A DNA stretch of 64,000 nucleotides from Nitrospira sp. (GTDB lineage Bacteria > Nitrospirota > Nitrospiria > Nitrospirales > Nitrospiraceae). The stretch spans positions 744,001 to 808,000 of the forward strand of contig JACOEK010000001.1 in the NCBI GenBank assembly GCA_024998595.1, read 5' to 3'. Within the stretch, counting starts at the first letter, position 1. Each line of letters starts with the position of its first letter. The position numbers and the translations under genes are program-made. Below the pieces are notes generated by a model. That model did no database searches, was not told the origin of the DNA, and saw only the letters and a program-made list of their open reading frames with translations. Shown here piece after piece: positions 1-64,000 of this stretch.

Positions 1-2360
1 GCGAGGTCGCCGGCAGGATCAGGCAAGAGCGGCGCGGCACCGCTTGGGGCGAATTTCGTCGCCGCCTGGCCGGACAGGCGAAGATCCGCCGCTGAGAGAA
101 TCGGTCCGTCAGACAGCGCCACGGCTTGCTCCAGGCACTGCCGCAGTTCTCTCACATTGCCCGGCCACGATTGTTCCGTGAGCGCCAGGATCGCCTCTTC
201 CGAAAGGCGGACGGTTGTGTGATGGCTCTGTGTCGTGGTGTCGCGCACGCAGGCCTCTGCGATGAGGGGGATATCGTCACGACGTTCCCGCAAAGGCGGC
301 ACGTGCAGCACGAGGCCCTTGAGCCGGAAATACAGATCTTCACGAAACCAGCCTTCCGAGACGCCTCGCTGCAAATCCTTGTTGGTCGCCGCCACGATAC
401 GGACATCCACCGTGGTCGGAGTCGCAGCGCCGACGCGATAGAAGGATCGATCCTGCAACACGCGCAAGAGTTTGCTTTGGTGGTCCAGCCGCAGGTCGCC
501 GATTTCATCGAGGAAAATCGTGCCGAGGTGCGCGAGTTCGAAATACCCTTTGCGGTCTGCCAGCGCGCCGGTGAAACTGCCGCGAACATGACCGAAGAGT
601 TCGCTCTCGAACAGTTCCGGTGAGATGGCCGCCATATTCACGGCAATGAATGGTTTCGCTGCTCGTGGGCTCAACCGGTGGACGGCGCGGGCGCAGAGCT
701 CCTTGCCGGTTCCCGCCTCGCCTGTGATCAGGACGGTCACCGTTGTGCGCGCGCCTTTCTTGAGATCGCGAAACATCGTGATGATCGCCGGGTTCCTCGT
801 GATCATCCCTGTCTGCTCGCATTCCCGACGGAGCGCGTCCTGCTCGACGTTGCCCAGCGGCTCCGTGCTGATCGTCGCAGCTCGCATGCGTTGCAGCTGC
901 TGTTCGAGTTCTTCCATCCGCTGCCGGGTCGCATCTGCTTGTGTCTGGGCCTCGGTGATCCTGAGTTGCAGGTCCGCAGCGAGTCTGCTCGATTCCGCTT
1001 CTTTAGAAACCGACTGAGACATACTGGCTCGAGCGGATTCCAAATCCTCCTCCAGGCTTTCCACCGCCGTTTCCCGATAGACCAGGGCTTCGCGGACCGC
1101 TACCAAATTCTGTTGAACGTGCAGCATGTCCTGCTCCAATAGCATGAGGCGTCTGGTTGCCAGCAGCTGGCCCAGGAGACTACCGGTGACGAGGATCATG
1201 ACAGTGGCGGTGACGGGAATCACGAACGGCAAGACCCAATGGGTGGTAGCCAGTACTGTCCAACTGAGGAAGAGATACAACAGCAGGAATGTCGCACCCA
1301 GGAGCGGACCTTTCCAATCCGTCCACCGGAGGACCATCCGGGCTGCGGAGAGACAAAGGGCGAAGGTCATGACGACTCGCTGCAGCGGGGAGAGGTTCCG
1401 CATCCAGTCCTGTGTCAGCAGCGTGTGGAGCAGATGCGCCTGCAGAAACATGTCCGATGCGTCTTCGCCGGATGGGGTCGTATGTTCCGGTTGAGGGCGC
1501 GGTTGGGTGAGGAGAATCACCGCTTTGCCGTTGACCAGGGCGTTGAGGGCCTCACTATCTTTCCGGTCGATCAAACGAGAAAGTTCCAGGATTGTGCTGG
1601 TTGGAAACACCGTGGAAAGCGGACGTCCGGCAAAGCTGACGAGGAGCCGGCCGTGACGGTCCAGGGGGATATCGATGTCCCGGATCGACCCGTCCGGCAC
1701 GTGCGCGTTGTGTAGCCGGATCAGTCCGGTTCGCCCTTCGATCTGAGTCGGCGGGATTTGCCAAAAGGTGGTCGCCATTGCGAATCCCAGGGCCGGTAGG
1801 TCGCCGGGTCCGGCTCCCTGGTAGAGTGGCAACCGGCGGACAACGCGATCGAGATCGAGCGTCGGTTGCAGTGCGGTTCTCCCCGGTGTGAGGTGTGATG
1901 AGGAGAGCGCAGACGCGGCCGCATCCTGGTCCAACAGGGGAGTCATGACCGCCGGATACGAGACGGTCCCCGCTGACTTCACCGCTTCGATCAACAGGGC
2001 ATCGCTGACGGCGCCTCCGAGATTGGGAGGGCTGGGAACGTCGAGGGGAATATCGAGGCCGATCGAGGCCGCTCCGGCATCATGCAGGGCGGTAATGAGT
2101 TTTGCCGAGAGCGCGCGATCCCACGATCCGGTGCCGAACTGTTGTTCGCTAGCCTGGTCTCTGAGGATGAGGAGCAGGTGGGGGGCTGGCGCCGGTTGGA
2201 CACGGAGGCGCATCCAGGTGTCGTACGGAGCCCATTCCAACGTCTGATACGTGGCCGGAGCGGGCATCCAGATGATTTCGGCGAAAGCCATCGCCGCCAG
2301 CGCCATCACCAGGGCTTGCAGCCAGCTATTCCTGACGAACAGGCGGGTGGCGATTTGCAT
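1..2360 (-). CDS. CHASE2-domain sigma-54-dependent transcriptional activator (3' end outside window)
   Basis: The reading frame opens with an ATG at 2360 and stays open to the window edge, so the C-terminus, presumably including the DNA-binding helix-turn-helix, is missing. The N-terminus has a hydrophobic segment followed by an extracytoplasmic CHASE2-like region (GLDIPLDVPSP, DGSIRDIDIPLD), then membrane segments around residues 295-360, a coiled coil around 365-500, and an AAA+ domain. The AAA+ part carries a Walker A GEAGTGKE near residue 545, a sigma-54 contact loop reading GSFTGA near 593 where GAFTGA is usual, a Walker B-like IFLDEIGDL, and WPGNVREL near 735. CHASE2 domains sense unidentified extracytoplasmic signals; the AAA+ domain should open sigma-54 promoters. 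It starts 41 bp after the TPR gene upstream and is probably cotranscribed with it. Family assignment is firm, the signal and target genes are unknown. Confidence 0.88.
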   Translation of the reverse strand, partial: MQIATRLFVRNSWLQALVMALAAMAFAEIIWMPAPATYQTLEWAPYDTWMRLRVQPAPAPHLLLILRDQASEQQFGTGSWDRALSAKLITALHDAGAASIGLDIPLDVPSPPNLGGAVSDALLIEAVKSAGTVSYPAVMTPLLDQDAAASALSSSHLTPGRTALQPTLDLDRVVRRLPLYQGAGPGDLPALGFAMATTFWQIPPTQIEGRTGLIRLHNAHVPDGSIRDIDIPLDRHGRLLVSFAGRPLSTVFPTSTILELSRLIDRKDSEALNALVNGKAVILLTQPRPQPEHTTPSGEDASDMFLQAHLLHTLLTQDWMRNLSPLQRVVMTFALCLSAARMVLRWTDWKGPLLGATFLLLYLFLSWTVLATTHWVLPFVIPVTATVMILVTGSLLGQLLATRRLMLLEQDMLHVQQNLVAVREALVYRETAVESLEEDLESARASMSQSVSKEAESSRLAADLQLRITEAQTQADATRQRMEELEQQLQRMRAATISTEPLGNVEQDALRRECEQTGMITRNPAIITMFRDLKKGARTTVTVLITGEAGTGKELCARAVHRLSPRAAKPFIAVNMAAISPELFESELFGHVRGSFTGALADRKGYFELAHLGTIFLDEIGDLRLDHQSKLLRVLQDRSFYRVGAATPTTVDVRIVAATNKDLQRGVSEGWFREDLYFRLKGLVLHVPPLRERRDDIPLIAEACVRDTTTQSHHTTVRLSEEAILALTEQSWPGNVRELRQCLEQAVALSDGPILSAADLRLSGQAATKFAPSGAAPLLPDPAGDL

Positions 2361-2401
2361 TGGTTGTCACTGCCGAACAGGAGGTTGCACACGTCCGCTT
2401 G

Positions 2402-3742
2402 TTACGGCTTGGGAGGTTCAGTCGCGACTTCGTCGAGGATGCGTTTGACGTCGTCCTTCGGCAAACCCTTCAGATAGCTCTTGGCCTTGGCCTGATCAGG
2501 GGCCAAGCCGAGACCTTTGGCGTAGATACGGGCCAGCGCCATGCGGGAAGGAACGGCGCCATCGGCGGCGGTGGATTCCAGATAACTCAAGATCCATTGA
2601 CCATGCGGCGGGAGTTGGCCGTCGAGTCCCTGTTCGTACAGTTGCACCAGCGTGGCATGGGAGATCTCGTTGAGGGCATAGGCTTCACGCAGGAGCACCG
2701 GGAGGGCCTCCGCGGTGCGGCCCTGTTTCAACAGCGTTGTGCCGACGGTCTCGGTGGGCTGATCCCGGTCGAGGTCGGGAAAATCCAGCCAGATTTGATC
2801 GCAATAGTTCTTGAAGGCCTCGGCCGCCACCTTGGATTGTTTGGTCTGGAGATTGCCTTTGACGGCGGCCAGTCGTCTGAGTTGCGTCAGCGCTTGGGCG
2901 GCTTCCGGTAAACCCTGTTCGAAGGCCTGCGCCCACCAGGTGATGGCCATGATTTGGCTTTTCTCGACTCCCTGTCCGGAGCGATAGGCATTCCCGAGGA
3001 AATATTGGGCCTTGGCCAGACCGGCCAGCGCGGCCGTTTCGAGTTCCTGGGCCGCTTCCTTGTCTCGGCCCGCCACCTTGAGGACGAGCCCCAGGCGGTA
3101 ATGGGCCTCGGCAAAATCGGGTTTCAACCGCAGCGCTTCCTGGTAGGCCTTGATGGCCGATTGGATGTTGCCGCGCGTGTAATGAATCGTGCCCATGCTG
3201 TAGTGCGCTTGCACGACCGTCGGATCGAGGCGGACGGCCTCTTGAAGTTCCGTCATGGCGGTACGCCAGTCCTGCTTGGCCATGAGTGCGGTTCCGAGAT
3301 CGAGATGCGCCTGGGCGACCGTGGGATGGAATCGCAGGGCGGTCCGGTATTCGTCGATCGCGCCATCGGTATCACCCAGCAGAAACAGTGTTCGGCCGAG
3401 GACGAGCCGAGGCTCTTGGGCATCCGGTTCGATATGCAAGGCTTGGCGAGCCCTTGCTAGAATCTCGAGTGGTGTCAGGGGAGCCTGGGGCGGCGGCGTG
3501 ACCGGTGGTGGAGGCGGCGCAGGAGGTTCGCTGGGCAGCGGTTCTACACGAACAGCTTCTTGAGCGGCCTGGTCAGTCGCCGGAGCTGCCGGCGTCTCGA
3601 CGACGGGTGCGTCCGCTTGGACGGTTCCTGTTGCCGTACCGGGGGAGGGCTCTTCTTGCGCAGCACCCGGGAGGGACGGAAAAGGCACTGTCACAATGAC
3701 GATGAGAAACCACCGTCCGACGGCGAGGCGTTGCAAGAACAT
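2402..3742 (-). CDS. secreted TPR/Sel1-repeat protein
   Basis: The protein has a Sec-type signal peptide (MFLQRLAVGRWFLIVIVTV, probable cleavage after PGAAQ), a Pro/Ala/Glu-rich linker, then TPR repeats: ARQALHIEPDAQEPRLVLGR, LRFHPTVAQAHLDLGTALM, VRLDPTVVQAHYSMGTIHY and LRLKPDFAEAHYRLGLVLK. Sel1-type repeats follow (AQYFLGNAYRSGQGVEKS, MALARIYAKGLGLAPDQA). The frame extends 46 codons upstream to 3880, but ATG 3742 is chosen because it places the signal peptide at the N-terminus; the upstream part would put a second hydrophobic stretch in front of it. TPR and Sel1 repeats mediate protein-protein contacts, so this is likely a periplasmic or envelope scaffold. It lies just upstream of the CHASE2 activator and may work with its sensor region, which is only inference from position. 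Confidence 0.75.
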   Translation of the reverse strand: MFLQRLAVGRWFLIVIVTVPFPSLPGAAQEEPSPGTATGTVQADAPVVETPAAPATDQAAQEAVRVEPLPSEPPAPPPPPVTPPPQAPLTPLEILARARQALHIEPDAQEPRLVLGRTLFLLGDTDGAIDEYRTALRFHPTVAQAHLDLGTALMAKQDWRTAMTELQEAVRLDPTVVQAHYSMGTIHYTRGNIQSAIKAYQEALRLKPDFAEAHYRLGLVLKVAGRDKEAAQELETAALAGLAKAQYFLGNAYRSGQGVEKSQIMAITWWAQAFEQGLPEAAQALTQLRRLAAVKGNLQTKQSKVAAEAFKNYCDQIWLDFPDLDRDQPTETVGTTLLKQGRTAEALPVLLREAYALNEISHATLVQLYEQGLDGQLPPHGQWILSYLESTAADGAVPSRMALARIYAKGLGLAPDQAKAKSYLKGLPKDDVKRILDEVATEPPKP

Positions 3743-3911
3743 AAGCGCTGGCAGGGCTCCAGGTAAAAAGTATCCGACTATATACACATAGATGACGAGA
3801 AATTTCCACGGGATCTCACAGGGAACCCGCGTCGATGGCCCAACAGAACCAGAGAACGGAATCGAGCATGAAGGCAGCACGAGGCAACAAGCGAGGGATC
3901 ATTGCCATCGA

Positions 3912-4583
3912 TCAGGAGGTCAAGAAGGCGAGTGTCAGTGCGACGGCAGCGAGGAGCAACAACATCCCTATGATGAGGTAGCGCCACCAGGACAATTGAT
4001 CCAAAACCGGCATGAATCCCAGGCTCACGCCTTCGGCCAGCAGCCAGTTTCTAAACTCCTGGGGAGCGACAACGTGGATCCCACGGGCCGTACAGGACGC
4101 CATGAAGCGATCCACCACCATGCCCCGCAATGCCCCGCGAATCAACCGTTCAAGCCACTGTGGAAGCCGGAGGCGACGCCCTGCTTGCGCGACAGAGTGG
4201 TCGAGAAGGGTTTCATACTCCTGTCGAACGGTGGAAAGGTCCCGGTTCCTGGTGTCTTCTGCCCCTCTCAGCGCGGGCAATGTGTGAAACCAGTCGCGAA
4301 GGGCTTGTTCGAACCGCTCCACCATCTGCCGGGCTGCATCCAGTACTCCAGCCACGGTCCCGCCGACGATTGCGATGATGACATACAAAGCGGTCAGGGA
4401 CCAGCTTCCCAGGGTGGCCCAGGTTCCACGGTTTGAGACGGAGTTGGTGTATAGGAGGGCGGCCCCTCCCACGATGGTGATCGCGACCAGCACGTGCAGG
4501 GGCAGGGTGCGAAGCAGAGTCTGGAGGAATGTGTGGGGACTGTTCCCGTTCGGCCTTGGAGGCGGAGTCAACATGGTGGCCAC
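3912..4583 (-). CDS. membrane protein of unknown function, three predicted helices
   Basis: This 223-residue protein is not recognised. Two hydrophobic helices lie near residues 28-48 (VLVAITIVGGAALLY) and 60-82 (SWSLTALYVIIAIVGGTVAG). A soluble region rich in Arg and Glu follows (ERFEQALRDWFHTLPALRG through RLPQWLERLIRGALRGMVVD), and a C-terminal helix ends the protein (YLIIGMLLLLAAVALTLAFL). The gene follows the HIT gene with 8 bp between them on the minus strand, so the two are probably cotranscribed. A start 9 bp downstream (second Met) is also possible. No catalytic motif is seen. Confidence 0.7.
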   Translation of the reverse strand: MATMLTPPPRPNGNSPHTFLQTLLRTLPLHVLVAITIVGGAALLYTNSVSNRGTWATLGSWSLTALYVIIAIVGGTVAGVLDAARQMVERFEQALRDWFHTLPALRGAEDTRNRDLSTVRQEYETLLDHSVAQAGRRLRLPQWLERLIRGALRGMVVDRFMASCTARGIHVVAPQEFRNWLLAEGVSLGFMPVLDQLSWWRYLIIGMLLLLAAVALTLAFLTS

Positions 4584-4591
4584 CGGACGGG

Positions 4592-5041
4592 TTATGGCCT
4601 GAATGGCGCCTGCTGCCGGTGAGTCGGCCAGATCGTCCGGAGACGGTCCACCAGGGAGGCCAGGGTATCCGGTTTCAGGCGGACCGGTTCATGCGCGATG
4701 CGCCACACCGGCTCGAGCGGAGCCGGGTCTTGGGAGAGGCGCGGAATCAGATGCCAATGAATGTGTGGAAGCTGGTTGCCGAGTAACTCGTAGTTGATCT
4801 TCACCGCCTGCCATTCTTCGGCGAGGAGGGCGGACACCTGGGCGACTTCTTCGATCAGGCTGCTGCGCTCCTCACGGGAGAGATGGAAGAGTTCCGTCGC
4901 ATGGCGCTTCAAGACGAGCACCGTCCAGCCGGGGAAAAACTGATCGTCGTGCAGATAGGCCTTGGTGAGTCCACAATCGGCGAGGAAATGGTCCTGGCGG
5001 GGCCAGGTCCCGACACAAGCCTTGCAGGGATGGTCGCTCAT
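4592..5041 (-). CDS. HIT-family nucleotide hydrolase/transferase
   Basis: The protein has the histidine-triad motif HIHWHLIPR near residues 93-101, the hallmark of HIT enzymes, which hydrolyse or transfer nucleoside phosphates. The N-terminus contains CKAC and, further on, CGLTKAYLHDDQFFPGW, like the zinc-dependent branch of the family. At 149 residues it is the normal size. Its ATG overlaps the stop of the upstream secreted-protein gene by 4 bp, and the membrane-protein gene starts 8 bp after its stop. The substrate cannot be told from sequence. A second HIT gene lies at 42198-42542. Confidence 0.85.
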   Translation of the reverse strand: MSDHPCKACVGTWPRQDHFLADCGLTKAYLHDDQFFPGWTVLVLKRHATELFHLSREERSSLIEEVAQVSALLAEEWQAVKINYELLGNQLPHIHWHLIPRLSQDPAPLEPVWRIAHEPVRLKPDTLASLVDRLRTIWPTHRQQAPFRP

Positions 5042-5658
5042 GGTTGGCTGAGGGTCCGCGCCTCTTCCGCCGTGATCACGCCCTTTTTGAGCAGGAGCTG
5101 AATGAGTTTGTCGGTGGTCGCTCTGTGCGGCGCGGCGGCCGCGGCTGCGGCGGCTGCTTGGGATTTCTGCTTCGGCGGTTCTCGCCGCTGTCCCATGACG
5201 CGGAATGACGGGGTGAACACGGCCACGTAGTCCCGGTTCCGGATGCGGACGGATACGGGAAGGCTTTCGCTGTTGGGGGTAAGGTCAGGTCCTGATCCTT
5301 GCGGAACGCGGAAAAAGGGTTTTCCGTCATCCGTGGTCCCGTCCTGACCGATGATTTCCATCCTCGTCAAAAGAGATTCGCCCGTCAGGTTCTCGCGATC
5401 CTGTCCGGCGGTGTTGGTTATGTGATCCAACACGAGGATGAGACTGTCGGCCACAAAGAGATCGGGCGAACTGTTTCGGACCGTGACGTCGTAGCGATAT
5501 TCACTCGAAAAATTGTCCCGGCTGCGGAGAGTGACAAAGGGGGTGACCTTGCCGGTTACGTCCACCAGTTGATCGGATGCACATACGGGGGTGGCTGCCT
5601 CCGCCAGCACGAGGCAGGCACTTCCTGCCAGGATCTGCATGGAACGAGTCATTCTCAT
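5038..5658 (-). CDS. secreted protein with poly-alanine linker, unknown function
   Basis: An N-terminal signal peptide is visible (MQILAGSACLVLAEAATPVC with the likely cleavage at CAS-D). The mature part looks beta-rich (VTGKVTPFVTLRSRDNFSSE, YDVTVRNSSPDLFVADSLIL) and may be an immunoglobulin-like fold. Near residues 168-176 there is a run of nine alanines, followed by a short C-terminal helix (TDKLIQLLLKKGVITAEEA) of the kind seen in SHOCT-like or porin-anchoring tails. The family is not recognised. The start is ATG 5658; a Met six codons in is also possible. It is the first gene of a minus-strand run with the HIT and membrane-protein genes. Confidence 0.65.
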   Translation of the reverse strand: MRMTRSMQILAGSACLVLAEAATPVCASDQLVDVTGKVTPFVTLRSRDNFSSEYRYDVTVRNSSPDLFVADSLILVLDHITNTAGQDRENLTGESLLTRMEIIGQDGTTDDGKPFFRVPQGSGPDLTPNSESLPVSVRIRNRDYVAVFTPSFRVMGQRREPPKQKSQAAAAAAAAAPHRATTDKLIQLLLKKGVITAEEARTLSQP

Positions 5659-5749
5659 GGTTCCCTCCCGTTGTCGATCAACATCCGGTTCAGGATAACA
5701 AAGCCCTGCGGTCAGTGCGAGGATTTCCTCTCCCTGCGCGGGAGTCTGC

Positions 5750-5779
5750 TTGACACGTTCTTTTCATGGACGATATTCT
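5750..5779 (+). promoter_or_regulatory. sigma-70-type promoter ahead of the HD-domain gene
   Basis: A perfect -35 TTGACA lies at 5750-5755, with TATTCT at 5774-5779 after an 18-bp spacer. Transcription would start near 5786, downstream of the first ATG of the open frame (5766), which argues for the ATG at 5820 as the true start of the next gene. Confidence 0.55.
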
Positions 5780-5819
5780 GCCGGCCGGTCAACCGTCGCC
5801 TCCGGTGCATCACCCCTGC

Positions 5820-6692
5820 ATGGCACGTACACGTACTAGCTCCCTTCCGTTGCTTGTTCCCCGTGCATTCGCATCCACGCTGCTACAGTTCTACGATTAT
5901 CCTGATCCGCGTCGTCCGGGCAGAATGATCAAGGGCTATGATTGCCCCCATGCCGTACGGACGGCCCGGATGTGCGCGGCCGTGGCCCAACGGTTGGGAC
6001 ATGCACCTGCGCGCGTGAAACAGTATCAAATCGCCTGTCTCCTCCATGATTTGGGACGGGCCGGCCTCGATCGATTACTCTTCGGCCGCATCTGGTCTTG
6101 GGCCCGCGCCCACGGCATTCCCACCAGACCTCGAGAATGGAGAGCGGCCCATCCGGAGACGCGCTACGGGAAAGAAACAGAAGCCTTTGTGTCCCTGTAT
6201 CGAGTCGCGATGGAGAAGGCCGGCATCACCCTGGATCCATGGGCCTGCGAACAGGTGGAGATGCGCCTGGGATATGCCCGCCGCCTGGCTGCTCGACTAC
6301 GTACTGTGAAACCGAGCTTGCGCGAGTTGGGGGTTGCGTGGGCGCCCTGGATGGGGCGGATCATGCTCTATTATTATTATCCTGAGAAACTGGCCGGCGC
6401 ACAGCCCTGGGTACGGCAGTTGGCCGAGATTCTCGTTGCCTGCGAACAGTTCGAGGCATTCAGCAATCAGCGCCGGGGGCGTGACTACTATGTGCGGCGC
6501 CGTGAAGATCTGAGGGAAGCGTTTGCCTATCTCGATGGGCTGCAGAAAGAAGGCATCATCAGTCGTCCGGTCGTTCATGCCTTGCGTGACCTCTCGGCAG
6601 AGGGTGCGTTTGATGCCGTGCTTGAGCAGGCGAGAGGGCGCGCATTGTCCAAGCGGGAACGGGCATTTCTACGCCGGGCTGGTAAGGAGTAA
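5820..6692 (+). CDS. HD-domain metal-dependent phosphohydrolase-like protein
   Basis: The N-terminal half carries the HD pattern: CPHAVRTARMCAAVAQRLG followed by CLLHDLGRAGLDRLLFG, where the adjacent His-Asp pair supplies metal ligands. HD proteins hydrolyse nucleotides, cyclic dinucleotides or other phosphoesters. The C-terminal part is Arg- and Tyr-rich and helical (IMLYYYYPEKL, QRRGRDYYVRRREDL). The open frame begins at 5766, but a promoter overlaps that codon, so ATG 5820 is preferred; MIKGYD at 5925 is a further option. The gene is followed after 3 bp by the YjbQ-family gene and then the protease, which look like one operon. The substrate is unknown. Confidence 0.72.
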   Translation: MARTRTSSLPLLVPRAFASTLLQFYDYPDPRRPGRMIKGYDCPHAVRTARMCAAVAQRLGHAPARVKQYQIACLLHDLGRAGLDRLLFGRIWSWARAHGIPTRPREWRAAHPETRYGKETEAFVSLYRVAMEKAGITLDPWACEQVEMRLGYARRLAARLRTVKPSLRELGVAWAPWMGRIMLYYYYPEKLAGAQPWVRQLAEILVACEQFEAFSNQRRGRDYYVRRREDLREAFAYLDGLQKEGIISRPVVHALRDLSAEGAFDAVLEQARGRALSKRERAFLRRAGKE

Positions 6693-6695
6693 CCG

Positions 6696-7118
6696 ATGGC
6701 CGTCAAGACGGTGTCGATTCAAGTGCCGATGCAGGGCGACAGCCGGATGGAAAATATCACCAGGCAGGTGCAGGCGGCTCTTGAGCAGACGCAGCTGCGG
6801 GCGGGCATCGTGACGGTGTTCATCAAACACACGACCGCGTCCGTGTTGATCGTCGAGGATGAGCCCGGTATCCGCGCGGATACGAAAGCGCTGTGGGAAC
6901 GGTTCATTCCGGCCGATCCGGACTGGCAGCACAATGTACGCAACGCAGGAGAGGACAATGGTCATAGCCACCTGCGCGGGCAACTCCAGGGCCAGTCGCT
7001 CACGATACCGTTCACGGATGGAGCGATGACGTTGGGAATTTGGCAACAGATCGTCGTGTTGGATTTTGATACTCGAGCGAGAACCAGAGAGTTGGTCCTC
7101 CAGATGCTCGGTGAATAG
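6696..7118 (+). CDS. yjbQ: YjbQ/UPF0047 family protein
   Basis: This 140-residue protein matches the YjbQ (UPF0047) family along its length: FIKHTTASVLIVEDEPGI, NAGEDNGHSHLRGQLQGQ with the conserved His ligands, and TLGIWQQIVVLDFDTRAR near the end. Members have weak thiamine-phosphate synthase activity in E. coli, but the physiological role is unsettled. It sits 3 bp after the HD-domain gene, and its TAG stop is immediately followed by the ATG of the protease gene, so the three are translationally close. Confidence 0.9.
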   Translation: MAVKTVSIQVPMQGDSRMENITRQVQAALEQTQLRAGIVTVFIKHTTASVLIVEDEPGIRADTKALWERFIPADPDWQHNVRNAGEDNGHSHLRGQLQGQSLTIPFTDGAMTLGIWQQIVVLDFDTRARTRELVLQMLGE

Positions 7119-8246
7119 ATGCGATCGGCGAACGTGCGCACAAAGACTGCTGTCATTCGGTTCATAGGTGTTTGGTTGTTGTCGTGCCTGGCGTCGGGGC
7201 TGTTCCCGCCTGCCGACGGTGAAGCTGCCGAAGGAACGCCTCCTCTGCACGTGGCGCAAGTCGCCGCGCCGACTGAACTCAGTCCTGAAGAGCAGGCGAC
7301 GATTGCGGTGTTCGACCGGGCCACCAGGTCGGTGGTGTTCATCGCGAACACGGCCATGCAGCGTGATCCTTGGTCGTTCAACCTGTTTGAGGTTCCACAG
7401 GGATCCGGAACGGGATTCGTCTGGAGCCGGCAAGGCCACATTGTGACCAACTATCACGTCATTTACGGAGCGGATTCGATCACGGTGACGTTGGCGGACC
7501 GTACCGAATACAAGGCGAAGGTCATCGGGGCCGATCCGGATCATGATGTCGCGGTGCTTCAGATTCAGGCCTCCGAAACGACACTCCAGCCGGTCACCAT
7601 CGGAAATTCCCAGTCGCTCCGTGTCGGGCAGAAAGTGCTGGCGATCGGCAATCCCTTCGGCCTCGATCACACCCTGACGACCGGCGTGGTGAGCGCGCTG
7701 GGCCGGACCATCAAGTCGATGAGCAACCGGACCATTGAGGGGGTGATTCAGACCGATGCCGCGATCAATCCGGGCAACTCGGGCGGGCCGTTGTTGGACA
7801 GCGGCGGGCGCTTGATCGGGGTGAACACGCAGATTGTCAGCCCCAGCGGCGCATTTGCCGGGATCGGATTTGCGGTGCCGGTCGATACGGTCAGTCGCAT
7901 CGTGCCGGAATTGATCAAGCATGGAAAATTGATCAGGCCGGGATTGGGCATTTCGTTGGTTCCCGATGCCATGGCGCGGCGATGGGGCGTCAAGGGCGTC
8001 ATCATCGGCAAGGTCGGGCGCGGAAGCGCGGCGGAACGGATCGGCCTCCACGGCGCGCGAGAAACCGCCGGTGGCCGCATTGAGCTGGGCGATATTATTG
8101 TTGCCGTGGACGGCAAACCGGTTGAGACCATCGACGATCTGATGGACCTCATGGAGCTGCATAAGGTCGGTGATCAGGTCACGATCGAATTCGCACGCGG
8201 CAATCGCCGCCTGCAGGCCGTGGCCACCTTACAGGCCGTCAACTGA
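7119..8246 (+). CDS. DegP/HtrA-type serine protease with one PDZ domain
   Basis: The protein carries the trypsin-like triad: His113 in TNYHVIYG, Asp143 in DPDHDVAVLQ and Ser221 in NPGNSGGPLLD. An N-terminal hydrophobic segment (FIGVWLLSCLASGLFPP) suggests export or anchoring to the periplasmic side. A single PDZ domain follows at about 280-375 (GLHGARETAGGRIELGDIIV, DLMELHKVGDQVTIEF). At 375 residues it fits the one-PDZ DegS/HhoA-like group, which degrades or senses misfolded envelope proteins. The ATG follows directly on the yjbQ stop codon. Confidence 0.93.
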   Translation: MRSANVRTKTAVIRFIGVWLLSCLASGLFPPADGEAAEGTPPLHVAQVAAPTELSPEEQATIAVFDRATRSVVFIANTAMQRDPWSFNLFEVPQGSGTGFVWSRQGHIVTNYHVIYGADSITVTLADRTEYKAKVIGADPDHDVAVLQIQASETTLQPVTIGNSQSLRVGQKVLAIGNPFGLDHTLTTGVVSALGRTIKSMSNRTIEGVIQTDAAINPGNSGGPLLDSGGRLIGVNTQIVSPSGAFAGIGFAVPVDTVSRIVPELIKHGKLIRPGLGISLVPDAMARRWGVKGVIIGKVGRGSAAERIGLHGARETAGGRIELGDIIVAVDGKPVETIDDLMDLMELHKVGDQVTIEFARGNRRLQAVATLQAVN

Positions 8247-8432
8247 GATGCAGCAAACTGAAGAAGCCCGCCAGCTGAGCATCTCGCCGATCTGAAGACC
8301 TTGAGTCCATGAACATTCTCGCGTTCCATCAGACTTGTGCCGTCCAGTGTGAGAATCGGTGATTCGTAAGGCGACAGTGGCGTGCCTCCCTGTGTTAGGA
8401 TGACCGGAGTTGCATAAGCCGGAGGAATTGAT

Positions 8433-10181
8433 ATGAGTGACCATCGGAATTCGGATCAGCCTGGCCAAGGGGCGCACCAATCGCCATCGCGCGACGTCTC
8501 GACGCCAGCGGATCCGGTCGAACTGATAGATGAATGCCTGGCTGCCTTTCCCGACGGCGACCCCCGTCAAAAGCTCCTGTATAAGTTACGCCATGTCGTG
8601 ACGGCGCAGTCGGTCGCGCAGGACCGACGGGATACCGAATTGAAAAAACTCAATGAGGTCGTCGCGAAGCTCACGGCGCCGGCCAACCGCGTGGGCCTCC
8701 TCGTGGAGGTTCCGGCGGAGGGCGTGGCGCGCATCGTGGTCGGCGGGGCGGAGTATTATGCCAATATCGACCCGCGGCTTTCGGCCGAGGAACTCAAGAT
8801 CGGGACTCAAATCCTGGTCAACGAGGCCTACACGGTGATCAAGGCTCTTGGGTATGACCGCAATGGCCCGGTGTTGAAGGTCGCGGAGATTCTCCCCGAC
8901 GGGCGTATTCGATTTGAACAGGATATGGGCAGGCAGGCCTTGATACTGCAGCGGTCCAGCGATTTGCTGGCGGTGGACCTCAAGGCAGGCGATGAAGTCC
9001 GCATTGAACCCACCCATCGGATTGCGATCGAAAAGTTTGAAAATCGTCAGGCGCGGACACATCTTCTGGATGAAGTGCCGAGTGTCACATGGGAGCAGAT
9101 CGGGGGGCAGCATCAAGCGATTGACGCGATCCGCAAGGCGATTGAATATCCGCTCCTCCATGCCGAAACCTTCACGAAATATCAATTTACGCAGCCCAAG
9201 GGGTTTCTGCTGTATGGTCCGCCAGGCTGCGGCAAGACCTTGATCGGCCAGGCGGCGGCAGCCAGTTTGTCGCAGCTCGTGCGGGAGTCGCAGGCGCAGG
9301 CCTCGGACGGCCAGACGAAGAATCCGCCGGTCACCAGCGGAGCCTTCCTTCATATCAAGGGGCCGGAAATCCTCAACATGTGGCTGGGCGAATCCGAACG
9401 GATCGTCAGGGACCTCTTTGCGAAGGCGCGTGCCAGGCGCAAAGAAGGTGCGCTGCCGTTTATTTTTATCGACGAGGCCGAGTCGGTGTTAGGGACCAGA
9501 CGGTCGATGCGGTCGTTCAACATCAATAATACGTTGGTGCCGATGTTTTGCGCTGAAATGGACGGCATCGAGTCGTTGCAGGATGTCGTGATCATCCTCG
9601 CCTCCAACCGGCCGGATTTGATCGATCCCGCTGTGCTGCGACCGGGACGGATCGATCGCAAGATCAAGGTGGCGCGGCCCAATCGGGAGGCTGCCGTCGA
9701 GATTCTTTCCGTGTATCTCACGCCTGCGCTTCCGCTCGATCGCGATTTGCTGGAGCAGAATAAGCAGGACCACGAAACGGCACGTCGGGCCGTCATCGAT
9801 CAAGTAGTCGACAGTCTCTTTACGCGGACCGACCAGAATCGTGTCCTGTCCATTCGTCTTCGAAACGGGCAGAACAAGGTGCTGTATCGCGGGGATCTGG
9901 TCAGCGGGGCGATTCTGTCCTCCATCGTTCAACGGGCGAAGGAAAAGGCGATTGAACGGGCGGTGGCGCAAACCGGCGCGGCGGCCGGGGACGGGATTCG
10001 CGCTCTGGATCTCCTTGATGCGGTGCAGGAAGAATTCCGAGAAGGGGAGATGTTGCCTCCCGACGATGCGGCGGAAGAATGGTTGAAGCTCTTGGACCAT
10101 CATCCTGAGCAGGTGGTCGGAGTCTCGTCGTTCCGCCGTGGCAGGCCGACGGAAGAACGTTTGGTGAACCAGATTATCTGA
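8433..10181 (+). CDS. arc: proteasome-associated AAA ATPase (ARC/Mpa type)
   Basis: This is the unfoldase ring that feeds tagged substrates to the 20S proteasome. A short N-terminal coiled coil (about 25-80) precedes OB-fold domains (VGLLVEVPAEGVARIVVGG; LKAGDEVRIEPTHRIAIEKF) and a AAA+ module with Walker A GPPGCGKT at 262-269, Walker B FIFIDEAES (Asp347-Glu348) and the sensor and arginine-finger region SNRPDLIDPAVLRPGRIDR. It is 582 residues, usual for ARC. The C-terminus is VNQII; mycobacterial Mpa ends in QYL, so the penultimate Tyr used for gate docking is absent. The RBS GGAGGAATTGAT precedes ATG 8433. It is the first gene of the proteasome operon; dop starts 6 bp later. Confidence 0.95.
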   Translation: MSDHRNSDQPGQGAHQSPSRDVSTPADPVELIDECLAAFPDGDPRQKLLYKLRHVVTAQSVAQDRRDTELKKLNEVVAKLTAPANRVGLLVEVPAEGVARIVVGGAEYYANIDPRLSAEELKIGTQILVNEAYTVIKALGYDRNGPVLKVAEILPDGRIRFEQDMGRQALILQRSSDLLAVDLKAGDEVRIEPTHRIAIEKFENRQARTHLLDEVPSVTWEQIGGQHQAIDAIRKAIEYPLLHAETFTKYQFTQPKGFLLYGPPGCGKTLIGQAAAASLSQLVRESQAQASDGQTKNPPVTSGAFLHIKGPEILNMWLGESERIVRDLFAKARARRKEGALPFIFIDEAESVLGTRRSMRSFNINNTLVPMFCAEMDGIESLQDVVIILASNRPDLIDPAVLRPGRIDRKIKVARPNREAAVEILSVYLTPALPLDRDLLEQNKQDHETARRAVIDQVVDSLFTRTDQNRVLSIRLRNGQNKVLYRGDLVSGAILSSIVQRAKEKAIERAVAQTGAAAGDGIRALDLLDAVQEEFREGEMLPPDDAAEEWLKLLDHHPEQVVGVSSFRRGRPTEERLVNQII

Positions 10182-10187
10182 GAACCG

Positions 10188-11711
10188 ATGCATCTCTTCG
10201 GTATTGAAACAGAGTACGGCATTACCAGAGAAGATCTCGATGCGGTCGATCCGGTCGAGGAATCGATGGAGCTGGTGCGCGCCCATTTGTCCGGCGAGTT
10301 CGAGCGGCGGTGGGATTACCGTGGCGAAGACCCCCATGAGGATGCGCGCGGCTTTCGCGTTTCCGGTTTGCAGCAGGACAAGGAGGAAGATGACTTCGCC
10401 AAGGTCGATGCCCATCGTCCCTACTCATTTCATGAAATGAAGAGCGATTTGGTCCTGCCGAACGGTGCGCGGTTTTACAACGACCACACGCACCCGGAAT
10501 ATTCGACGCCCGAATGCCGTACGCTCAAAGATCTCCTGGCGCATGACCGGGCGGGGGAGCGGATTGTGCAACGGGCAGCGGACCGCAGGAATCAGCGGCT
10601 GGGCGGTTCCTACGTGCAGCTGTATAAGAACAATACCGACTTTCATGGCCATAGCTACGGCTGCCACGACAACTATCTCGTCCCGCGCTCACTACCATTT
10701 CCCACCTTGGTACAAGGTCTCTTGCCGTTTCTGGTGAGTCGCCAAATGTTTGCCGGCGGGGGCAAGGTGGGAATGGAAGCGCAGGAATCAGGTTTTGTCC
10801 CTGGCCCCTTCCAACTTTCGCAACGGGCAGATTTCATGGAAGCGGAGTTAGGCGTCGATACGATGCACAACCGGCCCATCCTCAACACGCGTGATGAGCC
10901 CCATGCCGATCGAACGAAGTATCGGCGGCTGCATTTGATTGTGGGGGATGCCAACTTCTGCGAGTACGCCACCGCACTCAAGGTCGGGACCACCAGGCTG
11001 GTGTTGGATCTACTTCAGCACGGCGGCGCCCCAAACGTAGAGTTGGAACAGCCGGTGGCTGCCATCAAGCAACTGTCGCGCGACCCCGATCTCAAAACGA
11101 CGGTGCGGTTGAAGGATGGCAGGGCCTTGACCGGGTTGGCCATTCAGGAAGAGTACTGGAACGCGGCGAACCGGGTCTGCGGCGGCAGTGATCCGGACGC
11201 GGATTGGGTCTTGCGCGAATGGCAGGATACCCTCCGGTTGTTAGGACGAGATCGCGCACAACTTGTCGGAAAGCTGGATTGGGTCACGAAGCAGTGGCTG
11301 TTAGAGACTTTTATGCGCGAGGAGCGGCTCACGTGGGAGGATCCCTGGCTCGCCAGCCTGGATCTGGAATACCATAACCTCAATCCTGACCGTGGATTGT
11401 TTCTCGGCCTCGAAGCCGAAGGGAAGACCTGGCGCATGACGACCGAGCATGACATTGCGCAGGCGCTCGCAGCCGGTCCTTCAGATACCCGCGGTGGATT
11501 GCGTGGGTTGTGTGTCAGACGGTTTCCCGAGCAGATCACGGGCATGCAGTGGGAGCGGGTGCAGTTCGCCGGCGGATTGCGCAGCCGCACTCTGGAAATG
11601 GGTGATCTGTTCGAGCCGGCTGCGGTGAAGGCCTGTGCGGGATTGTTTGAAGCCGCAGCGTCTCCTGCTGAAGCCCTGGCTGCGTGGGCAAAACGAAAGG
11701 ACTCACAATGA
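10188..11711 (+). CDS. dop: Dop-like deamidase/depupylase homologue (de-tagging enzyme)
   Basis: This carboxylate-amine ligase-fold protein has the ATP/Mg motif GIETEYG at the N-terminus and the catalytic-loop Asp99 in FYNDHTHPEYSTPEC. It can be told from PafA by the Dop loop RWDYRGEDPHEDARGF (residues 44-59), which mycobacterial Dop has and PafA lacks, and by its Dop-like C-terminus (RSRTLEMGDLFEPAAVKA). Dop removes the small modifier from substrates and, where the modifier ends in Gln, deamidates it. Here the modifier ends in Glu, so the expected role is removal. Its TGA overlaps the ATG of the UBact gene. Confidence 0.9.
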   Translation: MHLFGIETEYGITREDLDAVDPVEESMELVRAHLSGEFERRWDYRGEDPHEDARGFRVSGLQQDKEEDDFAKVDAHRPYSFHEMKSDLVLPNGARFYNDHTHPEYSTPECRTLKDLLAHDRAGERIVQRAADRRNQRLGGSYVQLYKNNTDFHGHSYGCHDNYLVPRSLPFPTLVQGLLPFLVSRQMFAGGGKVGMEAQESGFVPGPFQLSQRADFMEAELGVDTMHNRPILNTRDEPHADRTKYRRLHLIVGDANFCEYATALKVGTTRLVLDLLQHGGAPNVELEQPVAAIKQLSRDPDLKTTVRLKDGRALTGLAIQEEYWNAANRVCGGSDPDADWVLREWQDTLRLLGRDRAQLVGKLDWVTKQWLLETFMREERLTWEDPWLASLDLEYHNLNPDRGLFLGLEAEGKTWRMTTEHDIAQALAAGPSDTRGGLRGLCVRRFPEQITGMQWERVQFAGGLRSRTLEMGDLFEPAAVKACAGLFEAAASPAEALAAWAKRKDSQ

Positions 11712-11905
11712 TGCACTATACATCGATGCCGGAGCGTCGTGAAGCCCCGGGCGATCCGATGCCAAAACCGACAAGCCCTTCGGAAGAAGGCGGCGGCCCT
11801 CGGCGGCCGGACACGGGTTCGCCGGACAAGGATAATCTGATGAAGCGGATGCGAAAGGTCGATCCCAAGCAGGCAGAGCGGTACCGACAGCGCACCGGCG
11901 AGTGA
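11708..11905 (+). CDS. ubact: UBact, ubiquitin-like protein modifier of the bacterial proteasome
   Basis: The product is 65 residues, highly polar, Pro-rich at the N-terminus (PMPKPTSPSEEGGGPRRPD) and helical and basic towards the end, finishing VDPKQAERYRQRTGE. Size, disorder, the C-terminal Gly-Glu and a position between dop and prcB match UBact, the Pup-like modifier reported in Nitrospirae and some other phyla. The exposed Glu side chain should be ligated to substrate lysines by PafA without prior deamidation. The start is ATG 11708, overlapping the dop stop (ATGA) and preceded by AAAGGA; the next codon is also ATG. Annotation pipelines easily miss it because of its size. Function is inferred from context and family; conjugation is not shown by sequence. 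Confidence 0.92.
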   Translation: MMHYTSMPERREAPGDPMPKPTSPSEEGGGPRRPDTGSPDKDNLMKRMRKVDPKQAERYRQRTGE

Positions 11906-12038
11906 GGCCGGCTGCCGAGTGAGGGGTTTGCCGCGCGATCGAGGCCTCGGAAGGCCCACGTCGGATGCGCGCCGTTAGACCTGACCTCGGGGTCGGATCT
12001 GGAATACAGAGAGCGAACGGTTCGGAAAGGGTGGAGAT

Positions 12039-12812
12039 ATGGGGATGCAAGGGGATTTCTTTCAGTTGTTGAAAGAGCAGGGGTATCAGTTCGGCAATCC
12101 TGTGGCGGCCGCGGCGGGAGTGGATATTCCGAACGCCACCACTATTCTCGCGCTGAAGTATCGTGACGGAGTGTTGGTGGCAGGGGATCGCCGGGCGACC
12201 GCCGGCAATATGGTGATGTACGACCGTACCGACAAGGTCTTGGAGATCGATCGCCACAGTGTCATGGCAATTGCCGGCGTGCCGGCCACCGCCTATGAGA
12301 TGGTGCGCGTGCTGGAGCATTCGTTCAAATACTATCGCCGCACGCAATTGCAGGAGTTGAGTTTCGAAGGGAAGCTTCGCGCGGTGTCCAAGTTGCTCAA
12401 AGAGAACGTGCCGGCGGCCTTGGCCGGGACCGGAGCCGTGGTGCCAGTCTTTGCCGGGTATGATCATGAGCAGGGCGCGGCGAAGATTTATTTCTATGAC
12501 ATTCTCGGGGCGGAGTTTGAGGCCGTGGAGTATGCGGTGTCCGGTTCCGGCTCGCCGACCATCCGGGGCATACTCCATTATGTGAATACCTGGGGTCCGC
12601 AACCGTTAGCCGCCTTGCCTGAAGAGCAGGCCACCGTGCAGGCTCTGCGATTGCTCGCCAGCGCGGCAGAGTTCGATTCGGCGACCGGTGGCGTGAATCG
12701 TGAGCTGAATCTCTATCCTGTCGTGAAACTCATTACCGCAGCCGGCGTGCAGACCATTGCGGATACCAATTTAAAACGATTGTATGAGCGTGAAGTCGTC
12801 CGTGGACTCTAA
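12039..12812 (+). CDS. prcB: 20S proteasome beta subunit
   Basis: The protein has a 33-residue propeptide followed by a mature N-terminus TTILALKYRDGVLVAGDRR. Counting the first Thr (residue 34) as 1, Asp17 and Lys33 fall at the canonical catalytic positions. GTGAVVPVFAGYD and VSGSGSPTIRGIL fit the beta fold. This is the proteolytic ring subunit of the 20S core. RBS GGTGGAG precedes the ATG. The 133 bp between the UBact gene and this gene is the largest gap in the cluster and could hold an internal promoter or processing site, though no clear motif is visible. Confidence 0.95.
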   Translation: MGMQGDFFQLLKEQGYQFGNPVAAAAGVDIPNATTILALKYRDGVLVAGDRRATAGNMVMYDRTDKVLEIDRHSVMAIAGVPATAYEMVRVLEHSFKYYRRTQLQELSFEGKLRAVSKLLKENVPAALAGTGAVVPVFAGYDHEQGAAKIYFYDILGAEFEAVEYAVSGSGSPTIRGILHYVNTWGPQPLAALPEEQATVQALRLLASAAEFDSATGGVNRELNLYPVVKLITAAGVQTIADTNLKRLYEREVVRGL

Positions 12813-12878
12813 TTCATGGCCGTTCGCGTGATGGCTGCGAGCTTGTGGACCCTATGATTAGGATGAAGGTGACGCGTT

Positions 12879-13712
12879 ATGTATGAAGAACCTTATCGGT
12901 GGATAGAGGCGGTCGGCAATCGGCGGCAGTATCTCGACGAGCAGTTTACGATGGGCGCGCCGGTCGTGGCGTTGGCCTACGCCGACGGCATCGTGATGCT
13001 CACCGTGAGCCGCGGCACGCCTAAGCTTTATGAGATCTATGACCGTATTGCGCTCGGTGGAATGGGGCATCCGGCCGATCTGGAAAAACTACGGTTCTCG
13101 CTGCTGGAAATGGCCCATGTCGAAGGCTTCAATCGATCGCCGTCCGATGTCACGGGGGCGAGGCTGATGAAGTATGGGTTGGCGCCGACCATCAAGCAGG
13201 CCTTTGAGGAAATTTATAAAGCGCCGTTCATTGCCAAAATTCTGCTGGCGGAATTGGGCGTGAAGCCGGAGCGAGACCTGTTCCTAACCATCAACTACGA
13301 TGGAAATTTTGAAGAGCGCCGGGGATGGGCTGCGCTTGGTGCGACGAATGCTGTCCAACTTCAGATGGGACGGTATATCGATTCGCAGCCGGGAATGGCC
13401 CAGGCTTCATTGGCGCAGGCCGTCGAAATCGGTCTCTCCGCATGGGCGGTGGGCTCTCTCGCACAGACCTCGTCCGGTGGGTCCGAGAGTGAGCCCTCTT
13501 CCGTTGTCGAGTCGGGGGTAAAAGCGGAGGCTGAGGCCGTGCCGGACACGTCAACCCTGCTCGCTCATGTGCGGAAGACCGTCGTCGAAAAATCGTTGGA
13601 ATGTGTCGTGCTGGAACGGAGTGGCCCTGGTTCCTCCAAATATCGGGCGCTTCGCCCGCACGAATTAGGCGGACTGCTGCCGCCGGCCGTTCGAGCCTCA
13701 GATGCGCACTAA
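12879..13712 (+). CDS. prcA: 20S proteasome alpha subunit
   Basis: The N-terminus (MYEEPYRWIEAVGNRRQYLD) and the following fold (VVALAYADGIVMLTVSRG, YEIYDRIALGGMGHPADLE) identify an alpha-type subunit, which forms the outer gated rings and docks the ATPase. It lacks the catalytic Thr, as expected. At 277 residues it is slightly longer than usual: a Ser/Glu-rich acidic insertion (SSGGSESEPSSVVESG) follows the core near residue 205, then a further 60 residues (TLLAHVRKTVVEKSLECVV). It lies 66 bp after prcB. Confidence 0.93.
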   Translation: MYEEPYRWIEAVGNRRQYLDEQFTMGAPVVALAYADGIVMLTVSRGTPKLYEIYDRIALGGMGHPADLEKLRFSLLEMAHVEGFNRSPSDVTGARLMKYGLAPTIKQAFEEIYKAPFIAKILLAELGVKPERDLFLTINYDGNFEERRGWAALGATNAVQLQMGRYIDSQPGMAQASLAQAVEIGLSAWAVGSLAQTSSGGSESEPSSVVESGVKAEAEAVPDTSTLLAHVRKTVVEKSLECVVLERSGPGSSKYRALRPHELGGLLPPAVRASDAH

Positions 13713-13793
13713 TATGTTGCCGATGTACAATAAAACGATAATGGCCCCAGCAGCCAGAACGAAGCCGGAGACCTGTATCAACAGTTGGCTGCC

Positions 13794-15284
13794 ATGCTGA
13801 ATCGTATCTTCGGGCTCGAAACCGAATACGGCCTCCTAGTCAACCAGGATCGGCCTGACCACTCGCCTTCCTGGGTCGCGCAGCGTATCCGGGATCACAT
13901 CTTTCATGTCGCTCGTCGCGGGGTCCTCGACCTTCACCATCGTGGACATGATGAGCCTCCCGGTAACGGTGGGTTTTTGACGAATGCCGGACGGATCTAC
14001 ATCGACATGGGCCACCTGGAATATGCCTCGCCGGAATGCACCACCCTGGCAGATCTCGTCGCATCGGACCGCGCCGGAGACCGGATCATTCAACACACCG
14101 TGACTGCGCTGGGGCTGGAAGACACGGTCTCGCTCATCAAGAACAATATCGATCACGAAACCGACGCGACGTTCGGCTCGCATGAAAATTATCTGGTCAC
14201 GCGCCAGTTTCCATTTTCCAGGCGCGGTCTTGGTCCGCTGGTGACCTTCCTGGTGACGCGTCAGGTGTTTACCGGCGCGGGGCGGATCGGTTGTGCCGCT
14301 GATCCCAATGAATGGGTGCAAATCGGCGGGCTCATCTTGCATCGGCCTGGACTACGAGATGCGCAGGATCGATCCATTGTCCCCTTTCAGATCTCGCAGC
14401 GGGCCGATTATATCGTGAACGATTTCTTCGAGTGGGTGCAGCACAACCGGGCGATCGTCAATACGCGTGATGAGCCTCTGGCCGACCCCAATCAATACCG
14501 CCGGATCCATCTCCTGTGCGGGGATTCGAATATGGCCGAATATGCCACGGCGCTGAAGATGGGAACGACGGGATTGGTCCTCCAGCTGATCGAGGCGGGG
14601 CAGGCTCCCCGTGGGTTGGGAATCAGCGAGCCGGTTGAGGCCTTGCAAGAGATTTCACGAGACCCGGATCGCCAATGGATCGTCCGGCTGGAATCCGGGC
14701 AGTCGATGTCCGCCATCGATATTCAAGAGCAGTTTCTCGCCGCCGCACAGCGCCATTGCAAAGGACAGGATGAAGAGACGGATTGGGTTCTGGAACAATG
14801 GGAATCGGTGTTGACCGACCTGCGGAGCGGCTATGAGAAACTGGTGGGACGGATCGATTGGGCCTCAAAATTATGGCTCCTGGAAACCTACCGGGAAGCG
14901 GAACAGCTGACATGGGACGACCCTATGCTGAAAAGTCTCGATCTGGAATATCACAACCTGCATCCTGAACGTGGACTTTGTTACGGCCTCGAAGAGGAAG
15001 GTCGAGGGCCTCGCCTGACAACGGACAAGGGGGTTCAATTAGCGGAGGAGCATCCGCCGCGGAATACGCGAGCGTTCGGTCGGGGTGAACTGGTCCGACA
15101 TCTGCTGGCCTGCGGGGCCGCCGGGGCGGACGCGGATGCCGCTCAGAGTTATGGTGACAACGCCTCCTGCGAGTACATCATCAACTGGTCGAATTTTAAG
15201 TTGCGAGATGCCGCGCCATTTTTTATGGCCGACCCCTTCAAAACCTACGTGCAGGATGTGCGGAGTCATCTGAGCGGACGATAG
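13794..15284 (+). CDS. pafA: PafA-type ligase for the ubiquitin-like modifier
   Basis: The protein has the same carboxylate-amine ligase fold as Dop (GLETEYG with Glu9 and Glu11; catalytic Asp71 in IYIDMGHLEYASPEC) but lacks the Dop loop. Its C-terminus resembles PafA (INWSNFKLRDAAPFFMADPF compared with mycobacterial VDWVHLKLNDQAQ). It should use ATP to join the C-terminal Glu side chain of UBact to substrate lysines. The open frame starts at a TTG (13785), but ATG 13794 puts the GLETEYG motif at the usual distance from the N-terminus. A GGAG lies well upstream, so translation may partly depend on prcA. It ends 8 bp before a convergent gene. Confidence 0.93.
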   Translation: MLNRIFGLETEYGLLVNQDRPDHSPSWVAQRIRDHIFHVARRGVLDLHHRGHDEPPGNGGFLTNAGRIYIDMGHLEYASPECTTLADLVASDRAGDRIIQHTVTALGLEDTVSLIKNNIDHETDATFGSHENYLVTRQFPFSRRGLGPLVTFLVTRQVFTGAGRIGCAADPNEWVQIGGLILHRPGLRDAQDRSIVPFQISQRADYIVNDFFEWVQHNRAIVNTRDEPLADPNQYRRIHLLCGDSNMAEYATALKMGTTGLVLQLIEAGQAPRGLGISEPVEALQEISRDPDRQWIVRLESGQSMSAIDIQEQFLAAAQRHCKGQDEETDWVLEQWESVLTDLRSGYEKLVGRIDWASKLWLLETYREAEQLTWDDPMLKSLDLEYHNLHPERGLCYGLEEEGRGPRLTTDKGVQLAEEHPPRNTRAFGRGELVRHLLACGAAGADADAAQSYGDNASCEYIINWSNFKLRDAAPFFMADPFKTYVQDVRSHLSGR

Positions 15285-15291
15285 TTCACGC

Positions 15292-16212
15292 CTACCGTTT
15301 CCATCCCATTCGTTCCATCGCGCCTTTGGACACATCGAACGCAAAGCGCAGTTGCACCGCGAAGTACTTTTGGACCAGCCCTGATTGATCCAGCGGCCGG
15401 TCTTCTTCGCGGTAGAAGGCCAGTTCCATGTCCTGCCAGCGCACGGCAATTCCCACGATCCAGTCGAGTTCGGAAGGATTCAGGGTCTGACTGGCTTCGC
15501 GGTCGGTGAAGAGATTCATATCGCCATACAGCACGACCTTATTCTTATAGACATCGAGGTCGGCATGGGCGACATACCGGAACAAGGCGCGGCCGGTATT
15601 GTTAGGGCGCGCGAAGTACTGACTATTGTGGAACAGCCAGCCTGCTCCTGCATAGGCGGTGAGATTTTGATGGGGAAACGTACGCCGCCACCACGTGGAA
15701 TCCTGGACGGCTTGAAAACGTGCCGTGAGGAGGGCGTCGGCATAGGCCTGTTTCAAGCCCCGGCGATCGAGCGGCGCATCGCGTTCATACTGCAGACGCC
15801 AATTGAACCGGTCGAGAACGCCGGTCAATGCGAAGGTGCCGTCCCATTCCGATAATTTGATCCAGCCGTCGGTTCGATCCGAGAAAAAATTCTGATCGGT
15901 ATAAAACGTCAGGTACTGCTTATAGAGGTCCGTTTCCAAGTGCAGCATGTGGCGCATGCCGACGAGACCGGTATTGTCGGGCCTGGCGGCAAAGGTCGGA
16001 TTTTTCACGAATGCACCGGTCAGGAAGTATCCGCCGAAGAGCGTTTCTTCTTCCTCTCGTGCCTCATGCTCCGGTTCGTCCATGGATGGAAGCGGACGGC
16101 CGTATTTTTCGAGCCCATAGGCAAGTGGGGTCCAGTCAGCCACAACCTGCAGACATGAGGCCAGCAGGAGCATGCCCAGGATTGTTCGACCGTGGGGGCG
16201 ACGGGTCTTCAT
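15292..16212 (-). CDS. envelope protein with internal tandem duplication, unknown function
   Basis: A signal peptide (MKTRRPHGRTILGMLLLASC) leads an aromatic-rich, beta-type protein. About 105 residues are repeated with an offset near 125: ARPDNTGLVGMRHMLHLETD resembles ARPNNTGRALFRYVAHADLD, FYTDQNFFSDR resembles LYGDMNLFTDR, and ERDAPLDRRGLKQAYADALL resembles REEDRPLDQSGLVQKYFAVQ. Alternating polar and aromatic residues suggest an outer-membrane or surface beta-sheet, but no family is recognised. ATG 16212 is preferred over 16242 because it overlaps the stop of the upstream lipoprotein gene (ATGA), which implies coupling. Confidence 0.75.
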   Translation of the reverse strand: MKTRRPHGRTILGMLLLASCLQVVADWTPLAYGLEKYGRPLPSMDEPEHEAREEEETLFGGYFLTGAFVKNPTFAARPDNTGLVGMRHMLHLETDLYKQYLTFYTDQNFFSDRTDGWIKLSEWDGTFALTGVLDRFNWRLQYERDAPLDRRGLKQAYADALLTARFQAVQDSTWWRRTFPHQNLTAYAGAGWLFHNSQYFARPNNTGRALFRYVAHADLDVYKNKVVLYGDMNLFTDREASQTLNPSELDWIVGIAVRWQDMELAFYREEDRPLDQSGLVQKYFAVQLRFAFDVSKGAMERMGWKR

Positions 16213-16607
16213 TCCTGGCAAGTCGCGAAGATTTCTTCGCAATCGTTGGAAGCATCCACGGAACTGGGCACGAAATGGTACCGAACCCGCTCCACCCGGT
16301 GGTCTTCAACAATCACCGTTGCCCAACAGCCATGATGGACGGTCGGTCGGCTTCCCTTCGATGACACCATGGACTCTTCCAGGAGCGGCGCCTCTCTGTA
16401 ATAGCGCAGGATGGTTACGGCGCCCTCTTCTCGCCTCTGCAGGGGATTTCCGGCGCAGGCTAATACTTGCTGGAGCGTTTTCCCCTGAAGTGCCTGCTGA
16501 AAAGGATATCCTTCTGTGATGGGCGGGGTGCTATGGCAGCCAAGTAGGAACGCGGTCGTGAGGATGCTCAGCAAGACATTCGACAATCGACCGTATGCAG
16601 AGTGCAT
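16209..16607 (-). CDS. small lipoprotein of unknown function
   Basis: The 132-residue product has a lipoprotein signal sequence with lipobox FLLGC, giving Cys24 as the lipidated residue. The mature part is small and globular, with four further cysteines (VLACAG, HHGCWATVIV, SNDCEEIFATC), some probably disulphide-linked in the periplasm. It has the general look of SmpA/BamE-like small lipoproteins (FQQALQGKTLQQVLACAGNP), but that similarity is too weak to name it. Its stop overlaps the start of the downstream duplicated envelope gene, so the two probably act together. Confidence 0.7.
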   Translation of the reverse strand: MHSAYGRLSNVLLSILTTAFLLGCHSTPPITEGYPFQQALQGKTLQQVLACAGNPLQRREEGAVTILRYYREAPLLEESMVSSKGSRPTVHHGCWATVIVEDHRVERVRYHFVPSSVDASNDCEEIFATCQE

Positions 16608-16734
16608 GATGAGTGCAAAGCCTAAGAGTGAGTCCCTGTGGGTAGCATAACTGTTCGTTCAAAGCAACTGAACAGGCGTGCGGCTTGCCTGGACCGTCCT
16701 TTCATTCATTGGCTCAGGAGGTTGTTATCGACGT

Positions 16735-16838
16735 ATGCCACTCTGTCAGGCAGGCACGAGGAGGGGGAACATGACGCTGCCGAAAGGCGGGTGATGAGAT
16801 ACATCGCGAAAAGAATGCGCATGAAGTGGACTCTCTGA
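16735..16838 (+). other. possible pair of tiny overlapping ORFs with strong ribosome-binding sites
   Basis: In a 670-bp stretch without a normal gene (16608-17278), ATG 16735 follows a CAGGAGG and opens a 19-codon frame to a TGA at 16792-16794. An in-frame ATG at 16771 has its own GAGGAGGGGG. The TGA overlaps an ATG (TGATG) that opens a 14-codon frame, MRYIAKRMRMKWTL, ending at 16838. The second peptide is strongly cationic. This could be a leader or small-protein pair, or chance. The rest of the stretch up to the promoter at 17008 holds nothing recognised. Confidence 0.2.
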
Positions 16839-17007
16839 ACTACGTACTCGCTCTGCCGCGCGCGTCACTATCATGACGGTTGTCAGGGCTCTGACTGGCC
16901 TCCACGGATCCTTCGCGGAGGCTGCCCCAGCACCGGCGACATTTGGCCCTGCAGCTATCAACTAAGTTATTTCTTGTAGACCGTGCCATATTATTTCTAC
17001 GGATGAG

Positions 17008-17035
17008 TTGACAATTATGTCTAATTCCCTAGAAT
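17008..17035 (+). promoter_or_regulatory. strong sigma-70-type promoter for the PilZ fusion gene
   Basis: TTGACA at 17008-17013 and TAGAAT at 17030-17035 are separated by 16 bp, with AT-rich sequence upstream (TATTATTTCTAC) resembling an UP element. Initiation near 17042 would give a leader of about 235 nt before the ATG at 17279. Confidence 0.65.
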
Positions 17036-17174
17036 AAGCTTCGAATCTAAGACAGGTTAGCTAGTCGCTGTGTGCCTACACTGAGGCTGTGCGTGCCGCT
17101 TATTCTTCCCCGTTTCGATCATCCGACATCCTCCCGCTATTTTGGAATCGTTCGTGCGCTTGCAAGAGTCCAGC

Positions 17175-17253
17175 CTCGCCCGGAGCTCGATGCATGAGAG
17201 GGCGAGATGGCCACAGGTGGTTCGCTTCGATGCTGTGGCAGGACCGGCACCTG
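17175..17253 (+). promoter_or_regulatory. structured 5' leader with alternative pairing
   Basis: Two adjacent hairpins precede the coding region: CTCGCCC (17175-17181) with GGGCGAG (17200-17206), and GCCACAG (17210-17216) with CTGTGGC (17233-17239). The segment CAGGTG (17215-17220) can instead pair with CACCTG (17247-17252), which would disrupt the second hairpin. No known riboswitch class was recognised. The layout suggests translational control, but no experiment supports this. Confidence 0.3.
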
Positions 17254-17278
17254 GACTCAAATTTGCGGGAGGAAATGT

Positions 17279-20008
17279 ATGTCGTCTCACATCACTGCGC
17301 TTAATGTGGTAAAGCCGTTACCGGCCCTCCGGGAGGATGAGGATAATCTGAACGTTCCGTTAGTCGACAGAAAGAAAACGAACGACGCCTGGTCTCTGTC
17401 CATCGCGGAGCGGCGGGCTTCTCGCCGACTTGCTCTTCGCCTCTCCACCCAGCTGTTCTTTCAGGGCCATACATGGAAAGGTGTGACCAGGAGCATCAGT
17501 TTGGGCGGCCTCTCGATGGATTTTGTGTCGGACATCCCCGCCATGTTGAACCAGCAAATGATGTTGAGTTTCAGTCCGGATGAGGGCGCGTTGGACAGCA
17601 TGGGGATCGTCTGCGGCATTCGCTCCTCCGAGGATGTGCTCGTGTCCGGTCGGACCCACACGGCGGTGACCCTCGCCATCCAATTCGTACGCTTGAGCGC
17701 GGCAGACGAACTGGTCGTGGCCTCGCTCCTCAGCGAAGGGCGTGCCCCGTCAAAGCAGATGCGTCTGGCGGCCGCCTTGGTTGTGCAGGAAGGTGAAGAG
17801 TCGCTCATCGATGCCAATGCTCAACAGACTGCCACGGCAGTGCCGGTGCCCCTGCAACTGGTACGAGGTCCCGAGCGACCGAGGCAGGAGAGACGGCGTC
17901 AGCAGCGGGTCGTCGTCGGACTGAGCACTGAAGTGAGTTTGCGGACTCGTGCGGGTGGCCGACCATTGTCCGCCATGACGACGGACCTGTCGACGAATGG
18001 CGCCTGCGTTCACCTGTCGGCCGAAGAAGATCTGTTGGGTTCGGAACTCGAGTTGCGATGGTTGCAATCGATTCCTCTCCATGGATCTTTCAACACTCCC
18101 ATGCCCGCAACAAGGTGTTCGGTCGTGGGCGAAGTGGTGTGGACCAGACCTGCTGCACCTGATACGCGACCCGGTTGCGTCCCTGTAGCAGGGCGGACTG
18201 TGCTGGTGGGCGTGCGGTTTCTTCCGGTTGCGAAGGAAGCGGAAGATATCATTGAACATCTCCTGGGACACATGCAGGGGCCAAGCGCCGAAGCCAAGGC
18301 CGAAGGCCCTGCCGTCATCAGCGAGTTTTCCGAATGTTTCCGACCTTCCGGCCTCCGGATCGTCATGTGTCATGACCGCCCGCGTGTCAACTCGGCGGCC
18401 GATGCGCCGATTGTGGTGTTAGCGCCCGGATATGGAGAGAGCAAGCGCGACTATGTGGCCTTGGCCTATTATCTGGCGGGTAATGGTTTCCACGTCGTCC
18501 GCTACGACAATGTGAATCATGTCGGAGAAAGCGACGGCTTGGTGACTCAATTCCGCCTGGAGGATATGGAGTCCGATCTCGAAACCGTGTTGGACCATGT
18601 AGCCGTTCAATGGCCGGGCCGACCGATCGGCCTCGTGGCCACCAGCCTGGCCGGTCGCGTCGCCCTGAAAGTAGCCGGCAAGGTGTCTCATGTGCGGCTG
18701 CTGATGTTGATCAATGGCATCATGGACGTCCGCCATACGTTGCAGGCCGTGCATCAAGAAGACTTGATCGGGGAGCATGTGGCGGGTGTGCACAAAGGCG
18801 TGGTGAATATTCTGGGTCTCACCATCGATGCAGATCGCTGGCTAGAACATGCGGTGCGGGGGGATTATGCAGACCTTCTGACGACGCAGTGTGATGCCGC
18901 GCGTCTGCGAACTCCGGTCGTGCTTTTTCACGCTGAGCAGGACGCCTGGGTTGATCCCGCCTCCATTGAGCGCGTCACTGAGGCGATTGGTCCGTATTTG
19001 CGCCATTCCTTCGTCGTGCCTGGTGCCTTGCATCGCCTGCAGGAAAGTCCACGGAAAGCCCGCGCGGTCTACCGGCAAATTGCCGCTTGCTGCCAACAGG
19101 AACTCTGGCCTGCGCGGCGCCAGGAACGGATGGTCGAACCCTCCCATCGTGAAATCGGCGTGCAGAACCGGCTTGAGCGCGAACGGAGCAAGAAGCGGCG
19201 GCCGATGGGCAAATCGGATCACGTGGCCTTCTGGCAGGAGTATTTGCAGAATTTCCAGACCATTCCCAATGTGGCCGATTTCTGGCGCCTCATGGATCAC
19301 CTGTATCGATTGATGGGCAACTGCCACAAGGGTGAACGGATTTTGGATGCCGGGTGCGGCAACGGAAACTTCGGGGTGTTCCTGCAACTGAACCAGGCGT
19401 TTCGGCAGCGTTATGGGAAGCGCGGCGATTTTCGCTCACCCGACTATGTCGGTCTCGACTTTGTGCCGGCGGCATTGGCTCAGGCGATGACGAATTTTGA
19501 ACAGGTCGGAGCGACATTACAGGGGCAATTTTATGAAGGGCTGCGGGCCTATGAGCCCATGTCGATGCGTGTCTGCCAGGCCGATTTGGAATGCGCGCTG
19601 CCGTTTCCCGATCATTCGTTTGACCGCGTCGTGTGCAATCTTGTGTTGGGCTATGTGCGCGACCCGCTCTTCACCTTGCGGGAATACCTGCGAGTGTTGA
19701 CCCCGCAGGGACGATTGGTCATTTCAAATTTGAAGCCCTATGCCGATCTTTCGGCCATTTATCGCAACTTTGTGGATACGGCTCAGACAAGGGATCAGGT
19801 CGAGGAAGGTCGTCGACTTCTGGACAATTCTGGTAGAATCAAAGAGCGTGAAGGCGAAGGCACGTTTCATTTCCACTATCAGACTGAATTAGAAAGTCTG
19901 CTGCGCGCCGCGGGGGTCTCTCGACCGCGGATCTATTCCACGTTCGGAAATCAAGCCCTCATTGCCGTTGCCGAGAAGGGCATGGCGCACATCACGGTCG
20001 CTGCATGA
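17279..20008 (+). CDS. four-domain fusion: PilZ - PilZ - LuxD-like alpha/beta hydrolase - SAM methyltransferase
   Basis: The 909-residue product combines four modules. PilZ 1 (about 45-145) starts RRASRR but has SISLGG where DxSxxG is expected. PilZ 2 (about 203-325) has RRRQQR and an intact DLSTNG at 236-241, so it can plausibly bind c-di-GMP. An alpha/beta hydrolase (about 355-620) resembles LuxD acyltransferase: GFHVVRYDNVNHVGESDG, nucleophile Ser456 in ATSLAGRVA (LuxD has AASLSARVA), an Asp in FHAEQDAWVD and a His in PGALHRL. A class I methyltransferase (about 640-905) has LDAGCGNGNFG with Asp690 and ALPFPDHSFDRVVCN. The start at 17279 is set by GGGAGGA five bases upstream, and 24 upstream in-frame codons are disregarded. 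The histidine kinase follows 33 bp later. Domain identities are good; substrates are unknown. Confidence 0.85.
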   Translation: MSSHITALNVVKPLPALREDEDNLNVPLVDRKKTNDAWSLSIAERRASRRLALRLSTQLFFQGHTWKGVTRSISLGGLSMDFVSDIPAMLNQQMMLSFSPDEGALDSMGIVCGIRSSEDVLVSGRTHTAVTLAIQFVRLSAADELVVASLLSEGRAPSKQMRLAAALVVQEGEESLIDANAQQTATAVPVPLQLVRGPERPRQERRRQQRVVVGLSTEVSLRTRAGGRPLSAMTTDLSTNGACVHLSAEEDLLGSELELRWLQSIPLHGSFNTPMPATRCSVVGEVVWTRPAAPDTRPGCVPVAGRTVLVGVRFLPVAKEAEDIIEHLLGHMQGPSAEAKAEGPAVISEFSECFRPSGLRIVMCHDRPRVNSAADAPIVVLAPGYGESKRDYVALAYYLAGNGFHVVRYDNVNHVGESDGLVTQFRLEDMESDLETVLDHVAVQWPGRPIGLVATSLAGRVALKVAGKVSHVRLLMLINGIMDVRHTLQAVHQEDLIGEHVAGVHKGVVNILGLTIDADRWLEHAVRGDYADLLTTQCDAARLRTPVVLFHAEQDAWVDPASIERVTEAIGPYLRHSFVVPGALHRLQESPRKARAVYRQIAACCQQELWPARRQERMVEPSHREIGVQNRLERERSKKRRPMGKSDHVAFWQEYLQNFQTIPNVADFWRLMDHLYRLMGNCHKGERILDAGCGNGNFGVFLQLNQAFRQRYGKRGDFRSPDYVGLDFVPAALAQAMTNFEQVGATLQGQFYEGLRAYEPMSMRVCQADLECALPFPDHSFDRVVCNLVLGYVRDPLFTLREYLRVLTPQGRLVISNLKPYADLSAIYRNFVDTAQTRDQVEEGRRLLDNSGRIKEREGEGTFHFHYQTELESLLRAAGVSRPRIYSTFGNQALIAVAEKGMAHITVAA

Positions 20009-20041
20009 TGACACAGCTCCGGTCCCCCCAGAGTACCTGAT

Positions 20042-23000
20042 ATGAAAGTGCTCGCATTCAGCGCGTTGGTCAATGCGTTGGCTGCGACAGGGCTCGGAAT
20101 GTTCGTCTATTTCCGGGATCCTGCCGCAGCGCGCAACCGGATCTACGGGCTGTACTGTCTGAGCATCGCCTTCTGGAGCGTGTTTTACTGCGGGTGGCAG
20201 CTCGCCGAGTCGAAGGATCTTGCGCTGAGCCTATTGCGCCTGGTGATGGCCGGCGCGTCGCTCATCCCCATTCTCTATTTTCACCACACAGTCACCTTTC
20301 TCGACATTGCGGCTCGTCATGCCAGGGCGTTGAAGATCGGGTATGGATTGGCCGGGCTGTTTCTGCTAGTCGACACGACCCCCTGGCTTGTGGCGGGAGT
20401 GCATCCCGCGATGTCGTTCTCCTTCTGGCCCGTTCCCGGTCCACTCTTCCATCCGTTTCTCGTCTATTTCCTCTGGTATGTGGTCTACGCGACCTCGCTC
20501 GTGGGCGTGGCGCTTCGAGATGCCAATGGGATCCGGCGCCATCAATATGCGTACATGCTGGCAGCCAGCGTCATCGGCTATGTGGGCGGCGCGACGAATT
20601 TCCCGCTCTGGTACGGTGTCCCGCTATTGCCTTACGGCACGGTGCTCATCACAATGTACACCGCCCTGATGGCCTATACGATCGTTCGGTATCGCCTGAT
20701 GAATATCGGCGTCGTACTGAACAAGGGGCTGGGGTATGCCATTGTGCTCGCCATCATCGTGGTGGCAACGTCTATCGGTGCGGTGCTCAGCAATCGGGCG
20801 ACAGGGCATTCCACTCCTCCCTTATTGGCCGGAACACTGTTTCTCATCTGTGCCCTGTGGGTCCTCAGCAATAATCCTCGCTCACCCTCAAATACCGTTT
20901 TTAGCGCCGTCTGCGGTGCCGCGTGCCTGTGGCTGTTCGGCTGCTTCATGCTGTTCTCTGCTTCCCACGAAGAGGAAGCCCTGTTCTGGGTGCGAGTGAT
21001 TTATACCGGGATCGTATTCCTGCCCGCGCTGACCTATCACTTTGCGCAACGGCTTGCCTCAGGGGCTATCCAGGATCGGGCGATTCTGTGGAACTATGCC
21101 CTCGGGGGGGTGTTCTGGAGTCTCCTGTTCACGACATATCTGGTGGACGGTCAGTACGTCTATTATTGGGGCCGGTATCCCAAGGCCGGAGTGCTCCACC
21201 CATGGCTGGTCGCCTATGTGATGGGGGGCGGCGGCCTGACGGTGTATCGGCTCTACCAGGGCTATCGGTTCCATCAGACGTCCGCTCCTCTTCTGGGCGC
21301 CCAATTGAAGTATACCTTCGTGGCGCTTCTGCTGGGGTTCCTAGCCTCCCTCGACTTCCTACAGAACTATGGCGTGGGATTCTATCCGGTCGGCTACTTG
21401 CTGGCAGGGCTGTCTGTCACGGTCGTTGCCTACGCGATCGCTCGATACGAATTGATGGATATTTCGTTCGTGCCGAGCCGGCCGAAAGTCATGTTGTCGA
21501 TCAAGCTCGCGGGGCTGATTCCGGCCTACATGATGATTTTGCTCGTCATTCGAATTTTCACGGGAACGTTCCACTATCTGCTTGCGGGGGTGCTCTTCGG
21601 GCTCTTTGTGATTGTGTCGAGCGGGTTGGCCAACCTGCAAAAGGGCGTGGAGCGTGCGATTGGGCAGACGCTCTTTCGAGAGCGATATGATGCGTACGAC
21701 ACACTGGTGCAATTCTCCAAATCTCTGGTCGCGATTCTTGAACTGAAATCCCTCACAAAGGAAATCGTACAAACATTGGCCCGTGTGATGAATATTAAGA
21801 CTGCCTCAGTGTATGTCCTGGATAAGGAGCAGGGGGTCTACAGTTTGACGGCATCCTATGGGTTTGTGACGAGAGATGTGATTGTGCCCCCAATTAAGAT
21901 GGAGAGCGAATTCCCGCGGGCCCTGTTGCGAACTGAAACCGCCTTGGTCCGGGAGGAAATCGAATATGATAAGGCCGATTCCGACTACCTGCGATTGCTG
22001 GACACGTTGAAAGGGTTGGAATCGGAAGTGTGTATTCCCTTAGTCAGCAAGGAACGGCTTGTCGGCTTCTGTAATTTAGGGCGCCGTGCGAATCACGGCA
22101 TGTATTCGACAGAAGAACTCGCTCTGCTCAAAACGCTGGCGCAACATGCGGCAATCGCGATCGATAACGCGCTCCTGTATGAAGACCTGCGGCGCTCGCA
22201 GTTGTTGATGCGCCGCACCGATCGACTGCGGTCACTGGAAACCATGGCTGGAGGGTTTGCTCACGAGATTCGGAATCCGCTGACTTCCATTAAAACCTTC
22301 GTTCAGCTGGCCCCCGACCGCCGGGACGATGTTGAATTCATGGAGCAGTTTAGTCAGGTGGTCTGTGAGGATGTTGAGCGAATTGAACGGCTCGTCCATG
22401 AAATTTTGGACTATGCGCGGTACATGACACCGAAATTGACGCAGGAGAGCTTGAACGACGTGGTTTCCTCCTGTCTGTATTTTATCGAGGTAAAGGCGAG
22501 CAGCAAGGCCATCACCATTCAAAAGGAACTCGCACCGGATTTGCCCTACGTCAAACTGGATCGGCAGCAGATCAAGCAGGTATTGCTCAATTTATTTATC
22601 AACGCGATGGAAGCGATCGGGGGCGAACAGGGCGGCCGGCTCTCTGTCCGTACGAGAAAACTCGTCAAGCCGCTGAATGAGCCATGGGTTCAGATTGAGG
22701 TGGAGGACAGTGGGCCGGGAATCGAACCTCACGATCTGGACCATATTTTTGATCCGTTTTATACCACCAAGCATGAAAGCGGAGAACGTGAGGGAACCGG
22801 GCTTGGCCTGACCATTGCCCATCAAATCGTTCAGGAGCATGGCGGCTATGTGGAAGTGTTCAGCGAGGTGGGGCATGGCACCAAGTTTATGGTCAGCCTT
22901 CCCGTGAACCCGCCAATGGCCGAATGGCAGGCGGCTCAGCCGGTCTATGATGATGGTCGAAAACTTTCGGGAGCATTCCTGGCGAGGCCTCATCTTGGTT

Positions 23001-23050
23001 TTGAGGAACAGTTTAGCAAGCCGGACTCCTCCATCAAAACCCGAACATGA
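20042..23050 (+). CDS. membrane histidine kinase with two 7TM-type sensor halves and a GAF domain
   Basis: The first 540 residues hold many hydrophobic helices in two similar halves: VRYRLMNIGVVLNKGLGYAI near residues 218-237 and IARYELMDISFVPSRP near 465-480 end each half, suggesting a duplicated 7TM (HisKA_7TM-like) sensor. A GAF domain follows (about 560-720: LTKEIVQTLARVMNIKTASV, LKTLAQHAAIAIDNALLYED), then HisKA with His741 in FAHEIRNPLTSIK and a HATPase with NLFINAMEAI, DSGPGIEPHDL and GTGLGLTIAHQI. It should autophosphorylate in response to a membrane or cytoplasmic cue. No response regulator is adjacent, so its partner lies elsewhere unless signalling runs to the preceding PilZ fusion, which has no receiver domain. 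Confidence 0.88.
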   Translation: MKVLAFSALVNALAATGLGMFVYFRDPAAARNRIYGLYCLSIAFWSVFYCGWQLAESKDLALSLLRLVMAGASLIPILYFHHTVTFLDIAARHARALKIGYGLAGLFLLVDTTPWLVAGVHPAMSFSFWPVPGPLFHPFLVYFLWYVVYATSLVGVALRDANGIRRHQYAYMLAASVIGYVGGATNFPLWYGVPLLPYGTVLITMYTALMAYTIVRYRLMNIGVVLNKGLGYAIVLAIIVVATSIGAVLSNRATGHSTPPLLAGTLFLICALWVLSNNPRSPSNTVFSAVCGAACLWLFGCFMLFSASHEEEALFWVRVIYTGIVFLPALTYHFAQRLASGAIQDRAILWNYALGGVFWSLLFTTYLVDGQYVYYWGRYPKAGVLHPWLVAYVMGGGGLTVYRLYQGYRFHQTSAPLLGAQLKYTFVALLLGFLASLDFLQNYGVGFYPVGYLLAGLSVTVVAYAIARYELMDISFVPSRPKVMLSIKLAGLIPAYMMILLVIRIFTGTFHYLLAGVLFGLFVIVSSGLANLQKGVERAIGQTLFRERYDAYDTLVQFSKSLVAILELKSLTKEIVQTLARVMNIKTASVYVLDKEQGVYSLTASYGFVTRDVIVPPIKMESEFPRALLRTETALVREEIEYDKADSDYLRLLDTLKGLESEVCIPLVSKERLVGFCNLGRRANHGMYSTEELALLKTLAQHAAIAIDNALLYEDLRRSQLLMRRTDRLRSLETMAGGFAHEIRNPLTSIKTFVQLAPDRRDDVEFMEQFSQVVCEDVERIERLVHEILDYARYMTPKLTQESLNDVVSSCLYFIEVKASSKAITIQKELAPDLPYVKLDRQQIKQVLLNLFINAMEAIGGEQGGRLSVRTRKLVKPLNEPWVQIEVEDSGPGIEPHDLDHIFDPFYTTKHESGEREGTGLGLTIAHQIVQEHGGYVEVFSEVGHGTKFMVSLPVNPPMAEWQAAQPVYDDGRKLSGAFLARPHLGFEEQFSKPDSSIKTRT

Positions 23051-23131
23051 ATGAAGTAAGGGTCGACTCCTGACTTTGTGCATCCTGTTCCACGTAGGTA
23101 CAGAGTCTCCTCAATGCCTGTGCCGACTCAC

Positions 23132-24115
23132 TTAGGAGCGGGCGGAAAGCCAGTCAATAATTCGGTTTTCGGCCCAAAACCGATCCTCTCCAGACCGTCG
23201 CTTCTGGAAAAATCCACAGTGTCCGCCCTTAGGAAGCATCGCCAATGTAATGTTGTGATTATGTGTGATGCCCGGTGTCTCGAACATTGATGCGGGAATG
23301 AACGGGTCATCCTGCGCCGTGATAATCAGCGTAGGCACCGCGATCTCAGACAAGACGTGACGCGCTCCTGCTCGATTATAATAATCCGTGGCATCTCGAT
23401 ACCCTCCGTCGCGCGCGGTGTACGTATCATCGAACTGAGTAATTGTCTTCATCGCGCGAAGAGGGGAGAGGTCCCACTGTCCTGGGAAAAGTGCGGCTTT
23501 CCGTTGTACTCGGGCCTTGAGGCTCGAGAGGAAGTGCGCATGGTAGAGCCAATTTCTTGGCTCCTCAAGGGCAGCCACGCACTGCGTGGGGTCAATATTA
23601 GGACTGACTGCCACCACGCCTGCTAGCGCCGGTTCCGATCCTTGTAGTTCTCCCGCAGCTTTGAGCACGAGATTTCCCCCCATCGAGTACCCGACGAGCC
23701 AGATATGGGTCAGACCATTGCGCTCGCGTAACTCCTGCGTGATGGCGCGGTAATCATTGCTGAGTCCGCTGTTATAAAGAGTTTTGGTCAGATGATCCGT
23801 ACCTCCGCAGGTGCGTTGGTTCATCCGGATCACATTGAATCCTGCGCGGAAGGCCTTCGCCGCCATCCCCCGCATGTAATGTGAATCGGCGCACCCTTCG
23901 AGGCCATGAACCAATAGAACGGTCGGTGCCGTCGTGGGGGCATTCTGCCAATGGCAAATTCCGAGAAGTTTGGTGCCCGGCTGAGTCGTGAAAAGACGTT
24001 CACTGTAAGGCAGGCCCTGTCTCCATCTCGGACGAGGCCAATACCGAGGAATCAACGTCATCAGATGCGGGTTCCGGAGCAACCATGCGGGATGAAATGC
24101 ACTATGGCCGATCAT
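23132..24115 (-). CDS. YheT-family alpha/beta hydrolase
   Basis: The protein has HGLEGCADSHYMRG (oxyanion region), the nucleophile elbow GYSMGGNLVLK, a late Asp in TAQDDPFIP, and GGHCGFFQ for the catalytic His, all typical of the YheT/ABHD1-3 group of alpha/beta hydrolases. Members act on esters of unknown identity. The N-terminus HPAWLLRNPHLMTLIPRYWP is also characteristic of the family. The frame extends to 24154, but the ATG at 24115 (MIGHSAFHPAWLL) gives the usual family N-terminus. It is convergent with the histidine kinase gene. Confidence 0.85.
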   Translation of the reverse strand: MIGHSAFHPAWLLRNPHLMTLIPRYWPRPRWRQGLPYSERLFTTQPGTKLLGICHWQNAPTTAPTVLLVHGLEGCADSHYMRGMAAKAFRAGFNVIRMNQRTCGGTDHLTKTLYNSGLSNDYRAITQELRERNGLTHIWLVGYSMGGNLVLKAAGELQGSEPALAGVVAVSPNIDPTQCVAALEEPRNWLYHAHFLSSLKARVQRKAALFPGQWDLSPLRAMKTITQFDDTYTARDGGYRDATDYYNRAGARHVLSEIAVPTLIITAQDDPFIPASMFETPGITHNHNITLAMLPKGGHCGFFQKRRSGEDRFWAENRIIDWLSARS

Positions 24116-24256
24116 ATGATGATCATCATAACCAAATACCAATCTCGCGCCCAAATCAAATTTGTCCTGTTCCTAAAACCCGTAGTGTCTTACTCAAGGG
24201 CTGAACGGAAGAAACCGATAACAGATGCTGGAGTCCTGTTCCAATAGGAGGCGGCT

Positions 24257-24883
24257 ATGCTTACGGCGATCGGCGATGTGATGAGAAGGGTGTATGAGCG
24301 GGGCTGGATCACTACCAGGGACGGAAACATCAGCATGCGAAAACGGGACGGAAAATACCTCTATATCACCCCGTCCGGATGGCGGAAGACCATTGTTCAT
24401 CCTGAGCACGTGGTACGACTAGAGGTGGTGACCGATCCTGCTACCGGGCACTTGGTACCGAACGTACGAGAGGGGCAGCAGCCTTCGGGAGAACTTTGGA
24501 TGCATTGGAATCTCCAGCGGGATACGAAAAAAACTCGCACGGTTGTCCACGTTCATGCGACCCATATCGTGGCCGCAATGTATGCGGGCATTGATTTACA
24601 GGCCATGAGTGCTGAATTTCCAGAAATTTCTCGCTATACACGTGTCGGCCGAACGGTTACGGCGTTGCCTGCTTTGTCCCGTGATCTAGCCGATGTAACG
24701 GCGGAATGCTTAGGGCTGAAAAAAGATGGGACGTTGGAATTCGACATCGTGGGACAAGCGAATCACGGCGTGTGCGCCGTCGCAACGGATCCGTGGGCGG
24801 CCTATGAACACATCGAGCGCCTTGATCATATTTGCGAAATCGTACTGAAGAGTGGCGTGGCTGCGCGATCAATTGGTCAATAA
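24257..24883 (+). CDS. class II aldolase/adducin family protein
   Basis: The 208-residue protein shows class II aldolase features: GNISMRKRDG near the N-terminus, ITPSGWRKTIVHPEHVV, GQQPSGELWMHWNLQR with the catalytic Glu, and the zinc-binding HVHATHIVAAMYAG. Relatives include fuculose-phosphate aldolase, ribulose-phosphate epimerase and methylthioribulose-phosphate dehydratase; the sequence alone does not decide between them. RBS AGGAGGC lies ahead of ATG 24257. The gene is divergent from the YheT gene and ends before a bidirectional terminator. Confidence 0.82.
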   Translation: MLTAIGDVMRRVYERGWITTRDGNISMRKRDGKYLYITPSGWRKTIVHPEHVVRLEVVTDPATGHLVPNVREGQQPSGELWMHWNLQRDTKKTRTVVHVHATHIVAAMYAGIDLQAMSAEFPEISRYTRVGRTVTALPALSRDLADVTAECLGLKKDGTLEFDIVGQANHGVCAVATDPWAAYEHIERLDHICEIVLKSGVAARSIGQ

Positions 24884-24925
24884 CAACGCATTGCGCAAGC
24901 ATGACGGTAAGTGTTGCAGATAAAG

Positions 24926-24964
24926 AAGGGGCTGGCGGTTGCTACCGTCAGCCCCTTTATATTT
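24926..24964. terminator. bidirectional intrinsic terminator
   Basis: GGGGCTGGCGG (24928-24938) pairs with CCGTCAGCCCC (24945-24955) around a 6-nt loop, with one G-U pair. T-rich tracts flank it on both strands (CCCTTTATATTT on plus, CCCTTCTTTA on minus). It would stop the aldolase transcript and the tRNA-Asn transcript from the other side. Confidence 0.8.
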
Positions 24965-24970
24965 CTATAT

Positions 24971-25046
24971 TGGCTCCCCGGGCAGGACTCGAACCTGCGA
25001 CCAGCCGGTTAACAGCCGGCTGCTCTACCAACTGAGCTACCGGGGA
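24971..25046 (-). tRNA. tRNA-Asn (GTT)
   Basis: Read on the minus strand, TCCCCGG pairs with CCGGGGA as acceptor stem, the anticodon loop is CTGTTAA (anticodon GTT, Asn), the T arm contains GGTTCGAGTCC and the CCA is encoded. An extended -10 (TGTTAGAAT) lies at 25081-25073 on the same strand, about 30 bp upstream of the tRNA. Confidence 0.96.
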
Positions 25047-25109
25047 ACGAGGATGAGCCAGCAAACGTGGGCATTCTAACAAAACTGAGGAGCGAAGGGG
25101 GAGACTTTT

Positions 25110-25376
25110 TTAAATGCCAAAATCATCGGTTTCGTCTTCGTCCGAGGACGCGTCCGTATTGCCTTCCGCCTGTGCAGCAAAATGTTTTGCCCATGTGAGG
25201 TAGAGGTTTCCGCTATCCCGCATTGTGTCAGCAGCCTTGACAAGCTTTTCTGCTAGTTCAGGGTCCTTCCCGCTTGCGTGGATTACAGCGGCTCTGCGTT
25301 CGATAGCCTTGGGGTATTCGTTCAACAGGGCGGCTATGTTTTGGAGCAGCTCATCGAGTACGTTGTCTTCTTCCAT
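25110..25376 (-). CDS. small acidic helical protein downstream of the oxidoreductase operon
   Basis: The 88-residue product is not recognised. It is helical and ends in an acidic tail (DASSDEDETDDFGI). The frame extends to 25415, but the extra codons lie in a terminator hairpin. ATG 25376 is chosen because GGGGAGA sits five bases upstream. It follows the oxidoreductase genes on the same strand but behind that terminator, so it is transcribed by read-through or from its own promoter. It might be an accessory protein of the complex; this is only inference from position. Confidence 0.65.
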   Translation of the reverse strand: MEEDNVLDELLQNIAALLNEYPKAIERRAAVIHASGKDPELAEKLVKAADTMRDSGNLYLTWAKHFAAQAEGNTDASSDEDETDDFGI

Positions 25377-25404
25377 TAGATCTCCCCAGGTCCGCATCTC
25401 AAGA

Positions 25405-25437
25405 AAAAACCCCATAGCGTGGGACGCTATGGGGTTT
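25405..25437 (-). terminator. intrinsic terminator of the 2-oxoacid:ferredoxin oxidoreductase operon
   Basis: ACCCCATAGCGT and ACGCTATGGGGT form a perfect 12-bp stem (25409-25420 with 25424-25435) with a 3-nt loop. On the minus strand it is followed by a TTTTTTC tract, so it ends the operon just after the ferredoxin-like subunit. Confidence 0.85.
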
Positions 25438-25455
25438 ATGAGACGAAGTGCCTGC

Positions 25456-25734
25456 TTACCCTTGGTAGGCTTGTCCGAGGCCTGCGGACTCGCCCTTGTG
25501 GCTCATCAGCTGCCCAGTTGCGCTGACGGCTTGCATTTCAATCGCTTCGTGTTTTGCCGCATTGCAGACGACGACGCAAAGCTCGCATCCTTTACAGCGG
25601 TCAATCGTGACTTCTGCGACCATTTTGGTGACGTTGAGATCCAAGCAGTTGGCTTCAGGGCAATACATAATGCACAGTCGACAGCCCTTTTTGGCCACGC
25701 ATTTCTCGTCGATAACTTGCGCTACGTTATACAT
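25456..25734 (-). CDS. 2-oxoacid:ferredoxin oxidoreductase, ferredoxin-like delta subunit
   Basis: The 92-residue protein carries two 4Fe-4S cysteine sets: CVAKKGCRLCIMYCPEAN (Cys12, 18, 21, 25) and CKGCELCVVVCNAAKH. The first has a longer spacing between its first two cysteines than classical CxxCxxCxxxC. It passes electrons between the TPP-containing core and soluble ferredoxin. It is the last gene of the five-gene operon and is followed by the terminator. Confidence 0.88.
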   Translation of the reverse strand: MYNVAQVIDEKCVAKKGCRLCIMYCPEANCLDLNVTKMVAEVTIDRCKGCELCVVVCNAAKHEAIEMQAVSATGQLMSHKGESAGLGQAYQG

Positions 25735-25757
25735 GCGACGTGGTTCCTTCTCTCTCG

Positions 25758-26465
25758 TTAAGCCGCAACGGCAGGATTACCGACTCGCAATTCGACCTTA
25801 TTTTTTTCGGCCCATTCGCTTGCGATCTCGTATGCTCGCTTGACCGTTGCTAAGTTCTTGGCCAGCAGCATTTCCTTCTTGGCGAACTTTTTCTTGATGG
25901 CTTCGTCTAACGAGGCCGTTCCGCCGGATGCGACAAATTTCTTTCCAAACCGTTCTTGCAAAGCGCCGTCGAGAGCTTCCATGGAGACGCATTTGGTAAT
26001 GCCCGCTACGGATCCGATCATCGACATGTTCGTGGAGAGCTCGGTTCCTGCAACTTCGATCGCGAGTTCCGTTCCTGCGATATAAAACAGGGATACGTTC
26101 AGATCTTTGAGCCGATTAATGTCTTCCTCTGAAAGAAGAGGTTGTGCGGAGTTGATGATAACGACTCCGCCTTCTTTGACGCCGGAATAGAAGGGCATCG
26201 TATAGCTTTTGCCCATCGTAATGACCTGAGGATGAAATACTTCGATGACATCCGGGAAAACCAGTTCTCCTCGATCGTAAATCCGCTCAATTCCGATCCG
26301 GCAATAACTTTCTGCCGGTGCCATACGTTTTTCGGCGCCAAAAAACGGGTTCGAAATGGAGAACTTCCCGTCCTTGTTTGCGGCCATGGCCATGACATGG
26401 GCTGCCGTCACGGCTCCTTGGCCACCTAATCCGGACATACGAATGTTGAGTCTTTTCTTGATCAT
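25758..26465 (-). CDS. 2-oxoacid:ferredoxin oxidoreductase gamma subunit
   Basis: The N-terminus IRMSGLGGQGAVTAAHVMAM is the gamma-domain signature of the pyruvate/2-oxoacid:ferredoxin oxidoreductase superfamily, and SYCRIGIERIYDRGELVFPD continues it. The 235-residue length is normal, with a helical C-terminal extension (DEAIKKKFAKKEMLLAKNLA). It works with the alpha, beta, delta and epsilon subunits encoded on either side and starts 18 bp after the beta gene. Confidence 0.9.
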   Translation of the reverse strand: MIKKRLNIRMSGLGGQGAVTAAHVMAMAANKDGKFSISNPFFGAEKRMAPAESYCRIGIERIYDRGELVFPDVIEVFHPQVITMGKSYTMPFYSGVKEGGVVIINSAQPLLSEEDINRLKDLNVSLFYIAGTELAIEVAGTELSTNMSMIGSVAGITKCVSMEALDGALQERFGKKFVASGGTASLDEAIKKKFAKKEMLLAKNLATVKRAYEIASEWAEKNKVELRVGNPAVAA

Positions 26466-26483
26466 GAACGACCTCCGGTTCCG

Positions 26484-27386
26484 TTAGGCTTTTCCAGCCA
26501 GCTGCTTGGCGGCAGCTTTGCGTTCCTTGTCCTTCGCGGCCAACTCTGCCAGAAACTGCTTTGCCGGCTCACTGACATACTCTTTGTAGGCAAATCGTTC
26601 GGTTGGCTTTTCGGAGTCACGCATTTCCTGAAGGCCTTCCATACTGTTTTTGCCGATTTCGAGAATGCAGGGTGTATAGAGCTGGATATACGTTGGGCCA
26701 ATTTCGCGCGCGATCAAAACAGAGTTCCGAATTACCTTTTCTACCAGTGACGGTTTGCTCACGGTGCAATTCACTACGTAATGACAACCAGACTCACGTG
26801 CAATTTCAGGTAGGCGGACCTTGTCAAACAGTTTGCCAACCGGAGCCATTTTCGCAACGAATCCTTTTTGCATCAAACCGCTTTCTTGGCCACCAGTATT
26901 TGCGTAGAGTTCGTTGTCAAAACAGATGGTGGTAAATTTCTCCTGGCGGAACCACGCCTGCAAGGTCATGTCCAGACCGATGTCCACTGTGGCGCCGTCG
27001 CCAGCAAGAACGACCACATCCTTCACGCGGTCCGGGAAACGCACGCTAAGTGCTCGCTTCAGACCGGACGCAATTGCATTCTGGTTGCCGAAGAGCGAGT
27101 GAATGTTGTGCACGGCCACCATGGGAAACACCAAGCTGGTGCAACCAGTAGAACCAACCATGACTGTATCTTCAGGATTAGGGAGGGAAGCCAGAATATA
27201 ACGGAATGCCATGGACTCAGGGCAGCCGGCGCACAAGGAATGCTGTTCAATCAGTTCCTTGGATGTCCCAATATCCTTCCAACCACGGTCCTCTTTGCCA
27301 TAGGTCGCACTTTGGACCAAATCCTGATAGTCCGATGGCATGATGTCATATAGATCCGGCGAAATTTTGATTCGCTCTTTGCTCAT
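26484..27386 (-). CDS. 2-oxoacid:ferredoxin oxidoreductase beta subunit (TPP-binding)
   Basis: This subunit binds thiamine diphosphate and an iron-sulphur cluster: CAGCPESMAFRYIL near the N-terminus and the TPP motif GDGATVDIGLDMTLQAWFR with FDNELYANTGGQ following. In the reductive TCA cycle such enzymes carboxylate acetyl-CoA to pyruvate or succinyl-CoA to 2-oxoglutarate; the substrate cannot be fixed from this sequence alone. It is 300 residues, usual for five-subunit enzymes, and is cotranscribed with the alpha gene upstream. Confidence 0.9.
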   Translation of the reverse strand: MSKERIKISPDLYDIMPSDYQDLVQSATYGKEDRGWKDIGTSKELIEQHSLCAGCPESMAFRYILASLPNPEDTVMVGSTGCTSLVFPMVAVHNIHSLFGNQNAIASGLKRALSVRFPDRVKDVVVLAGDGATVDIGLDMTLQAWFRQEKFTTICFDNELYANTGGQESGLMQKGFVAKMAPVGKLFDKVRLPEIARESGCHYVVNCTVSKPSLVEKVIRNSVLIAREIGPTYIQLYTPCILEIGKNSMEGLQEMRDSEKPTERFAYKEYVSEPAKQFLAELAAKDKERKAAAKQLAGKA

Positions 27387-27457
27387 GTATGCCTCCTCAA
27401 GGCTTATCTATCTCGAAATTGATGGCTCAAGTCACTGCCTAACTACAGGGGACAATA

Positions 27458-28669
27458 TCAGCTACCTCTGCCCGCTAGCGACTCAGAGCGCAGGCCGAGG
27501 GCTGTCTTAATCTCGGAGACGATAATTTCAGGTGGCATGGTCATGCCGCCACAAACATGCGGACCGGCATGTACACGTTCACTGTTTGGAATAGTGGCCT
27601 TAATTTCCTTTGCCAGCCATCCCGTGACATTAAACTCAGGCACAAAGATATGTTTTGCATTCTTCGTTGCTTCGCGAATCTCTTCTCCGGGCCAGGGGCG
27701 AAGCGATTTAACCTTGATTAGACCGCAGCGCACACCTTCGTCCTCCAAGAGGCGGATAGCTTCGCGCCCCTGTGACACAGCGGTACCGGAAGCGACAATG
27801 ACGACCTCTGCATCAGTGTTTTCAGTGTCGATTAGACCGTTGATCCACTTGATCGTGTGTTTGCGCGACCGCTCAATCGCTGCCCAAATTTCTTGTTGCC
27901 AAGAAGCATGAGTAGCATAGCTGATGTAGTTGCTCTTCATAATGAAGGGATCGCGCATCATGCGGACGGGCGGGCACTCCATGTCCATGCAAGGCACAGG
28001 AGAACGGTATGGATCATAGGGGGGAAGGCACATGTCAGCGGGTGTCAGATTGACGACGTCTTTGGTGTGGGTCACGAAGAAACCATCGCAACACAAGGCT
28101 AACGGCAAATGTACTTCCGGTTCTTCAGAGACCATGAAACCTTTGAGGATCCAATCAAAGAAGTCTTGGGCCGTCTCTGCATGCCAAACCAGCATGCCGG
28201 TGTTTAGGAGGTACGAAATTTCAATAGTATCCGGCTGAATCGACAGCGGCGAGTTGATACCGCGGCAGGTGACGATCATTTGAATAGGAAGGCGCGCACC
28301 AGCCCACATGGGAAAATTCTCCATGGCGCGCATTGTGCCAGGTCCGGCTGTCGTCGTGAAAACTCGCGCCCCTCCGAATGCCGCTCCGGCGCATTGCGAC
28401 ATGACGGCGAACTCGCTTTCTCCTCTGAAGTAATCACCGATATACCCTTCAGCAAATAACTCGCCGATAAGGGCCGCAGCTTCGCTCTGAGGGGTGATGG
28501 GATAGGCAATCATCACATCGCAGCTTGCCCGTCTCAAAGCTTCTTTAATGACCTCGCTGCCGGTATAGAAAGACGGATTGCGAGGAGCTTCATGCATCAT
28601 CTGCCATGCATCCGTGTAGGTCTGGCCCTTTTTATTCTGTGTCCCGATATGGGATTTTGTTTCCGCCAT
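27458..28669 (-). CDS. 2-oxoacid:ferredoxin oxidoreductase alpha subunit
   Basis: Features of the alpha subunit are YPITPQSEAAALIGELFAEG, the glutamate-containing stretch RGESEFAVMSQCAGAAFGGA and TTTAGPGTMRAMENFPMWAG. The C-terminal part (IVASGTAVSQGREAIRLLED; VKSLRPWPGEE) is the domain that contacts CoA. The protein is 403 residues. The 71-bp gap to the beta gene is longer than other gaps in the operon. RBS AAAGGAGG lies upstream of the ATG. Confidence 0.92.
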   Translation of the reverse strand: MAETKSHIGTQNKKGQTYTDAWQMMHEAPRNPSFYTGSEVIKEALRRASCDVMIAYPITPQSEAAALIGELFAEGYIGDYFRGESEFAVMSQCAGAAFGGARVFTTTAGPGTMRAMENFPMWAGARLPIQMIVTCRGINSPLSIQPDTIEISYLLNTGMLVWHAETAQDFFDWILKGFMVSEEPEVHLPLALCCDGFFVTHTKDVVNLTPADMCLPPYDPYRSPVPCMDMECPPVRMMRDPFIMKSNYISYATHASWQQEIWAAIERSRKHTIKWINGLIDTENTDAEVVIVASGTAVSQGREAIRLLEDEGVRCGLIKVKSLRPWPGEEIREATKNAKHIFVPEFNVTGWLAKEIKATIPNSERVHAGPHVCGGMTMPPEIIVSEIKTALGLRSESLAGRGS

Positions 28670-28711
28670 GGACTCGGCCTCCTTTCAATCGTTAGAAGTG
28701 CTCCAAACCAG

Positions 28712-29347
28712 CTAGTTGGAAGCGCTCGTCTTAGCTGATGTCAGCCGTGGTTTAACGGTGCCCTTCAGTTTGCGAATCCACTCACCCAGTTTCAGGATTT
28801 TTTCCACTGAGGCGTCCCTGAAGGAGAGCATGGCGTCTTCATGGCCTGCCTGGGCGCACATCGCGACGGTGTAGCATGACGTACCGCCGCGAATGATCTT
28901 AAGGGATAAATTTGCCTGGTGGCAGTGTACGCCGATGAACATGCAGCAGTCGATCTTGTTGTGCCAGATTGTGAGATTCGGATGGTTAGGATTAATTTCG
29001 ACTTCAGGATTGATTTTCGGGTATTTGGGGCGATAGTCCGGCATTGGAATCAGCATCGGCTTTTGTCCGGGCTGCACACATTCTTTCAAGGTTTCGTAGA
29101 GACTCCGGACGGCGGCAGCCTTCTTAGCTGCCTTTTCATTCCAGGCCCAGAGGACTAGAGGCCCTGGGAAAATGGTCGGCACCTGAGCCATGAGAAATTG
29201 GCGTGCGGCTTCTTCGTAGGCTTTTTCTTCCGGAACGATGACGCCGTTGATATGTGCCTCGCCTGGGTTAGGGAGATAAATCCCCATTGAGGCCGCGGCC
29301 GGTGGCAGGAAGTGTTCGGGGCCTGGTAACACGCGATACTGAGTCAT
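28712..29347 (-). CDS. 2-oxoacid:ferredoxin oxidoreductase epsilon-like subunit, first gene of the operon
   Basis: The sequence has no motif I can name, but a protein of this size fused into the same operon is found in the five-subunit enzymes of Hydrogenobacter and Nitrospira, where it is called the epsilon subunit. Visible elements are GPEHFLPPAAASMGIYLPNP and NHPNLTIWHNKIDCCMFIG with paired cysteines. The frame extends to 29377; ATG 29347 is chosen because GAGCAGG precedes it and MTQYRVLPGPEHF then opens the protein. A consensus promoter lies about 210 bp upstream. Confidence 0.75.
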   Translation of the reverse strand: MTQYRVLPGPEHFLPPAAASMGIYLPNPGEAHINGVIVPEEKAYEEAARQFLMAQVPTIFPGPLVLWAWNEKAAKKAAAVRSLYETLKECVQPGQKPMLIPMPDYRPKYPKINPEVEINPNHPNLTIWHNKIDCCMFIGVHCHQANLSLKIIRGGTSCYTVAMCAQAGHEDAMLSFRDASVEKILKLGEWIRKLKGTVKPRLTSAKTSASN

Positions 29348-29556
29348 TCGAACCTGCTCTCTTTTTGGGGTTAACAAACTTGGAGAAGGGACACCCTCGG
29401 TTAAAGCGTGGGGTCAAGTCACTTTATGCTTTTTCGATCTTTTTCTGCAACACAGCAGAAGGCCCACAAGGGGGAAATTTAGGGCCAGCGCGTAAGAAGG
29501 CGCTTAGGCCTTTTGAACTACAAGGCTCCCACCTTCACAGACAGCGCTAAGTGCGC

Positions 29557-29586
29557 ATTATAGGTGGCAATCTTTTTAGTTGTCAA
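29557..29586 (-). promoter_or_regulatory. consensus sigma-70 promoter of the oxidoreductase operon
   Basis: On the minus strand TTGACA (29586-29581) and TATAAT (29562-29557) are both perfect and 18 bp apart. Initiation near 29550 gives a leader of about 200 nt before the epsilon-like gene. The 334-bp stretch 29348-29681 otherwise contains no gene. Confidence 0.8.
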
Positions 29587-29681
29587 TGTGACAACGCCCA
29601 AGCTGGCTCTCGGCTTCGGGGCGTAATGAATAGCGACAACTAGCAGAGTGCGGGAATTATTTTTGACTGCCCAGGGATTTG

Positions 29682-29969
29682 TTATGCGGGAGATGATTCG
29701 CTAGGGAGTACCTGCTTGAAAGGATGGACCTCTACCCGTTCGAATACTCCGTGAACCGTGTAAGGGTCATCTTGCGCGATCTGATTCGCTTCTTCGATAG
29801 AGGTCGCCTCAATTACAATCAGACTGCCAGCCAAGTCTGTGAACGGGCCAGCAAGAAGGACTCGTCCCTGGCGGTCCAGAGGTTCCAGATTGGCTAGGTG
29901 CGCAGCTCGGTGGATTTTGCGCCTTGCCTGCCCCTCGGGCCCATCAAAGCCGAGAATAACGAATTTCAT
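29682..29969 (-). CDS. YciI-like dimeric alpha-beta barrel protein
   Basis: The 95-residue protein follows the YciI pattern: RKIHRAAHLANLEPLDRQGR with the His-Asp region near the N-terminal third, LLAGPFTDLAGSLIVIEATS, and ANQIAQDDPYTVHGVFERVE. YciI proteins are small stand-alone enzymes or enzyme-like domains of uncertain activity. It follows the DUF2203 gene by 11 bp on the same strand. Confidence 0.82.
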   Translation of the reverse strand: MKFVILGFDGPEGQARRKIHRAAHLANLEPLDRQGRVLLAGPFTDLAGSLIVIEATSIEEANQIAQDDPYTVHGVFERVEVHPFKQVLPSESSPA

Positions 29970-29980
29970 GGGGATTCCTG

Positions 29981-30394
29981 CTATAGGGTAAGTCCATCTA
30001 GGGGATGGCGATCCTTATATCCGCACGATAGTTCGTGCCACCATTGAATTTCTTCTTCGCCAAATTTCCAGCATAAGTATACGATTCGGCCTTCGAGTTT
30101 ACAGGGAAAGTCACAGAGCCCCAGGTCAACATCCTTGATGACCACACCCAGTTCGTGGATTGCCTGTAAGCTGCCGCTGATTTCATGCAAGGCTCGAATA
30201 TAAAGTGCGCCGACCGGGCTCCCGCCTCCCCACGCGGCTTTTGAGCTGGCTTTGCTCACCTCATCTTTTGTACTCGCAATAACGGATTTGGCCCGCCGTA
30301 TGGTGGCAAACCGTTGATTGAGCTGAGGAAGCAGTTCGTTGGCTTCGGCCAGCGTGAAAATGCGATCTGGAGTATCGTGATCTGATTTTGCCAC
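29981..30394 (-). CDS. DUF2203 family protein
   Basis: The protein matches DUF2203: FTLAEANELLPQLNQRF near the N-terminus, then GVVIKDVDLGLCDFPCKLEG and LCWKFGEEEIQWWHE. Its function is unknown. It is the first gene of a two-gene unit with the YciI-like gene, divergent from rho. Confidence 0.85.
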   Translation of the reverse strand: MAKSDHDTPDRIFTLAEANELLPQLNQRFATIRRAKSVIASTKDEVSKASSKAAWGGGSPVGALYIRALHEISGSLQAIHELGVVIKDVDLGLCDFPCKLEGRIVYLCWKFGEEEIQWWHELSCGYKDRHPLDGLTL

Positions 30395-30580
30395 AAAGAA
30401 TTCCTCTCGCGATCTTTAGCATAACGGTCGTTGGGCTGCAACCAAAGCCCGTATGACCACCTCCTGTGCGACATCACTGTGAAAGCGACGCTGACTAATC
30501 TTGAGTGAGCCAAAGCAATAATTGAGCTAGTCGATGGAGAGAGAGGAGATGTGTTTCGCGGGGTTTAGGGGTTTAATTTG

Positions 30581-30609
30581 TTGACAACGAGAAGGCTGGA
30601 CGCTAGAAT
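30581..30609 (+). promoter_or_regulatory. sigma-70 promoter of rho
   Basis: TTGACA at 30581-30586 and TAGAAT at 30604-30609 are separated by the optimal 17 bp. Initiation near 30616 gives a leader of about 285 nt before the rho start codon. Confidence 0.75.
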
Positions 30610-30615
30610 CAGCTC

Positions 30616-30899
30616 AACTTCGCGATTCTAAAAAAACAGCATTACCTTCTGTGCATCAGCTTCCGAGCCCTTTCCAATCGTAAAAATCCCAGGGTAGTTG
30701 AACGTCGAGTGTGCAACAGCGGGTCAGTTTCATTTCTTCAAATTTTCAATCAACGACGCCTTCATCTAGAGCGCTCCTGCCATAAACAGCCAACAGGTTG
30801 ATATCCAGACAAATCACCTCCGTCAATTCGTTCATGAGTACTAAATCGTTTTTCTCATTTTGGGGAGCTATCGGGTTGAGAGCCTGATAGGGAAGAGGT
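30616..30899 (+). promoter_or_regulatory. long, C-over-G-biased rho leader, candidate autoregulation site
   Basis: The leader contains stretches poor in G and rich in C, A and T (for example 30725-30765 and 30785-30840, reading like TTTCATTTCTTCAAATTTTC and ATCACCTCCGTCAATTCG), the composition of Rho-utilisation sites. No short peptide or known riboswitch was recognised. E. coli rho is autoregulated through such a leader; here the idea is inference. Confidence 0.35.
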
Positions 30900-32171
30900 A
30901 TGACACAGGTTAAAGGCGAAGTTATGCATCTCGCGGAACTCAAACAGAAGTCGATTGCCGATCTGAATGAGGTGGCGCGGGATTTAAAGATCGAGGGTGC
31001 GGCAAACCTTCGGAAGCAAGAGCTCATTTTTGCCATCCTCCAGGCGCAGACTGAGAAAAACGGCGTTGTGTTTGGCGAAGGCGTGTTGGAGACCTTGCCG
31101 GATGGTTTCGGCTTCCTCCGTGCGCCTGACTCCAATTATCTCCCGGGACCTGACGATATTTATATCTCTCCCTCACAGATTCGCCGATTTAATCTCAGGA
31201 CGGGCGATATTGTGTCGGGCCAGATTCGTCCACCGAAAGAGAGCGAGCGCTATTTCGCTCTACTCAAAGTGGAAAAGGTCAATTATGAGGATCCGGAAGT
31301 TGCACGCGACAAGATCCTATTCGACAATCTCACCCCGCTCTATCCTGAAGAACGTTTAAATCTGGAGTTTGACCGGGAAGAATATTGCACGCGTGTCATG
31401 GATCTTACGACGCCCATTGGTAAGGGCCAGCGCGGCTTGATTGTGGCTGCTCCGCGAACCGGAAAAACCATGCTGCTGCAGGCAATCGCCCGAGCCATTC
31501 TTAAGAATCACAAGGAAGTCACGCTCATCGTTCTGTTGATCGATGAGCGTCCGGAAGAAGTTACCGATTGGCAGCGGCAAGTGAAAGCCGAAGTGATCAG
31601 TTCCACGTTCGACGAACCGGCGCAGCGCCATGCTCAGGTTGCGGAAATGGTACTGGAAAAGGCAAAGCGGTTGGTGGAGCATAAAAAAGATGTGGTCATT
31701 CTCCTCGATAGCATCACTCGCTTGGCCAGAGCCTACAACACGATTGCTCCTCCGAGCGGGAAGGTTCTCTCGGGCGGGTTGGATTCGAACGCGTTGCAGC
31801 GTCCAAAACGATTCTTCGGCGCTGCCAGAAACATTGAAAATGGCGGGAGTTTGACGATCATGGCGACTGCGCTGATCGATACCGGTAGCCGCATGGACGA
31901 TGTGATCTTCGAAGAATTCAAGGGAACTGGTAACATGGAAGTGCATTTGGATCGGCGGTTGGCCGACAAGCGTCTCTTCCCGGCGATCGACATCAGCCAG
32001 TCCGGCACACGCAAGGAAGAGCTGCTGGTCGATCGTGACCGCTTAAACAAGATGTGGATTCTGCGCAAGGTCTTGAGCCCGCTAGGCACCATGGAAGCCA
32101 TGGAGTTCTTGATGGACAAGATCGGTGGGACCAAAACCAATCAGGAATTCTTGCAATCCATGAATCGGTAG
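30900..32171 (+). CDS. rho: transcription termination factor Rho
   Basis: The protein has the N-terminal Rho domain ([20 protein letters not shown]), the cold-shock-like RNA-binding fold with [20 protein letters not shown], a P-loop [11 protein letters not shown], and the Q- and R-loop regions ([31 protein letters not shown]). It is the hexameric ATP-dependent RNA translocase that ends transcripts. ATG 30900 is preceded by GGAAGAGGT; a second Met at 30924 is a less likely start. The 423-residue length is usual. Confidence 0.98.
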
Positions 32172-32265
32172 GCTCCCGCTTGCCAGTGCGTGCCACTCCA
32201 GTGTAAAGTCGGGCACCCTGGCGAGCAGGACGAGTCAACGAATCAAGGGCAGTAGAGGAGCAGGT

Positions 32266-32472
32266 ATGCAAAAGGGAATTCATCCAGTTTACCGTGAAGC
32301 GACTGTGCATTGTGCCTGCGGAAATACGTTTAAGACACGATCCACTATCGGTGACATCAAGGTCGACATTTGTGCTGGATGCCATCCGTTTTTTACGGGA
32401 ACCCAGAAGATCGTCGATACAGAAGGGCGTGTCGAACGGTTTAAAAAGAAGTACGCCAAAAAAGAAAAGTAG
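32266..32472 (+). CDS. rpmE: 50S ribosomal protein L31 (zinc-binding form)
   Basis: The 68-residue protein is L31, with MQKGIHPVY at the N-terminus and the four zinc ligands Cys16, Cys18, Cys36 and Cys39 ([15 protein letters not shown]). RBS AGGAGCAGGT lies just upstream. It lies between rho and prfA, as in many bacteria, and is followed by its own terminator. Confidence 0.97.
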
Positions 32473-32492
32473 GCCTCAGTCAGGACATCATG

Positions 32493-32532
32493 GAGACCCT
32501 GCTTCCTTTTGGGGCAGGGTCTCTTGTTTTTT
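32493..32532 (+). terminator. intrinsic terminator after rpmE
   Basis: GAGACCCTGC (32493-32502) and GCAGGGTCTC (32514-32523) form a perfect 10-bp stem with an 11-nt loop, followed by TTGTTTTTT. It lies upstream of prfA, so prfA must have its own promoter or depend on read-through. Confidence 0.85.
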
Positions 32533-32565
32533 GGGCTTAACGGGCTATGCCGGAATGGGCGAGAT

Positions 32566-33648
32566 ATGGAAGACGGGCTGATCAAAAAATGGGAAGGGAT
32601 GGCTGCGCGCTACCAGGAACTGACGAACCAGCTCATGGATCCGACGGTTCTCAATCAGCCGGGTATGATTCATAAGCTCAACAAAGAGCGCACGGAGTTA
32701 GAGGAGCCCGCTCAGCAGTTTGCCGCCTATGCCCAAGCCCAGAAGCAACTCGGCGAAGTGACGGCTATGCTGCAGGATTCCTCTACCGGCGTGGATATGA
32801 AGCAGCTCTTTGCGGAAGAAAGCCAGCATTTGAACCAACAGCTGTTGGAAATCGAAGTTCGAGCCAAAGACTTTCTTACTCCGAAGGATCCCCGAGATGA
32901 GAAGAACGTGTTCCTCGAAATCCGGGCTGGAACGGGAGGGGATGAGGCGGCCCTGTTTGCGGGAGATCTCTTCCGCATGTATCTCAAGTATGCGGAACGA
33001 AACCGCTTACGCCTGGAGGTGGTTGATGCCTCCGAGACGGGAATCGGGGGCTATCGTGAAGTGATTGCCCTGCTGGAGGGAAAGGGCGCCTACGGTCGTT
33101 TGCGTTATGAAAGCGGAGTGCACCGCGTGCAGCGCGTTCCAACTACCGAAGCCAGTGGAAGAATCCACACCTCTACGGTTACGGTGGCGGTCATGCCAGA
33201 AGTGGACGAAGTGGATGTCCACATCGATCCCAAAGATTTGCGTATCGATACATTTTGCTCCTCCGGAGCCGGCGGACAGAGTGTCAATACGACGTATTCG
33301 GCCGTCCGCATCACGCACATTCCGACAGGAGTTGTCGTCAGCTGTCAGGATGAGCGGTCACAGCTCAAAAATCGAGCCAAAGCCATGCGAACCTTGCGCG
33401 CGCGTATCGTTGACGCTGAGCGGGAAAAGCAAGAGGCGGCTATTGCACAAGACCGTAAGTCGCAGGTTGGGACCGGCGACCGGAGCGAGAAAATTCGTAC
33501 GTACAACTTCCCGCAAAACCGTGTCACCGATCACCGCATTGGGTTGACCGTCCACAAACTTGATCAGGTGCTGACGGGTGATCTGGAGGAAATCGTTCAG
33601 GCATTGCGGGCGCATTACGAACACCTGGCCAGTCTGGAAACAAAATGA
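32566..33648 (+). CDS. prfA: peptide chain release factor 1
   Basis: The protein has the class I release-factor GGQ motif in [20 protein letters not shown] and the typical N-terminal coiled coil. [20 protein letters not shown] belongs to the family. With start ATG 32566 the length is 360 residues, exactly the usual RF1 size; the frame runs further up only through the terminator hairpin. RF1 reads UAA and UAG. The next gene, prmC, methylates its GGQ glutamine, and the two overlap by 4 bp. Confidence 0.96.
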
Positions 33649-34544
33649 CTCAGCGGCAGGTCGCCAGCGTCGCCTCTCCTGCAGAGAGTCTCGGTGCACT
33701 ACTGGGGGAGTCCGGAGGTCGCCTGGCTGCAGCTGGCATCGACCAGCCTGCTTTGGAAGCCGCCTGGTTGGTGGAATATGTGTTGAGCCTGTCTCCGCTC
33801 ATGCAGCGAGTCGACGCAGAACGACGGATCACGGCTGCAGACTGCGAGCGTGTGCGAGCGCTGGTCGCACGACGAGCCAATCGTGAACCGCTGCAATATG
33901 TGCTAGGTACGCAAGAGTTTTACGGACGGGATTTTTGCGTCACGCCGTCGGTTCTCATTCCCCGCCAGGAGAGTGCGTTGTTGGTAGATGAGGCGGTTCG
34001 ACGGTGCGCGCACACTCCTTCTGCGACGGTCGTGGATGTGGGGACCGGGTCAGGGTGTTTGGCGGTGTCCGTGGCCCTGGCTCTGCCGGAAGCGCGTGTA
34101 TTGGCGATCGATGCCTCGGCTGATGCGCTAGTGCAAGCGCGAGGCAACATGGTGCAACACGGGCTCAATGCACGAATCGCATGTTTTCAGGGAGACCTGC
34201 TGGCTGCGATCGCCGAGATGGGTTTAGCTGATCAGGTGGACGTGATTCTCTCCAATCCTCCCTATATCGCGGACGGGGATATCGCCACCCTCCAACCGGA
34301 GGTGAAGAATTTTGAGCCGCGATTGGCCTTAGCGGGAGGTCCTGATGGAATGGACGTGCATCGCCGACTGATCGAGCAGGCTCCTGCGTATTTGAAGCCC
34401 GGGGGCGTCCTCCTCATGGAAGTGGGGTTTGGCCAAGCGGCTGCTGTCTGTCGGGAGGCTGAGAGAAGTGGGCAATTCCACACCTATGCGGTGTTGCAGG
34501 ATGAGGGAGGAATTGACCGTGTCGTATGTCTCGAAAAGAAGTGA
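33645..34544 (+). CDS. prmC: release factor glutamine methyltransferase
   Basis: The protein has the SAM-binding [19 protein letters not shown] and the catalytic motif NPPY in [11 protein letters not shown], which recognises the glutamine side chain of the release-factor [23 protein letters not shown] is also typical. Its ATG overlaps the prfA stop (ATGA), and pairing with prfA is a conserved arrangement. Confidence 0.96.
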
Positions 34545-34617
34545 GGTCTCTCAGGGGGCCGCATGTCGGTAACATTTCTAGTCAACTGGTAATGCATCGA
34601 TCGATGCGCTGAAACTG

Positions 34618-35874
34618 ATGGATCAAATTCTTATTCAGGGTGGACGTCGACTTCAAGGCGAAGTCCGCACAAGCGGGGCGAAAAACGCCGCGTTGCCGAT
34701 CCTTGCCTCCACGATTCTCGGCGGGGGTGAATGTGTCCTCTCGAATATGCCGCAAGTGGTCGATGTGCTGACCATGGGAAAACTGCTGCGGATGCTGGGC
34801 ATTGCGGTTACCCAGGAGGGTGAGCATACCGTTGTGCAGGCCCAGGCAATTGCTTCAACGGAAGCGCCGTATGACCTGGTCCGCACCATGCGGGCATCGG
34901 TGCTGGTGTTGGGTCCGCTGGTGGCTCGATTGGGAGAGGCAAAGGTTTCGCTTCCCGGAGGATGCGCAATCGGATCTCGGCCGGTGAACTTTCACCTTGC
35001 CGGTCTGGAAAAAATGGGCGCCACTGTCGAAATTGAACATGGCTACATCAAGGCGACCGCGCGTCGCTTGCGGGGCAGCCGCATTTATTTTGATACGCCC
35101 AGTGTCACCGGCACCGAAAATCTCATGATGGCTGCCGTACTCGCAGAAGGCACCACGGTACTGGAAAACGCGGCAAAAGAACCTGAAATCACCGACCTGG
35201 CCGCGTTCCTCGTCAAGCGCGGTGCGCGCATCTTCGGTGCGGGAACGGACATGATTACCATTGAAGGCGTGACGGAATTGCACGGCGCGGACCATGAAGT
35301 CATTCCCGACCGCATTGAGGCCGGGACGTATCTTGTGGCCGGAGCCATTACCGGCGGTGAGGTGGTGGTCGACCGTTGTCGTCCGGAGCACATGGAACCG
35401 CTATTGATGAAGCTGCGGGAAAGCGGTGCGGACCTGCATGAAGAGAAGGAACGCGTGTGTCTCAAGGTGCTCGGGCGATTGAAAGGGACGAATGTCCGAA
35501 CCAGCCCGCATCCCGGATTTCCCACCGATATGCAGGCGCAGTTTGTGGCGCTGATGACAGTGGCCGAAGGGACCAGCGTAGTCACGGAAACCATTTTCGA
35601 GAGCCGCTTCATGCACGTGGAAGAATTGCGTCGCATGGGGGCGGATATTCGTGTCGAGGGCAATCGGGTGGTGATTACAGGCAAGGAACGATTGACGGGC
35701 GCTCCGGTGATGGCTTCGGATCTGCGAGCTAGCGCGGGGCTCATCGTGGCCGGGCTCGCGGCAGAAGGCACCACGGAGGTGTCGCGCGTGTACCACCTCG
35801 ATCGAGGCTATGAACGGCTGGAAGAGAAGTTTCGGGCCTTGGGGGCCAGCATCGAGCGGAGAAAGGGAAAGTGA
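34618..35874 (+). CDS. murA: UDP-N-acetylglucosamine 1-carboxyvinyltransferase
   Basis: MurA catalyses the first committed step of peptidoglycan synthesis. The sequence shows [16 protein letters not shown], the active-site Cys116 in [16 protein letters not shown], and the C-terminal [20 protein letters not shown]. Cys at this position is the target of fosfomycin in sensitive enzymes. It is 418 residues, usual for the family. Its stop overlaps the hisG start by 4 bp, so the histidine genes are coupled to it. Confidence 0.97.
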
Positions 35875-36545
35875 ACGTGAAGGTGAGGAGACCGCAAGAG
35901 GAACCGCAGAAAAGACTCACGATCGCGCTGTCGAAAGGAAAATTGCTGGGTCCGGTGCTGCATCTGATGAAGCAGGCCGGGTATTACAGCTCCGGCCTTT
36001 CCGTGGAAAGCCGAAAGTTGATGTTTGACTGTACTTCCAACGATGCGACCTTCTTGATCGTGAGGCCGACCGATGTACCAACTTACGTTGAACATGGAGC
36101 GGCTGATGTCGGAGTGGTGGGGAAAGATGTCTTGTTGGAGCAGGGCAGCGACGTCTATGAGCCGTTGGATTTGAAGGTGGGAGCGTGTAGAATCTCCGTC
36201 GCCGCATTACAGGGGCAGCCTTCACCGGATCGGTGGTCGTCCAAGATCCGGGTGGCGACAAAGTATCCCAACGTCACTGAGCGCTATTTCAATCAGCGTG
36301 GGGTGCCGGTTGAGATTGTCAAACTGTATGGGTCAATAGAGCTTGCCCCAATTGTCGGCCTCGCGGATCGAATTGTCGATCTGGTCGAAACGGGCAGTAC
36401 CTTGAGGGCCCATGATTTGGCAGAGGTGGAGGTGATTACCCACTCCACCGCCCGGTTGATCGTCAATCGGGCCAGCCTCAAATTGAAACATGAACCTTTA
36501 CAGGTGTTGATTGATCGGCTGCGTACAGCCGTGGCTGCGGAGTAG
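35871..36545 (+). CDS. hisG: ATP phosphoribosyltransferase, short (HisZ-dependent) form
   Basis: This enzyme catalyses the first step of histidine synthesis. The family features [53 protein letters not shown] and the PRPP-type region [16 protein letters not shown] are present. At 224 residues it lacks the C-terminal regulatory domain, as in short HisG proteins that form a complex with HisZ. No hisZ lies in this window. The start is GTG 35871, overlapping the murA stop. Confidence 0.95.
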
Positions 36546-36630
36546 CGCGGCCAACCTCTCCCACGCAGGCGGTCGTGGGTTCCCATGAAGCAGCGCTCGA
36601 TAGAGGCAGCGCCGCAGCAGGACGGATGTC

Positions 36631-37914
36631 ATGACCATTCTGGCGAGTACCGATCGAGCCTTCGGCAAAGCGTTACGAAAAATCGTGACCCGTTCGCGTT
36701 CGCAAGCGGCGAGCGTCGAGAAAAGTGTGCGCGCGATCCTTCGAGCAGTGGAGCGGGGCGGAGATCGTGCGGTGCTGCGATACACCAAGAAGTTCGATCG
36801 GGTGTCGTTAGCGCCTGATCGGATCCGCGTGGCACCGGAGGAAATCAAGGAAGCCTATTACCATATCCGGAAGGATGAGGGCGATTCGCTTCGGTATGCC
36901 GCTGACCGGGTGCGGCAGTTCCACGAGCGCCAGCGCACGAAAACCTGGATGTACCAGGAGGAGAACGCCACGCTCGGCCAGATGGTGACGTCGCTCGATG
37001 CCGTCGGCGTGTATGTGCCGGGCGGAAAAGCCGTCTATCCTTCCTCGGTGCTGATGTGCGCGATTCCTGCCAAGGTGGCCGGGGTGCGACGCATTGTTAT
37101 GTGCACGCCCACACCGAAGGGCGAGATCAATCCCTACCTGCTGGTCGCTGCAGATATTGCCGGTGTCGATGAAATCTACCGGGTCGGCGGAGTCCAGGCG
37201 ATCGGCGCGATGGCGTTCGGGACGAAGACCATCGCCAAAGTCGATAAGATTGTGGGGCCTGGAAACATGTACGTTGCGACGGCCAAGCGGTTGCTCTACG
37301 GCACCGTCGGTATCGATATGGTGGCCGGGCCCAGTGAGTTGTTGGTGGTTGCGGATGACGAGGCGAAGCCGGCGCACGTGGCCGCCGATTTGTTGTGCGA
37401 GGCGGAACATGACGAGGATGCGCAGGTGTATCTGGTCACTACCTCTGCGTCACTGGCCAAAGAGGTCGTGCGCTTGATTCAGGCGCAATTGAAGGGGTTG
37501 CAGCGAGAGAAGATTGCAGCCAAATCGATTGCGCGGCATTTTGTGGCCTTCGTCGTTCCCACGATGGATGAAGCCATTCAGGTGGCGAACGACATTGCGC
37601 CCGAACATCTGACCTTGTCGGTCGATCGTCCGTTCGATTATCTGGAGCAGATTCGCCATGCTGGCGCGCTGTTTCTAGGCCGCTACACGCCGCCTGCTGT
37701 GGCCGATTATGTGGCCGGGCCGAACCACGTGCTACCGACCGGCGCCACGGCCCGTTTCTTTTCTCCGTTGTCGGTCAACGACTACGTGAAGGTCAGCAAT
37801 ATCGTCCATTACACCAGGGAAGAATTGACGAAAGCCAAGGATCATATCGTCAGACTGGCGCATATCGAAGGCTTCGATGCGCACGCCAAATCAGCTCAAA
37901 GCAGGTTTTCATGA
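36631..37914 (+). CDS. hisD: histidinol dehydrogenase
   Basis: HisD performs the last two oxidations of histidine synthesis using NAD and a zinc ion. Recognisable parts are [55 protein letters not shown], and the catalytic Glu-His region [13 protein letters not shown] and [15 protein letters not shown]. It is 427 residues. Its stop overlaps the hisB start by 4 bp. Confidence 0.97.
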
Positions 37915-38516
37915 AAAATACCGGAGCTCCCAGACAGGCCTCCCTGCACCGCGCGACGAAGGAAACCGATATCCGTGTCGAATGGACCTTGGACGGGACA
38001 GGCCAGGGGAAGATCAATACGTCCATTCGGTTTTTTGACCATATGTTAGATCTGTTGGCGAAACACGGGTTCTTTGACCTCACCGTGCAGGCCAAGGGCG
38101 ATATCGACATCGACGAGCATCATACGGTGGAAGATGTCGGGATCGTCATGGGCAAGGTGCTGCATCAGGCTTTGGGAGAAAAGGCAGGGATCAAGCGGTT
38201 CGGGTGGGCCTCGGTGCCGCTCGACGAGACCCTTGCGCAGGTCACGGTGGATCTCAGTGGCCGGCCATACCTGGTCTATAACGTGAATCTACCGGATCGG
38301 AAGATCAAGACGTTCGATCTGGGCCTCTTCGAGGATTTTTTTCAGGCCTTCGTCACCCATGGCGGGCTGAATCTTCACGTGAATCTTCAATATGGTCGCA
38401 ATCCTCACCACATCATGGAGGCCATCTTCAAGGCGTTGGCGCGGGCGTTGGATCAAGCCACTATGCCGGAAGAGCGGCTGTCAGGAACGGTTCTCTCGAC
38501 GAAGGGAAGCCTCTAG
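37911..38516 (+). CDS. hisB: imidazoleglycerol-phosphate dehydratase
   Basis: The single-function form of HisB converts imidazoleglycerol phosphate to imidazoleacetol phosphate. The metal-binding motifs are duplicated as expected: [13 protein letters not shown] with [15 protein letters not shown], and [20 protein letters not shown] with [15 protein letters not shown]. There is no N-terminal phosphatase domain. It overlaps hisD by 4 bp. Confidence 0.97.
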
Positions 38517-38575
38517 GCGGACTCTCGGGGGACAAGGACTGGTGCCAGCCATCACGCTTCGTCTGCGAATGCATC

Positions 38576-39184
38576 ATGATTGCCATCATTGATTACGGGA
38601 TGGGTAACCTGCGCAGTGTCTCCAAAGCCTTTGAGGCTGTGGGACATCAGGCTGTGGTCACGCGGGATGCTCGCGTCATCGCGGATGCCAGCCATGTGGT
38701 GTTGCCGGGTGTGGGGGCATTCGGAGATTGCATGGCGAATCTGGAGCGATACGAGTTGATTGCGCCGATCCACAGCGCCATTCAATCCGGCAAACCGTTT
38801 TTGGGTATCTGCCTGGGGCTACAACTCCTCTTCACGGAGAGTGAAGAATTCGGGACACACAAGGGGCTGGGCATCATTCCTGGCCGAGTGAAGAAGTTTG
38901 TATTGGATGCTTCGTTGAAAGTGCCGCACATGGGGTGGAACGACATTCAGATCAGGCGACCTGCGCCTCCGTTTGCCGGGATCGCCACAGGCAGTTATTG
39001 TTATTTCGTGCACTCCTATTATGTCGAACCTGCCGACCCGGCTGTGGTTGCGACCGTGACCGAGTATGGACCGCCATTCGCGTCCGCTGTGTGGAAGGAC
39101 AACGTGGTCGCCTGCCAGTTTCACCCTGAGAAGAGTCAGGCCGTCGGTCTTCAGGTCATCAAGAATTTCGGTGCCTGGACGTGA
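38576..39184 (+). CDS. hisH: imidazole glycerol phosphate synthase glutaminase subunit
   Basis: HisH frees ammonia from glutamine for HisF. The catalytic Cys lies in FLGICLGLQLLFTES, and the His-Glu pair in CQFHPEKSQ. GMGNLRSVSKAFEAVG at the N-terminus is typical. It is 202 residues. Its TGA overlaps the GTG start of the lipoprotein gene inserted next. Confidence 0.97.
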   Translation: MIAIIDYGMGNLRSVSKAFEAVGHQAVVTRDARVIADASHVVLPGVGAFGDCMANLERYELIAPIHSAIQSGKPFLGICLGLQLLFTESEEFGTHKGLGIIPGRVKKFVLDASLKVPHMGWNDIQIRRPAPPFAGIATGSYCYFVHSYYVEPADPAVVATVTEYGPPFASAVWKDNVVACQFHPEKSQAVGLQVIKNFGAWT

Positions 39185-39918
39185 GTGCCCGAATTCCACG
39201 AATCCTCTTGGTCCTGGCAGCAGTATTGCTGACGACTGCTTGCAGCGGAACCAAGGTTACCGCGAAGTCCTCTGCCCAAGCCGGAAACTACCAGGTCCGC
39301 AAGATTGCGCTCATTCCCTTTGAAACGATGGCGACGCCTCAAGTCATAGAAACGAGCGGGCCGTCCTTCCCTGTGCCGTCAGGGGTTCGACGATCCGATA
39401 TGGCGGTGGGGGTACCTCCGACTACCGATCAGGCGGTGCGGCGAACGCATCGTGTCCCAGCCGGTGCGGGGGAGAAAGTCACCGATCTGATGTGGGCGAA
39501 ATTGAAGGTCAAACCGGGGTTGCAGGTCCTTTCTCCTCAGGACGCAATCGGGGCGGCACGAGATCTTTCGGAAGGAGTCGCATCTGCCGAGATTATTCCG
39601 GCCCACAAAATTGCGCAGCGCTTGAAAGCGGATGCAGCGCTCAGTGGGAAAGTGTTGGTCTATCAAGAGCGTGTCGGTAGCCGGCTGGGAGCGGATCCTC
39701 CTGCTGCCGTCGGATTTGAAGTGAAGTTGGTGGCCCCCGACGGGATGGTCCTGTGGGAAGGGAACTACTACGAAAAGCAGCGGCCGATGACGGAAGATTT
39801 TCTCGGTTTTGTTCAGCGGTATGGGACGTTCGTAACGGCTGAAGAGTTGGCCGCGTATGGAGCGACCGAATTGGCGGACGCCTTTCCATTTGGCGGCGCA
39901 GCGGGTGAAGGGAAATAG
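39181..39918 (+). CDS. lipoprotein of unknown function inside the his operon
   Basis: The product has a lipoprotein signal peptide with lipobox LTTAC (Cys21), and is predicted in the periplasm or outer membrane. The mature part resembles the loose group of CsgG/LpoB-like lipoproteins (RKIALIPFETMA; VTDLMWAKLKVKPGLQVLSP; AHKIAQRLKADAALSGKVLV; FEVKLVAPDGMVLWEGNYYE), but no exact family was recognised. It begins with GTG 39181 overlapping the hisH stop, and hisA starts 22 bp after its stop. Nothing in the sequence links it to histidine synthesis. Confidence 0.78.
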   Translation: MSARIPRILLVLAAVLLTTACSGTKVTAKSSAQAGNYQVRKIALIPFETMATPQVIETSGPSFPVPSGVRRSDMAVGVPPTTDQAVRRTHRVPAGAGEKVTDLMWAKLKVKPGLQVLSPQDAIGAARDLSEGVASAEIIPAHKIAQRLKADAALSGKVLVYQERVGSRLGADPPAAVGFEVKLVAPDGMVLWEGNYYEKQRPMTEDFLGFVQRYGTFVTAEELAAYGATELADAFPFGGAAGEGK

Positions 39919-39940
39919 GAGTGAGAACACAGGTGCGGGC

Positions 39941-40666
39941 ATGCGTGTAATTCCAGCAATCGACCTGAAAGATGGCCGCTGTGTGCGGCTGCGACAGGGT
40001 GATATGGCGGCTGAAACCGTCTATTCCGAGGACGTGCCGTCGGTCGCGAAGCGCTGGCAAGAACAGGGAGCCGATCTCATTCATCTCGTCGACCTCAACG
40101 GCGCTGTTGATGGTGAGCCGAAAAACCTGCCCCAGATCGAGGCGGTAATGAAGACGGTCAGCGTGAAAGTGCAGGTTGGGGGCGGCATCCGCACCATTGA
40201 GACGGTGCGGAAATATCTTCAGGCGGGAGTCGCTAGGGTCGTCCTGGGGACGGCTGCCCTCACGGATCGTAGTTTCTTGGCGCAGGCCTGTCGCGAGTTT
40301 CCCCGGCGTATCTTGCTGGGCCTTGATGCCAGGGACGGCAAGGTCGCGGTGAAGGGCTGGACTACGGTTTCCGAGACGAAGGCCATTGATCTTCTCCATG
40401 AGCTTGCCGACCATGAACTGGGCGCGGTGATCTATACCGACATTGCGCGCGACGGGATGCTGAATGGCCCGAACATCCCGGCGTTACGGGAGGTCGTCGA
40501 ATGTTCGTCTTTCCCCGTCATCGCTTCCGGCGGCATCACTCGGGTAGAGGACCTGCTGGCAGTGCGCGCGCTTGGGCCCCGTGTAGAAGGCGCCATTGTC
40601 GGCAAAGCGCTGTATGACGGCAAATTGGACTATCGAGCCGCGCTTGCCGTTCTCGCTCAGGCATAA
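39941..40666 (+). CDS. hisA: phosphoribosylformimino-5-aminoimidazole carboxamide ribotide isomerase
   Basis: HisA is a TIM-barrel isomerase of histidine synthesis. It opens MRVIPAIDLKDGRCVRLRQG, with further motifs VQVGGGIRTIETVRKYLQAG, LGLDARDGKVAVKGW (first and second catalytic acids nearby) and YTDIARDGMLNGPN. The frame extends upstream, but ATG 39941 gives the universal HisA N-terminus. It precedes hisF by 72 bp. Confidence 0.97.
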   Translation: MRVIPAIDLKDGRCVRLRQGDMAAETVYSEDVPSVAKRWQEQGADLIHLVDLNGAVDGEPKNLPQIEAVMKTVSVKVQVGGGIRTIETVRKYLQAGVARVVLGTAALTDRSFLAQACREFPRRILLGLDARDGKVAVKGWTTVSETKAIDLLHELADHELGAVIYTDIARDGMLNGPNIPALREVVECSSFPVIASGGITRVEDLLAVRALGPRVEGAIVGKALYDGKLDYRAALAVLAQA

Positions 40667-40738
40667 GGAGTCAGTGGTGGGACAGTCTCTGGGGGCAACG
40701 TCGGTTTTCATTTCACCGGACATGTCGCGCAGGCCGAC

Positions 40739-41509
40739 ATGTTGACCAAACGTATCATTCCCTGTCTCGACGTGAAGGATGGTCGAGTTGTCAAAGGGGT
40801 CAGCTTCGTCAACTTGCGCGATGCGGGAGATCCGGTCGAGGTGGCCACGATTTATGATCGGGAAGGCGCGGATGAACTGTGTTTCCTGGACATTACCGCC
40901 TCGCACGAAAATCGTAAAACCATCATCGATGTTGTAGAGCGAACTGCCGCCCGGGTGTTTATGCCTCTGACGGTTGGGGGAGGGGTGCGTACGCTGGATG
41001 ACATTCGCACCTTGCTGAATGCCGGGGCGGATAAGGTCAGTATCAATACCACCGCGGTTCAGCAGCCGGAATTTGTGCGTGAGGCAGCCCAGCGATTCGG
41101 CACGCAGTGCATTGTGGTGGCGATCGATGCCAAGCGAGCGGAGGCTGGCGGGCATTGGCAGGTGTATACTCATGGCGGACGAAACGCGACCGGGCTGGAT
41201 GCGGTCGAATGGGCAGAGCGCATGGCGGGGTATGGGGCCGGCGAAATTCTGTTGACCAGCATGGACCAGGATGGCCGTCAGAACGGGTATGATCTGGCGT
41301 TGACGGCGGCCGTGTCGGAGAGCCTGTCCATTCCGGTCATCGCCTCGGGCGGGGTGGGCACCCTGGAGCATCTCTACGACGGATTAGTCAAAGGGAAAGC
41401 CGAGGCGGTGTTAGCGGCCTCCATTTTTCATTACCGGACCCATACCATTCAAGATGCCAAGACCTATTTACGTGACCGTGGAGTTCCGGTTCGGGTGGGG
41501 GCCGCGTAG
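40739..41509 (+). CDS. hisF: imidazole glycerol phosphate synthase cyclase subunit
   Basis: HisF forms IGP and AICAR from PRFAR using ammonia from HisH. The TIM barrel starts [20 protein letters not shown], with [20 protein letters not shown] and [20 protein letters not shown] carrying the second catalytic Asp. It is 256 residues. Its TAG is directly followed by the ATG of hisI. Confidence 0.97.
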
Positions 41510-42205
41510 ATGGAGCATGTAATGTCGAGCGACAGCCGCAGTATGACATTTGACGGACAAGGGTTGATCCCCGCCGTGATTCAGGATTGGTTCGATGGCA
41601 CAGTGCTCATGGTGGGCTATATGAATCAGGAGGCCCTCACGAAGACACTGGCCACCAGATCCGTCCATTTTTGGAGTCGCTCGCGCCGGAAATTGTGGGA
41701 AAAAGGTGAAACTTCAGGACATTTTCTGCGAGTGAAGGATCTCTTCGTCGATTGCGACCGGGATACCATTCTCGTCAAGGCGGAGCCGGTCGGGCCGACG
41801 TGTCATACGGGAGAACGCGCCTGTTTTTTTTCCAGAATGAGCGAAGATGGACGGGCTGGCCAGGAAAAAACGCAGGATGCCGGTGGGGGGATTCTGGAAC
41901 GCCTCTATCAAACCATTCTGGCGAGGAAGTCCGCTCCGCAGCCGGACTCCTATGTCTCCAAGCTGCTGCAAGGCAACGCCGATCGTATCTTGAAAAAGGT
42001 GGCCGAGGAAGCCGGTGAAGTTATTATTGCCGCCAAAAATGAGAAGCGGGACGAAATCATTTATGAGACGGCCGATCTGTTTTTTCACACCCTCCTGGTT
42101 CTCGGTTACTACGATGTGACGTTGAATGAGGTGTATCAGGAACTCGGAGCCAGGTTCGGAAAGTCGGGGATTCGACCAGCATCCGAAGGGGGTACGCGTG
42201 GATAA
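41510..42205 (+). CDS. hisI: bifunctional PR-AMP cyclohydrolase / PR-ATP pyrophosphohydrolase
   Basis: This is a HisI-HisE fusion for steps two and three of histidine synthesis. The cyclohydrolase half has VGYMNQEALTKTL, FWSRSRRKLWEKGETSGHFL and the zinc/magnesium region DCDRDTILVKAEPVGPTCHT. After a short linker, the pyrophosphohydrolase half shows SYVSKLLQGNADRILKKVAE and KRDEIIYETADLFFHTLLVL. The last codons overlap the GTG start of the HIT gene. Confidence 0.95.
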   Translation: MEHVMSSDSRSMTFDGQGLIPAVIQDWFDGTVLMVGYMNQEALTKTLATRSVHFWSRSRRKLWEKGETSGHFLRVKDLFVDCDRDTILVKAEPVGPTCHTGERACFFSRMSEDGRAGQEKTQDAGGGILERLYQTILARKSAPQPDSYVSKLLQGNADRILKKVAEEAGEVIIAAKNEKRDEIIYETADLFFHTLLVLGYYDVTLNEVYQELGARFGKSGIRPASEGGTRG

Positions 42206-42542
42206 CTGTATTTTCTGCCGCATCGTGGAAGGCGCCATTCCAGCAAAAATTGTTCACCAGGATGATCGTGTGCTGGCGTTCGAGGACGTCAATGCCCAAG
42301 CCCCCGTCCACGTGCTGGTGATTCCGAAACGTCACCTGGCGGCGGTCCAAGATTGTCAGGACGGAGACCAGGCCTTGCTGGGACATCTGCTATTGACCTG
42401 TTCCAAGGTTGCGGCAATGAAGAACCTGGCCGAGTCCGGCTATCGGATTGTCACGAACACCGGGGCGAACAGTGGGCAAACGGTGTTTCATCTTCACCTG
42501 CATATCCTTGGCGGAAGGCCCATGACATGGCCTCCGGGGTAA
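42198..42542 (+). CDS. HIT-family protein (HinT-like)
   Basis: The protein reads VDNCIFCRIVEGAIPAKIVH at the N-terminus and has the histidine triad HLHLHILGGRPM near the C-terminus, the pattern of HinT-type purine nucleoside phosphoramidases. With the GTG at 42198 it is 114 residues, the normal HinT size; upstream in-frame codons lie inside hisI and are disregarded. It overlaps hisI by 8 bp. Confidence 0.92.
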   Translation: MDNCIFCRIVEGAIPAKIVHQDDRVLAFEDVNAQAPVHVLVIPKRHLAAVQDCQDGDQALLGHLLLTCSKVAAMKNLAESGYRIVTNTGANSGQTVFHLHLHILGGRPMTWPPG

Positions 42543-42560
42543 TACCGCACTGCTCCTTGA

Positions 42561-42590
42561 TTGACACATATGCAGACCGTTTGTTAGGGT
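42561..42590 (+). promoter_or_regulatory. possible promoter of dnaG-rpoD
   Basis: TTGACA at 42561-42566 and TAGGGT at 42585-42590 are 18 bp apart. The -35 is perfect and the -10 is poor, as for a moderate housekeeping promoter. The GTG of dnaG lies about 80 bp downstream, behind two small inverted repeats. Confidence 0.45.
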
Positions 42591-42674
42591 GAACGGTCAA
42601 CTTTCAATCGCGTCAAAGGCATCCAGCCGGGTTTCCCACCGGCAGGATCCCTGCGGGCACTAGCGAGGACCGCC

Positions 42675-44519
42675 GTGGGCCAAGGCCTGATTTCGGACGA
42701 CGTCATCAACCAAATCAGAGACCGAGTGGACATCGCGGAAATTGTGGGCCAACATGTGGCGTTGACTCGCGCCGGGCAGAATCTCAAGGGCTTGTGTCCC
42801 TTCCACCAAGAGAAATCTCCCTCCTTCACCGTCAGCTCGTCGCGGCAGATTTTCCACTGTTTCGGCTGCGGGGCCGGCGGCAATGTGTATACGTTTCTCA
42901 TGAAATTAACCGGGGGAGCCTTCCCCGAAATTGTTCGGGATTTGGGGCGCAAGGTGGGGGTGGATGTTCCTGAAGCGACCGGCGGATATTCTAACGAAGC
43001 GCGGACGCAACTTGGTCGATTGGAACGCCTCAACGCGGCAGCGGGAGCATGGTTCCAGCGTATGTTAACGGAAGGGCCTGGGGGAACTCAGGCGCGTGCC
43101 TATCTCGACAGCCGCGGTATTCAGCAGCACACGAGCGTGCAATTCAACATCGGCTACGCTCCGCCTGAGTGGGACGGACTGACCAAGGCCATGCTCAAGG
43201 AAGGGTTTACGCCGGTGGATCTCGTCGCAGCCGGGCTTTCCATTCCGCGCGATCAGAGCAGCTCACAGAAAAGCGCTGTCTCGGGGCATTACGATCGGTT
43301 TCGTTCTCGGATCATGTTTCCGATCACGGATTTGCGTAAGCGGGTCGTGGCATTCGGCGGACGGGTTCTGGGGGACGGGATGCCGAAGTATATGAACTCC
43401 CCCGAGACGCCGTTGTTTAAAAAGGGCCAGACGTTGTTTGCGTTGGACGCGGCACGTGAAGCCGCTAGCCAGCAGCAAACGCTGATCATCGTCGAAGGGT
43501 ATTTCGATGCCGTCGCGTTGCACCAAGCCGGCATCCGCCATGTGGCGGCGACCTTGGGAACGGCCTTAACCCCGGAACACATTACGGTCATCCGGCGTTT
43601 CGCCTCGAATATCGTGTTGCTATTCGATCCGGACCAGGCCGGAGTCCGAGCGGCATTACGAACGTTGGATCTGTTCGTCAATAGCGGCTTGAGCGTGAAA
43701 GTGGTGTCGCTTCCGCAGGGCGAAGATCCGGATACCTATGTGCGGAAATATGGCGCCGAGGGGTTTGCGACCTTGCACCGAGCGGCGCCAAGCCTGCTCG
43801 ATTTTGCCATGGAGCATAGCCTGCGCACGGCTGAATCGGGAAGCGTCGAAGACCGGATTCGAGCCGTGGACGCGGTTTTGCGCATTCTCCAGAAAAGCGC
43901 CCATCCGATCGAGCGCGAGGAGCGGATTCGGCTTGTGGCGGAACGATTGGGCTTGAGTCAGCAGCGCCTGATTGATCGCTATCCGACGCTCGTGTCGGAA
44001 GACCAGCGTCGCCCGGATCGAGGACCGAAGGCTCCATCCGTATCGGTGCCCGCTAAAGTGAAGACCAATCCGGAAGAGCGTGACCTGGCGCATTTGCTCG
44101 TGCAGGGAAGTTTGTCTGCCGCGGATCTCGGGAAACTGTCTCCGGAGGCGTTCTCGACGCCGGCCTACAGGAGGCTGATCGAATGTGCCATGCAGCACCT
44201 GGGAGAAGATGGCAGGCTGTCCGTGCGGACCCTGTTGGACACCTTGATCACCGATGAGGTCTGCGGCGCATTGGTCTCGGAACTGTCGATGCAGGAGCAG
44301 CATTATGACGACGTGCCGGCTCATATTGCCGGGTGTTTGGAGACACTGGAACGGCGGGGCCGCGAGCGGACCATGGGGACATTGATTCAAGAATTGAAGG
44401 TCGCAGAACGCGAGCGGCGAGAAGATGAAGTGCGTCGCCTGAACGGATTGATTAACGATATGCGGATTCGGAAAGCCGGTGTGATGCCGGTTGCGCTGAC
44501 GTCTGCGGTGAAGGAGTAG
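42675..44519 (+). CDS. dnaG: DNA primase
   Basis: The N-terminal zinc-binding domain is visible ([35 protein letters not shown]), followed by the TOPRIM catalytic core ([33 protein letters not shown]) and a helical C-terminal DnaB-binding region. It makes RNA primers at the replication fork. GTG 42675 with GAGGA six bases upstream is the start; the 614-residue length is normal. rpoD follows after 2 bp, the conserved macromolecular-synthesis pairing, here without rpsU. Confidence 0.97.
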
Positions 44520-44521
44520 GT

Positions 44522-46327
44522 ATGCCGAAACAAGAATTACTCGGCGAGGTGAAGAAGCTCATCAATCTCGGCAAGGAGAAGGGCTTTCTCACGTACGACG
44601 ATCTCAACAGCACCTTACCGGCCGATGTCGTCTCGTCGGACCAATTCAGCACGATCATGACCATGTTCGGCGAAATGGACATCGAGATTGTAGAGTCCGC
44701 TGAGACGGAGCGCACTCCGAAGGCCGCCGAAGGCGAAGAGGCGATCGAGGAAAGCGAAGAGTCCGATTCCTCGGAAGAGAACGAAAAGGAAATCGATCTC
44801 ACGCCGGGCGCCCTCAGCCGCACCGACGATCCTGTCCGACTCTATCTGAAAGAAATGGGCAGCGTCGCTCTCCTGAGCCGTGAGGGCGAAATTGAGATCG
44901 CCAAGCGGATCGAAGAAGGAAAGAAGGACATCGCGACCGTCGTGTACGGGTTGCCGATGACCCTGGAGTTCGTCCTGAATCTCCGCGATCAGCTGAAGAA
45001 CGGCAAGATCGATGTACGCGAGATCGTGCCGGTTGTGGAGACGGAAGAGGATTTCGAAGAAGAGGCCGTCGAAAAAGACTACGAAGAGCTGCGGGTCAAA
45101 ACGCTGGACTCTCTCAACGCGGTTCGCAAAGTGTCCGCCTCGCTGAAAGATCTGTATGACAAGGCTCGCCATGTCGGCGCCGATCCTGAAAAGCAGAAGA
45201 AGCTGCGTAAGCAGATCGATACGGTGCGCGGGCAGGTCGTCGACAAAATGGAGTCGGTGAATCTGCACGGCGTGCTGAAAGACCGGATGACCCAGCGGGT
45301 GCGCGACCTCAATCTGCTGTTCCGCCAGTCGGAGCGGGAAGTCACGAGCTGCCAGCGTCGTCTCGGTGTCGGCGGCGAGGCCGGCGCAGAATTGCTGCGA
45401 AAGCTGTGTCGCACCCATAAAGATTTGCTGGCGGTGAAGCGCAGGACCGGGCTGTCCGAAGAAGTGCTGCAAGACATCAAAAAACATTATCAAGCCGCCA
45501 AGGGCCGTATTCGCCAGCTTGAAGAAGAAGAGGCCCTGATTTCGGCCGAAGAGATTAAGGATGCGGTCAAGCATCTCGACGTGGCGGAAGAAAAGGTCAA
45601 GCGTGGGAAGGCAGAATTGGTCGAGGCCAACCTGCGGCTGGTGGTCAGCATCGCCAAAAAATATACGAACCGTGGACTGCAGTTCCTGGATTTGATTCAG
45701 GAAGGCAATATCGGTCTGATGAAGGCGGTCGACAAATTCGAATACAAGCGCGGTTATAAGTTCAGTACCTATGCGACCTGGTGGATTCGGCAAGCCATTA
45801 CCCGTGCAATTGCCGACCAGGCTCGAACCATCCGCATTCCGGTCCACATGATCGAGACCATCAACAAGCTGATCCGGACCTCGCGTCATCTGGTGCAAAA
45901 ACTCGGTCGCGAACCGACGCCGGAAGAGATTGCTGAACGGATGGACTTGCCGCTTGATAAGGTGCGAAAGATTCTGAAGATCGCGCGCGAGCCGATTTCT
46001 CTCGAAACCCCGATCGGCGAGGAGGAAGACAGTCATTTAGGAGACTTCATCGAAGACAAGAAAGCGGTGTCGCCCTTGGAGGCGGCCATTCGCTACGACC
46101 TCCAGCGCCAGATCAACGGCGCACTGGAAACGCTCACGCCTCGGGAAGAAAAGGTGTTGCGCAAGCGCTTCGGGATCGGCGAGGCGACCGATCATACCCT
46201 TGAAGAAGTGGGGCAGGATTTCGAGGTCACCCGCGAACGCATTCGGCAAATCGAAGCGAAAGCGTTGCGGAAGCTCCGGCATCCGAGCCGCAGCAAAAAG
46301 CTGCGGAGTTTCGTGGAGAGTCTCTAG
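44522..46327 (+). CDS. rpoD: primary sigma factor RpoD (sigma-70)
   Basis: All conserved regions are present: 1.1 ([20 protein letters not shown]), 1.2 ([20 protein letters not shown]), region 2 with [20 protein letters not shown] and [20 protein letters not shown], region 3 and region 4.2 with [20 protein letters not shown]. An acidic stretch separates 1.1 from 1.2 ([17 protein letters not shown]). It recognises -10/-35 promoters like those marked in this window. It is 601 residues. Confidence 0.98.
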
Positions 46328-46348
46328 GCCTTGTTGCCGGGGACTGGT

Positions 46349-46378
46349 TTGACTCTGTCCGATCGGCAGCTTTAGAAT
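46349..46378 (+). promoter_or_regulatory. promoter ahead of the CAU tRNA
   Basis: TTGACT at 46349-46354 and TAGAAT at 46373-46378 lie 18 bp apart, just after rpoD. Initiation near 46385 would give a precursor with about 58 nt of 5' leader before the tRNA. Confidence 0.5.
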
Positions 46379-46442
46379 CAGGCCGCTCGAACCAGGTGTG
46401 CCGTGATGCAGGCTGAAGGCCAGGTCACTGGCCGGCAGGGCT

Positions 46443-46519
46443 GGGCCCATAGCTCAGGTGGTTAGAGCGGCTGACTCATAATCAGCTGGTCCTAGGTTCA
46501 AGTCCTAGTGGGCCCACCA
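46443..46519 (+). tRNA. tRNA with CAT anticodon (elongator Met or Ile2)
   Basis: The cloverleaf is complete: acceptor GGGCCCA with TGGGCCC, D arm AGCTCAGGTGGTTAGAGC, anticodon stem GCTGA/TCAGC with loop CTCATAA, T arm with GGTTCAAGTCC, and encoded CCA. The anticodon CAT serves either elongator Met or, after lysidine modification by TilS, Ile AUA. It lacks the three-G:C-pair anticodon stem of initiator tRNA. Met and Ile2 cannot be separated by eye. Confidence 0.93.
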
Positions 46520-46592
46520 GCCTGAGCGCCTCACGATGATTCCGGTGCGAGAGGCGTCATGTCGACGCTGCTTTCGCACCACAAGGAGCCCG

Positions 46593-47369
46593 TTGAACCT
46601 ACAGCTTTCCCCCCTCATCGAATTGCAGAAACTCGATCTCCGAATTGCCGATCTCAAAGAGCAGCGGCGAAAAATACCGGAACGGCTTGAAGAAAATGAG
46701 GCCCCCCTTCGCGAGGCGAAGCGGGTGTTTCAGGAGGCGTCGGCCTCTGTCGAAGCCCTGATTAAAGACCGCCGTACCCACGAAAAGGATCTGGAAGCAC
46801 ACGAAGACCGTGTGGGCAAGATGAAGGACCGCGCTGCCCAGCTAAAAACCAACCAGGAATACCAGGCGCATCTCTTCGAAATTGAATTGGCCAATAAAAA
46901 GCGCGGCGACATTGAAGAGAAAATCCTCCTGGCGATGGAACAAATCGAGCAAACTCAACGGACCATTGCCGCTGCTCAGGTGCAACTCAAAGAGTCGGAA
47001 GCGCTTTTCCTGAAAGAAAAGGCAACTCTGGACGGGAAGGATCAGGTCCTTGCGGCAGAGCTCGCTTGTCTGGAGGGCAAGCAGAAGGAATTGTCAGGGC
47101 GGGTCGAGAAGGTTCTGCTCGCGCGGTACAACAAGCTGAAAGCCACCAGGAAAGATCAGGCTCTGGCGCTGATCAAGAATGGTATTTGCGTCGGGTGCCG
47201 GCTCCAGCTGCCGCCTCAATTGATTTCCCAGGTGAAACGCGGGGACGAGGTTCATACGTGCCCCTATTGTTACCGGATGTTGTATTGGGAAGGGGAGCCG
47301 GGTTTGGAAGAGAAGCGGTCCATGGGGCAAGACCAGGCCAAGGATCTTGAGGTCGGCGAATCCTTCTAG
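46593..47369 (+). CDS. coiled-coil protein with C4-type zinc ribbon
   Basis: The first 180 residues form a long coiled coil (LIELQKLDLRIADLKEQRRK; KMKDRAAQLKTNQEYQAHLF), and the C-terminal part has the four zinc cysteines CVGCRLQLPPQL and CPYCYRML, as in the CT398/YbgI-neighbour C4 zinc-ribbon family. Proteins of this family are proposed to act in RNA or secretion-related processes; the role here is unknown. TTG 46593 is the start because AAGGAG lies six bases upstream; in-frame codons further up have no ribosome-binding site. Confidence 0.85.
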   Translation: MNLQLSPLIELQKLDLRIADLKEQRRKIPERLEENEAPLREAKRVFQEASASVEALIKDRRTHEKDLEAHEDRVGKMKDRAAQLKTNQEYQAHLFEIELANKKRGDIEEKILLAMEQIEQTQRTIAAAQVQLKESEALFLKEKATLDGKDQVLAAELACLEGKQKELSGRVEKVLLARYNKLKATRKDQALALIKNGICVGCRLQLPPQLISQVKRGDEVHTCPYCYRMLYWEGEPGLEEKRSMGQDQAKDLEVGESF

Positions 47370-48025
47370 CTTTCAGCGAGCACCTGCGTTGTCGTTTTGA
47401 AGTGCAGCTTCGCGACGGTAGCCAATCGATCGCGCCCGTATTTCCTGACCACCATGCGTCCAGCCAATTCGACGGCGGATGACGCGCCTTTGGGCAACGT
47501 CGTGTTCAACTCCTGGGACAGTCGTTGCAGGCGCAGAAGAAATTCTGCCCGGGCGAGGATGGAAGCGGCCGCCACGGCCAAGTCGGCTTCTGCCTTCGTG
47601 CGTTGCACCAACCGGATCTGTTTTCCCTTTTCCTGAAGCGCATTGAGGATGAGCCGCTCATCGCCGAACTGGTCGGCGATAGCCAGGTCGCAGTCGACTT
47701 GCTGGAGCAGGTTTTCCAGGGCTCGGGCATGTCCCCAGGCCAGAAGTCGATTGAGATTCTTGATCTTGGCGTAGAGTTCGTTGTAGCGCTGTGGCCCAAT
47801 GGCCACGACGCTATGCGGACAGACCATGCGGATGTCGGGCGCCATTTCCAGAATCCGTCCATCAGAGATTTTCTTGCTGTCGCGCACCTGCATCAGGGCC
47901 AGGTCCTGTTCCGACGCCGGGGTGACGAAGACGGCGGCAATCACTAGAGGACCGAAATAGTCCCCTTTGCCGGATTCGTCGATTCCGATGCGGTTCAGTG
48001 ATGAGAGCGTCGTGGTGGTAGGCAC
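47366..48025 (-). CDS. ribonuclease HIII catalytic domain (short form)
   Basis: The signature GIDESGKGDYFGPLVIAAVF with the Asp-Glu pair and a Lys in place of the Arg of RNase HII marks the HIII type, which cleaves RNA in RNA-DNA hybrids. Further active-site parts are VRDSKKISDGR, QRTKAEADLAVAAASILARA and YGRDRL. At 219 residues it lacks the roughly 80-residue N-terminal substrate-binding domain of classical RNase HIII. It converges with the zinc-ribbon gene, and the two overlap by 4 bp at their ends. Confidence 0.88.
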   Translation of the reverse strand: MPTTTTLSSLNRIGIDESGKGDYFGPLVIAAVFVTPASEQDLALMQVRDSKKISDGRILEMAPDIRMVCPHSVVAIGPQRYNELYAKIKNLNRLLAWGHARALENLLQQVDCDLAIADQFGDERLILNALQEKGKQIRLVQRTKAEADLAVAAASILARAEFLLRLQRLSQELNTTLPKGASSAVELAGRMVVRKYGRDRLATVAKLHFKTTTQVLAES

Positions 48026-48111
48026 TCCGTGAAACTCCCAGGTGGAAACGGGTGGGGCGGCGCGGTAATCTAGCAGAGCACACCAGAGTGGTCAATTTGC
48101 GGAGGCGAGTG

Positions 48112-49002
48112 ATGAAGATGGAATCCAACGGTTTCAGTCGGCAAGGAGTTGCGATGCCGTCCAACATTCTGTGGTTGCTCTGCGGCGTGGCAACCATGTT
48201 GCTGACGACCGGCTGCCAAACGAATCCTTACACGGGGCGCTGGCAGCTCATGATGATGCCAATGTCGCAGGAAGTGCAGATGGGTGCGCAGGCCTATGCT
48301 GACGTCAAGAGCGATCCCAAAATGAAGCCGTCCACCGATCCGCGAGAGATCGAACCGGTCAAGCGGGTCGCGGCGAGAGTGATTGAGGCCGCTAAACGGT
48401 CGAAGTACAGTGATATGGCCAATGAGTTTGAATGGGAAGTAACGGTCATCAAGGACGACAAGACCATGAACGCCTTTGCCTTACCGGGCGGCAAGATCGC
48501 CGTCTACACCGGCATTTTCCCGGTGGCCAAGACCGAGGCCGGGCTTGCGGCGGTGATGGGGCATGAAGTCGTCCATGCATTAGCCCGCCACGGCGGAGAG
48601 CGAATGAGTCAGAACACGCTCGCGCAAACCACTCTGCAGGCGATCGGCATCGCGCTCGGGGTGAGCGGCGCCAATCCTGTTCTTTCACAGGCGGGCATGG
48701 CGGCATTGGGTGTCGGCGCGCAGGTCGGCGTGTTGTTGCCGTTCAGCCGGAAGCATGAGTCCGAAGCGGATTACGTTGGCGTACTATTGGCGGCGGATGC
48801 CGGGTATGATCCGCGAGAGGCCATCCCATTGTGGCAGAGGATGGGCGAGCTTTCCGGCGGAAAATCTCCGTCGGAGTTCATGTCCACGCACCCAAGCCAC
48901 GAAACCAGAATTCAACAGCTTGAGGAATGGATGGCCGAAGCGATGCCGGTGTACCAGTCCAAGCCACCTGCACCCAACCACGAGTTGCCGGCATTGCATT
49001 AA
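48112..49002 (+). CDS. M48-family metallopeptidase lipoprotein (LoiP/BepA-like)
   Basis: The zinc-protease motif HEVVH lies in MGHEVVHALARHGGE, with the third ligand in SRKHESEADYVGVLL. A signal peptide with lipobox LTTGC makes it a lipoprotein, probably anchored in the outer membrane and facing the periplasm. The ending MSTHPSHETRIQQLEEW is family-typical. Two starts each have a ribosome-binding site: 48112 (GGAGG) and 48154 (AAGGAG). The first is chosen because it provides positive charges before the hydrophobic stretch, but 48154 is also plausible. It probably works in outer-membrane quality control. Confidence 0.9.
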   Translation: MKMESNGFSRQGVAMPSNILWLLCGVATMLLTTGCQTNPYTGRWQLMMMPMSQEVQMGAQAYADVKSDPKMKPSTDPREIEPVKRVAARVIEAAKRSKYSDMANEFEWEVTVIKDDKTMNAFALPGGKIAVYTGIFPVAKTEAGLAAVMGHEVVHALARHGGERMSQNTLAQTTLQAIGIALGVSGANPVLSQAGMAALGVGAQVGVLLPFSRKHESEADYVGVLLAADAGYDPREAIPLWQRMGELSGGKSPSEFMSTHPSHETRIQQLEEWMAEAMPVYQSKPPAPNHELPALH

Positions 49003-49020
49003 GCGCATTCCGTTCGCTGC

Positions 49021-49049
49021 TTGAATCCCCATCAAGCGGCCCGTATACT
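49021..49049 (+). promoter_or_regulatory. rnpB: promoter of rnpB
   Basis: TTGAAT at 49021-49026 and TATACT at 49044-49049 are 17 bp apart. Initiation near 49056 coincides with the first base of helix P1 of the RNase P RNA. Confidence 0.75.
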
Positions 49050-49055
49050 TTGCCC

Positions 49056-49490
49056 GCGCGCTGGGGGGACACGGGTGCTCGCTCGTCGGGCAGGCTCGAC
49101 GGGAGGAAAGTCCGGACTCCAAGGGCAAGGACGCTGGATAACGTCCAGGCGGAGTGATCCGACACCAGCACCACAGAGAATAAACCGCCGATGGCCGGTG
49201 CGGGCGACTTCGGTCGATTGCGCCGGCTCAGGTAAGGGTGAAACGGTGGGGTAAGAGCCCACCGCGGTGATGGCGACATCAACGGCACGGTAAGCGTCGT
49301 CCGGAGCAAGACCAAATAGGGGGACGCCTGTGGGCTTGCGAGAGCCCGACAGAAAGGCCGGCCCGGCCGAAGTTCCCGGGTAGGTTGCTTGAGGCTCGAG
49401 GTAACTCGAGTCCCAGAGAAATGATCACCCCCGTGTGAGCGCAAGCTTCATGCGGGACAGAATCCGGCTTATAGGGTTTCTCCAACGCGC
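49056..49490 (+). ncRNA. rnpB: RNase P RNA, bacterial type A
   Basis: The catalytic RNA of RNase P is recognisable by GAGGAAAGTCCGGACTCC, ACAGAGAATAAACCGCCGAT, CAGGTAAGGGTGAAACGGTG, GTAAGAGCCCACCGCGG, GGAGCAAGACCAAATAGGGG and the 3' motif GACAGAATCCGGCTTAT. Helix P1 pairs GCGCGCTGG (49056-49064) with CCAACGCGC (49482-49490) with one mismatch, and TTTTTT follows at once, so the 3' end and terminator coincide. The RNA trims the 5' ends of tRNA precursors. The last 66 nt overlap, on the opposite strand, the end of the glutaredoxin-like gene. Confidence 0.96.
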
Positions 49491-49730
49491 TTTTTTAATC
49501 GCCTTCCGCAGCTCTCCCCCGGTGACTTTGCCGGAAAGAAGTTCCCGGTCGTCCAAAAGTACCACCGGTATGCGATCCCCATACCGCTGCCGAAGTCGTT
49601 CATCGTCATCGATTTCGACGAGGGTCAGACTGAAGGCGAGATCCTCTTGCACCTGGGCAGCGACGCGGGCTACCGCATGGCAGAGGTGACAGTCGCGGCG
49701 GGACATGATCGTGATGCGCATGAGACTCAT
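49425..49730 (-). CDS. glutaredoxin-like (DUF836) thiol-disulphide protein
   Basis: The core MRITIMSRRDCHLCHAVARV has a CxxC active site (CHLC) in a thioredoxin-like fold, and VEIDDDERLRQRYGDRIPVV contains the cis-Pro before the beta-strand. Family members are small redox proteins of unclear substrate. ATG 49730 or the Met three codons later gives the expected short N-terminus; the open frame extends to 49940 without a ribosome-binding site. The C-terminal 22 codons are antisense to the 3' end of RNase P RNA. Confidence 0.75.
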   Translation of the reverse strand: MSLMRITIMSRRDCHLCHAVARVAAQVQEDLAFSLTLVEIDDDERLRQRYGDRIPVVLLDDRELLSGKVTGGELRKAIKKARWRNPISRILSRMKLALTRG

Positions 49731-49976
49731 CGGCCGTTGGTCCACCATGAGCAGGTTCGTATAACACGGGGCGAGGATCGACACCAGTCGGTGGCACAGA
49801 CGCTTGCGTCGCAGCTCTCTTGACCTCACTTGCGGGCTGGTGATACGATCCGCCATCTTACCCATTGATTTTTCAGAAAGATCGTAGCAGTCTGTGTCGC
49901 AAGTGTGACGCAGAGTTGTCGATGTTTCCAGTGACGGCACACGTCCTTCGCCATGATGCGCGAAGGGGAGGGTGAT

Positions 49977-51755
49977 ATGAAGCTAACAGGGTCTGAAATC
50001 CTGATCGAATGCTTGAAAGCCGAAGGCGTGAAAACGATTTTCGCCTTGCCGGGCGGCGTCGTGTTGAAGATTTTCGACATGCTGCACCAGCAAAAAGATA
50101 TCGAAGTCGTGTTGACCCGGCACGAGCAGGGGGCCGGACATATGGCAGAAGGGTATGCCAAGGCCACCGGCAAGGCCGGTGTATGCTTAGTGACCTCAGG
50201 TCCCGGCATGACCAATGTGATCACTGCGCTCGCCGATGCCTATATGGATTCGGTGCCGCTTGTCTGTATCAGCGGTCAGGTCTCCACGAGTTTGATCGGC
50301 AATGATGCCTTTCAGGAGGCCGACAACATCGGTCTCAGCCGTCCTTGCACGAAATATAATTTTCTCGTGAAGGACGTGAACGACCTGGCGACTACCATCA
50401 AGGAAGCGTTCTACATCGCTACAACAGGGCGTCCAGGACCTGTACTGGTAGATATTCCCAAAGATGTGTCACTGGCGAAAACTGAGTTCACCTATCCGAG
50501 CTCCGTCTCTATTCGAGGCTACAATCCGACCTACGAAGGGAATAAATGGCAGATCAAGCAGGCCGCTGAAGCCATCATGAAAGCGAAGAAGCCGATTCTG
50601 TATGTCGGCGGCGGCGTCGTGTTTTCGCAGGCGGCGAAAGAGTTGCTTGAATTGGCCGAGATGACCCAGATCCCCGTGGACATGACCCTGATGGGACTGG
50701 GAGTATTTCCCGGCGAACATCCCCAGTCGATGGGGATGTTGGGCATGCACGGGACCTACTGCGCGAATATGGCGGTCCATTATTCCGACCTGGTGATTGC
50801 AGTGGGCGCGCGCTTTGATGATCGGGTAACCGGGAAGGTGTCGGAGTTTTGTCCCTTCGCCAAGGTGATTCATATTGATATCGATCCGACGTCGATCCGA
50901 AAGAACATCCATGTCGATATCCCGATCGTCGGTGACTGCAAGGCGGTGCTGCGGGAGTTGAATCAAATCCTCCGGGCCACGGTCAACGGCAATCAAAAGG
51001 ACCTTCGCAAACCGTGGTGGGATCAGATCCGCGAATGGCAGCAAGCGCATCCGCTGGCCTATCAACAGGAGCCGGACGGGGCAATCAAGCCGCAGCATGT
51101 CGTCAAACGGCTGTATGAGTTGACGAAGGATCGTGATCCGATTGTGGCGACGGATGTCGGCCAGCATCAGATGTGGACGGCGCAGTACTTTAAACTCGCC
51201 CGACCGAATCGCTGGTTGACCTCGGGCGGACTAGGCACGATGGGATTCGGGTTTCCTGCTGCCATGGGCGCTCAGGCTGCCTTCCGAGATCGATTGGTGC
51301 TCTGCGTGGCCGGAGACGGCAGTATTCAGATGAACATGCAGGAAATGGCCACTGCCGTGGTCTCGAAGCTGCCGGTGAAAATCATCATTCTGAACAACCG
51401 TTTTCACGGCATGGTTCGCCAGTGGCAGGACCTGTTCTATGAAGGGCGTTATGCCTCGAGCTATCTGGACACGACGCCGGACTTTGTAAAGTTGGCCGAA
51501 GCCTATGGCGCGGTAGGATTGCGCGCCGGCAAGGTGGGGGATCTCGATGCGGTGTTGAAGGAAGCCATTTCGACCGACAAACCGGTGGTCGTTGATGTGC
51601 CCACGTATCCGTACGAGAATTGTTATCCGATGATTCCAGCGGGCGGCTGCAATCACGAGATGATTCTCGAAGATCCGCCGGAGTTGAAACAACGCATGGC
51701 CGGGGTGCCTAGTACCGGATCGGACGAAAACAAGGACACGATTTTAACCGCGTAA
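49977..51755 (+). CDS. ilvB: acetolactate synthase large subunit
   Basis: This TPP-dependent enzyme makes acetolactate or acetohydroxybutyrate in branched-chain amino acid synthesis. Features are KTIFALPGGVVLKIF, the catalytic Glu in TRHEQGAGHMAEGYA, FQEADNIGLSRPCTKYNF and the TPP motif GDGSIQMNMQEMATAVVSKL with LNNRFHGMVRQWQDLFY. Start ATG 49977 has GGGGAGGGTGAT upstream; the extra upstream codons are disregarded. ilvN and ilvC follow, making an ilvBNC operon. Confidence 0.96.
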   Translation: MKLTGSEILIECLKAEGVKTIFALPGGVVLKIFDMLHQQKDIEVVLTRHEQGAGHMAEGYAKATGKAGVCLVTSGPGMTNVITALADAYMDSVPLVCISGQVSTSLIGNDAFQEADNIGLSRPCTKYNFLVKDVNDLATTIKEAFYIATTGRPGPVLVDIPKDVSLAKTEFTYPSSVSIRGYNPTYEGNKWQIKQAAEAIMKAKKPILYVGGGVVFSQAAKELLELAEMTQIPVDMTLMGLGVFPGEHPQSMGMLGMHGTYCANMAVHYSDLVIAVGARFDDRVTGKVSEFCPFAKVIHIDIDPTSIRKNIHVDIPIVGDCKAVLRELNQILRATVNGNQKDLRKPWWDQIREWQQAHPLAYQQEPDGAIKPQHVVKRLYELTKDRDPIVATDVGQHQMWTAQYFKLARPNRWLTSGGLGTMGFGFPAAMGAQAAFRDRLVLCVAGDGSIQMNMQEMATAVVSKLPVKIIILNNRFHGMVRQWQDLFYEGRYASSYLDTTPDFVKLAEAYGAVGLRAGKVGDLDAVLKEAISTDKPVVVDVPTYPYENCYPMIPAGGCNHEMILEDPPELKQRMAGVPSTGSDENKDTILTA

Positions 51756-51796
51756 GACACGCTGTCAGTCGACAGCTATCAGCATAGAGCGTTGTG

Positions 51797-52315
51797 ATGG
51801 AACATATCATTTCAGTCACCGTTGAAAATAAGTTTGGCGTGTTATCTCGCGTGGCCGGGTTGTTCAGCGGCCGCGGCTTCAATATCGAAAGTCTGTCGGT
51901 CGCTCCGACCCTTGATCCGTCGATGTCCCAGATGACCATCGTCACGTCAGGGGACGAGCGAATCGTGGAACAAATCGTTAAGCAGCTCAATAAGCTGATC
52001 GACGTCATCAAGGTCGTGGATCTCAACGAAAGCGACTTCGTCTCGCGTGAAACGGCATTGATCAAGGTCCATACGAAGGCGGAAGACCGCGCCGAAGCGC
52101 TGCGAATTGCGGATATTTTCCGCGCCAATGTGATCGATTCCACACCATCGACCTATACCATTGAGGTCACCGGCGATCCTAAGAAGATTGAGGCCATCAT
52201 CAACTTGCTCCAGCCGCTCGGCATCAAGGAACTGATCCGGACGGGGCGAGTGGCGATCGCGCGCGAGGCGATCCGGCCGGCCGTCAGCCAACCGAAAAAG
52301 CTCGCTCGAGAATAG
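51797..52315 (+). CDS. ilvN: acetolactate synthase small (regulatory) subunit
   Basis: The 172-residue protein has an ACT domain (HIISVTVENKFGVLSRVAGL with FNIESLSVAPT) that binds valine, and a second, degenerate ACT-like half. It activates IlvB and confers feedback inhibition. ATG 51797 is used; a GTG one codon earlier is also in frame. Confidence 0.96.
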   Translation: MEHIISVTVENKFGVLSRVAGLFSGRGFNIESLSVAPTLDPSMSQMTIVTSGDERIVEQIVKQLNKLIDVIKVVDLNESDFVSRETALIKVHTKAEDRAEALRIADIFRANVIDSTPSTYTIEVTGDPKKIEAIINLLQPLGIKELIRTGRVAIAREAIRPAVSQPKKLARE

Positions 52316-52379
52316 CGCGCGCATCCTCTCTGTGCAGCTGTCTTTTCCACCCATGTGCCTTTTGAACATTCAGGAGTGA

Positions 52380-53396
<1,017 letters not shown>

Positions 53397-53445
53397 GTCT
53401 GCCGGCTGGTTCTTCGTGGTAGCATGATAGAGGGCCTGGAGGGGT

Positions 53446-54096
53446 ATGGCTGATCGAGCCGTCGGAATACCGATTGTCAAAGAAGGCTTGCCGTTTGTCG
53501 GTGGACTTGCAGGGGTGACGCTGTTGTCCGGGCTGGCGGGCTGGACCATTGCATCGGTAGTGGCAGGCGGTTTTCTAGTGTTTACCGCCTGGTTCTTCCG
53601 AAATCCCAGCCGGAGCATCCCGCAGCAGCCGAATGTGGTGGTCTCGTCGGGTGACGGCAAGGTCATTGCGATCGAGGAAGAGTTTGAGCCGCGGTATTTG
53701 AAGGAAAAAAGCATTCGGGTGACGGTGTTTTTGAACGTCTTCGATGTGCATGTCAACCGAACGCCCTGCGCGGGTACGGTTGAGGGTGTGAGTTATCAGC
53801 CCGGCCAGTTCCTTGTCGCGAGCAAGCCGGAGGCGACCATCCGGAATGAGCAGAACGCCGTGATGCTGAAGACTGAGTCGGGGGCGAAAGTGCTCTGTGT
53901 GCAAGTGGCAGGCTTAATTGCCCGCCGGATTGTCTGCTGGGTCGGGCAGGGTGATCGCGTGCAGCGTGGTGAACGGTTTGGGTTGATACGATTCGGTTCA
54001 CGAATGGATACGTTCCTTCCGCTCGGGTCGAAGATTTGCGTGGCGTTGGGAGACCGCGTTAAAGGGGGCGAAACCATCGTGGGAGAACTCCGATGA
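53446..54096 (+). CDS. psd: phosphatidylserine decarboxylase, short (PSD-A) type
   Basis: The protein converts phosphatidylserine to phosphatidylethanolamine. Two N-terminal hydrophobic segments (LAGVTLLSGLAGWTIASV) anchor it. The self-cleaving Gly-Ser that forms the pyruvoyl group is in FLPLGSKICVALGDRV. Other parts are VSSGDGKVIAIEEEFEPRYL and MNVFDVHVNR-like FLNVFDVHVNRTPCAG. At 216 residues it belongs to the short archaeal-like type. It overlaps pssA by 4 bp. Confidence 0.92.
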   Translation: MADRAVGIPIVKEGLPFVGGLAGVTLLSGLAGWTIASVVAGGFLVFTAWFFRNPSRSIPQQPNVVVSSGDGKVIAIEEEFEPRYLKEKSIRVTVFLNVFDVHVNRTPCAGTVEGVSYQPGQFLVASKPEATIRNEQNAVMLKTESGAKVLCVQVAGLIARRIVCWVGQGDRVQRGERFGLIRFGSRMDTFLPLGSKICVALGDRVKGGETIVGELR

Positions 54097-54893
54097 AATC
54101 ACCAACTATGCGACCTCCGTTTGCAAAGGGGCATCGAAAACGACAGGCCATGTACCTGATTCCCAACCTGTGTACGACGGGCAATTTATTCTGCGGCGTC
54201 TTTGCGATCCTGTCGGTATTCAATGGCCAGCATCTGGTGGCGGCCATTGCCATCCTGGTCGGCATGATTTTCGACATGTTGGACGGGAAATTGGCACGGT
54301 TGACGAACAGCACTGGTCAGTTCGGCATCGAGTACGATTCCCTGTCTGATGTGGTGTCCTTCGGGGTGGCGCCCGGGGTACTGATCTATTCCTACGCGCT
54401 CAGTGGACAGGGTATGTTCGGAGTGGCCGTCATGTTTGCCTACGTGGCCATGGGGGCTGTGCGTCTGGCTCGATTCAATGCCACCGTGAGCACCTCTGAC
54501 AGCAAATACTTTACGGGGCTGGCCATCCCGGCGGCCGCGGGTGTCATTGCCTCCCTGGTCATCTTCGATCTTCACATTACCCAGATGGGTGCGGAAGTGA
54601 AGCCGCTGTTGATTCTGGTCATTACGTTTGCGCTGGCATTCCTGATGGTCAGCACGATCAAGTATCGCAGCTTCAAGGATATGAAGTTCCGGAGAGGTGA
54701 TCACTTCACCTATCTGGTCTGGGGAATTCTGGCCTTGATGTTGATTGTCGCCTGGCCTCAGGCTATGCTGTTCGTGACATTCACCGGTTACGCAGTGTCG
54801 GGTCCGATTGCACGCCTCTGGACGATGATAACCAAGAGCGCAGGCAAGCCGGTCGCAAAAGCTGATGGGCCGGTCTTGGATACAAAAGAGTAG
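54093..54893 (+). CDS. pssA: CDP-diacylglycerol-serine O-phosphatidyltransferase
   Basis: The CDP-alcohol phosphotransferase motif is complete: DGKLAR, eight residues, then GIEYDSLSD. Around six to eight membrane helices follow (FGVAVMFAYVAMGAVRLARF, LILVITFALAFLMVSTI). It makes phosphatidylserine, which the overlapping psd product then decarboxylates. It is 266 residues. No clear terminator separates it from the T-box leader downstream. Confidence 0.94.
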   Translation: MKSPTMRPPFAKGHRKRQAMYLIPNLCTTGNLFCGVFAILSVFNGQHLVAAIAILVGMIFDMLDGKLARLTNSTGQFGIEYDSLSDVVSFGVAPGVLIYSYALSGQGMFGVAVMFAYVAMGAVRLARFNATVSTSDSKYFTGLAIPAAAGVIASLVIFDLHITQMGAEVKPLLILVITFALAFLMVSTIKYRSFKDMKFRRGDHFTYLVWGILALMLIVAWPQAMLFVTFTGYAVSGPIARLWTMITKSAGKPVAKADGPVLDTKE

Positions 54894-54896
54894 CAA

Positions 54897-55158
54897 CGGC
54901 GTTGACGAGGAGTAGTAGGGAGCGTCGGCCGAACTGAGAGAGCTGGTGGACGGTGCGAACCAGCCGGTTGCCTTCTGAACTCGCCTCCGAGCCGGACTTG
55001 TGAAGCCCCGACGATGGGGTCGTAATGAGTCCCGAATGATCCGCGTTACGGATTCAATGAGGGTGTCGGGTGAAGGGCGTCTTCATCCGGTGCCGAATCA
55101 GGGTGGTACCACGAAGCTCGCAAGGCCTTCGTCCCTGTCCCGGGGCGGAGGCTTTTTT
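54897..55158 (+). promoter_or_regulatory. leucine-specific T-box leader controlling leuA (transcription-attenuation type)
   Basis: The leader shows the conserved T-box parts in order: GACGAGGAGTAGTA at the base of stem I, GGTGCGAACCAG near its tip, a specifier loop TGAACTCGCC in which CTC (54980-54982) is a Leu codon, and the T-box sequence AGGGTGGTACCACG at 55100-55113. A terminator follows: GCCTTCGTCCC with GGGGCGGAGGC and a T-run at 55153-55158. Uncharged tRNA-Leu(GAG) would pair with the specifier and T-box and favour the antiterminator, raising leuA expression when leucine is scarce. Alignment is by eye. Confidence 0.9.
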
Positions 55159-55175
55159 ATTGGCAGCATGCTGAA

Positions 55176-55277
55176 ACGGCCTTCCAACGTTGTTCTCGGT
55201 TCGAAAACATCCTCAACGTACCCCCAGCGGGTACGCCTCCGGTGTTTTCTCGCCTGCGGCCGCGTTGGAAGATCCGT
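55176..55277 (+). repeat. long imperfect palindrome between the T-box terminator and leuA
   Basis: Three co-linear stems nest here: ACGGCCTTCCAACG with CGTTGGAAGATCCGT (about 55176-55189 and 55263-55277), CGAAAACATCC with GGTGTTTTCTCG, and CGTACCC (55217-55223) with GGGTACG (55229-55235). This is the shape of a REP/MITE-like element or a second leader hairpin. Only one copy is seen in this window. leuA starts about 35 bp after it. Confidence 0.5.
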
Positions 55278-55311
55278 TTGAGCAAGCTGCGGGACAGGAG
55301 GAGGGTAAGCC

Positions 55312-56859
55312 ATGACCAGGATGATCAGAATATTCGACACGACGTTGCGGGACGGCGAGCAATCGCCGGGGGCAAGCATGAATGTCGAAGAGAAACTTAT
55401 GATCGCCAAGCAGCTGGCGCGCCTCGGCGTGGATATCATTGAGGCCGGGTTTGCCTACAGTTCGCCGGGAGATTTCGAGGCGGTGCGTCGGATCGCTTTG
55501 GAGGTCGAGGGGCCGGTGGTATGCAGCCTTGCGCGGGCCAGGCCGGAAGACATCACCAGGGCCTCGGAGGCCTTGAAGGGGGCACCCAGGGTCCGTATCC
55601 ATACATTTCTCTCTACGTCGGATATTCACTTGAAGCATCAGTTTCGGATGACGCGAGAGGAAGCGAAGAAACGAGCGGTGGAGATGGTGCAACTGGCGCG
55701 CACCTATGTCGATGACGTTGAGTTTTCTCCTATGGATGCCAGCCGGTCCGATCCAGCCTATCTCTGCGAAGTGATTGAGGCGGTGATCGCAGCGGGCGCC
55801 GGGACGATCAACATCCCCGACACGGTGGGGTATGCCGTCCCTCAGGAGTTCGGTGGCCTGATCCAGCGAATCAAGGACAAGGTGCCGAACAGCGGTCAAG
55901 CAGTCATCTCCGTCCATTGCCATAACGATTTAGGGCTGGCGGTGGCAAATAGTCTGGCCGCGGTGGTGGCGGGGGCCGGTCAGGTTGAGTGCACGATCAA
56001 CGGTATCGGCGAGCGAGCCGGCAACACCTCGTTGGAAGAAATTGTCATGGGCCTGCGGACGCGGAGGGATTGGTACGGAGCCGACACGAAGGTCGTGACG
56101 GAGGAGATTTCGAAAACCAGCCGCCTGGTGAGCAAAATTACCGGGATGGTCATTCAACCGAATAAGGCTATTGTCGGCGCGAATGCGTTCGCCCACACGT
56201 CGGGCATCCATCAGGACGGATTGCTGAAGGACAAGACTACCTATGAGATCATGCGGCCGGAATCGGTTGGGTTGGAGCAGGTCAAGCTGGTGATGGGCAA
56301 GTTGTCCGGACGTCATGCGTTTCGGCAACGTCTGGAGGACCTGGGCTACAAGCTGACGGAGGATGAGGTCAATCACGCGTTCGAACGCTTCAAGCGGCTG
56401 GCGGACCAGAAGAAGGAGATTTACGAGGAAGACCTCGAAGTCATTATTTCCGAAGAAGTGGCAAAGATGTCCGAACGTGTCGTCCTCAAGTCGTTTCAGG
56501 TCGAAAGCGGAACCAACAGGACTCCGAGGGCGACGGTTGAACTGGAGATCGATGGGAAGGCGGTATCGCACAGCGGCACGGGCGACGGGCCGGTAGACGC
56601 GGTCTACCGGACGATTGCCGCCATGACGCAGACGAAGAGTAAGTTGCTGATGTTCGGCGTCAATGCCATTACCGGTGGGACGGACGCGCAGGGCGAAGTC
56701 TCGGTACGGCTCGAAGAAGATGGCCGGACAGTTTCCGGTCACGGGGCCGATACGGACATTATCACGGCGGCTGCCCGGGCCTATCTGAACGCGCTCAATA
56801 AATTGGCGTACTTCGCTGCGAAACAGGCGGAAGGGATTCAGAAGGTCAGCTTGATTTGA
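55312..56859 (+). CDS. leuA: 2-isopropylmalate synthase
   Basis: LeuA makes the first committed step of leucine synthesis. The barrel starts with DTTLRDGEQSPGASMNVEEK, continues with VHCHNDLGLAVANSLAAVVA (metal-binding His pair) and the flap NGIGERAGNTSLEEIVMG. The C-terminal LeuA dimer domain (FQVESGTNRTPRATVELEID) binds leucine for feedback inhibition. At 515 residues it is full length. GGAGGAGGG lies before ATG 55312. The T-box leader adds control by leucyl-tRNA charging. Confidence 0.97.
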   Translation: MTRMIRIFDTTLRDGEQSPGASMNVEEKLMIAKQLARLGVDIIEAGFAYSSPGDFEAVRRIALEVEGPVVCSLARARPEDITRASEALKGAPRVRIHTFLSTSDIHLKHQFRMTREEAKKRAVEMVQLARTYVDDVEFSPMDASRSDPAYLCEVIEAVIAAGAGTINIPDTVGYAVPQEFGGLIQRIKDKVPNSGQAVISVHCHNDLGLAVANSLAAVVAGAGQVECTINGIGERAGNTSLEEIVMGLRTRRDWYGADTKVVTEEISKTSRLVSKITGMVIQPNKAIVGANAFAHTSGIHQDGLLKDKTTYEIMRPESVGLEQVKLVMGKLSGRHAFRQRLEDLGYKLTEDEVNHAFERFKRLADQKKEIYEEDLEVIISEEVAKMSERVVLKSFQVESGTNRTPRATVELEIDGKAVSHSGTGDGPVDAVYRTIAAMTQTKSKLLMFGVNAITGGTDAQGEVSVRLEEDGRTVSGHGADTDIITAAARAYLNALNKLAYFAAKQAEGIQKVSLI

Positions 56860-56881
56860 GCCCAACCTGCAGGGTAGATTC

Positions 56882-56921
56882 CTCCGTCCTGGTCAATGCA
56901 TCCGCGCTGGTCAGGACGGAG
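56882..56921 (+). terminator. possible hairpin after leuA
   Basis: CTCCGTCCTG (56882-56891) and CAGGACGGAG (56912-56921) pair perfectly over 10 bp with a 20-nt loop, followed by CGACATTTTGAC. The T-tract is weak, so this may be a partial terminator or RNA processing signal. Confidence 0.35.
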
Positions 56922-56959
56922 CGACATTTTGACTTGTCCCATCATGATTTCGGCGCACG

Positions 56960-57322
56960 ATGTTCGGTACGCACCTTCAACAATGCCCTGAATTTCTAGC
57001 CGGGGACCATACCAGGCTGCGAGAATTGCTGCATCCGGGAAAGGCCGCGCTGAACGTAGGCTATAGTCTAGCCCATGGATTGCTCGATCCGGGGAAGCAA
57101 TCCTTGTGGCATCGATTGAAATCTTCTGAGGTGTACTATTTCATTGCCGGTCGCGGTGTGATGAAGGTGGAAGCGGAATCTGTGGCTGTCGAAGCGGGCT
57201 CGGTCATCTATGTGCCGCCGGGAGCTAAACAGTCGCTGGAAAATACCGGGACGGATCCGATTGAATTTCTCTGCCTGGTCGATCCCGCCTGGAGGGCGGA
57301 GGATGAGGCGGTCGTTGAATAG
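56960..57322 (+). CDS. cupin-domain protein
   Basis: The 120-residue protein has a cupin barrel: HRLKSSEVYYFIAGRGVMKV for motif 1 and VYVPPGAKQSLENTG-type GSVIYVPPGAKQSLENTGTD for motif 2, with His and Glu that could bind a metal. Cupins of this size are often sugar isomerases or sensors; no substrate is suggested by sequence. It lies between leuA and leuB in the same direction. Confidence 0.83.
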   Translation: MFGTHLQQCPEFLAGDHTRLRELLHPGKAALNVGYSLAHGLLDPGKQSLWHRLKSSEVYYFIAGRGVMKVEAESVAVEAGSVIYVPPGAKQSLENTGTDPIEFLCLVDPAWRAEDEAVVE

Positions 57323-57340
57323 CCGAGAGGAGATAGTCAC

Positions 57341-58417
57341 GTGAAAGCGAGAATCGCAGTCCTGGCTGGGGATGGAGTCGGCCGTGAAATTGTCCCCGAA
57401 GCAGTCAAGGTCTTAAAGACGGTGGCGGCGCGGTATGGGCATACCTTTGAATTTCAGGCTGCGGACGTGGGAGGCCATGCCATCGATACAGTCGGCGTCC
57501 CGCTTCCTGCGGAGACTCTCGCGCTGGCGAAGCAGAGCGACGCGGTGCTGCTAGGCGCAGTCGGTGGGCCAAAATGGGAAGGGCTGGATTACAGCATTCG
57601 CCCTGAACGGGCGTTGCTTGGACTCCGCGAGCAGCTCGGACTCTATGCGAATTTGCGACCGGCAAAACTCTATCCCATGCTCGCCGATGCCTCCACCTTG
57701 CGGCGGGAGGTGATCGAGGGAATCGATATGCTCGTCATTCGCGAGCTGACCGGCGGCATTTATTTCGGCAAACCGAAGGGCGTGGAAAAACTGCCCGGCG
57801 GCGGGGAGCGTGGTTTTAATACGGAGGTCTATACGACCGAAGAGATTCGCCGCATCGCGGTGGTGGCGTTCGACGCGGCGCGCAAGCGCCGCAAAAAGGT
57901 AATGTCGGTCGACAAAGCCAATGTGCTGGAATCATCCGAATTGTGGCGGCGGGTGGTGACGGAGGTCCACAAAGACTATCCCGACGTGACCTTGAGCCAC
58001 ATCTATGTCGACAATTGTGCCATGCAGTTGGTGCGTAATCCGCGTCAGTTCGATGTGCTGCTGTGCAATAACATTTTCGGCGATATCTTGAGCGACGAGG
58101 CTGCCATGCTCACCGGGTCAATCGGCATGTTGCCTTCCGCCAGCGTCGGCGCCAAGGTCGGTCTCTTCGAACCGATTCACGGCAGCGCTCCGGATATCGC
58201 TGGAAAGAATATTGCCAATCCGATTGCCACCATTGCCTCCGGCGCCATGATGTTGTCCTATGCGTTTCAGTTGGACAAGGAAGCGGCGGCAATCGAGCAG
58301 GCCATTGTAAAGACCCTTGAACTGGGATTCCGCACCAAAGACATTCATGCCGAAGGCATGCGGTTGGTCGGGACGACCGAGATGGGCGATGCAATCGTGC
58401 AGAACCTTCCTGCGTAG
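57341..58417 (+). CDS. leuB: 3-isopropylmalate dehydrogenase
   Basis: LeuB oxidises 3-isopropylmalate with NAD. The motifs [20 protein letters not shown], the arginine triad region [20 protein letters not shown] and [19 protein letters not shown] are those of the isocitrate/isopropylmalate dehydrogenase family; [16 protein letters not shown] fits the NAD-dependent leucine enzyme. The start is GTG 57341 after GAGAGGAGATAG. leuC and leuD are not in the window. Confidence 0.96.
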
Positions 58418-58420
58418 GCC

Positions 58421-59635
58421 ATGACGATCGGCGCGACACCATCCGGGATCATCGAGACCCTCGTGGGCAACGGTGAGCCTGGTTATGCGGGAGATGGCGG
58501 ACCAGCCGGAGCGGCTTCATTGAATGAGCCGAAAGGGCTCTGTGTGGACCGTCAGGGAAATCTCTATATTGCTGACTCTGAAAATCACGTCGTGCGCCGC
58601 GTCGATCGGGAGACGGGGATTATCACGACGGTGGCTGGAGTGGGACCAGGCGGCACGACCACACCAATGATGTCGCCGGAACCTGTCGCAGCGCAGCCGG
58701 ATGAAGACGAGGATCCCTTTGCCGACACTTCGACGGACAGCACAAAAGCCTACACGCAGGTGACCGACCTGAGTGGCACAGTCCGGTATGTGACCGGCGG
58801 ACGTTTGACCATTGAGCAGGAGTCAGGAGATGGCGGACCGGCTCGCCGCGCGCGGCTCAATTTCCCGAGTGCTGTGGCCGTGGATCGCGCAGGCAACCTG
58901 TATATCGCAGACACGATGAACCACCGGGTGAGAAAGGTCGATTCGGCGACCGGAATCATCACTCACGTGGCCGGCACAGGGCAGGCGCGTTATTCCGGCG
59001 ACGGGGGGCCGGCGGCTCAGGCGGCGATCAATGAACCGACCGGGTTGGCCGTCACCGATGACGCGTTGTACATTGCAGATCAAAGCAACAATCGCGTTCG
59101 CCGGGTGGATCTGGGGACCGGGGTCATCACCACGGCAGCAGGTGATGGATCGGCAGCCTACAGTGGCGACCATGTTCCGGCCTTGCAGGCCAGTTTAGCG
59201 GGCCCCAGCGGCGTGGCAGTGGGCACTGATGGGTTGTTATATGTCGCGGATACCTTCAATAGCCGGATACGATTGGTCGATCCGGCGACGGGACAGATTG
59301 CCACTGTGGCGGGCGACGGAGGCACCTACCGCTATCAGGGGCCTGAGGAACCCTCCTCACCAAGTCTTTCGCGTCCGGCCGGCGTAGCCGTTGGTCCCGA
59401 TGGCAAAGTGTACATGACGGATTCAGACAGTCACTTGATCCGGGTGTGGGACGGGCGCACCAAGACGATCACGCGCCTCTCAGGGAGCGGTGTCGCGCAG
59501 TTTGGCGGTGACGGCGGTGATGCGTTGGGAGGCAGTCTCAGTTATCCATTCGGTGTAGCGGTCGATGCGGTCGGAACCGTGTATGTGGCGGACACGTTTA
59601 ATCACCGCATCAGGGTTCTCACGGCGACTGCGTAA
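58421..59635 (+). CDS. NHL-repeat beta-propeller protein
   Basis: The protein consists of NHL-type repeats, each with a strand like GNLYIADSENHVVRRVD, GNLYIADTMNHRVRKVD, ALYIADQSNNRVRRVD, GLLYVADTFNSRIRLVD and GTVYVADTFNHRIRVLT, linked by YSGDGGPA-type turns. About six repeats would close a propeller. No signal peptide is present, so it appears cytoplasmic, unlike many secreted NHL proteins. The acidic insert DEDEDPFADTSTD interrupts the second blade. Its function is unknown. It starts 3 bp after leuB. Confidence 0.85.
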   Translation: MTIGATPSGIIETLVGNGEPGYAGDGGPAGAASLNEPKGLCVDRQGNLYIADSENHVVRRVDRETGIITTVAGVGPGGTTTPMMSPEPVAAQPDEDEDPFADTSTDSTKAYTQVTDLSGTVRYVTGGRLTIEQESGDGGPARRARLNFPSAVAVDRAGNLYIADTMNHRVRKVDSATGIITHVAGTGQARYSGDGGPAAQAAINEPTGLAVTDDALYIADQSNNRVRRVDLGTGVITTAAGDGSAAYSGDHVPALQASLAGPSGVAVGTDGLLYVADTFNSRIRLVDPATGQIATVAGDGGTYRYQGPEEPSSPSLSRPAGVAVGPDGKVYMTDSDSHLIRVWDGRTKTITRLSGSGVAQFGGDGGDALGGSLSYPFGVAVDAVGTVYVADTFNHRIRVLTATA

Positions 59636-59644
59636 GGACAGGAC

Positions 59645-60664
59645 ATGTTGAAGAAAAAGCAGGCTTATACAGTGGCGGTGTTGGGGGCGACCGGGGCGGT
59701 CGGGAAAGAAAGTCTGGAGATTCTGGAAGAACGCAATTTTCCGATTGAGACGCTCCGGCTCTTTTCATCAAAACGTTCTGCCGGCGAGGTGCTCTCGTGC
59801 CAAGGCAAAGAGTACAAGGTGGAGGAGCTGACAGAAGCGTCTTCTTTTGCCGGGGTGGACATTGCCTTTATCTCCGCCACCGATGCCATCAGCCGGGACT
59901 ATGGGGCTCGATTGGGTGCGGCCGGCGTGGTCGTCATCGATGACAGCGCGGTCTTCCGGATGGATCCGAACGTCCCGCTCGTGGTGCCGGAGGTGAATGC
60001 TGCGGCGCTGCAGTCTATGAAGCGTGGCATCGTGGCCATTCCGAACTGCACGACGACTCCGTTGGTAATGGCGCTCAAGCCACTTCGTGATGTCGCCGGC
60101 ATCAAACGGGTCGTGGTGACTACCTTTCAATCGGTGTCGGGTACCGGGTCCGCTGCGATGGATGAACTGGTGGACCAGACCAAGGCGTTGATTTCCTTTC
60201 AGGATGTGAAGGTGCAGGTCTATCCCTATCAAATCGCCTTCAACCTCTTGCCCCAGGTGGGATCTTTTGGTGAGGGCGGCGATTGTTCGGAGGAGGTCAA
60301 GATCGTTCAAGAGACGCGAAAAATTCTGGACATGCCCGCGCTTCGAGTGACCGCCACCACCGTACGTGTCCCGGTGCTGCGCTGCCATTCCGAAGCGATC
60401 AACGTGGAACTCGAGCGCCCTCTCAAGGCCAATGAGGCGCGAGCCGCGATCGCGGAGATGCCCGGCGTCATCGTCTATGACGATCCGCTGAAGAAACTCT
60501 ACCCCATGCCGTTCGATGTGTCCGGCAAGGATGAGGTCTATGTTGGACGGGTGCGGGTTGACGAGTCGACTACCAATGGATTGAATCTTTGGGTCGTGAG
60601 CGACAATCTTCGCAAGGGCGCCGCGCTGAATGCCGTTCAGATTGCCGAATGTTTGATACAATGA
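59645..60664 (+). CDS. asd: aspartate-semialdehyde dehydrogenase
   Basis: Asd reduces aspartyl phosphate to the semialdehyde at the branch point for lysine, methionine and threonine. VAVLGATGAVGKESLEILEE binds NADPH, the active-site Cys lies in IPNCTTTPLVMALKP, and RVPVLRCHSEAINVELER carries the substrate-binding region. It is 339 residues. It starts 9 bp after the NHL gene. Confidence 0.96.
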   Translation: MLKKKQAYTVAVLGATGAVGKESLEILEERNFPIETLRLFSSKRSAGEVLSCQGKEYKVEELTEASSFAGVDIAFISATDAISRDYGARLGAAGVVVIDDSAVFRMDPNVPLVVPEVNAAALQSMKRGIVAIPNCTTTPLVMALKPLRDVAGIKRVVVTTFQSVSGTGSAAMDELVDQTKALISFQDVKVQVYPYQIAFNLLPQVGSFGEGGDCSEEVKIVQETRKILDMPALRVTATTVRVPVLRCHSEAINVELERPLKANEARAAIAEMPGVIVYDDPLKKLYPMPFDVSGKDEVYVGRVRVDESTTNGLNLWVVSDNLRKGAALNAVQIAECLIQ

Positions 60665-60667
60665 ACT

Positions 60668-60922
60668 ATGGCTGGCTGGAACGGGATTGGTCGCCTATTG
60701 ATCATCACCGGCCTAACCCTGGCCATCGTCGGAGTGCTGCTGACGCTGGTTGAGAAATGGCCCAGCCTTGGTGCGGCATTCGGTTGGGTTGGTAAACTGC
60801 CGGGTGATCTCTCGATCACACGAGAGCGGTTCAGTTTGTACGTTCCGATTGCCACCAGTCTCGTGCTCAGCATTCTGTTGAGCGTCGCGTTGTATATCCT
60901 TTCATGGCTCTTTCGCCGCTGA
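60668..60922 (+). CDS. DUF2905 family small membrane protein
   Basis: The 84-residue protein matches DUF2905: two membrane segments (GRLLIITGLTLAIVGVLLTL and IATSLVLSILLSVALYILSW) flank WVGKLPGDLSITRERFSLYV, the family signature. Its function is unknown. It overlaps the SpoIID gene by 19 bp. Confidence 0.92.
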   Translation: MAGWNGIGRLLIITGLTLAIVGVLLTLVEKWPSLGAAFGWVGKLPGDLSITRERFSLYVPIATSLVLSILLSVALYILSWLFRR

Positions 60923-62112
60923 TTTCACATCGAACTGTCAAGCTGGTCGCGACTGGAGTCATCGCGCTTCTTCTGGTCATCTGCACGCAGTCCGCTTCAG
61001 CCGAAACTGTTCGTGTCTTGCTCGTACAGGAAGCGCCGTTCGTAGACGTGCGCTCGGATGGCCTGCTCGCTCTTGTGACGGAGACAGGCGACACGAAGAC
61101 GGTACATGGACCGATCCATCTCACGGCGCGAGCGGACGGGTTGCATGTCGACGGCCGACGTATCATAGGCGGACAGGTTCTCATCCGTTCTCTCCGGAAC
61201 GGTCTGACCTTGGTGGTGGGAAAAGAAGGAGGAGCTCCTGGCGCTCCCCTTCCGATCAGCGGAAGCGTGCGGGTGTCGCGCAAAGGGCATGCGATCGCTG
61301 TCGTCAATCAGGTGGATTTGGAAGAGTATGTAAAGGGGGTGGTGCCGTCTGAAGTCAGTTCGGCCTGGCATCCGGAAATGTTGAAGGTGCAGGCGGTGGC
61401 GGCGCGGACGTATGCGCTGTACAACAAGATGCTGAGTGCCGCGCGAGACTATGACGTCATGGCCACCATTCAAGATCAGGTCTATCGGGGCCGTACCGGA
61501 GTCGATCATCGAGTTGAAGAGGCCGTCGAATCCACAAGGGGTATTGTCGTCACGCATCTGCAGGCGCCGATCTACGCCGCCTTCTCCTCCACCGCTGCCG
61601 GGCCGACGGAAGATGCGGTGAATGTGTGGGCCAATAAAGACCTCCCTTATCTCAAGGGTGTCGAATGTCCTTTCGATCTCGAATCGCCGTATTATCAATG
61701 GAAGGCCAGTGTGAAGATCGAGCAGCTCGAGAAGAATCTCCGTCACCAGGGATTCACGGTCGGAACCATTGCCACGATTACGCCTATCGCCTACAGTCGT
61801 GCCGGGCGGGTCGCGCGCTTGCGGATTTTGCATTCCGGAGGAGAGACGCTGTTGCGAGGCGAAGACCTTCGCAAAGCGGCGGGGTACACCGTCATTCCGA
61901 GTACTCAATTCGAGGTCGAGTCGATCGGCGCCGAGGTGGTGTTTGCCGGTTACGGCGCAGGCCATGCCGTGGGGCTGTGCCAGTGGGGCGCAAAAGAACT
62001 GGCTGAACTCGGGTATTCGTACAACAGCATTCTGCAGTATTACTATCCTGGAACCGAGCTGCGTAACTCGGCCTTAACCCAGTTGATGATGCCGGTCATT
62101 CCTACCCCCTGA
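60904..62112 (+). CDS. SpoIID/LytB domain protein (peptidoglycan lytic transglycosylase-like)
   Basis: After a signal sequence (GVIALLLVICTQSASA) the SpoIID/LytB core is clear: VDLEEYVKGVVPSEVSSAWH with LKVQAVAARTYALYNKM, then YRGRTGVDHRVEEAVESTRG and FSSTAAGPTEDAVNVWANKD, and GAGHAVGLCQWGAKELAELG near the C-terminus. SpoIID cleaves denuded glycan strands; non-spore-forming bacteria carry homologues of uncertain role. It is translationally coupled to queA (TGATG). Confidence 0.92.
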   Translation: MALSPLISHRTVKLVATGVIALLLVICTQSASAETVRVLLVQEAPFVDVRSDGLLALVTETGDTKTVHGPIHLTARADGLHVDGRRIIGGQVLIRSLRNGLTLVVGKEGGAPGAPLPISGSVRVSRKGHAIAVVNQVDLEEYVKGVVPSEVSSAWHPEMLKVQAVAARTYALYNKMLSAARDYDVMATIQDQVYRGRTGVDHRVEEAVESTRGIVVTHLQAPIYAAFSSTAAGPTEDAVNVWANKDLPYLKGVECPFDLESPYYQWKASVKIEQLEKNLRHQGFTVGTIATITPIAYSRAGRVARLRILHSGGETLLRGEDLRKAAGYTVIPSTQFEVESIGAEVVFAGYGAGHAVGLCQWGAKELAELGYSYNSILQYYYPGTELRNSALTQLMMPVIPTP

Positions 62113-63152
62113 TGTTGCTCAGCGAGTTCGATTTTCCATTTGATCCGGCCCTCGTGGCCAACCACCCGGTCCTCCCGCGCGATCAGGCACGCTTACTGGT
62201 CATGGAGCGTACTAGTGGCGCACGGTCGCACCGCCGGGTCGCGGACCTTCCGTCACTGCTCCAACCCGGTGATCTGGTCGTGGTGAACAACACCAAGGTG
62301 ATGCCGGCGCGAGTGCCGGCTCAGGTTCGTTCTACAGGGAAATGGCTCGATCTGCTCTTTGTGCAGGATCTGGGGCAGGGCGTGTGGGAAGTGTTGATCA
62401 AAGGGCGATTCAGGCCTGGAGCGCTGATTGATTTTCCTGGCGGCGGGTGTGGTGAAATCGTGGAGCGCAGTCAGGCCAGAACGACGTTAAAGGTGACTGG
62501 TGTGACGAGCGTCTATGACCTCATGCATGCGACCGGTACGATGCCGCTCCCTCCCTATATCAAACGCGAGCCCTCGGAGGAAGATCAGCAATGGTATCAG
62601 ACCATGTTTGCGCAACAGGAAGGAGCCATTGCGGCACCGACTGCGGGACTTCATTTTACGCGCGAATTGGTAAAAGCTCTGACCGCCAAGGGAATTGAAC
62701 TGGCGCAGGTGACGTTGCACGTGGGGCCCGGCACGTTTCGCAGCGTAAAGAGCGACCGGATCGAAGAACACCGGATGCTGGCCGAACAGGTTGAGGTCAC
62801 TGTGCACACGGTCGAGCAGATTCGCCTGGTGCAGAAGCGAGGAAATCGGGTGGTGGCGGTCGGCACGACGGTTGTGCGTGCACTGGAAACAGCAGCACGC
62901 GGCGGACACGGCATTCAGCCGTTTCAGGGACCGGCCGAGTTATTCATCACGCCGGGCTTTGACTTTCAGGTCATCGACGCACTGGTGACAAATTTCCACT
63001 TGCCTCGGACGACGCTGCTCATGCTGGTGTCTGCGTTTGTGGGACTCGAATCACTGCGGGCCGCCTATGCGGAGGCGGTGGCGGAACGGTATCGGTTCTA
63101 CAGTTACGGGGATGCGATGTTGATCGGGAGGGGAGTGACAGCCGCTACATAA
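62112..63152 (+). CDS. queA: S-adenosylmethionine:tRNA ribosyltransferase-isomerase
   Basis: QueA transfers a ribosyl unit from SAM to 7-aminomethyl-7-deazaguanine at position 34 of tRNA in queuosine synthesis. MLLSEFDFPFDPALVANHPV, VVNNTKVMPARV, GTMPLPPYIKRE, AAPTAGLHFTRELVKAL and HVGPGTFRSVKSDRIEEH are family motifs. It is 346 residues. Its end overlaps the convergent SurA-N gene by 8 bp. Confidence 0.96.
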   Translation: MLLSEFDFPFDPALVANHPVLPRDQARLLVMERTSGARSHRRVADLPSLLQPGDLVVVNNTKVMPARVPAQVRSTGKWLDLLFVQDLGQGVWEVLIKGRFRPGALIDFPGGGCGEIVERSQARTTLKVTGVTSVYDLMHATGTMPLPPYIKREPSEEDQQWYQTMFAQQEGAIAAPTAGLHFTRELVKALTAKGIELAQVTLHVGPGTFRSVKSDRIEEHRMLAEQVEVTVHTVEQIRLVQKRGNRVVAVGTTVVRALETAARGGHGIQPFQGPAELFITPGFDFQVIDALVTNFHLPRTTLLMLVSAFVGLESLRAAYAEAVAERYRFYSYGDAMLIGRGVTAAT

Positions 63153-63843
63153 GTTCTTTATGAATCTTCACGGGCACCTTGCTCTTCATCGATTCCGCAT
63201 AGGCCATCAACGCCCGTTGCTGTTTCTGGAACAGCAGGTTTTGGAAAATCCGTTCTTTCGCAATGGCGGCCTTGGCCGGATCAGATTCACCTTCGCGTGA
63301 CACGAGAGTCTGTGCTTCTGCGTATTCAGAAGGCGTAAGGGCCACGGCATCCATGATGACCAGCCGGGCTTTATTCGTGAGAATGTCCTTAGCTTCCATA
63401 GCTTCGAAGGATGCGGGGGTCAAGCGATTGGCGGCCAGCAGACGACGATAGGACTCGGGGTCGAAGCTGCCGTTCTTCTGAAACTCCGTCCGCTGCGTGA
63501 TCGCCTTCCGAAGATCATCGTCGGACACCGAGAGTCCCATTTCCTTGGCGACGTGCAGCCACATGCGATTATCGATGAGTTGCTCCAACACAAACTGTTT
63601 GAGGAATTCATCCTTGAGCTCGGTTTGACCTTTGTCTTTGTAGAACCGATACGTATTTTCATAGGCCCGACGATATTCATCCAGCGGAACGACCTGGTCC
63701 CCGACTGATGCCACGACGTTGCCGCCTTGGTCGCCGAATCCCCACCAGCCCATCGTAATGACGAATGCCAGGGCAAGCGTGCCCATGATGGATTTGAGGA
63801 ACCAGGGGTAATCGTGAGCAGCTTCGCGTAACAATTTGATCAT
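63145..63843 (-). CDS. membrane-anchored SurA/PpiD N-terminal domain protein without PPIase domain
   Basis: A transmembrane helix near residues 18-38 (SIMGTLALAFVITMGWWGFG) is followed by the SurA_N-like chaperone helices VVASVGDQVVPLDEYRRAYE, LKDEFLKQFVLEQLIDNRML-type FVLEQLIDNRMWLHVAKEMG and FDPESYRRLLAANRLTPASF. PpiD has the same beginning but continues into a parvulin domain; this protein stops at 232 residues. It may be a periplasmic chaperone. Confidence 0.85.
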   Translation of the reverse strand: MIKLLREAAHDYPWFLKSIMGTLALAFVITMGWWGFGDQGGNVVASVGDQVVPLDEYRRAYENTYRFYKDKGQTELKDEFLKQFVLEQLIDNRMWLHVAKEMGLSVSDDDLRKAITQRTEFQKNGSFDPESYRRLLAANRLTPASFEAMEAKDILTNKARLVIMDAVALTPSEYAEAQTLVSREGESDPAKAAIAKERIFQNLLFQKQQRALMAYAESMKSKVPVKIHKELM

Positions 63844-63952
63844 CGAATGCGCCTCTTCTCGGCAGGGTTTCGTGAATTCTACTCAGGCGGCGACAACAAA
63901 GGCAAGAGGAAGAAGTGCGTGGGGAGCGGGTGCGAGAAGATTGCGACTTTGT

Positions 63953-63981
63953 TTGTGCAGGTCAGAGAGATTTGCTATAGT
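63953..63981 (+). promoter_or_regulatory. possible promoter for a gene beyond the window
   Basis: TTGTGC at 63953-63958 and TATAGT at 63976-63981 lie 17 bp apart, with TGC before the -10. The stretch 63844-64000 contains no gene. Confidence 0.4.
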
Positions 63982-64000
63982 GTCGAAGAATTGGGGAGAT

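Follow-up and report, generated by a model that had tools for sequence, protein, structure and literature searches.

What does a protein do that carries two PilZ domains, a LuxD-type hydrolase and a methyltransferase in one chain, and with what does it work? Such a protein is encoded in the window, by which we mean the whole stretch of 64,000 nucleotides analysed here (Nitrospira sp., contig JACOEK010000001.1, positions 744,001 to 808,000). A first-pass annotation had described this single-protein arrangement, and the description is borne out by the Pfam matches (PilZ twice, the LuxD-type hydrolase and the methyltransferase, all above the curated cut-offs) and by the open frame. The features of the locus are as follows.

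17279..20008, + strand: PilZ-PilZ-LuxD-type hydrolase-methyltransferase fusion protein, 909 aa; frame open from 17207
17405..17722, + strand: PilZ1, approximate, with estimated limits; motif read from the sequence
17888..18265, + strand: PilZ2, residues 228-353, the best of two Pfam PilZ stretches
18374..19084, + strand: LuxD-type alpha/beta hydrolase, residues 390-626; Acyl_transf_2/LuxD family, Pfam
18644, 18941 and 19031, + strand: predicted catalytic triad Ser480, Asp579 and His609, from alignment to the LuxD triad
19325..19750, + strand: class-I SAM methyltransferase core, residues 707-848; best model PF13847
20042..23050, + strand: tandem HisKA_7TM-GAF-HisKA-HATPase sensor histidine kinase, 1002 aa, Pfam

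The fusion gene and its reading frame

The + strand frame is open from 17207 to 20008 and codes for 933 aa. The ATG at 17279, which is residue 25 of this frame and the start taken in the first-pass annotation, is the likelier start, because an SD-like gggagga lies upstream of it, the Met is conserved across aligned orthologues, and four orthologous frames (L031, L033, L045 and L046) start at the matching position. Residue numbers given here count from the 933-aa frame, and are 24 lower in the 909-aa protein, where Ser480 becomes Ser456.

In a scan for close relatives, about 20 Nitrospira genomes showed this single-protein arrangement, with identities of 63-90%, and the fusion is therefore neither a chance joining nor an assembly artefact. 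No Rfam elements were found at the fusion locus. AlphaFold models of the hydrolase-methyltransferase part (mean pLDDT 41) and of the sensor half of the kinase (36) were made from shallow alignments and were set aside.

The hydrolase and methyltransferase domains

The hydrolase domain matches PF02273 (Acyl_transf_2/LuxD family) over residues 390-626 with an E-value of 5.5e-24 and 85.4 bits, against a cut-off of 20.3. The closest solved homologue of its profile is LuxD, 1THT (E 4.3e-35), followed at some distance by the next PDB match (9.8e-17). The two proteins align at the Ser-Asp-His positions and have the RYD...HVG.S.G region in common. The relation to LuxD claimed in the first-pass annotation is thus supported, as is its choice of nucleophile, Ser456, which corresponds to Ser480 and aligns with the LuxD triad. 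The domain is nevertheless a homologue of LuxD and not LuxD itself, since the score for the NCBIfam LuxD equivalog is 82.4 bits against a cut-off of 420. In luminous bacteria, LuxD is a separate subunit of the fatty-acid reductase, together with LuxC and LuxE, whereas here the hydrolase is joined to a methyltransferase, and no LuxC or LuxE neighbours were recognised.

The methyltransferase core matches PF13847 (E 2.8e-15), and has SAM motif I, LDAGCGNG, with Asp714, as well as Asp751 within VGLDFVP. No substrate-specific family scored above its cut-off, and the nearest solved relatives are mixed. A methyltransferase combined with a hydrolase, the former giving a weak BioC score, could be read as a BioC/BioH-type biotin-precursor pair fused in a single protein. 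We consider this highly improbable: TIGR02072 gives 34.7 bits against a cut-off of 184.95, more than ten other proteins in the same genome outscore the fusion protein on BioC, and none in the genome passes. BioH is moreover absent from the 25 families listed for the fusion protein, its hydrolase resembles LuxD, and the neighbouring gene encodes a sensor kinase.

Relatives of the fusion protein were found by protein search in 119 of 196 genomes of the order, and matches that include more distant ones in 93 of 395 genomes of a phylum sample. With the LuxD-family model alone, 39 of 198 Nitrospirota genomes gave matches, 41 in total; the 14 control genomes gave none. One way to undo the fusion would be to find its modules as separate genes in related genomes, as the first-pass annotation had pointed out. 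This is not so for the hydrolase-methyltransferase pair: none of the 41 matches lies in an open frame shorter than 514 aa, and every member that was fetched and aligned has the methyltransferase downstream of the hydrolase, which makes the pair a stable unit. On this sequence evidence, the hydrolase-methyltransferase fusion is real and old. The N-termini vary, with no PilZ domain in L084 and L085, one in L086, L087 and L089, two in the window group, three in L049, and REC-PAS-PilZ-PilZ in a group of paralogues linked to recN.

The PilZ domains

PilZ1 has the RRASR motif, and SISLGG where (D/N)xSxxG is expected. It therefore lacks the Asp or Asn, and its binding of c-di-GMP is doubtful. PilZ2 has both RxxxR and DLSTNG, a canonical motif that is seen only in the window protein and its closest relatives. 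The second motif becomes DLTSNG in orthologues that are about 75-77% identical, and DLISRG, NLTFTG or DVTPTG in others. In two Nitrospira orthologues (L045, 6767-9220, and L046, 6179-8629), PilZ2 is mostly deleted while the hydrolase, the methyltransferase and the 7TM kinase are kept. The PilZ domains of family f3 have no c-di-GMP motif. Control by c-di-GMP, which the first-pass annotation took as a defining feature, may apply to the window protein; judging by the altered or lost motifs in close orthologues and the absence of PilZ from L084 and L085, it is not a conserved property of the family.

The neighbouring 7TM histidine kinase

The gene for a sensor kinase starts 33 bases 3' of the fusion gene stop codon. 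It codes for two HisKA_7TM stretches followed by GAF, HisKA and HATPase domains. This kinase was not mentioned in the first-pass annotation, though it is the most conserved context of the fusion gene: the median gap between the fusion gene and the 7TM kinase gene is likewise 33 bases across loci, and the order of fusion gene then kinase is found in L003-L013 and also in distant families with other flanking genes. Across Nitrospirota the flanks differ, with a YheT gene alongside in Nitrospira, recN, NtrC and HD-GYP genes in another setting, EF-G and DegP in family f3, and others. In L052 the fusion enzyme and the kinase are joined in one frame of 1641 aa. The conserved enzyme-kinase module is real.

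The early-branching loci add genes of fatty-acid metabolism to this picture. The operon of L085 reads FabF, putative synthase (the fusion enzyme), 7TM kinase, kinase and REC-HD-GYP; that of L084 reads FabF, ACP, putative synthase, 7TM kinase, kinase and REC-kinase; and that of L089 reads acyl-CoA dehydrogenase, putative synthase, kinase and REC-kinase. FabF scores above the NCBIfam cut-off in both L084 and L085. The FabF and ACP genes next to the fusion gene suggest acyl substrates. They thereby speak against reversible methylation of the CheR/CheB kind, in which the methyltransferase would place a methyl ester on the kinase, or on some other protein, and the hydrolase would take it off again. 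A single chain with a methyltransferase and a possible esterase, encoded beside a sensor kinase, would suit such a cycle, but the hydrolase resembles LuxD and not CheB, and we think this explanation very unlikely.

Loss of the catalytic triad and of the 7TM sensor

The catalytic triad and the neighbouring kinase were compared across 120 aligned loci, in which the Ser-Asp-His triad is intact in 59, has its His displaced in 3, and is lost in 58. Of the 59 loci with an intact triad, 4 lack a readable kinase, for instance where the contig breaks off, and the remaining 55 all carry a 7TM kinase, which means that the 7TM sensor is present in 55/55 cases where the neighbouring kinase can be read. In L089-L091, Ser and Asp are present and His is displaced in the alignment, and the kinase has no HisKA_7TM. 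Of the 58 loci without the triad, 50 have a short kinase lacking the 7TM region, and 6 offer no readable kinase; in the other 2 (L054 and L080) the kinase is of the 7TM type. The 7TM region is thus missing from 50 of the 52 readable kinases beside a dead triad, and in both exceptions the kinase adjoins a PilZ-FabH-like gene. The SAM motif is altered in 43 of the 50 dead-triad members whose kinase lacks 7TM.

The loci with a dead triad fall together in the methyltransferase tree (SH-aLRT 84), on which the triad and the 7TM region each change once. When triad loss is set against 7TM loss in an independent-pairs test, one event is counted and no significance results. Because of this single change, the association is not statistically independent evidence, and we regard it as suggestive.

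The window genome holds both states. The window copy has an intact triad and a 7TM kinase, and a second copy, in which Ser is changed to Asp and the kinase lacks 7TM, is found in the following operon.

L071 6618-15000, window genome: recN-linked paralogous operon coding for REC-PAS-PilZ-PilZ-degenerate hydrolase-methyltransferase, short GAF kinase, NtrC-type regulator and REC-HD-GYP

The recN-linked operon looks like a regulatory core that has been kept without synthase activity. Aligned over 405 residues, its kinase domain is 45% identical to that of the window kinase, and the phospho-acceptor segments are almost the same. This would fit a regulator common to the two kinases, and does not prove one. 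At most recN-linked loci, two genes regularly come before the operon, one for a SnoaL-like protein that looks secreted and one for a conserved protein with no Pfam match (L071 4259-6247).

These paralogues bear on whether the protein is an enzyme at all. The hydrolase-methyltransferase could mainly be a regulatory or ligand-binding module of the kinase pathway, as the recN-linked copies would suggest, which have lost the triad (Ser to Asp, and other changes) and mostly have an altered SAM motif, yet are retained with REC, PAS and PilZ domains. Against this, the window group keeps the triad and the SAM motif in all aligned members, together with the 7TM sensor, and we consider such a mainly regulatory role unlikely.

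Genes of the PilZ-FabH-like kind seen in the two exceptions were found in 4 of the 196 order genomes, and each of the four lies immediately upstream of a 7TM kinase gene.

L080 5933-7498: PilZ-FabH-like ketosynthase gene
L054 7158-8756: PilZ-FabH-like ketosynthase gene
L153 8118-9701: PilZ-FabH-like ketosynthase gene
L154 7973-9148: PilZ-FabH-like ketosynthase gene, truncated at the contig end

The PilZ domain is confirmed by Pfam only in L080 and L054. The active-site motifs for Cys and His occur in every one of the four, and that for Asn in three (L054 does not match the pattern used). In L153, the pair of PilZ-FabH-like gene and 7TM kinase has no adjoining methyltransferase.

A possible acyl-derived signal

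Our preferred reading, which we advance tentatively and at somewhat less than even confidence, is that the fusion enzyme and the kinase are synthase and receptor for an acyl-derived signal. Ser480 of the LuxD-type domain would attack acyl-ACP or acyl-CoA, and the acyl group would be released as the free acid, or transferred. The methyltransferase domain would then methylate what is released, with the carboxylate as the likeliest site, and a fatty-acid methyl ester or a similar lipid would result; that the signal is such a methyl ester is perhaps so, and is less certain than the reading as synthase and receptor. The window kinase is proposed as the receptor for this product, its 7TM region sensing the lipid in the membrane. 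As phosphotransfer partners, NtrC-type sigma-54 and REC-HD-GYP response regulators might in turn change transcription and c-di-GMP; in Nitrospira, the genes for these regulators are at the recN-linked operon and not at the window locus. PilZ domains may add c-di-GMP feedback in some members. The first-pass annotation had suggested release of an acyl group followed by methylation, with a signalling molecule as one option, and the analysis lends support to that suggestion.

The idea of a fatty-acyl signal synthase with a kinase and an HD-GYP response regulator is familiar from the Rpf/DSF system (RpfF, RpfC and RpfG). No RpfF-type enoyl-CoA hydratase was recognised in the loci described here, and the candidate synthase comes from other families. 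In its mode of working the module is probably closest to Phc signalling in Ralstonia, although we do not claim that it belongs to that system. There, the phcBSRQ operon encodes PhcB, a methyltransferase that produces 3-hydroxy fatty-acid methyl esters, and PhcS, the kinase that senses them (PMC8578825). In both cases a methyltransferase gene is directly followed by the gene of a membrane histidine kinase and then by receiver-containing regulators, the REC-kinase as third gene of L089-L091 gives a layout like that of PhcR, and the proposed class of product matches. The likeness drawn here is one of gene layout and proposed function. The systems differ in several ways: a LuxD-type hydrolase, and often PilZ, is here part of the same chain as the methyltransferase, the kinase contains HisKA_7TM and GAF regions, the regulators are of NtrC type and HD-GYP, and no link to PhcA was seen. 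The full-text literature searched (PilZ with methyltransferase and LuxD, LuxD with Nitrospira, and related terms) has no description of the fusion-kinase system. The first-pass annotation knew of no described pathway with this architecture; it did not mention Phc, a known and comparable pathway.

The kinase also resembles PrsK, of the PrsK/PrsR pair associated with exosortase A and PEP-CTERM, in its order of 7TM, GAF, HisKA and HATPase, and the NtrC-type regulator on the recN side resembles PrsR. Both score below the curated cut-offs (the window kinase has 143 bits for TIGR02916 against 300), and the Nitrospira 7TM regions are in tandem. This resemblance, with three exosortases in the window genome, makes an envelope role a live rival, in which the fusion protein would modify a bulk lipid or exopolysaccharide component and a PrsK-like kinase would monitor the envelope, as parts of a common programme with no diffusible signal. 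The cue for the kinase may then come from the envelope or from exopolysaccharide. PilZ domains, too, are often found on envelope enzymes. The kinase is, however, linked to an acyl enzyme and not to exosortase genes in the loci seen, an unsystematic look recognised no exosortase or exopolysaccharide gene beside the loci examined, and the strictest association of the fusion gene is with the 7TM sensor. We judge the envelope role to be rather unlikely.

Extended to the phylum, the signalling reading would be that Nitrospirota have cell-cell signalling by a fatty-acid derivative, possibly a methyl ester, with a LuxD-type thioesterase-methyltransferase synthase, a 7TM kinase receptor and HD-GYP/NtrC outputs, and that some lineages have lost both the synthase activity and the receptor sensor. 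This is a more speculative proposal, which we offer with clear reserve. Nitrospira play a major part in nitrite oxidation, in natural as well as engineered habitats. The quorum sensing reported for them in the literature consulted here is AHL-based (PMC8553950). If our proposal is true, the conserved pair of acyl enzyme and receptor would be a second signalling route in Nitrospira beside AHL, with a possible link of lipid metabolism to c-di-GMP, and would be a clear example of LuxD-type enzymes employed outside bioluminescence.

Other genes in the window

Beyond the kinase, on the - strand (23132-24154), lies a gene for an alpha/beta hydrolase resembling YheT (PRK10985, 179 bits against a cut-off of 267), which gives no sign of belonging to the fusion-kinase module. 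At 12039-15284 lie genes whose products, judged by eye, resemble the beta and alpha subunits of a proteasome and a protein of the Pup ligase type.
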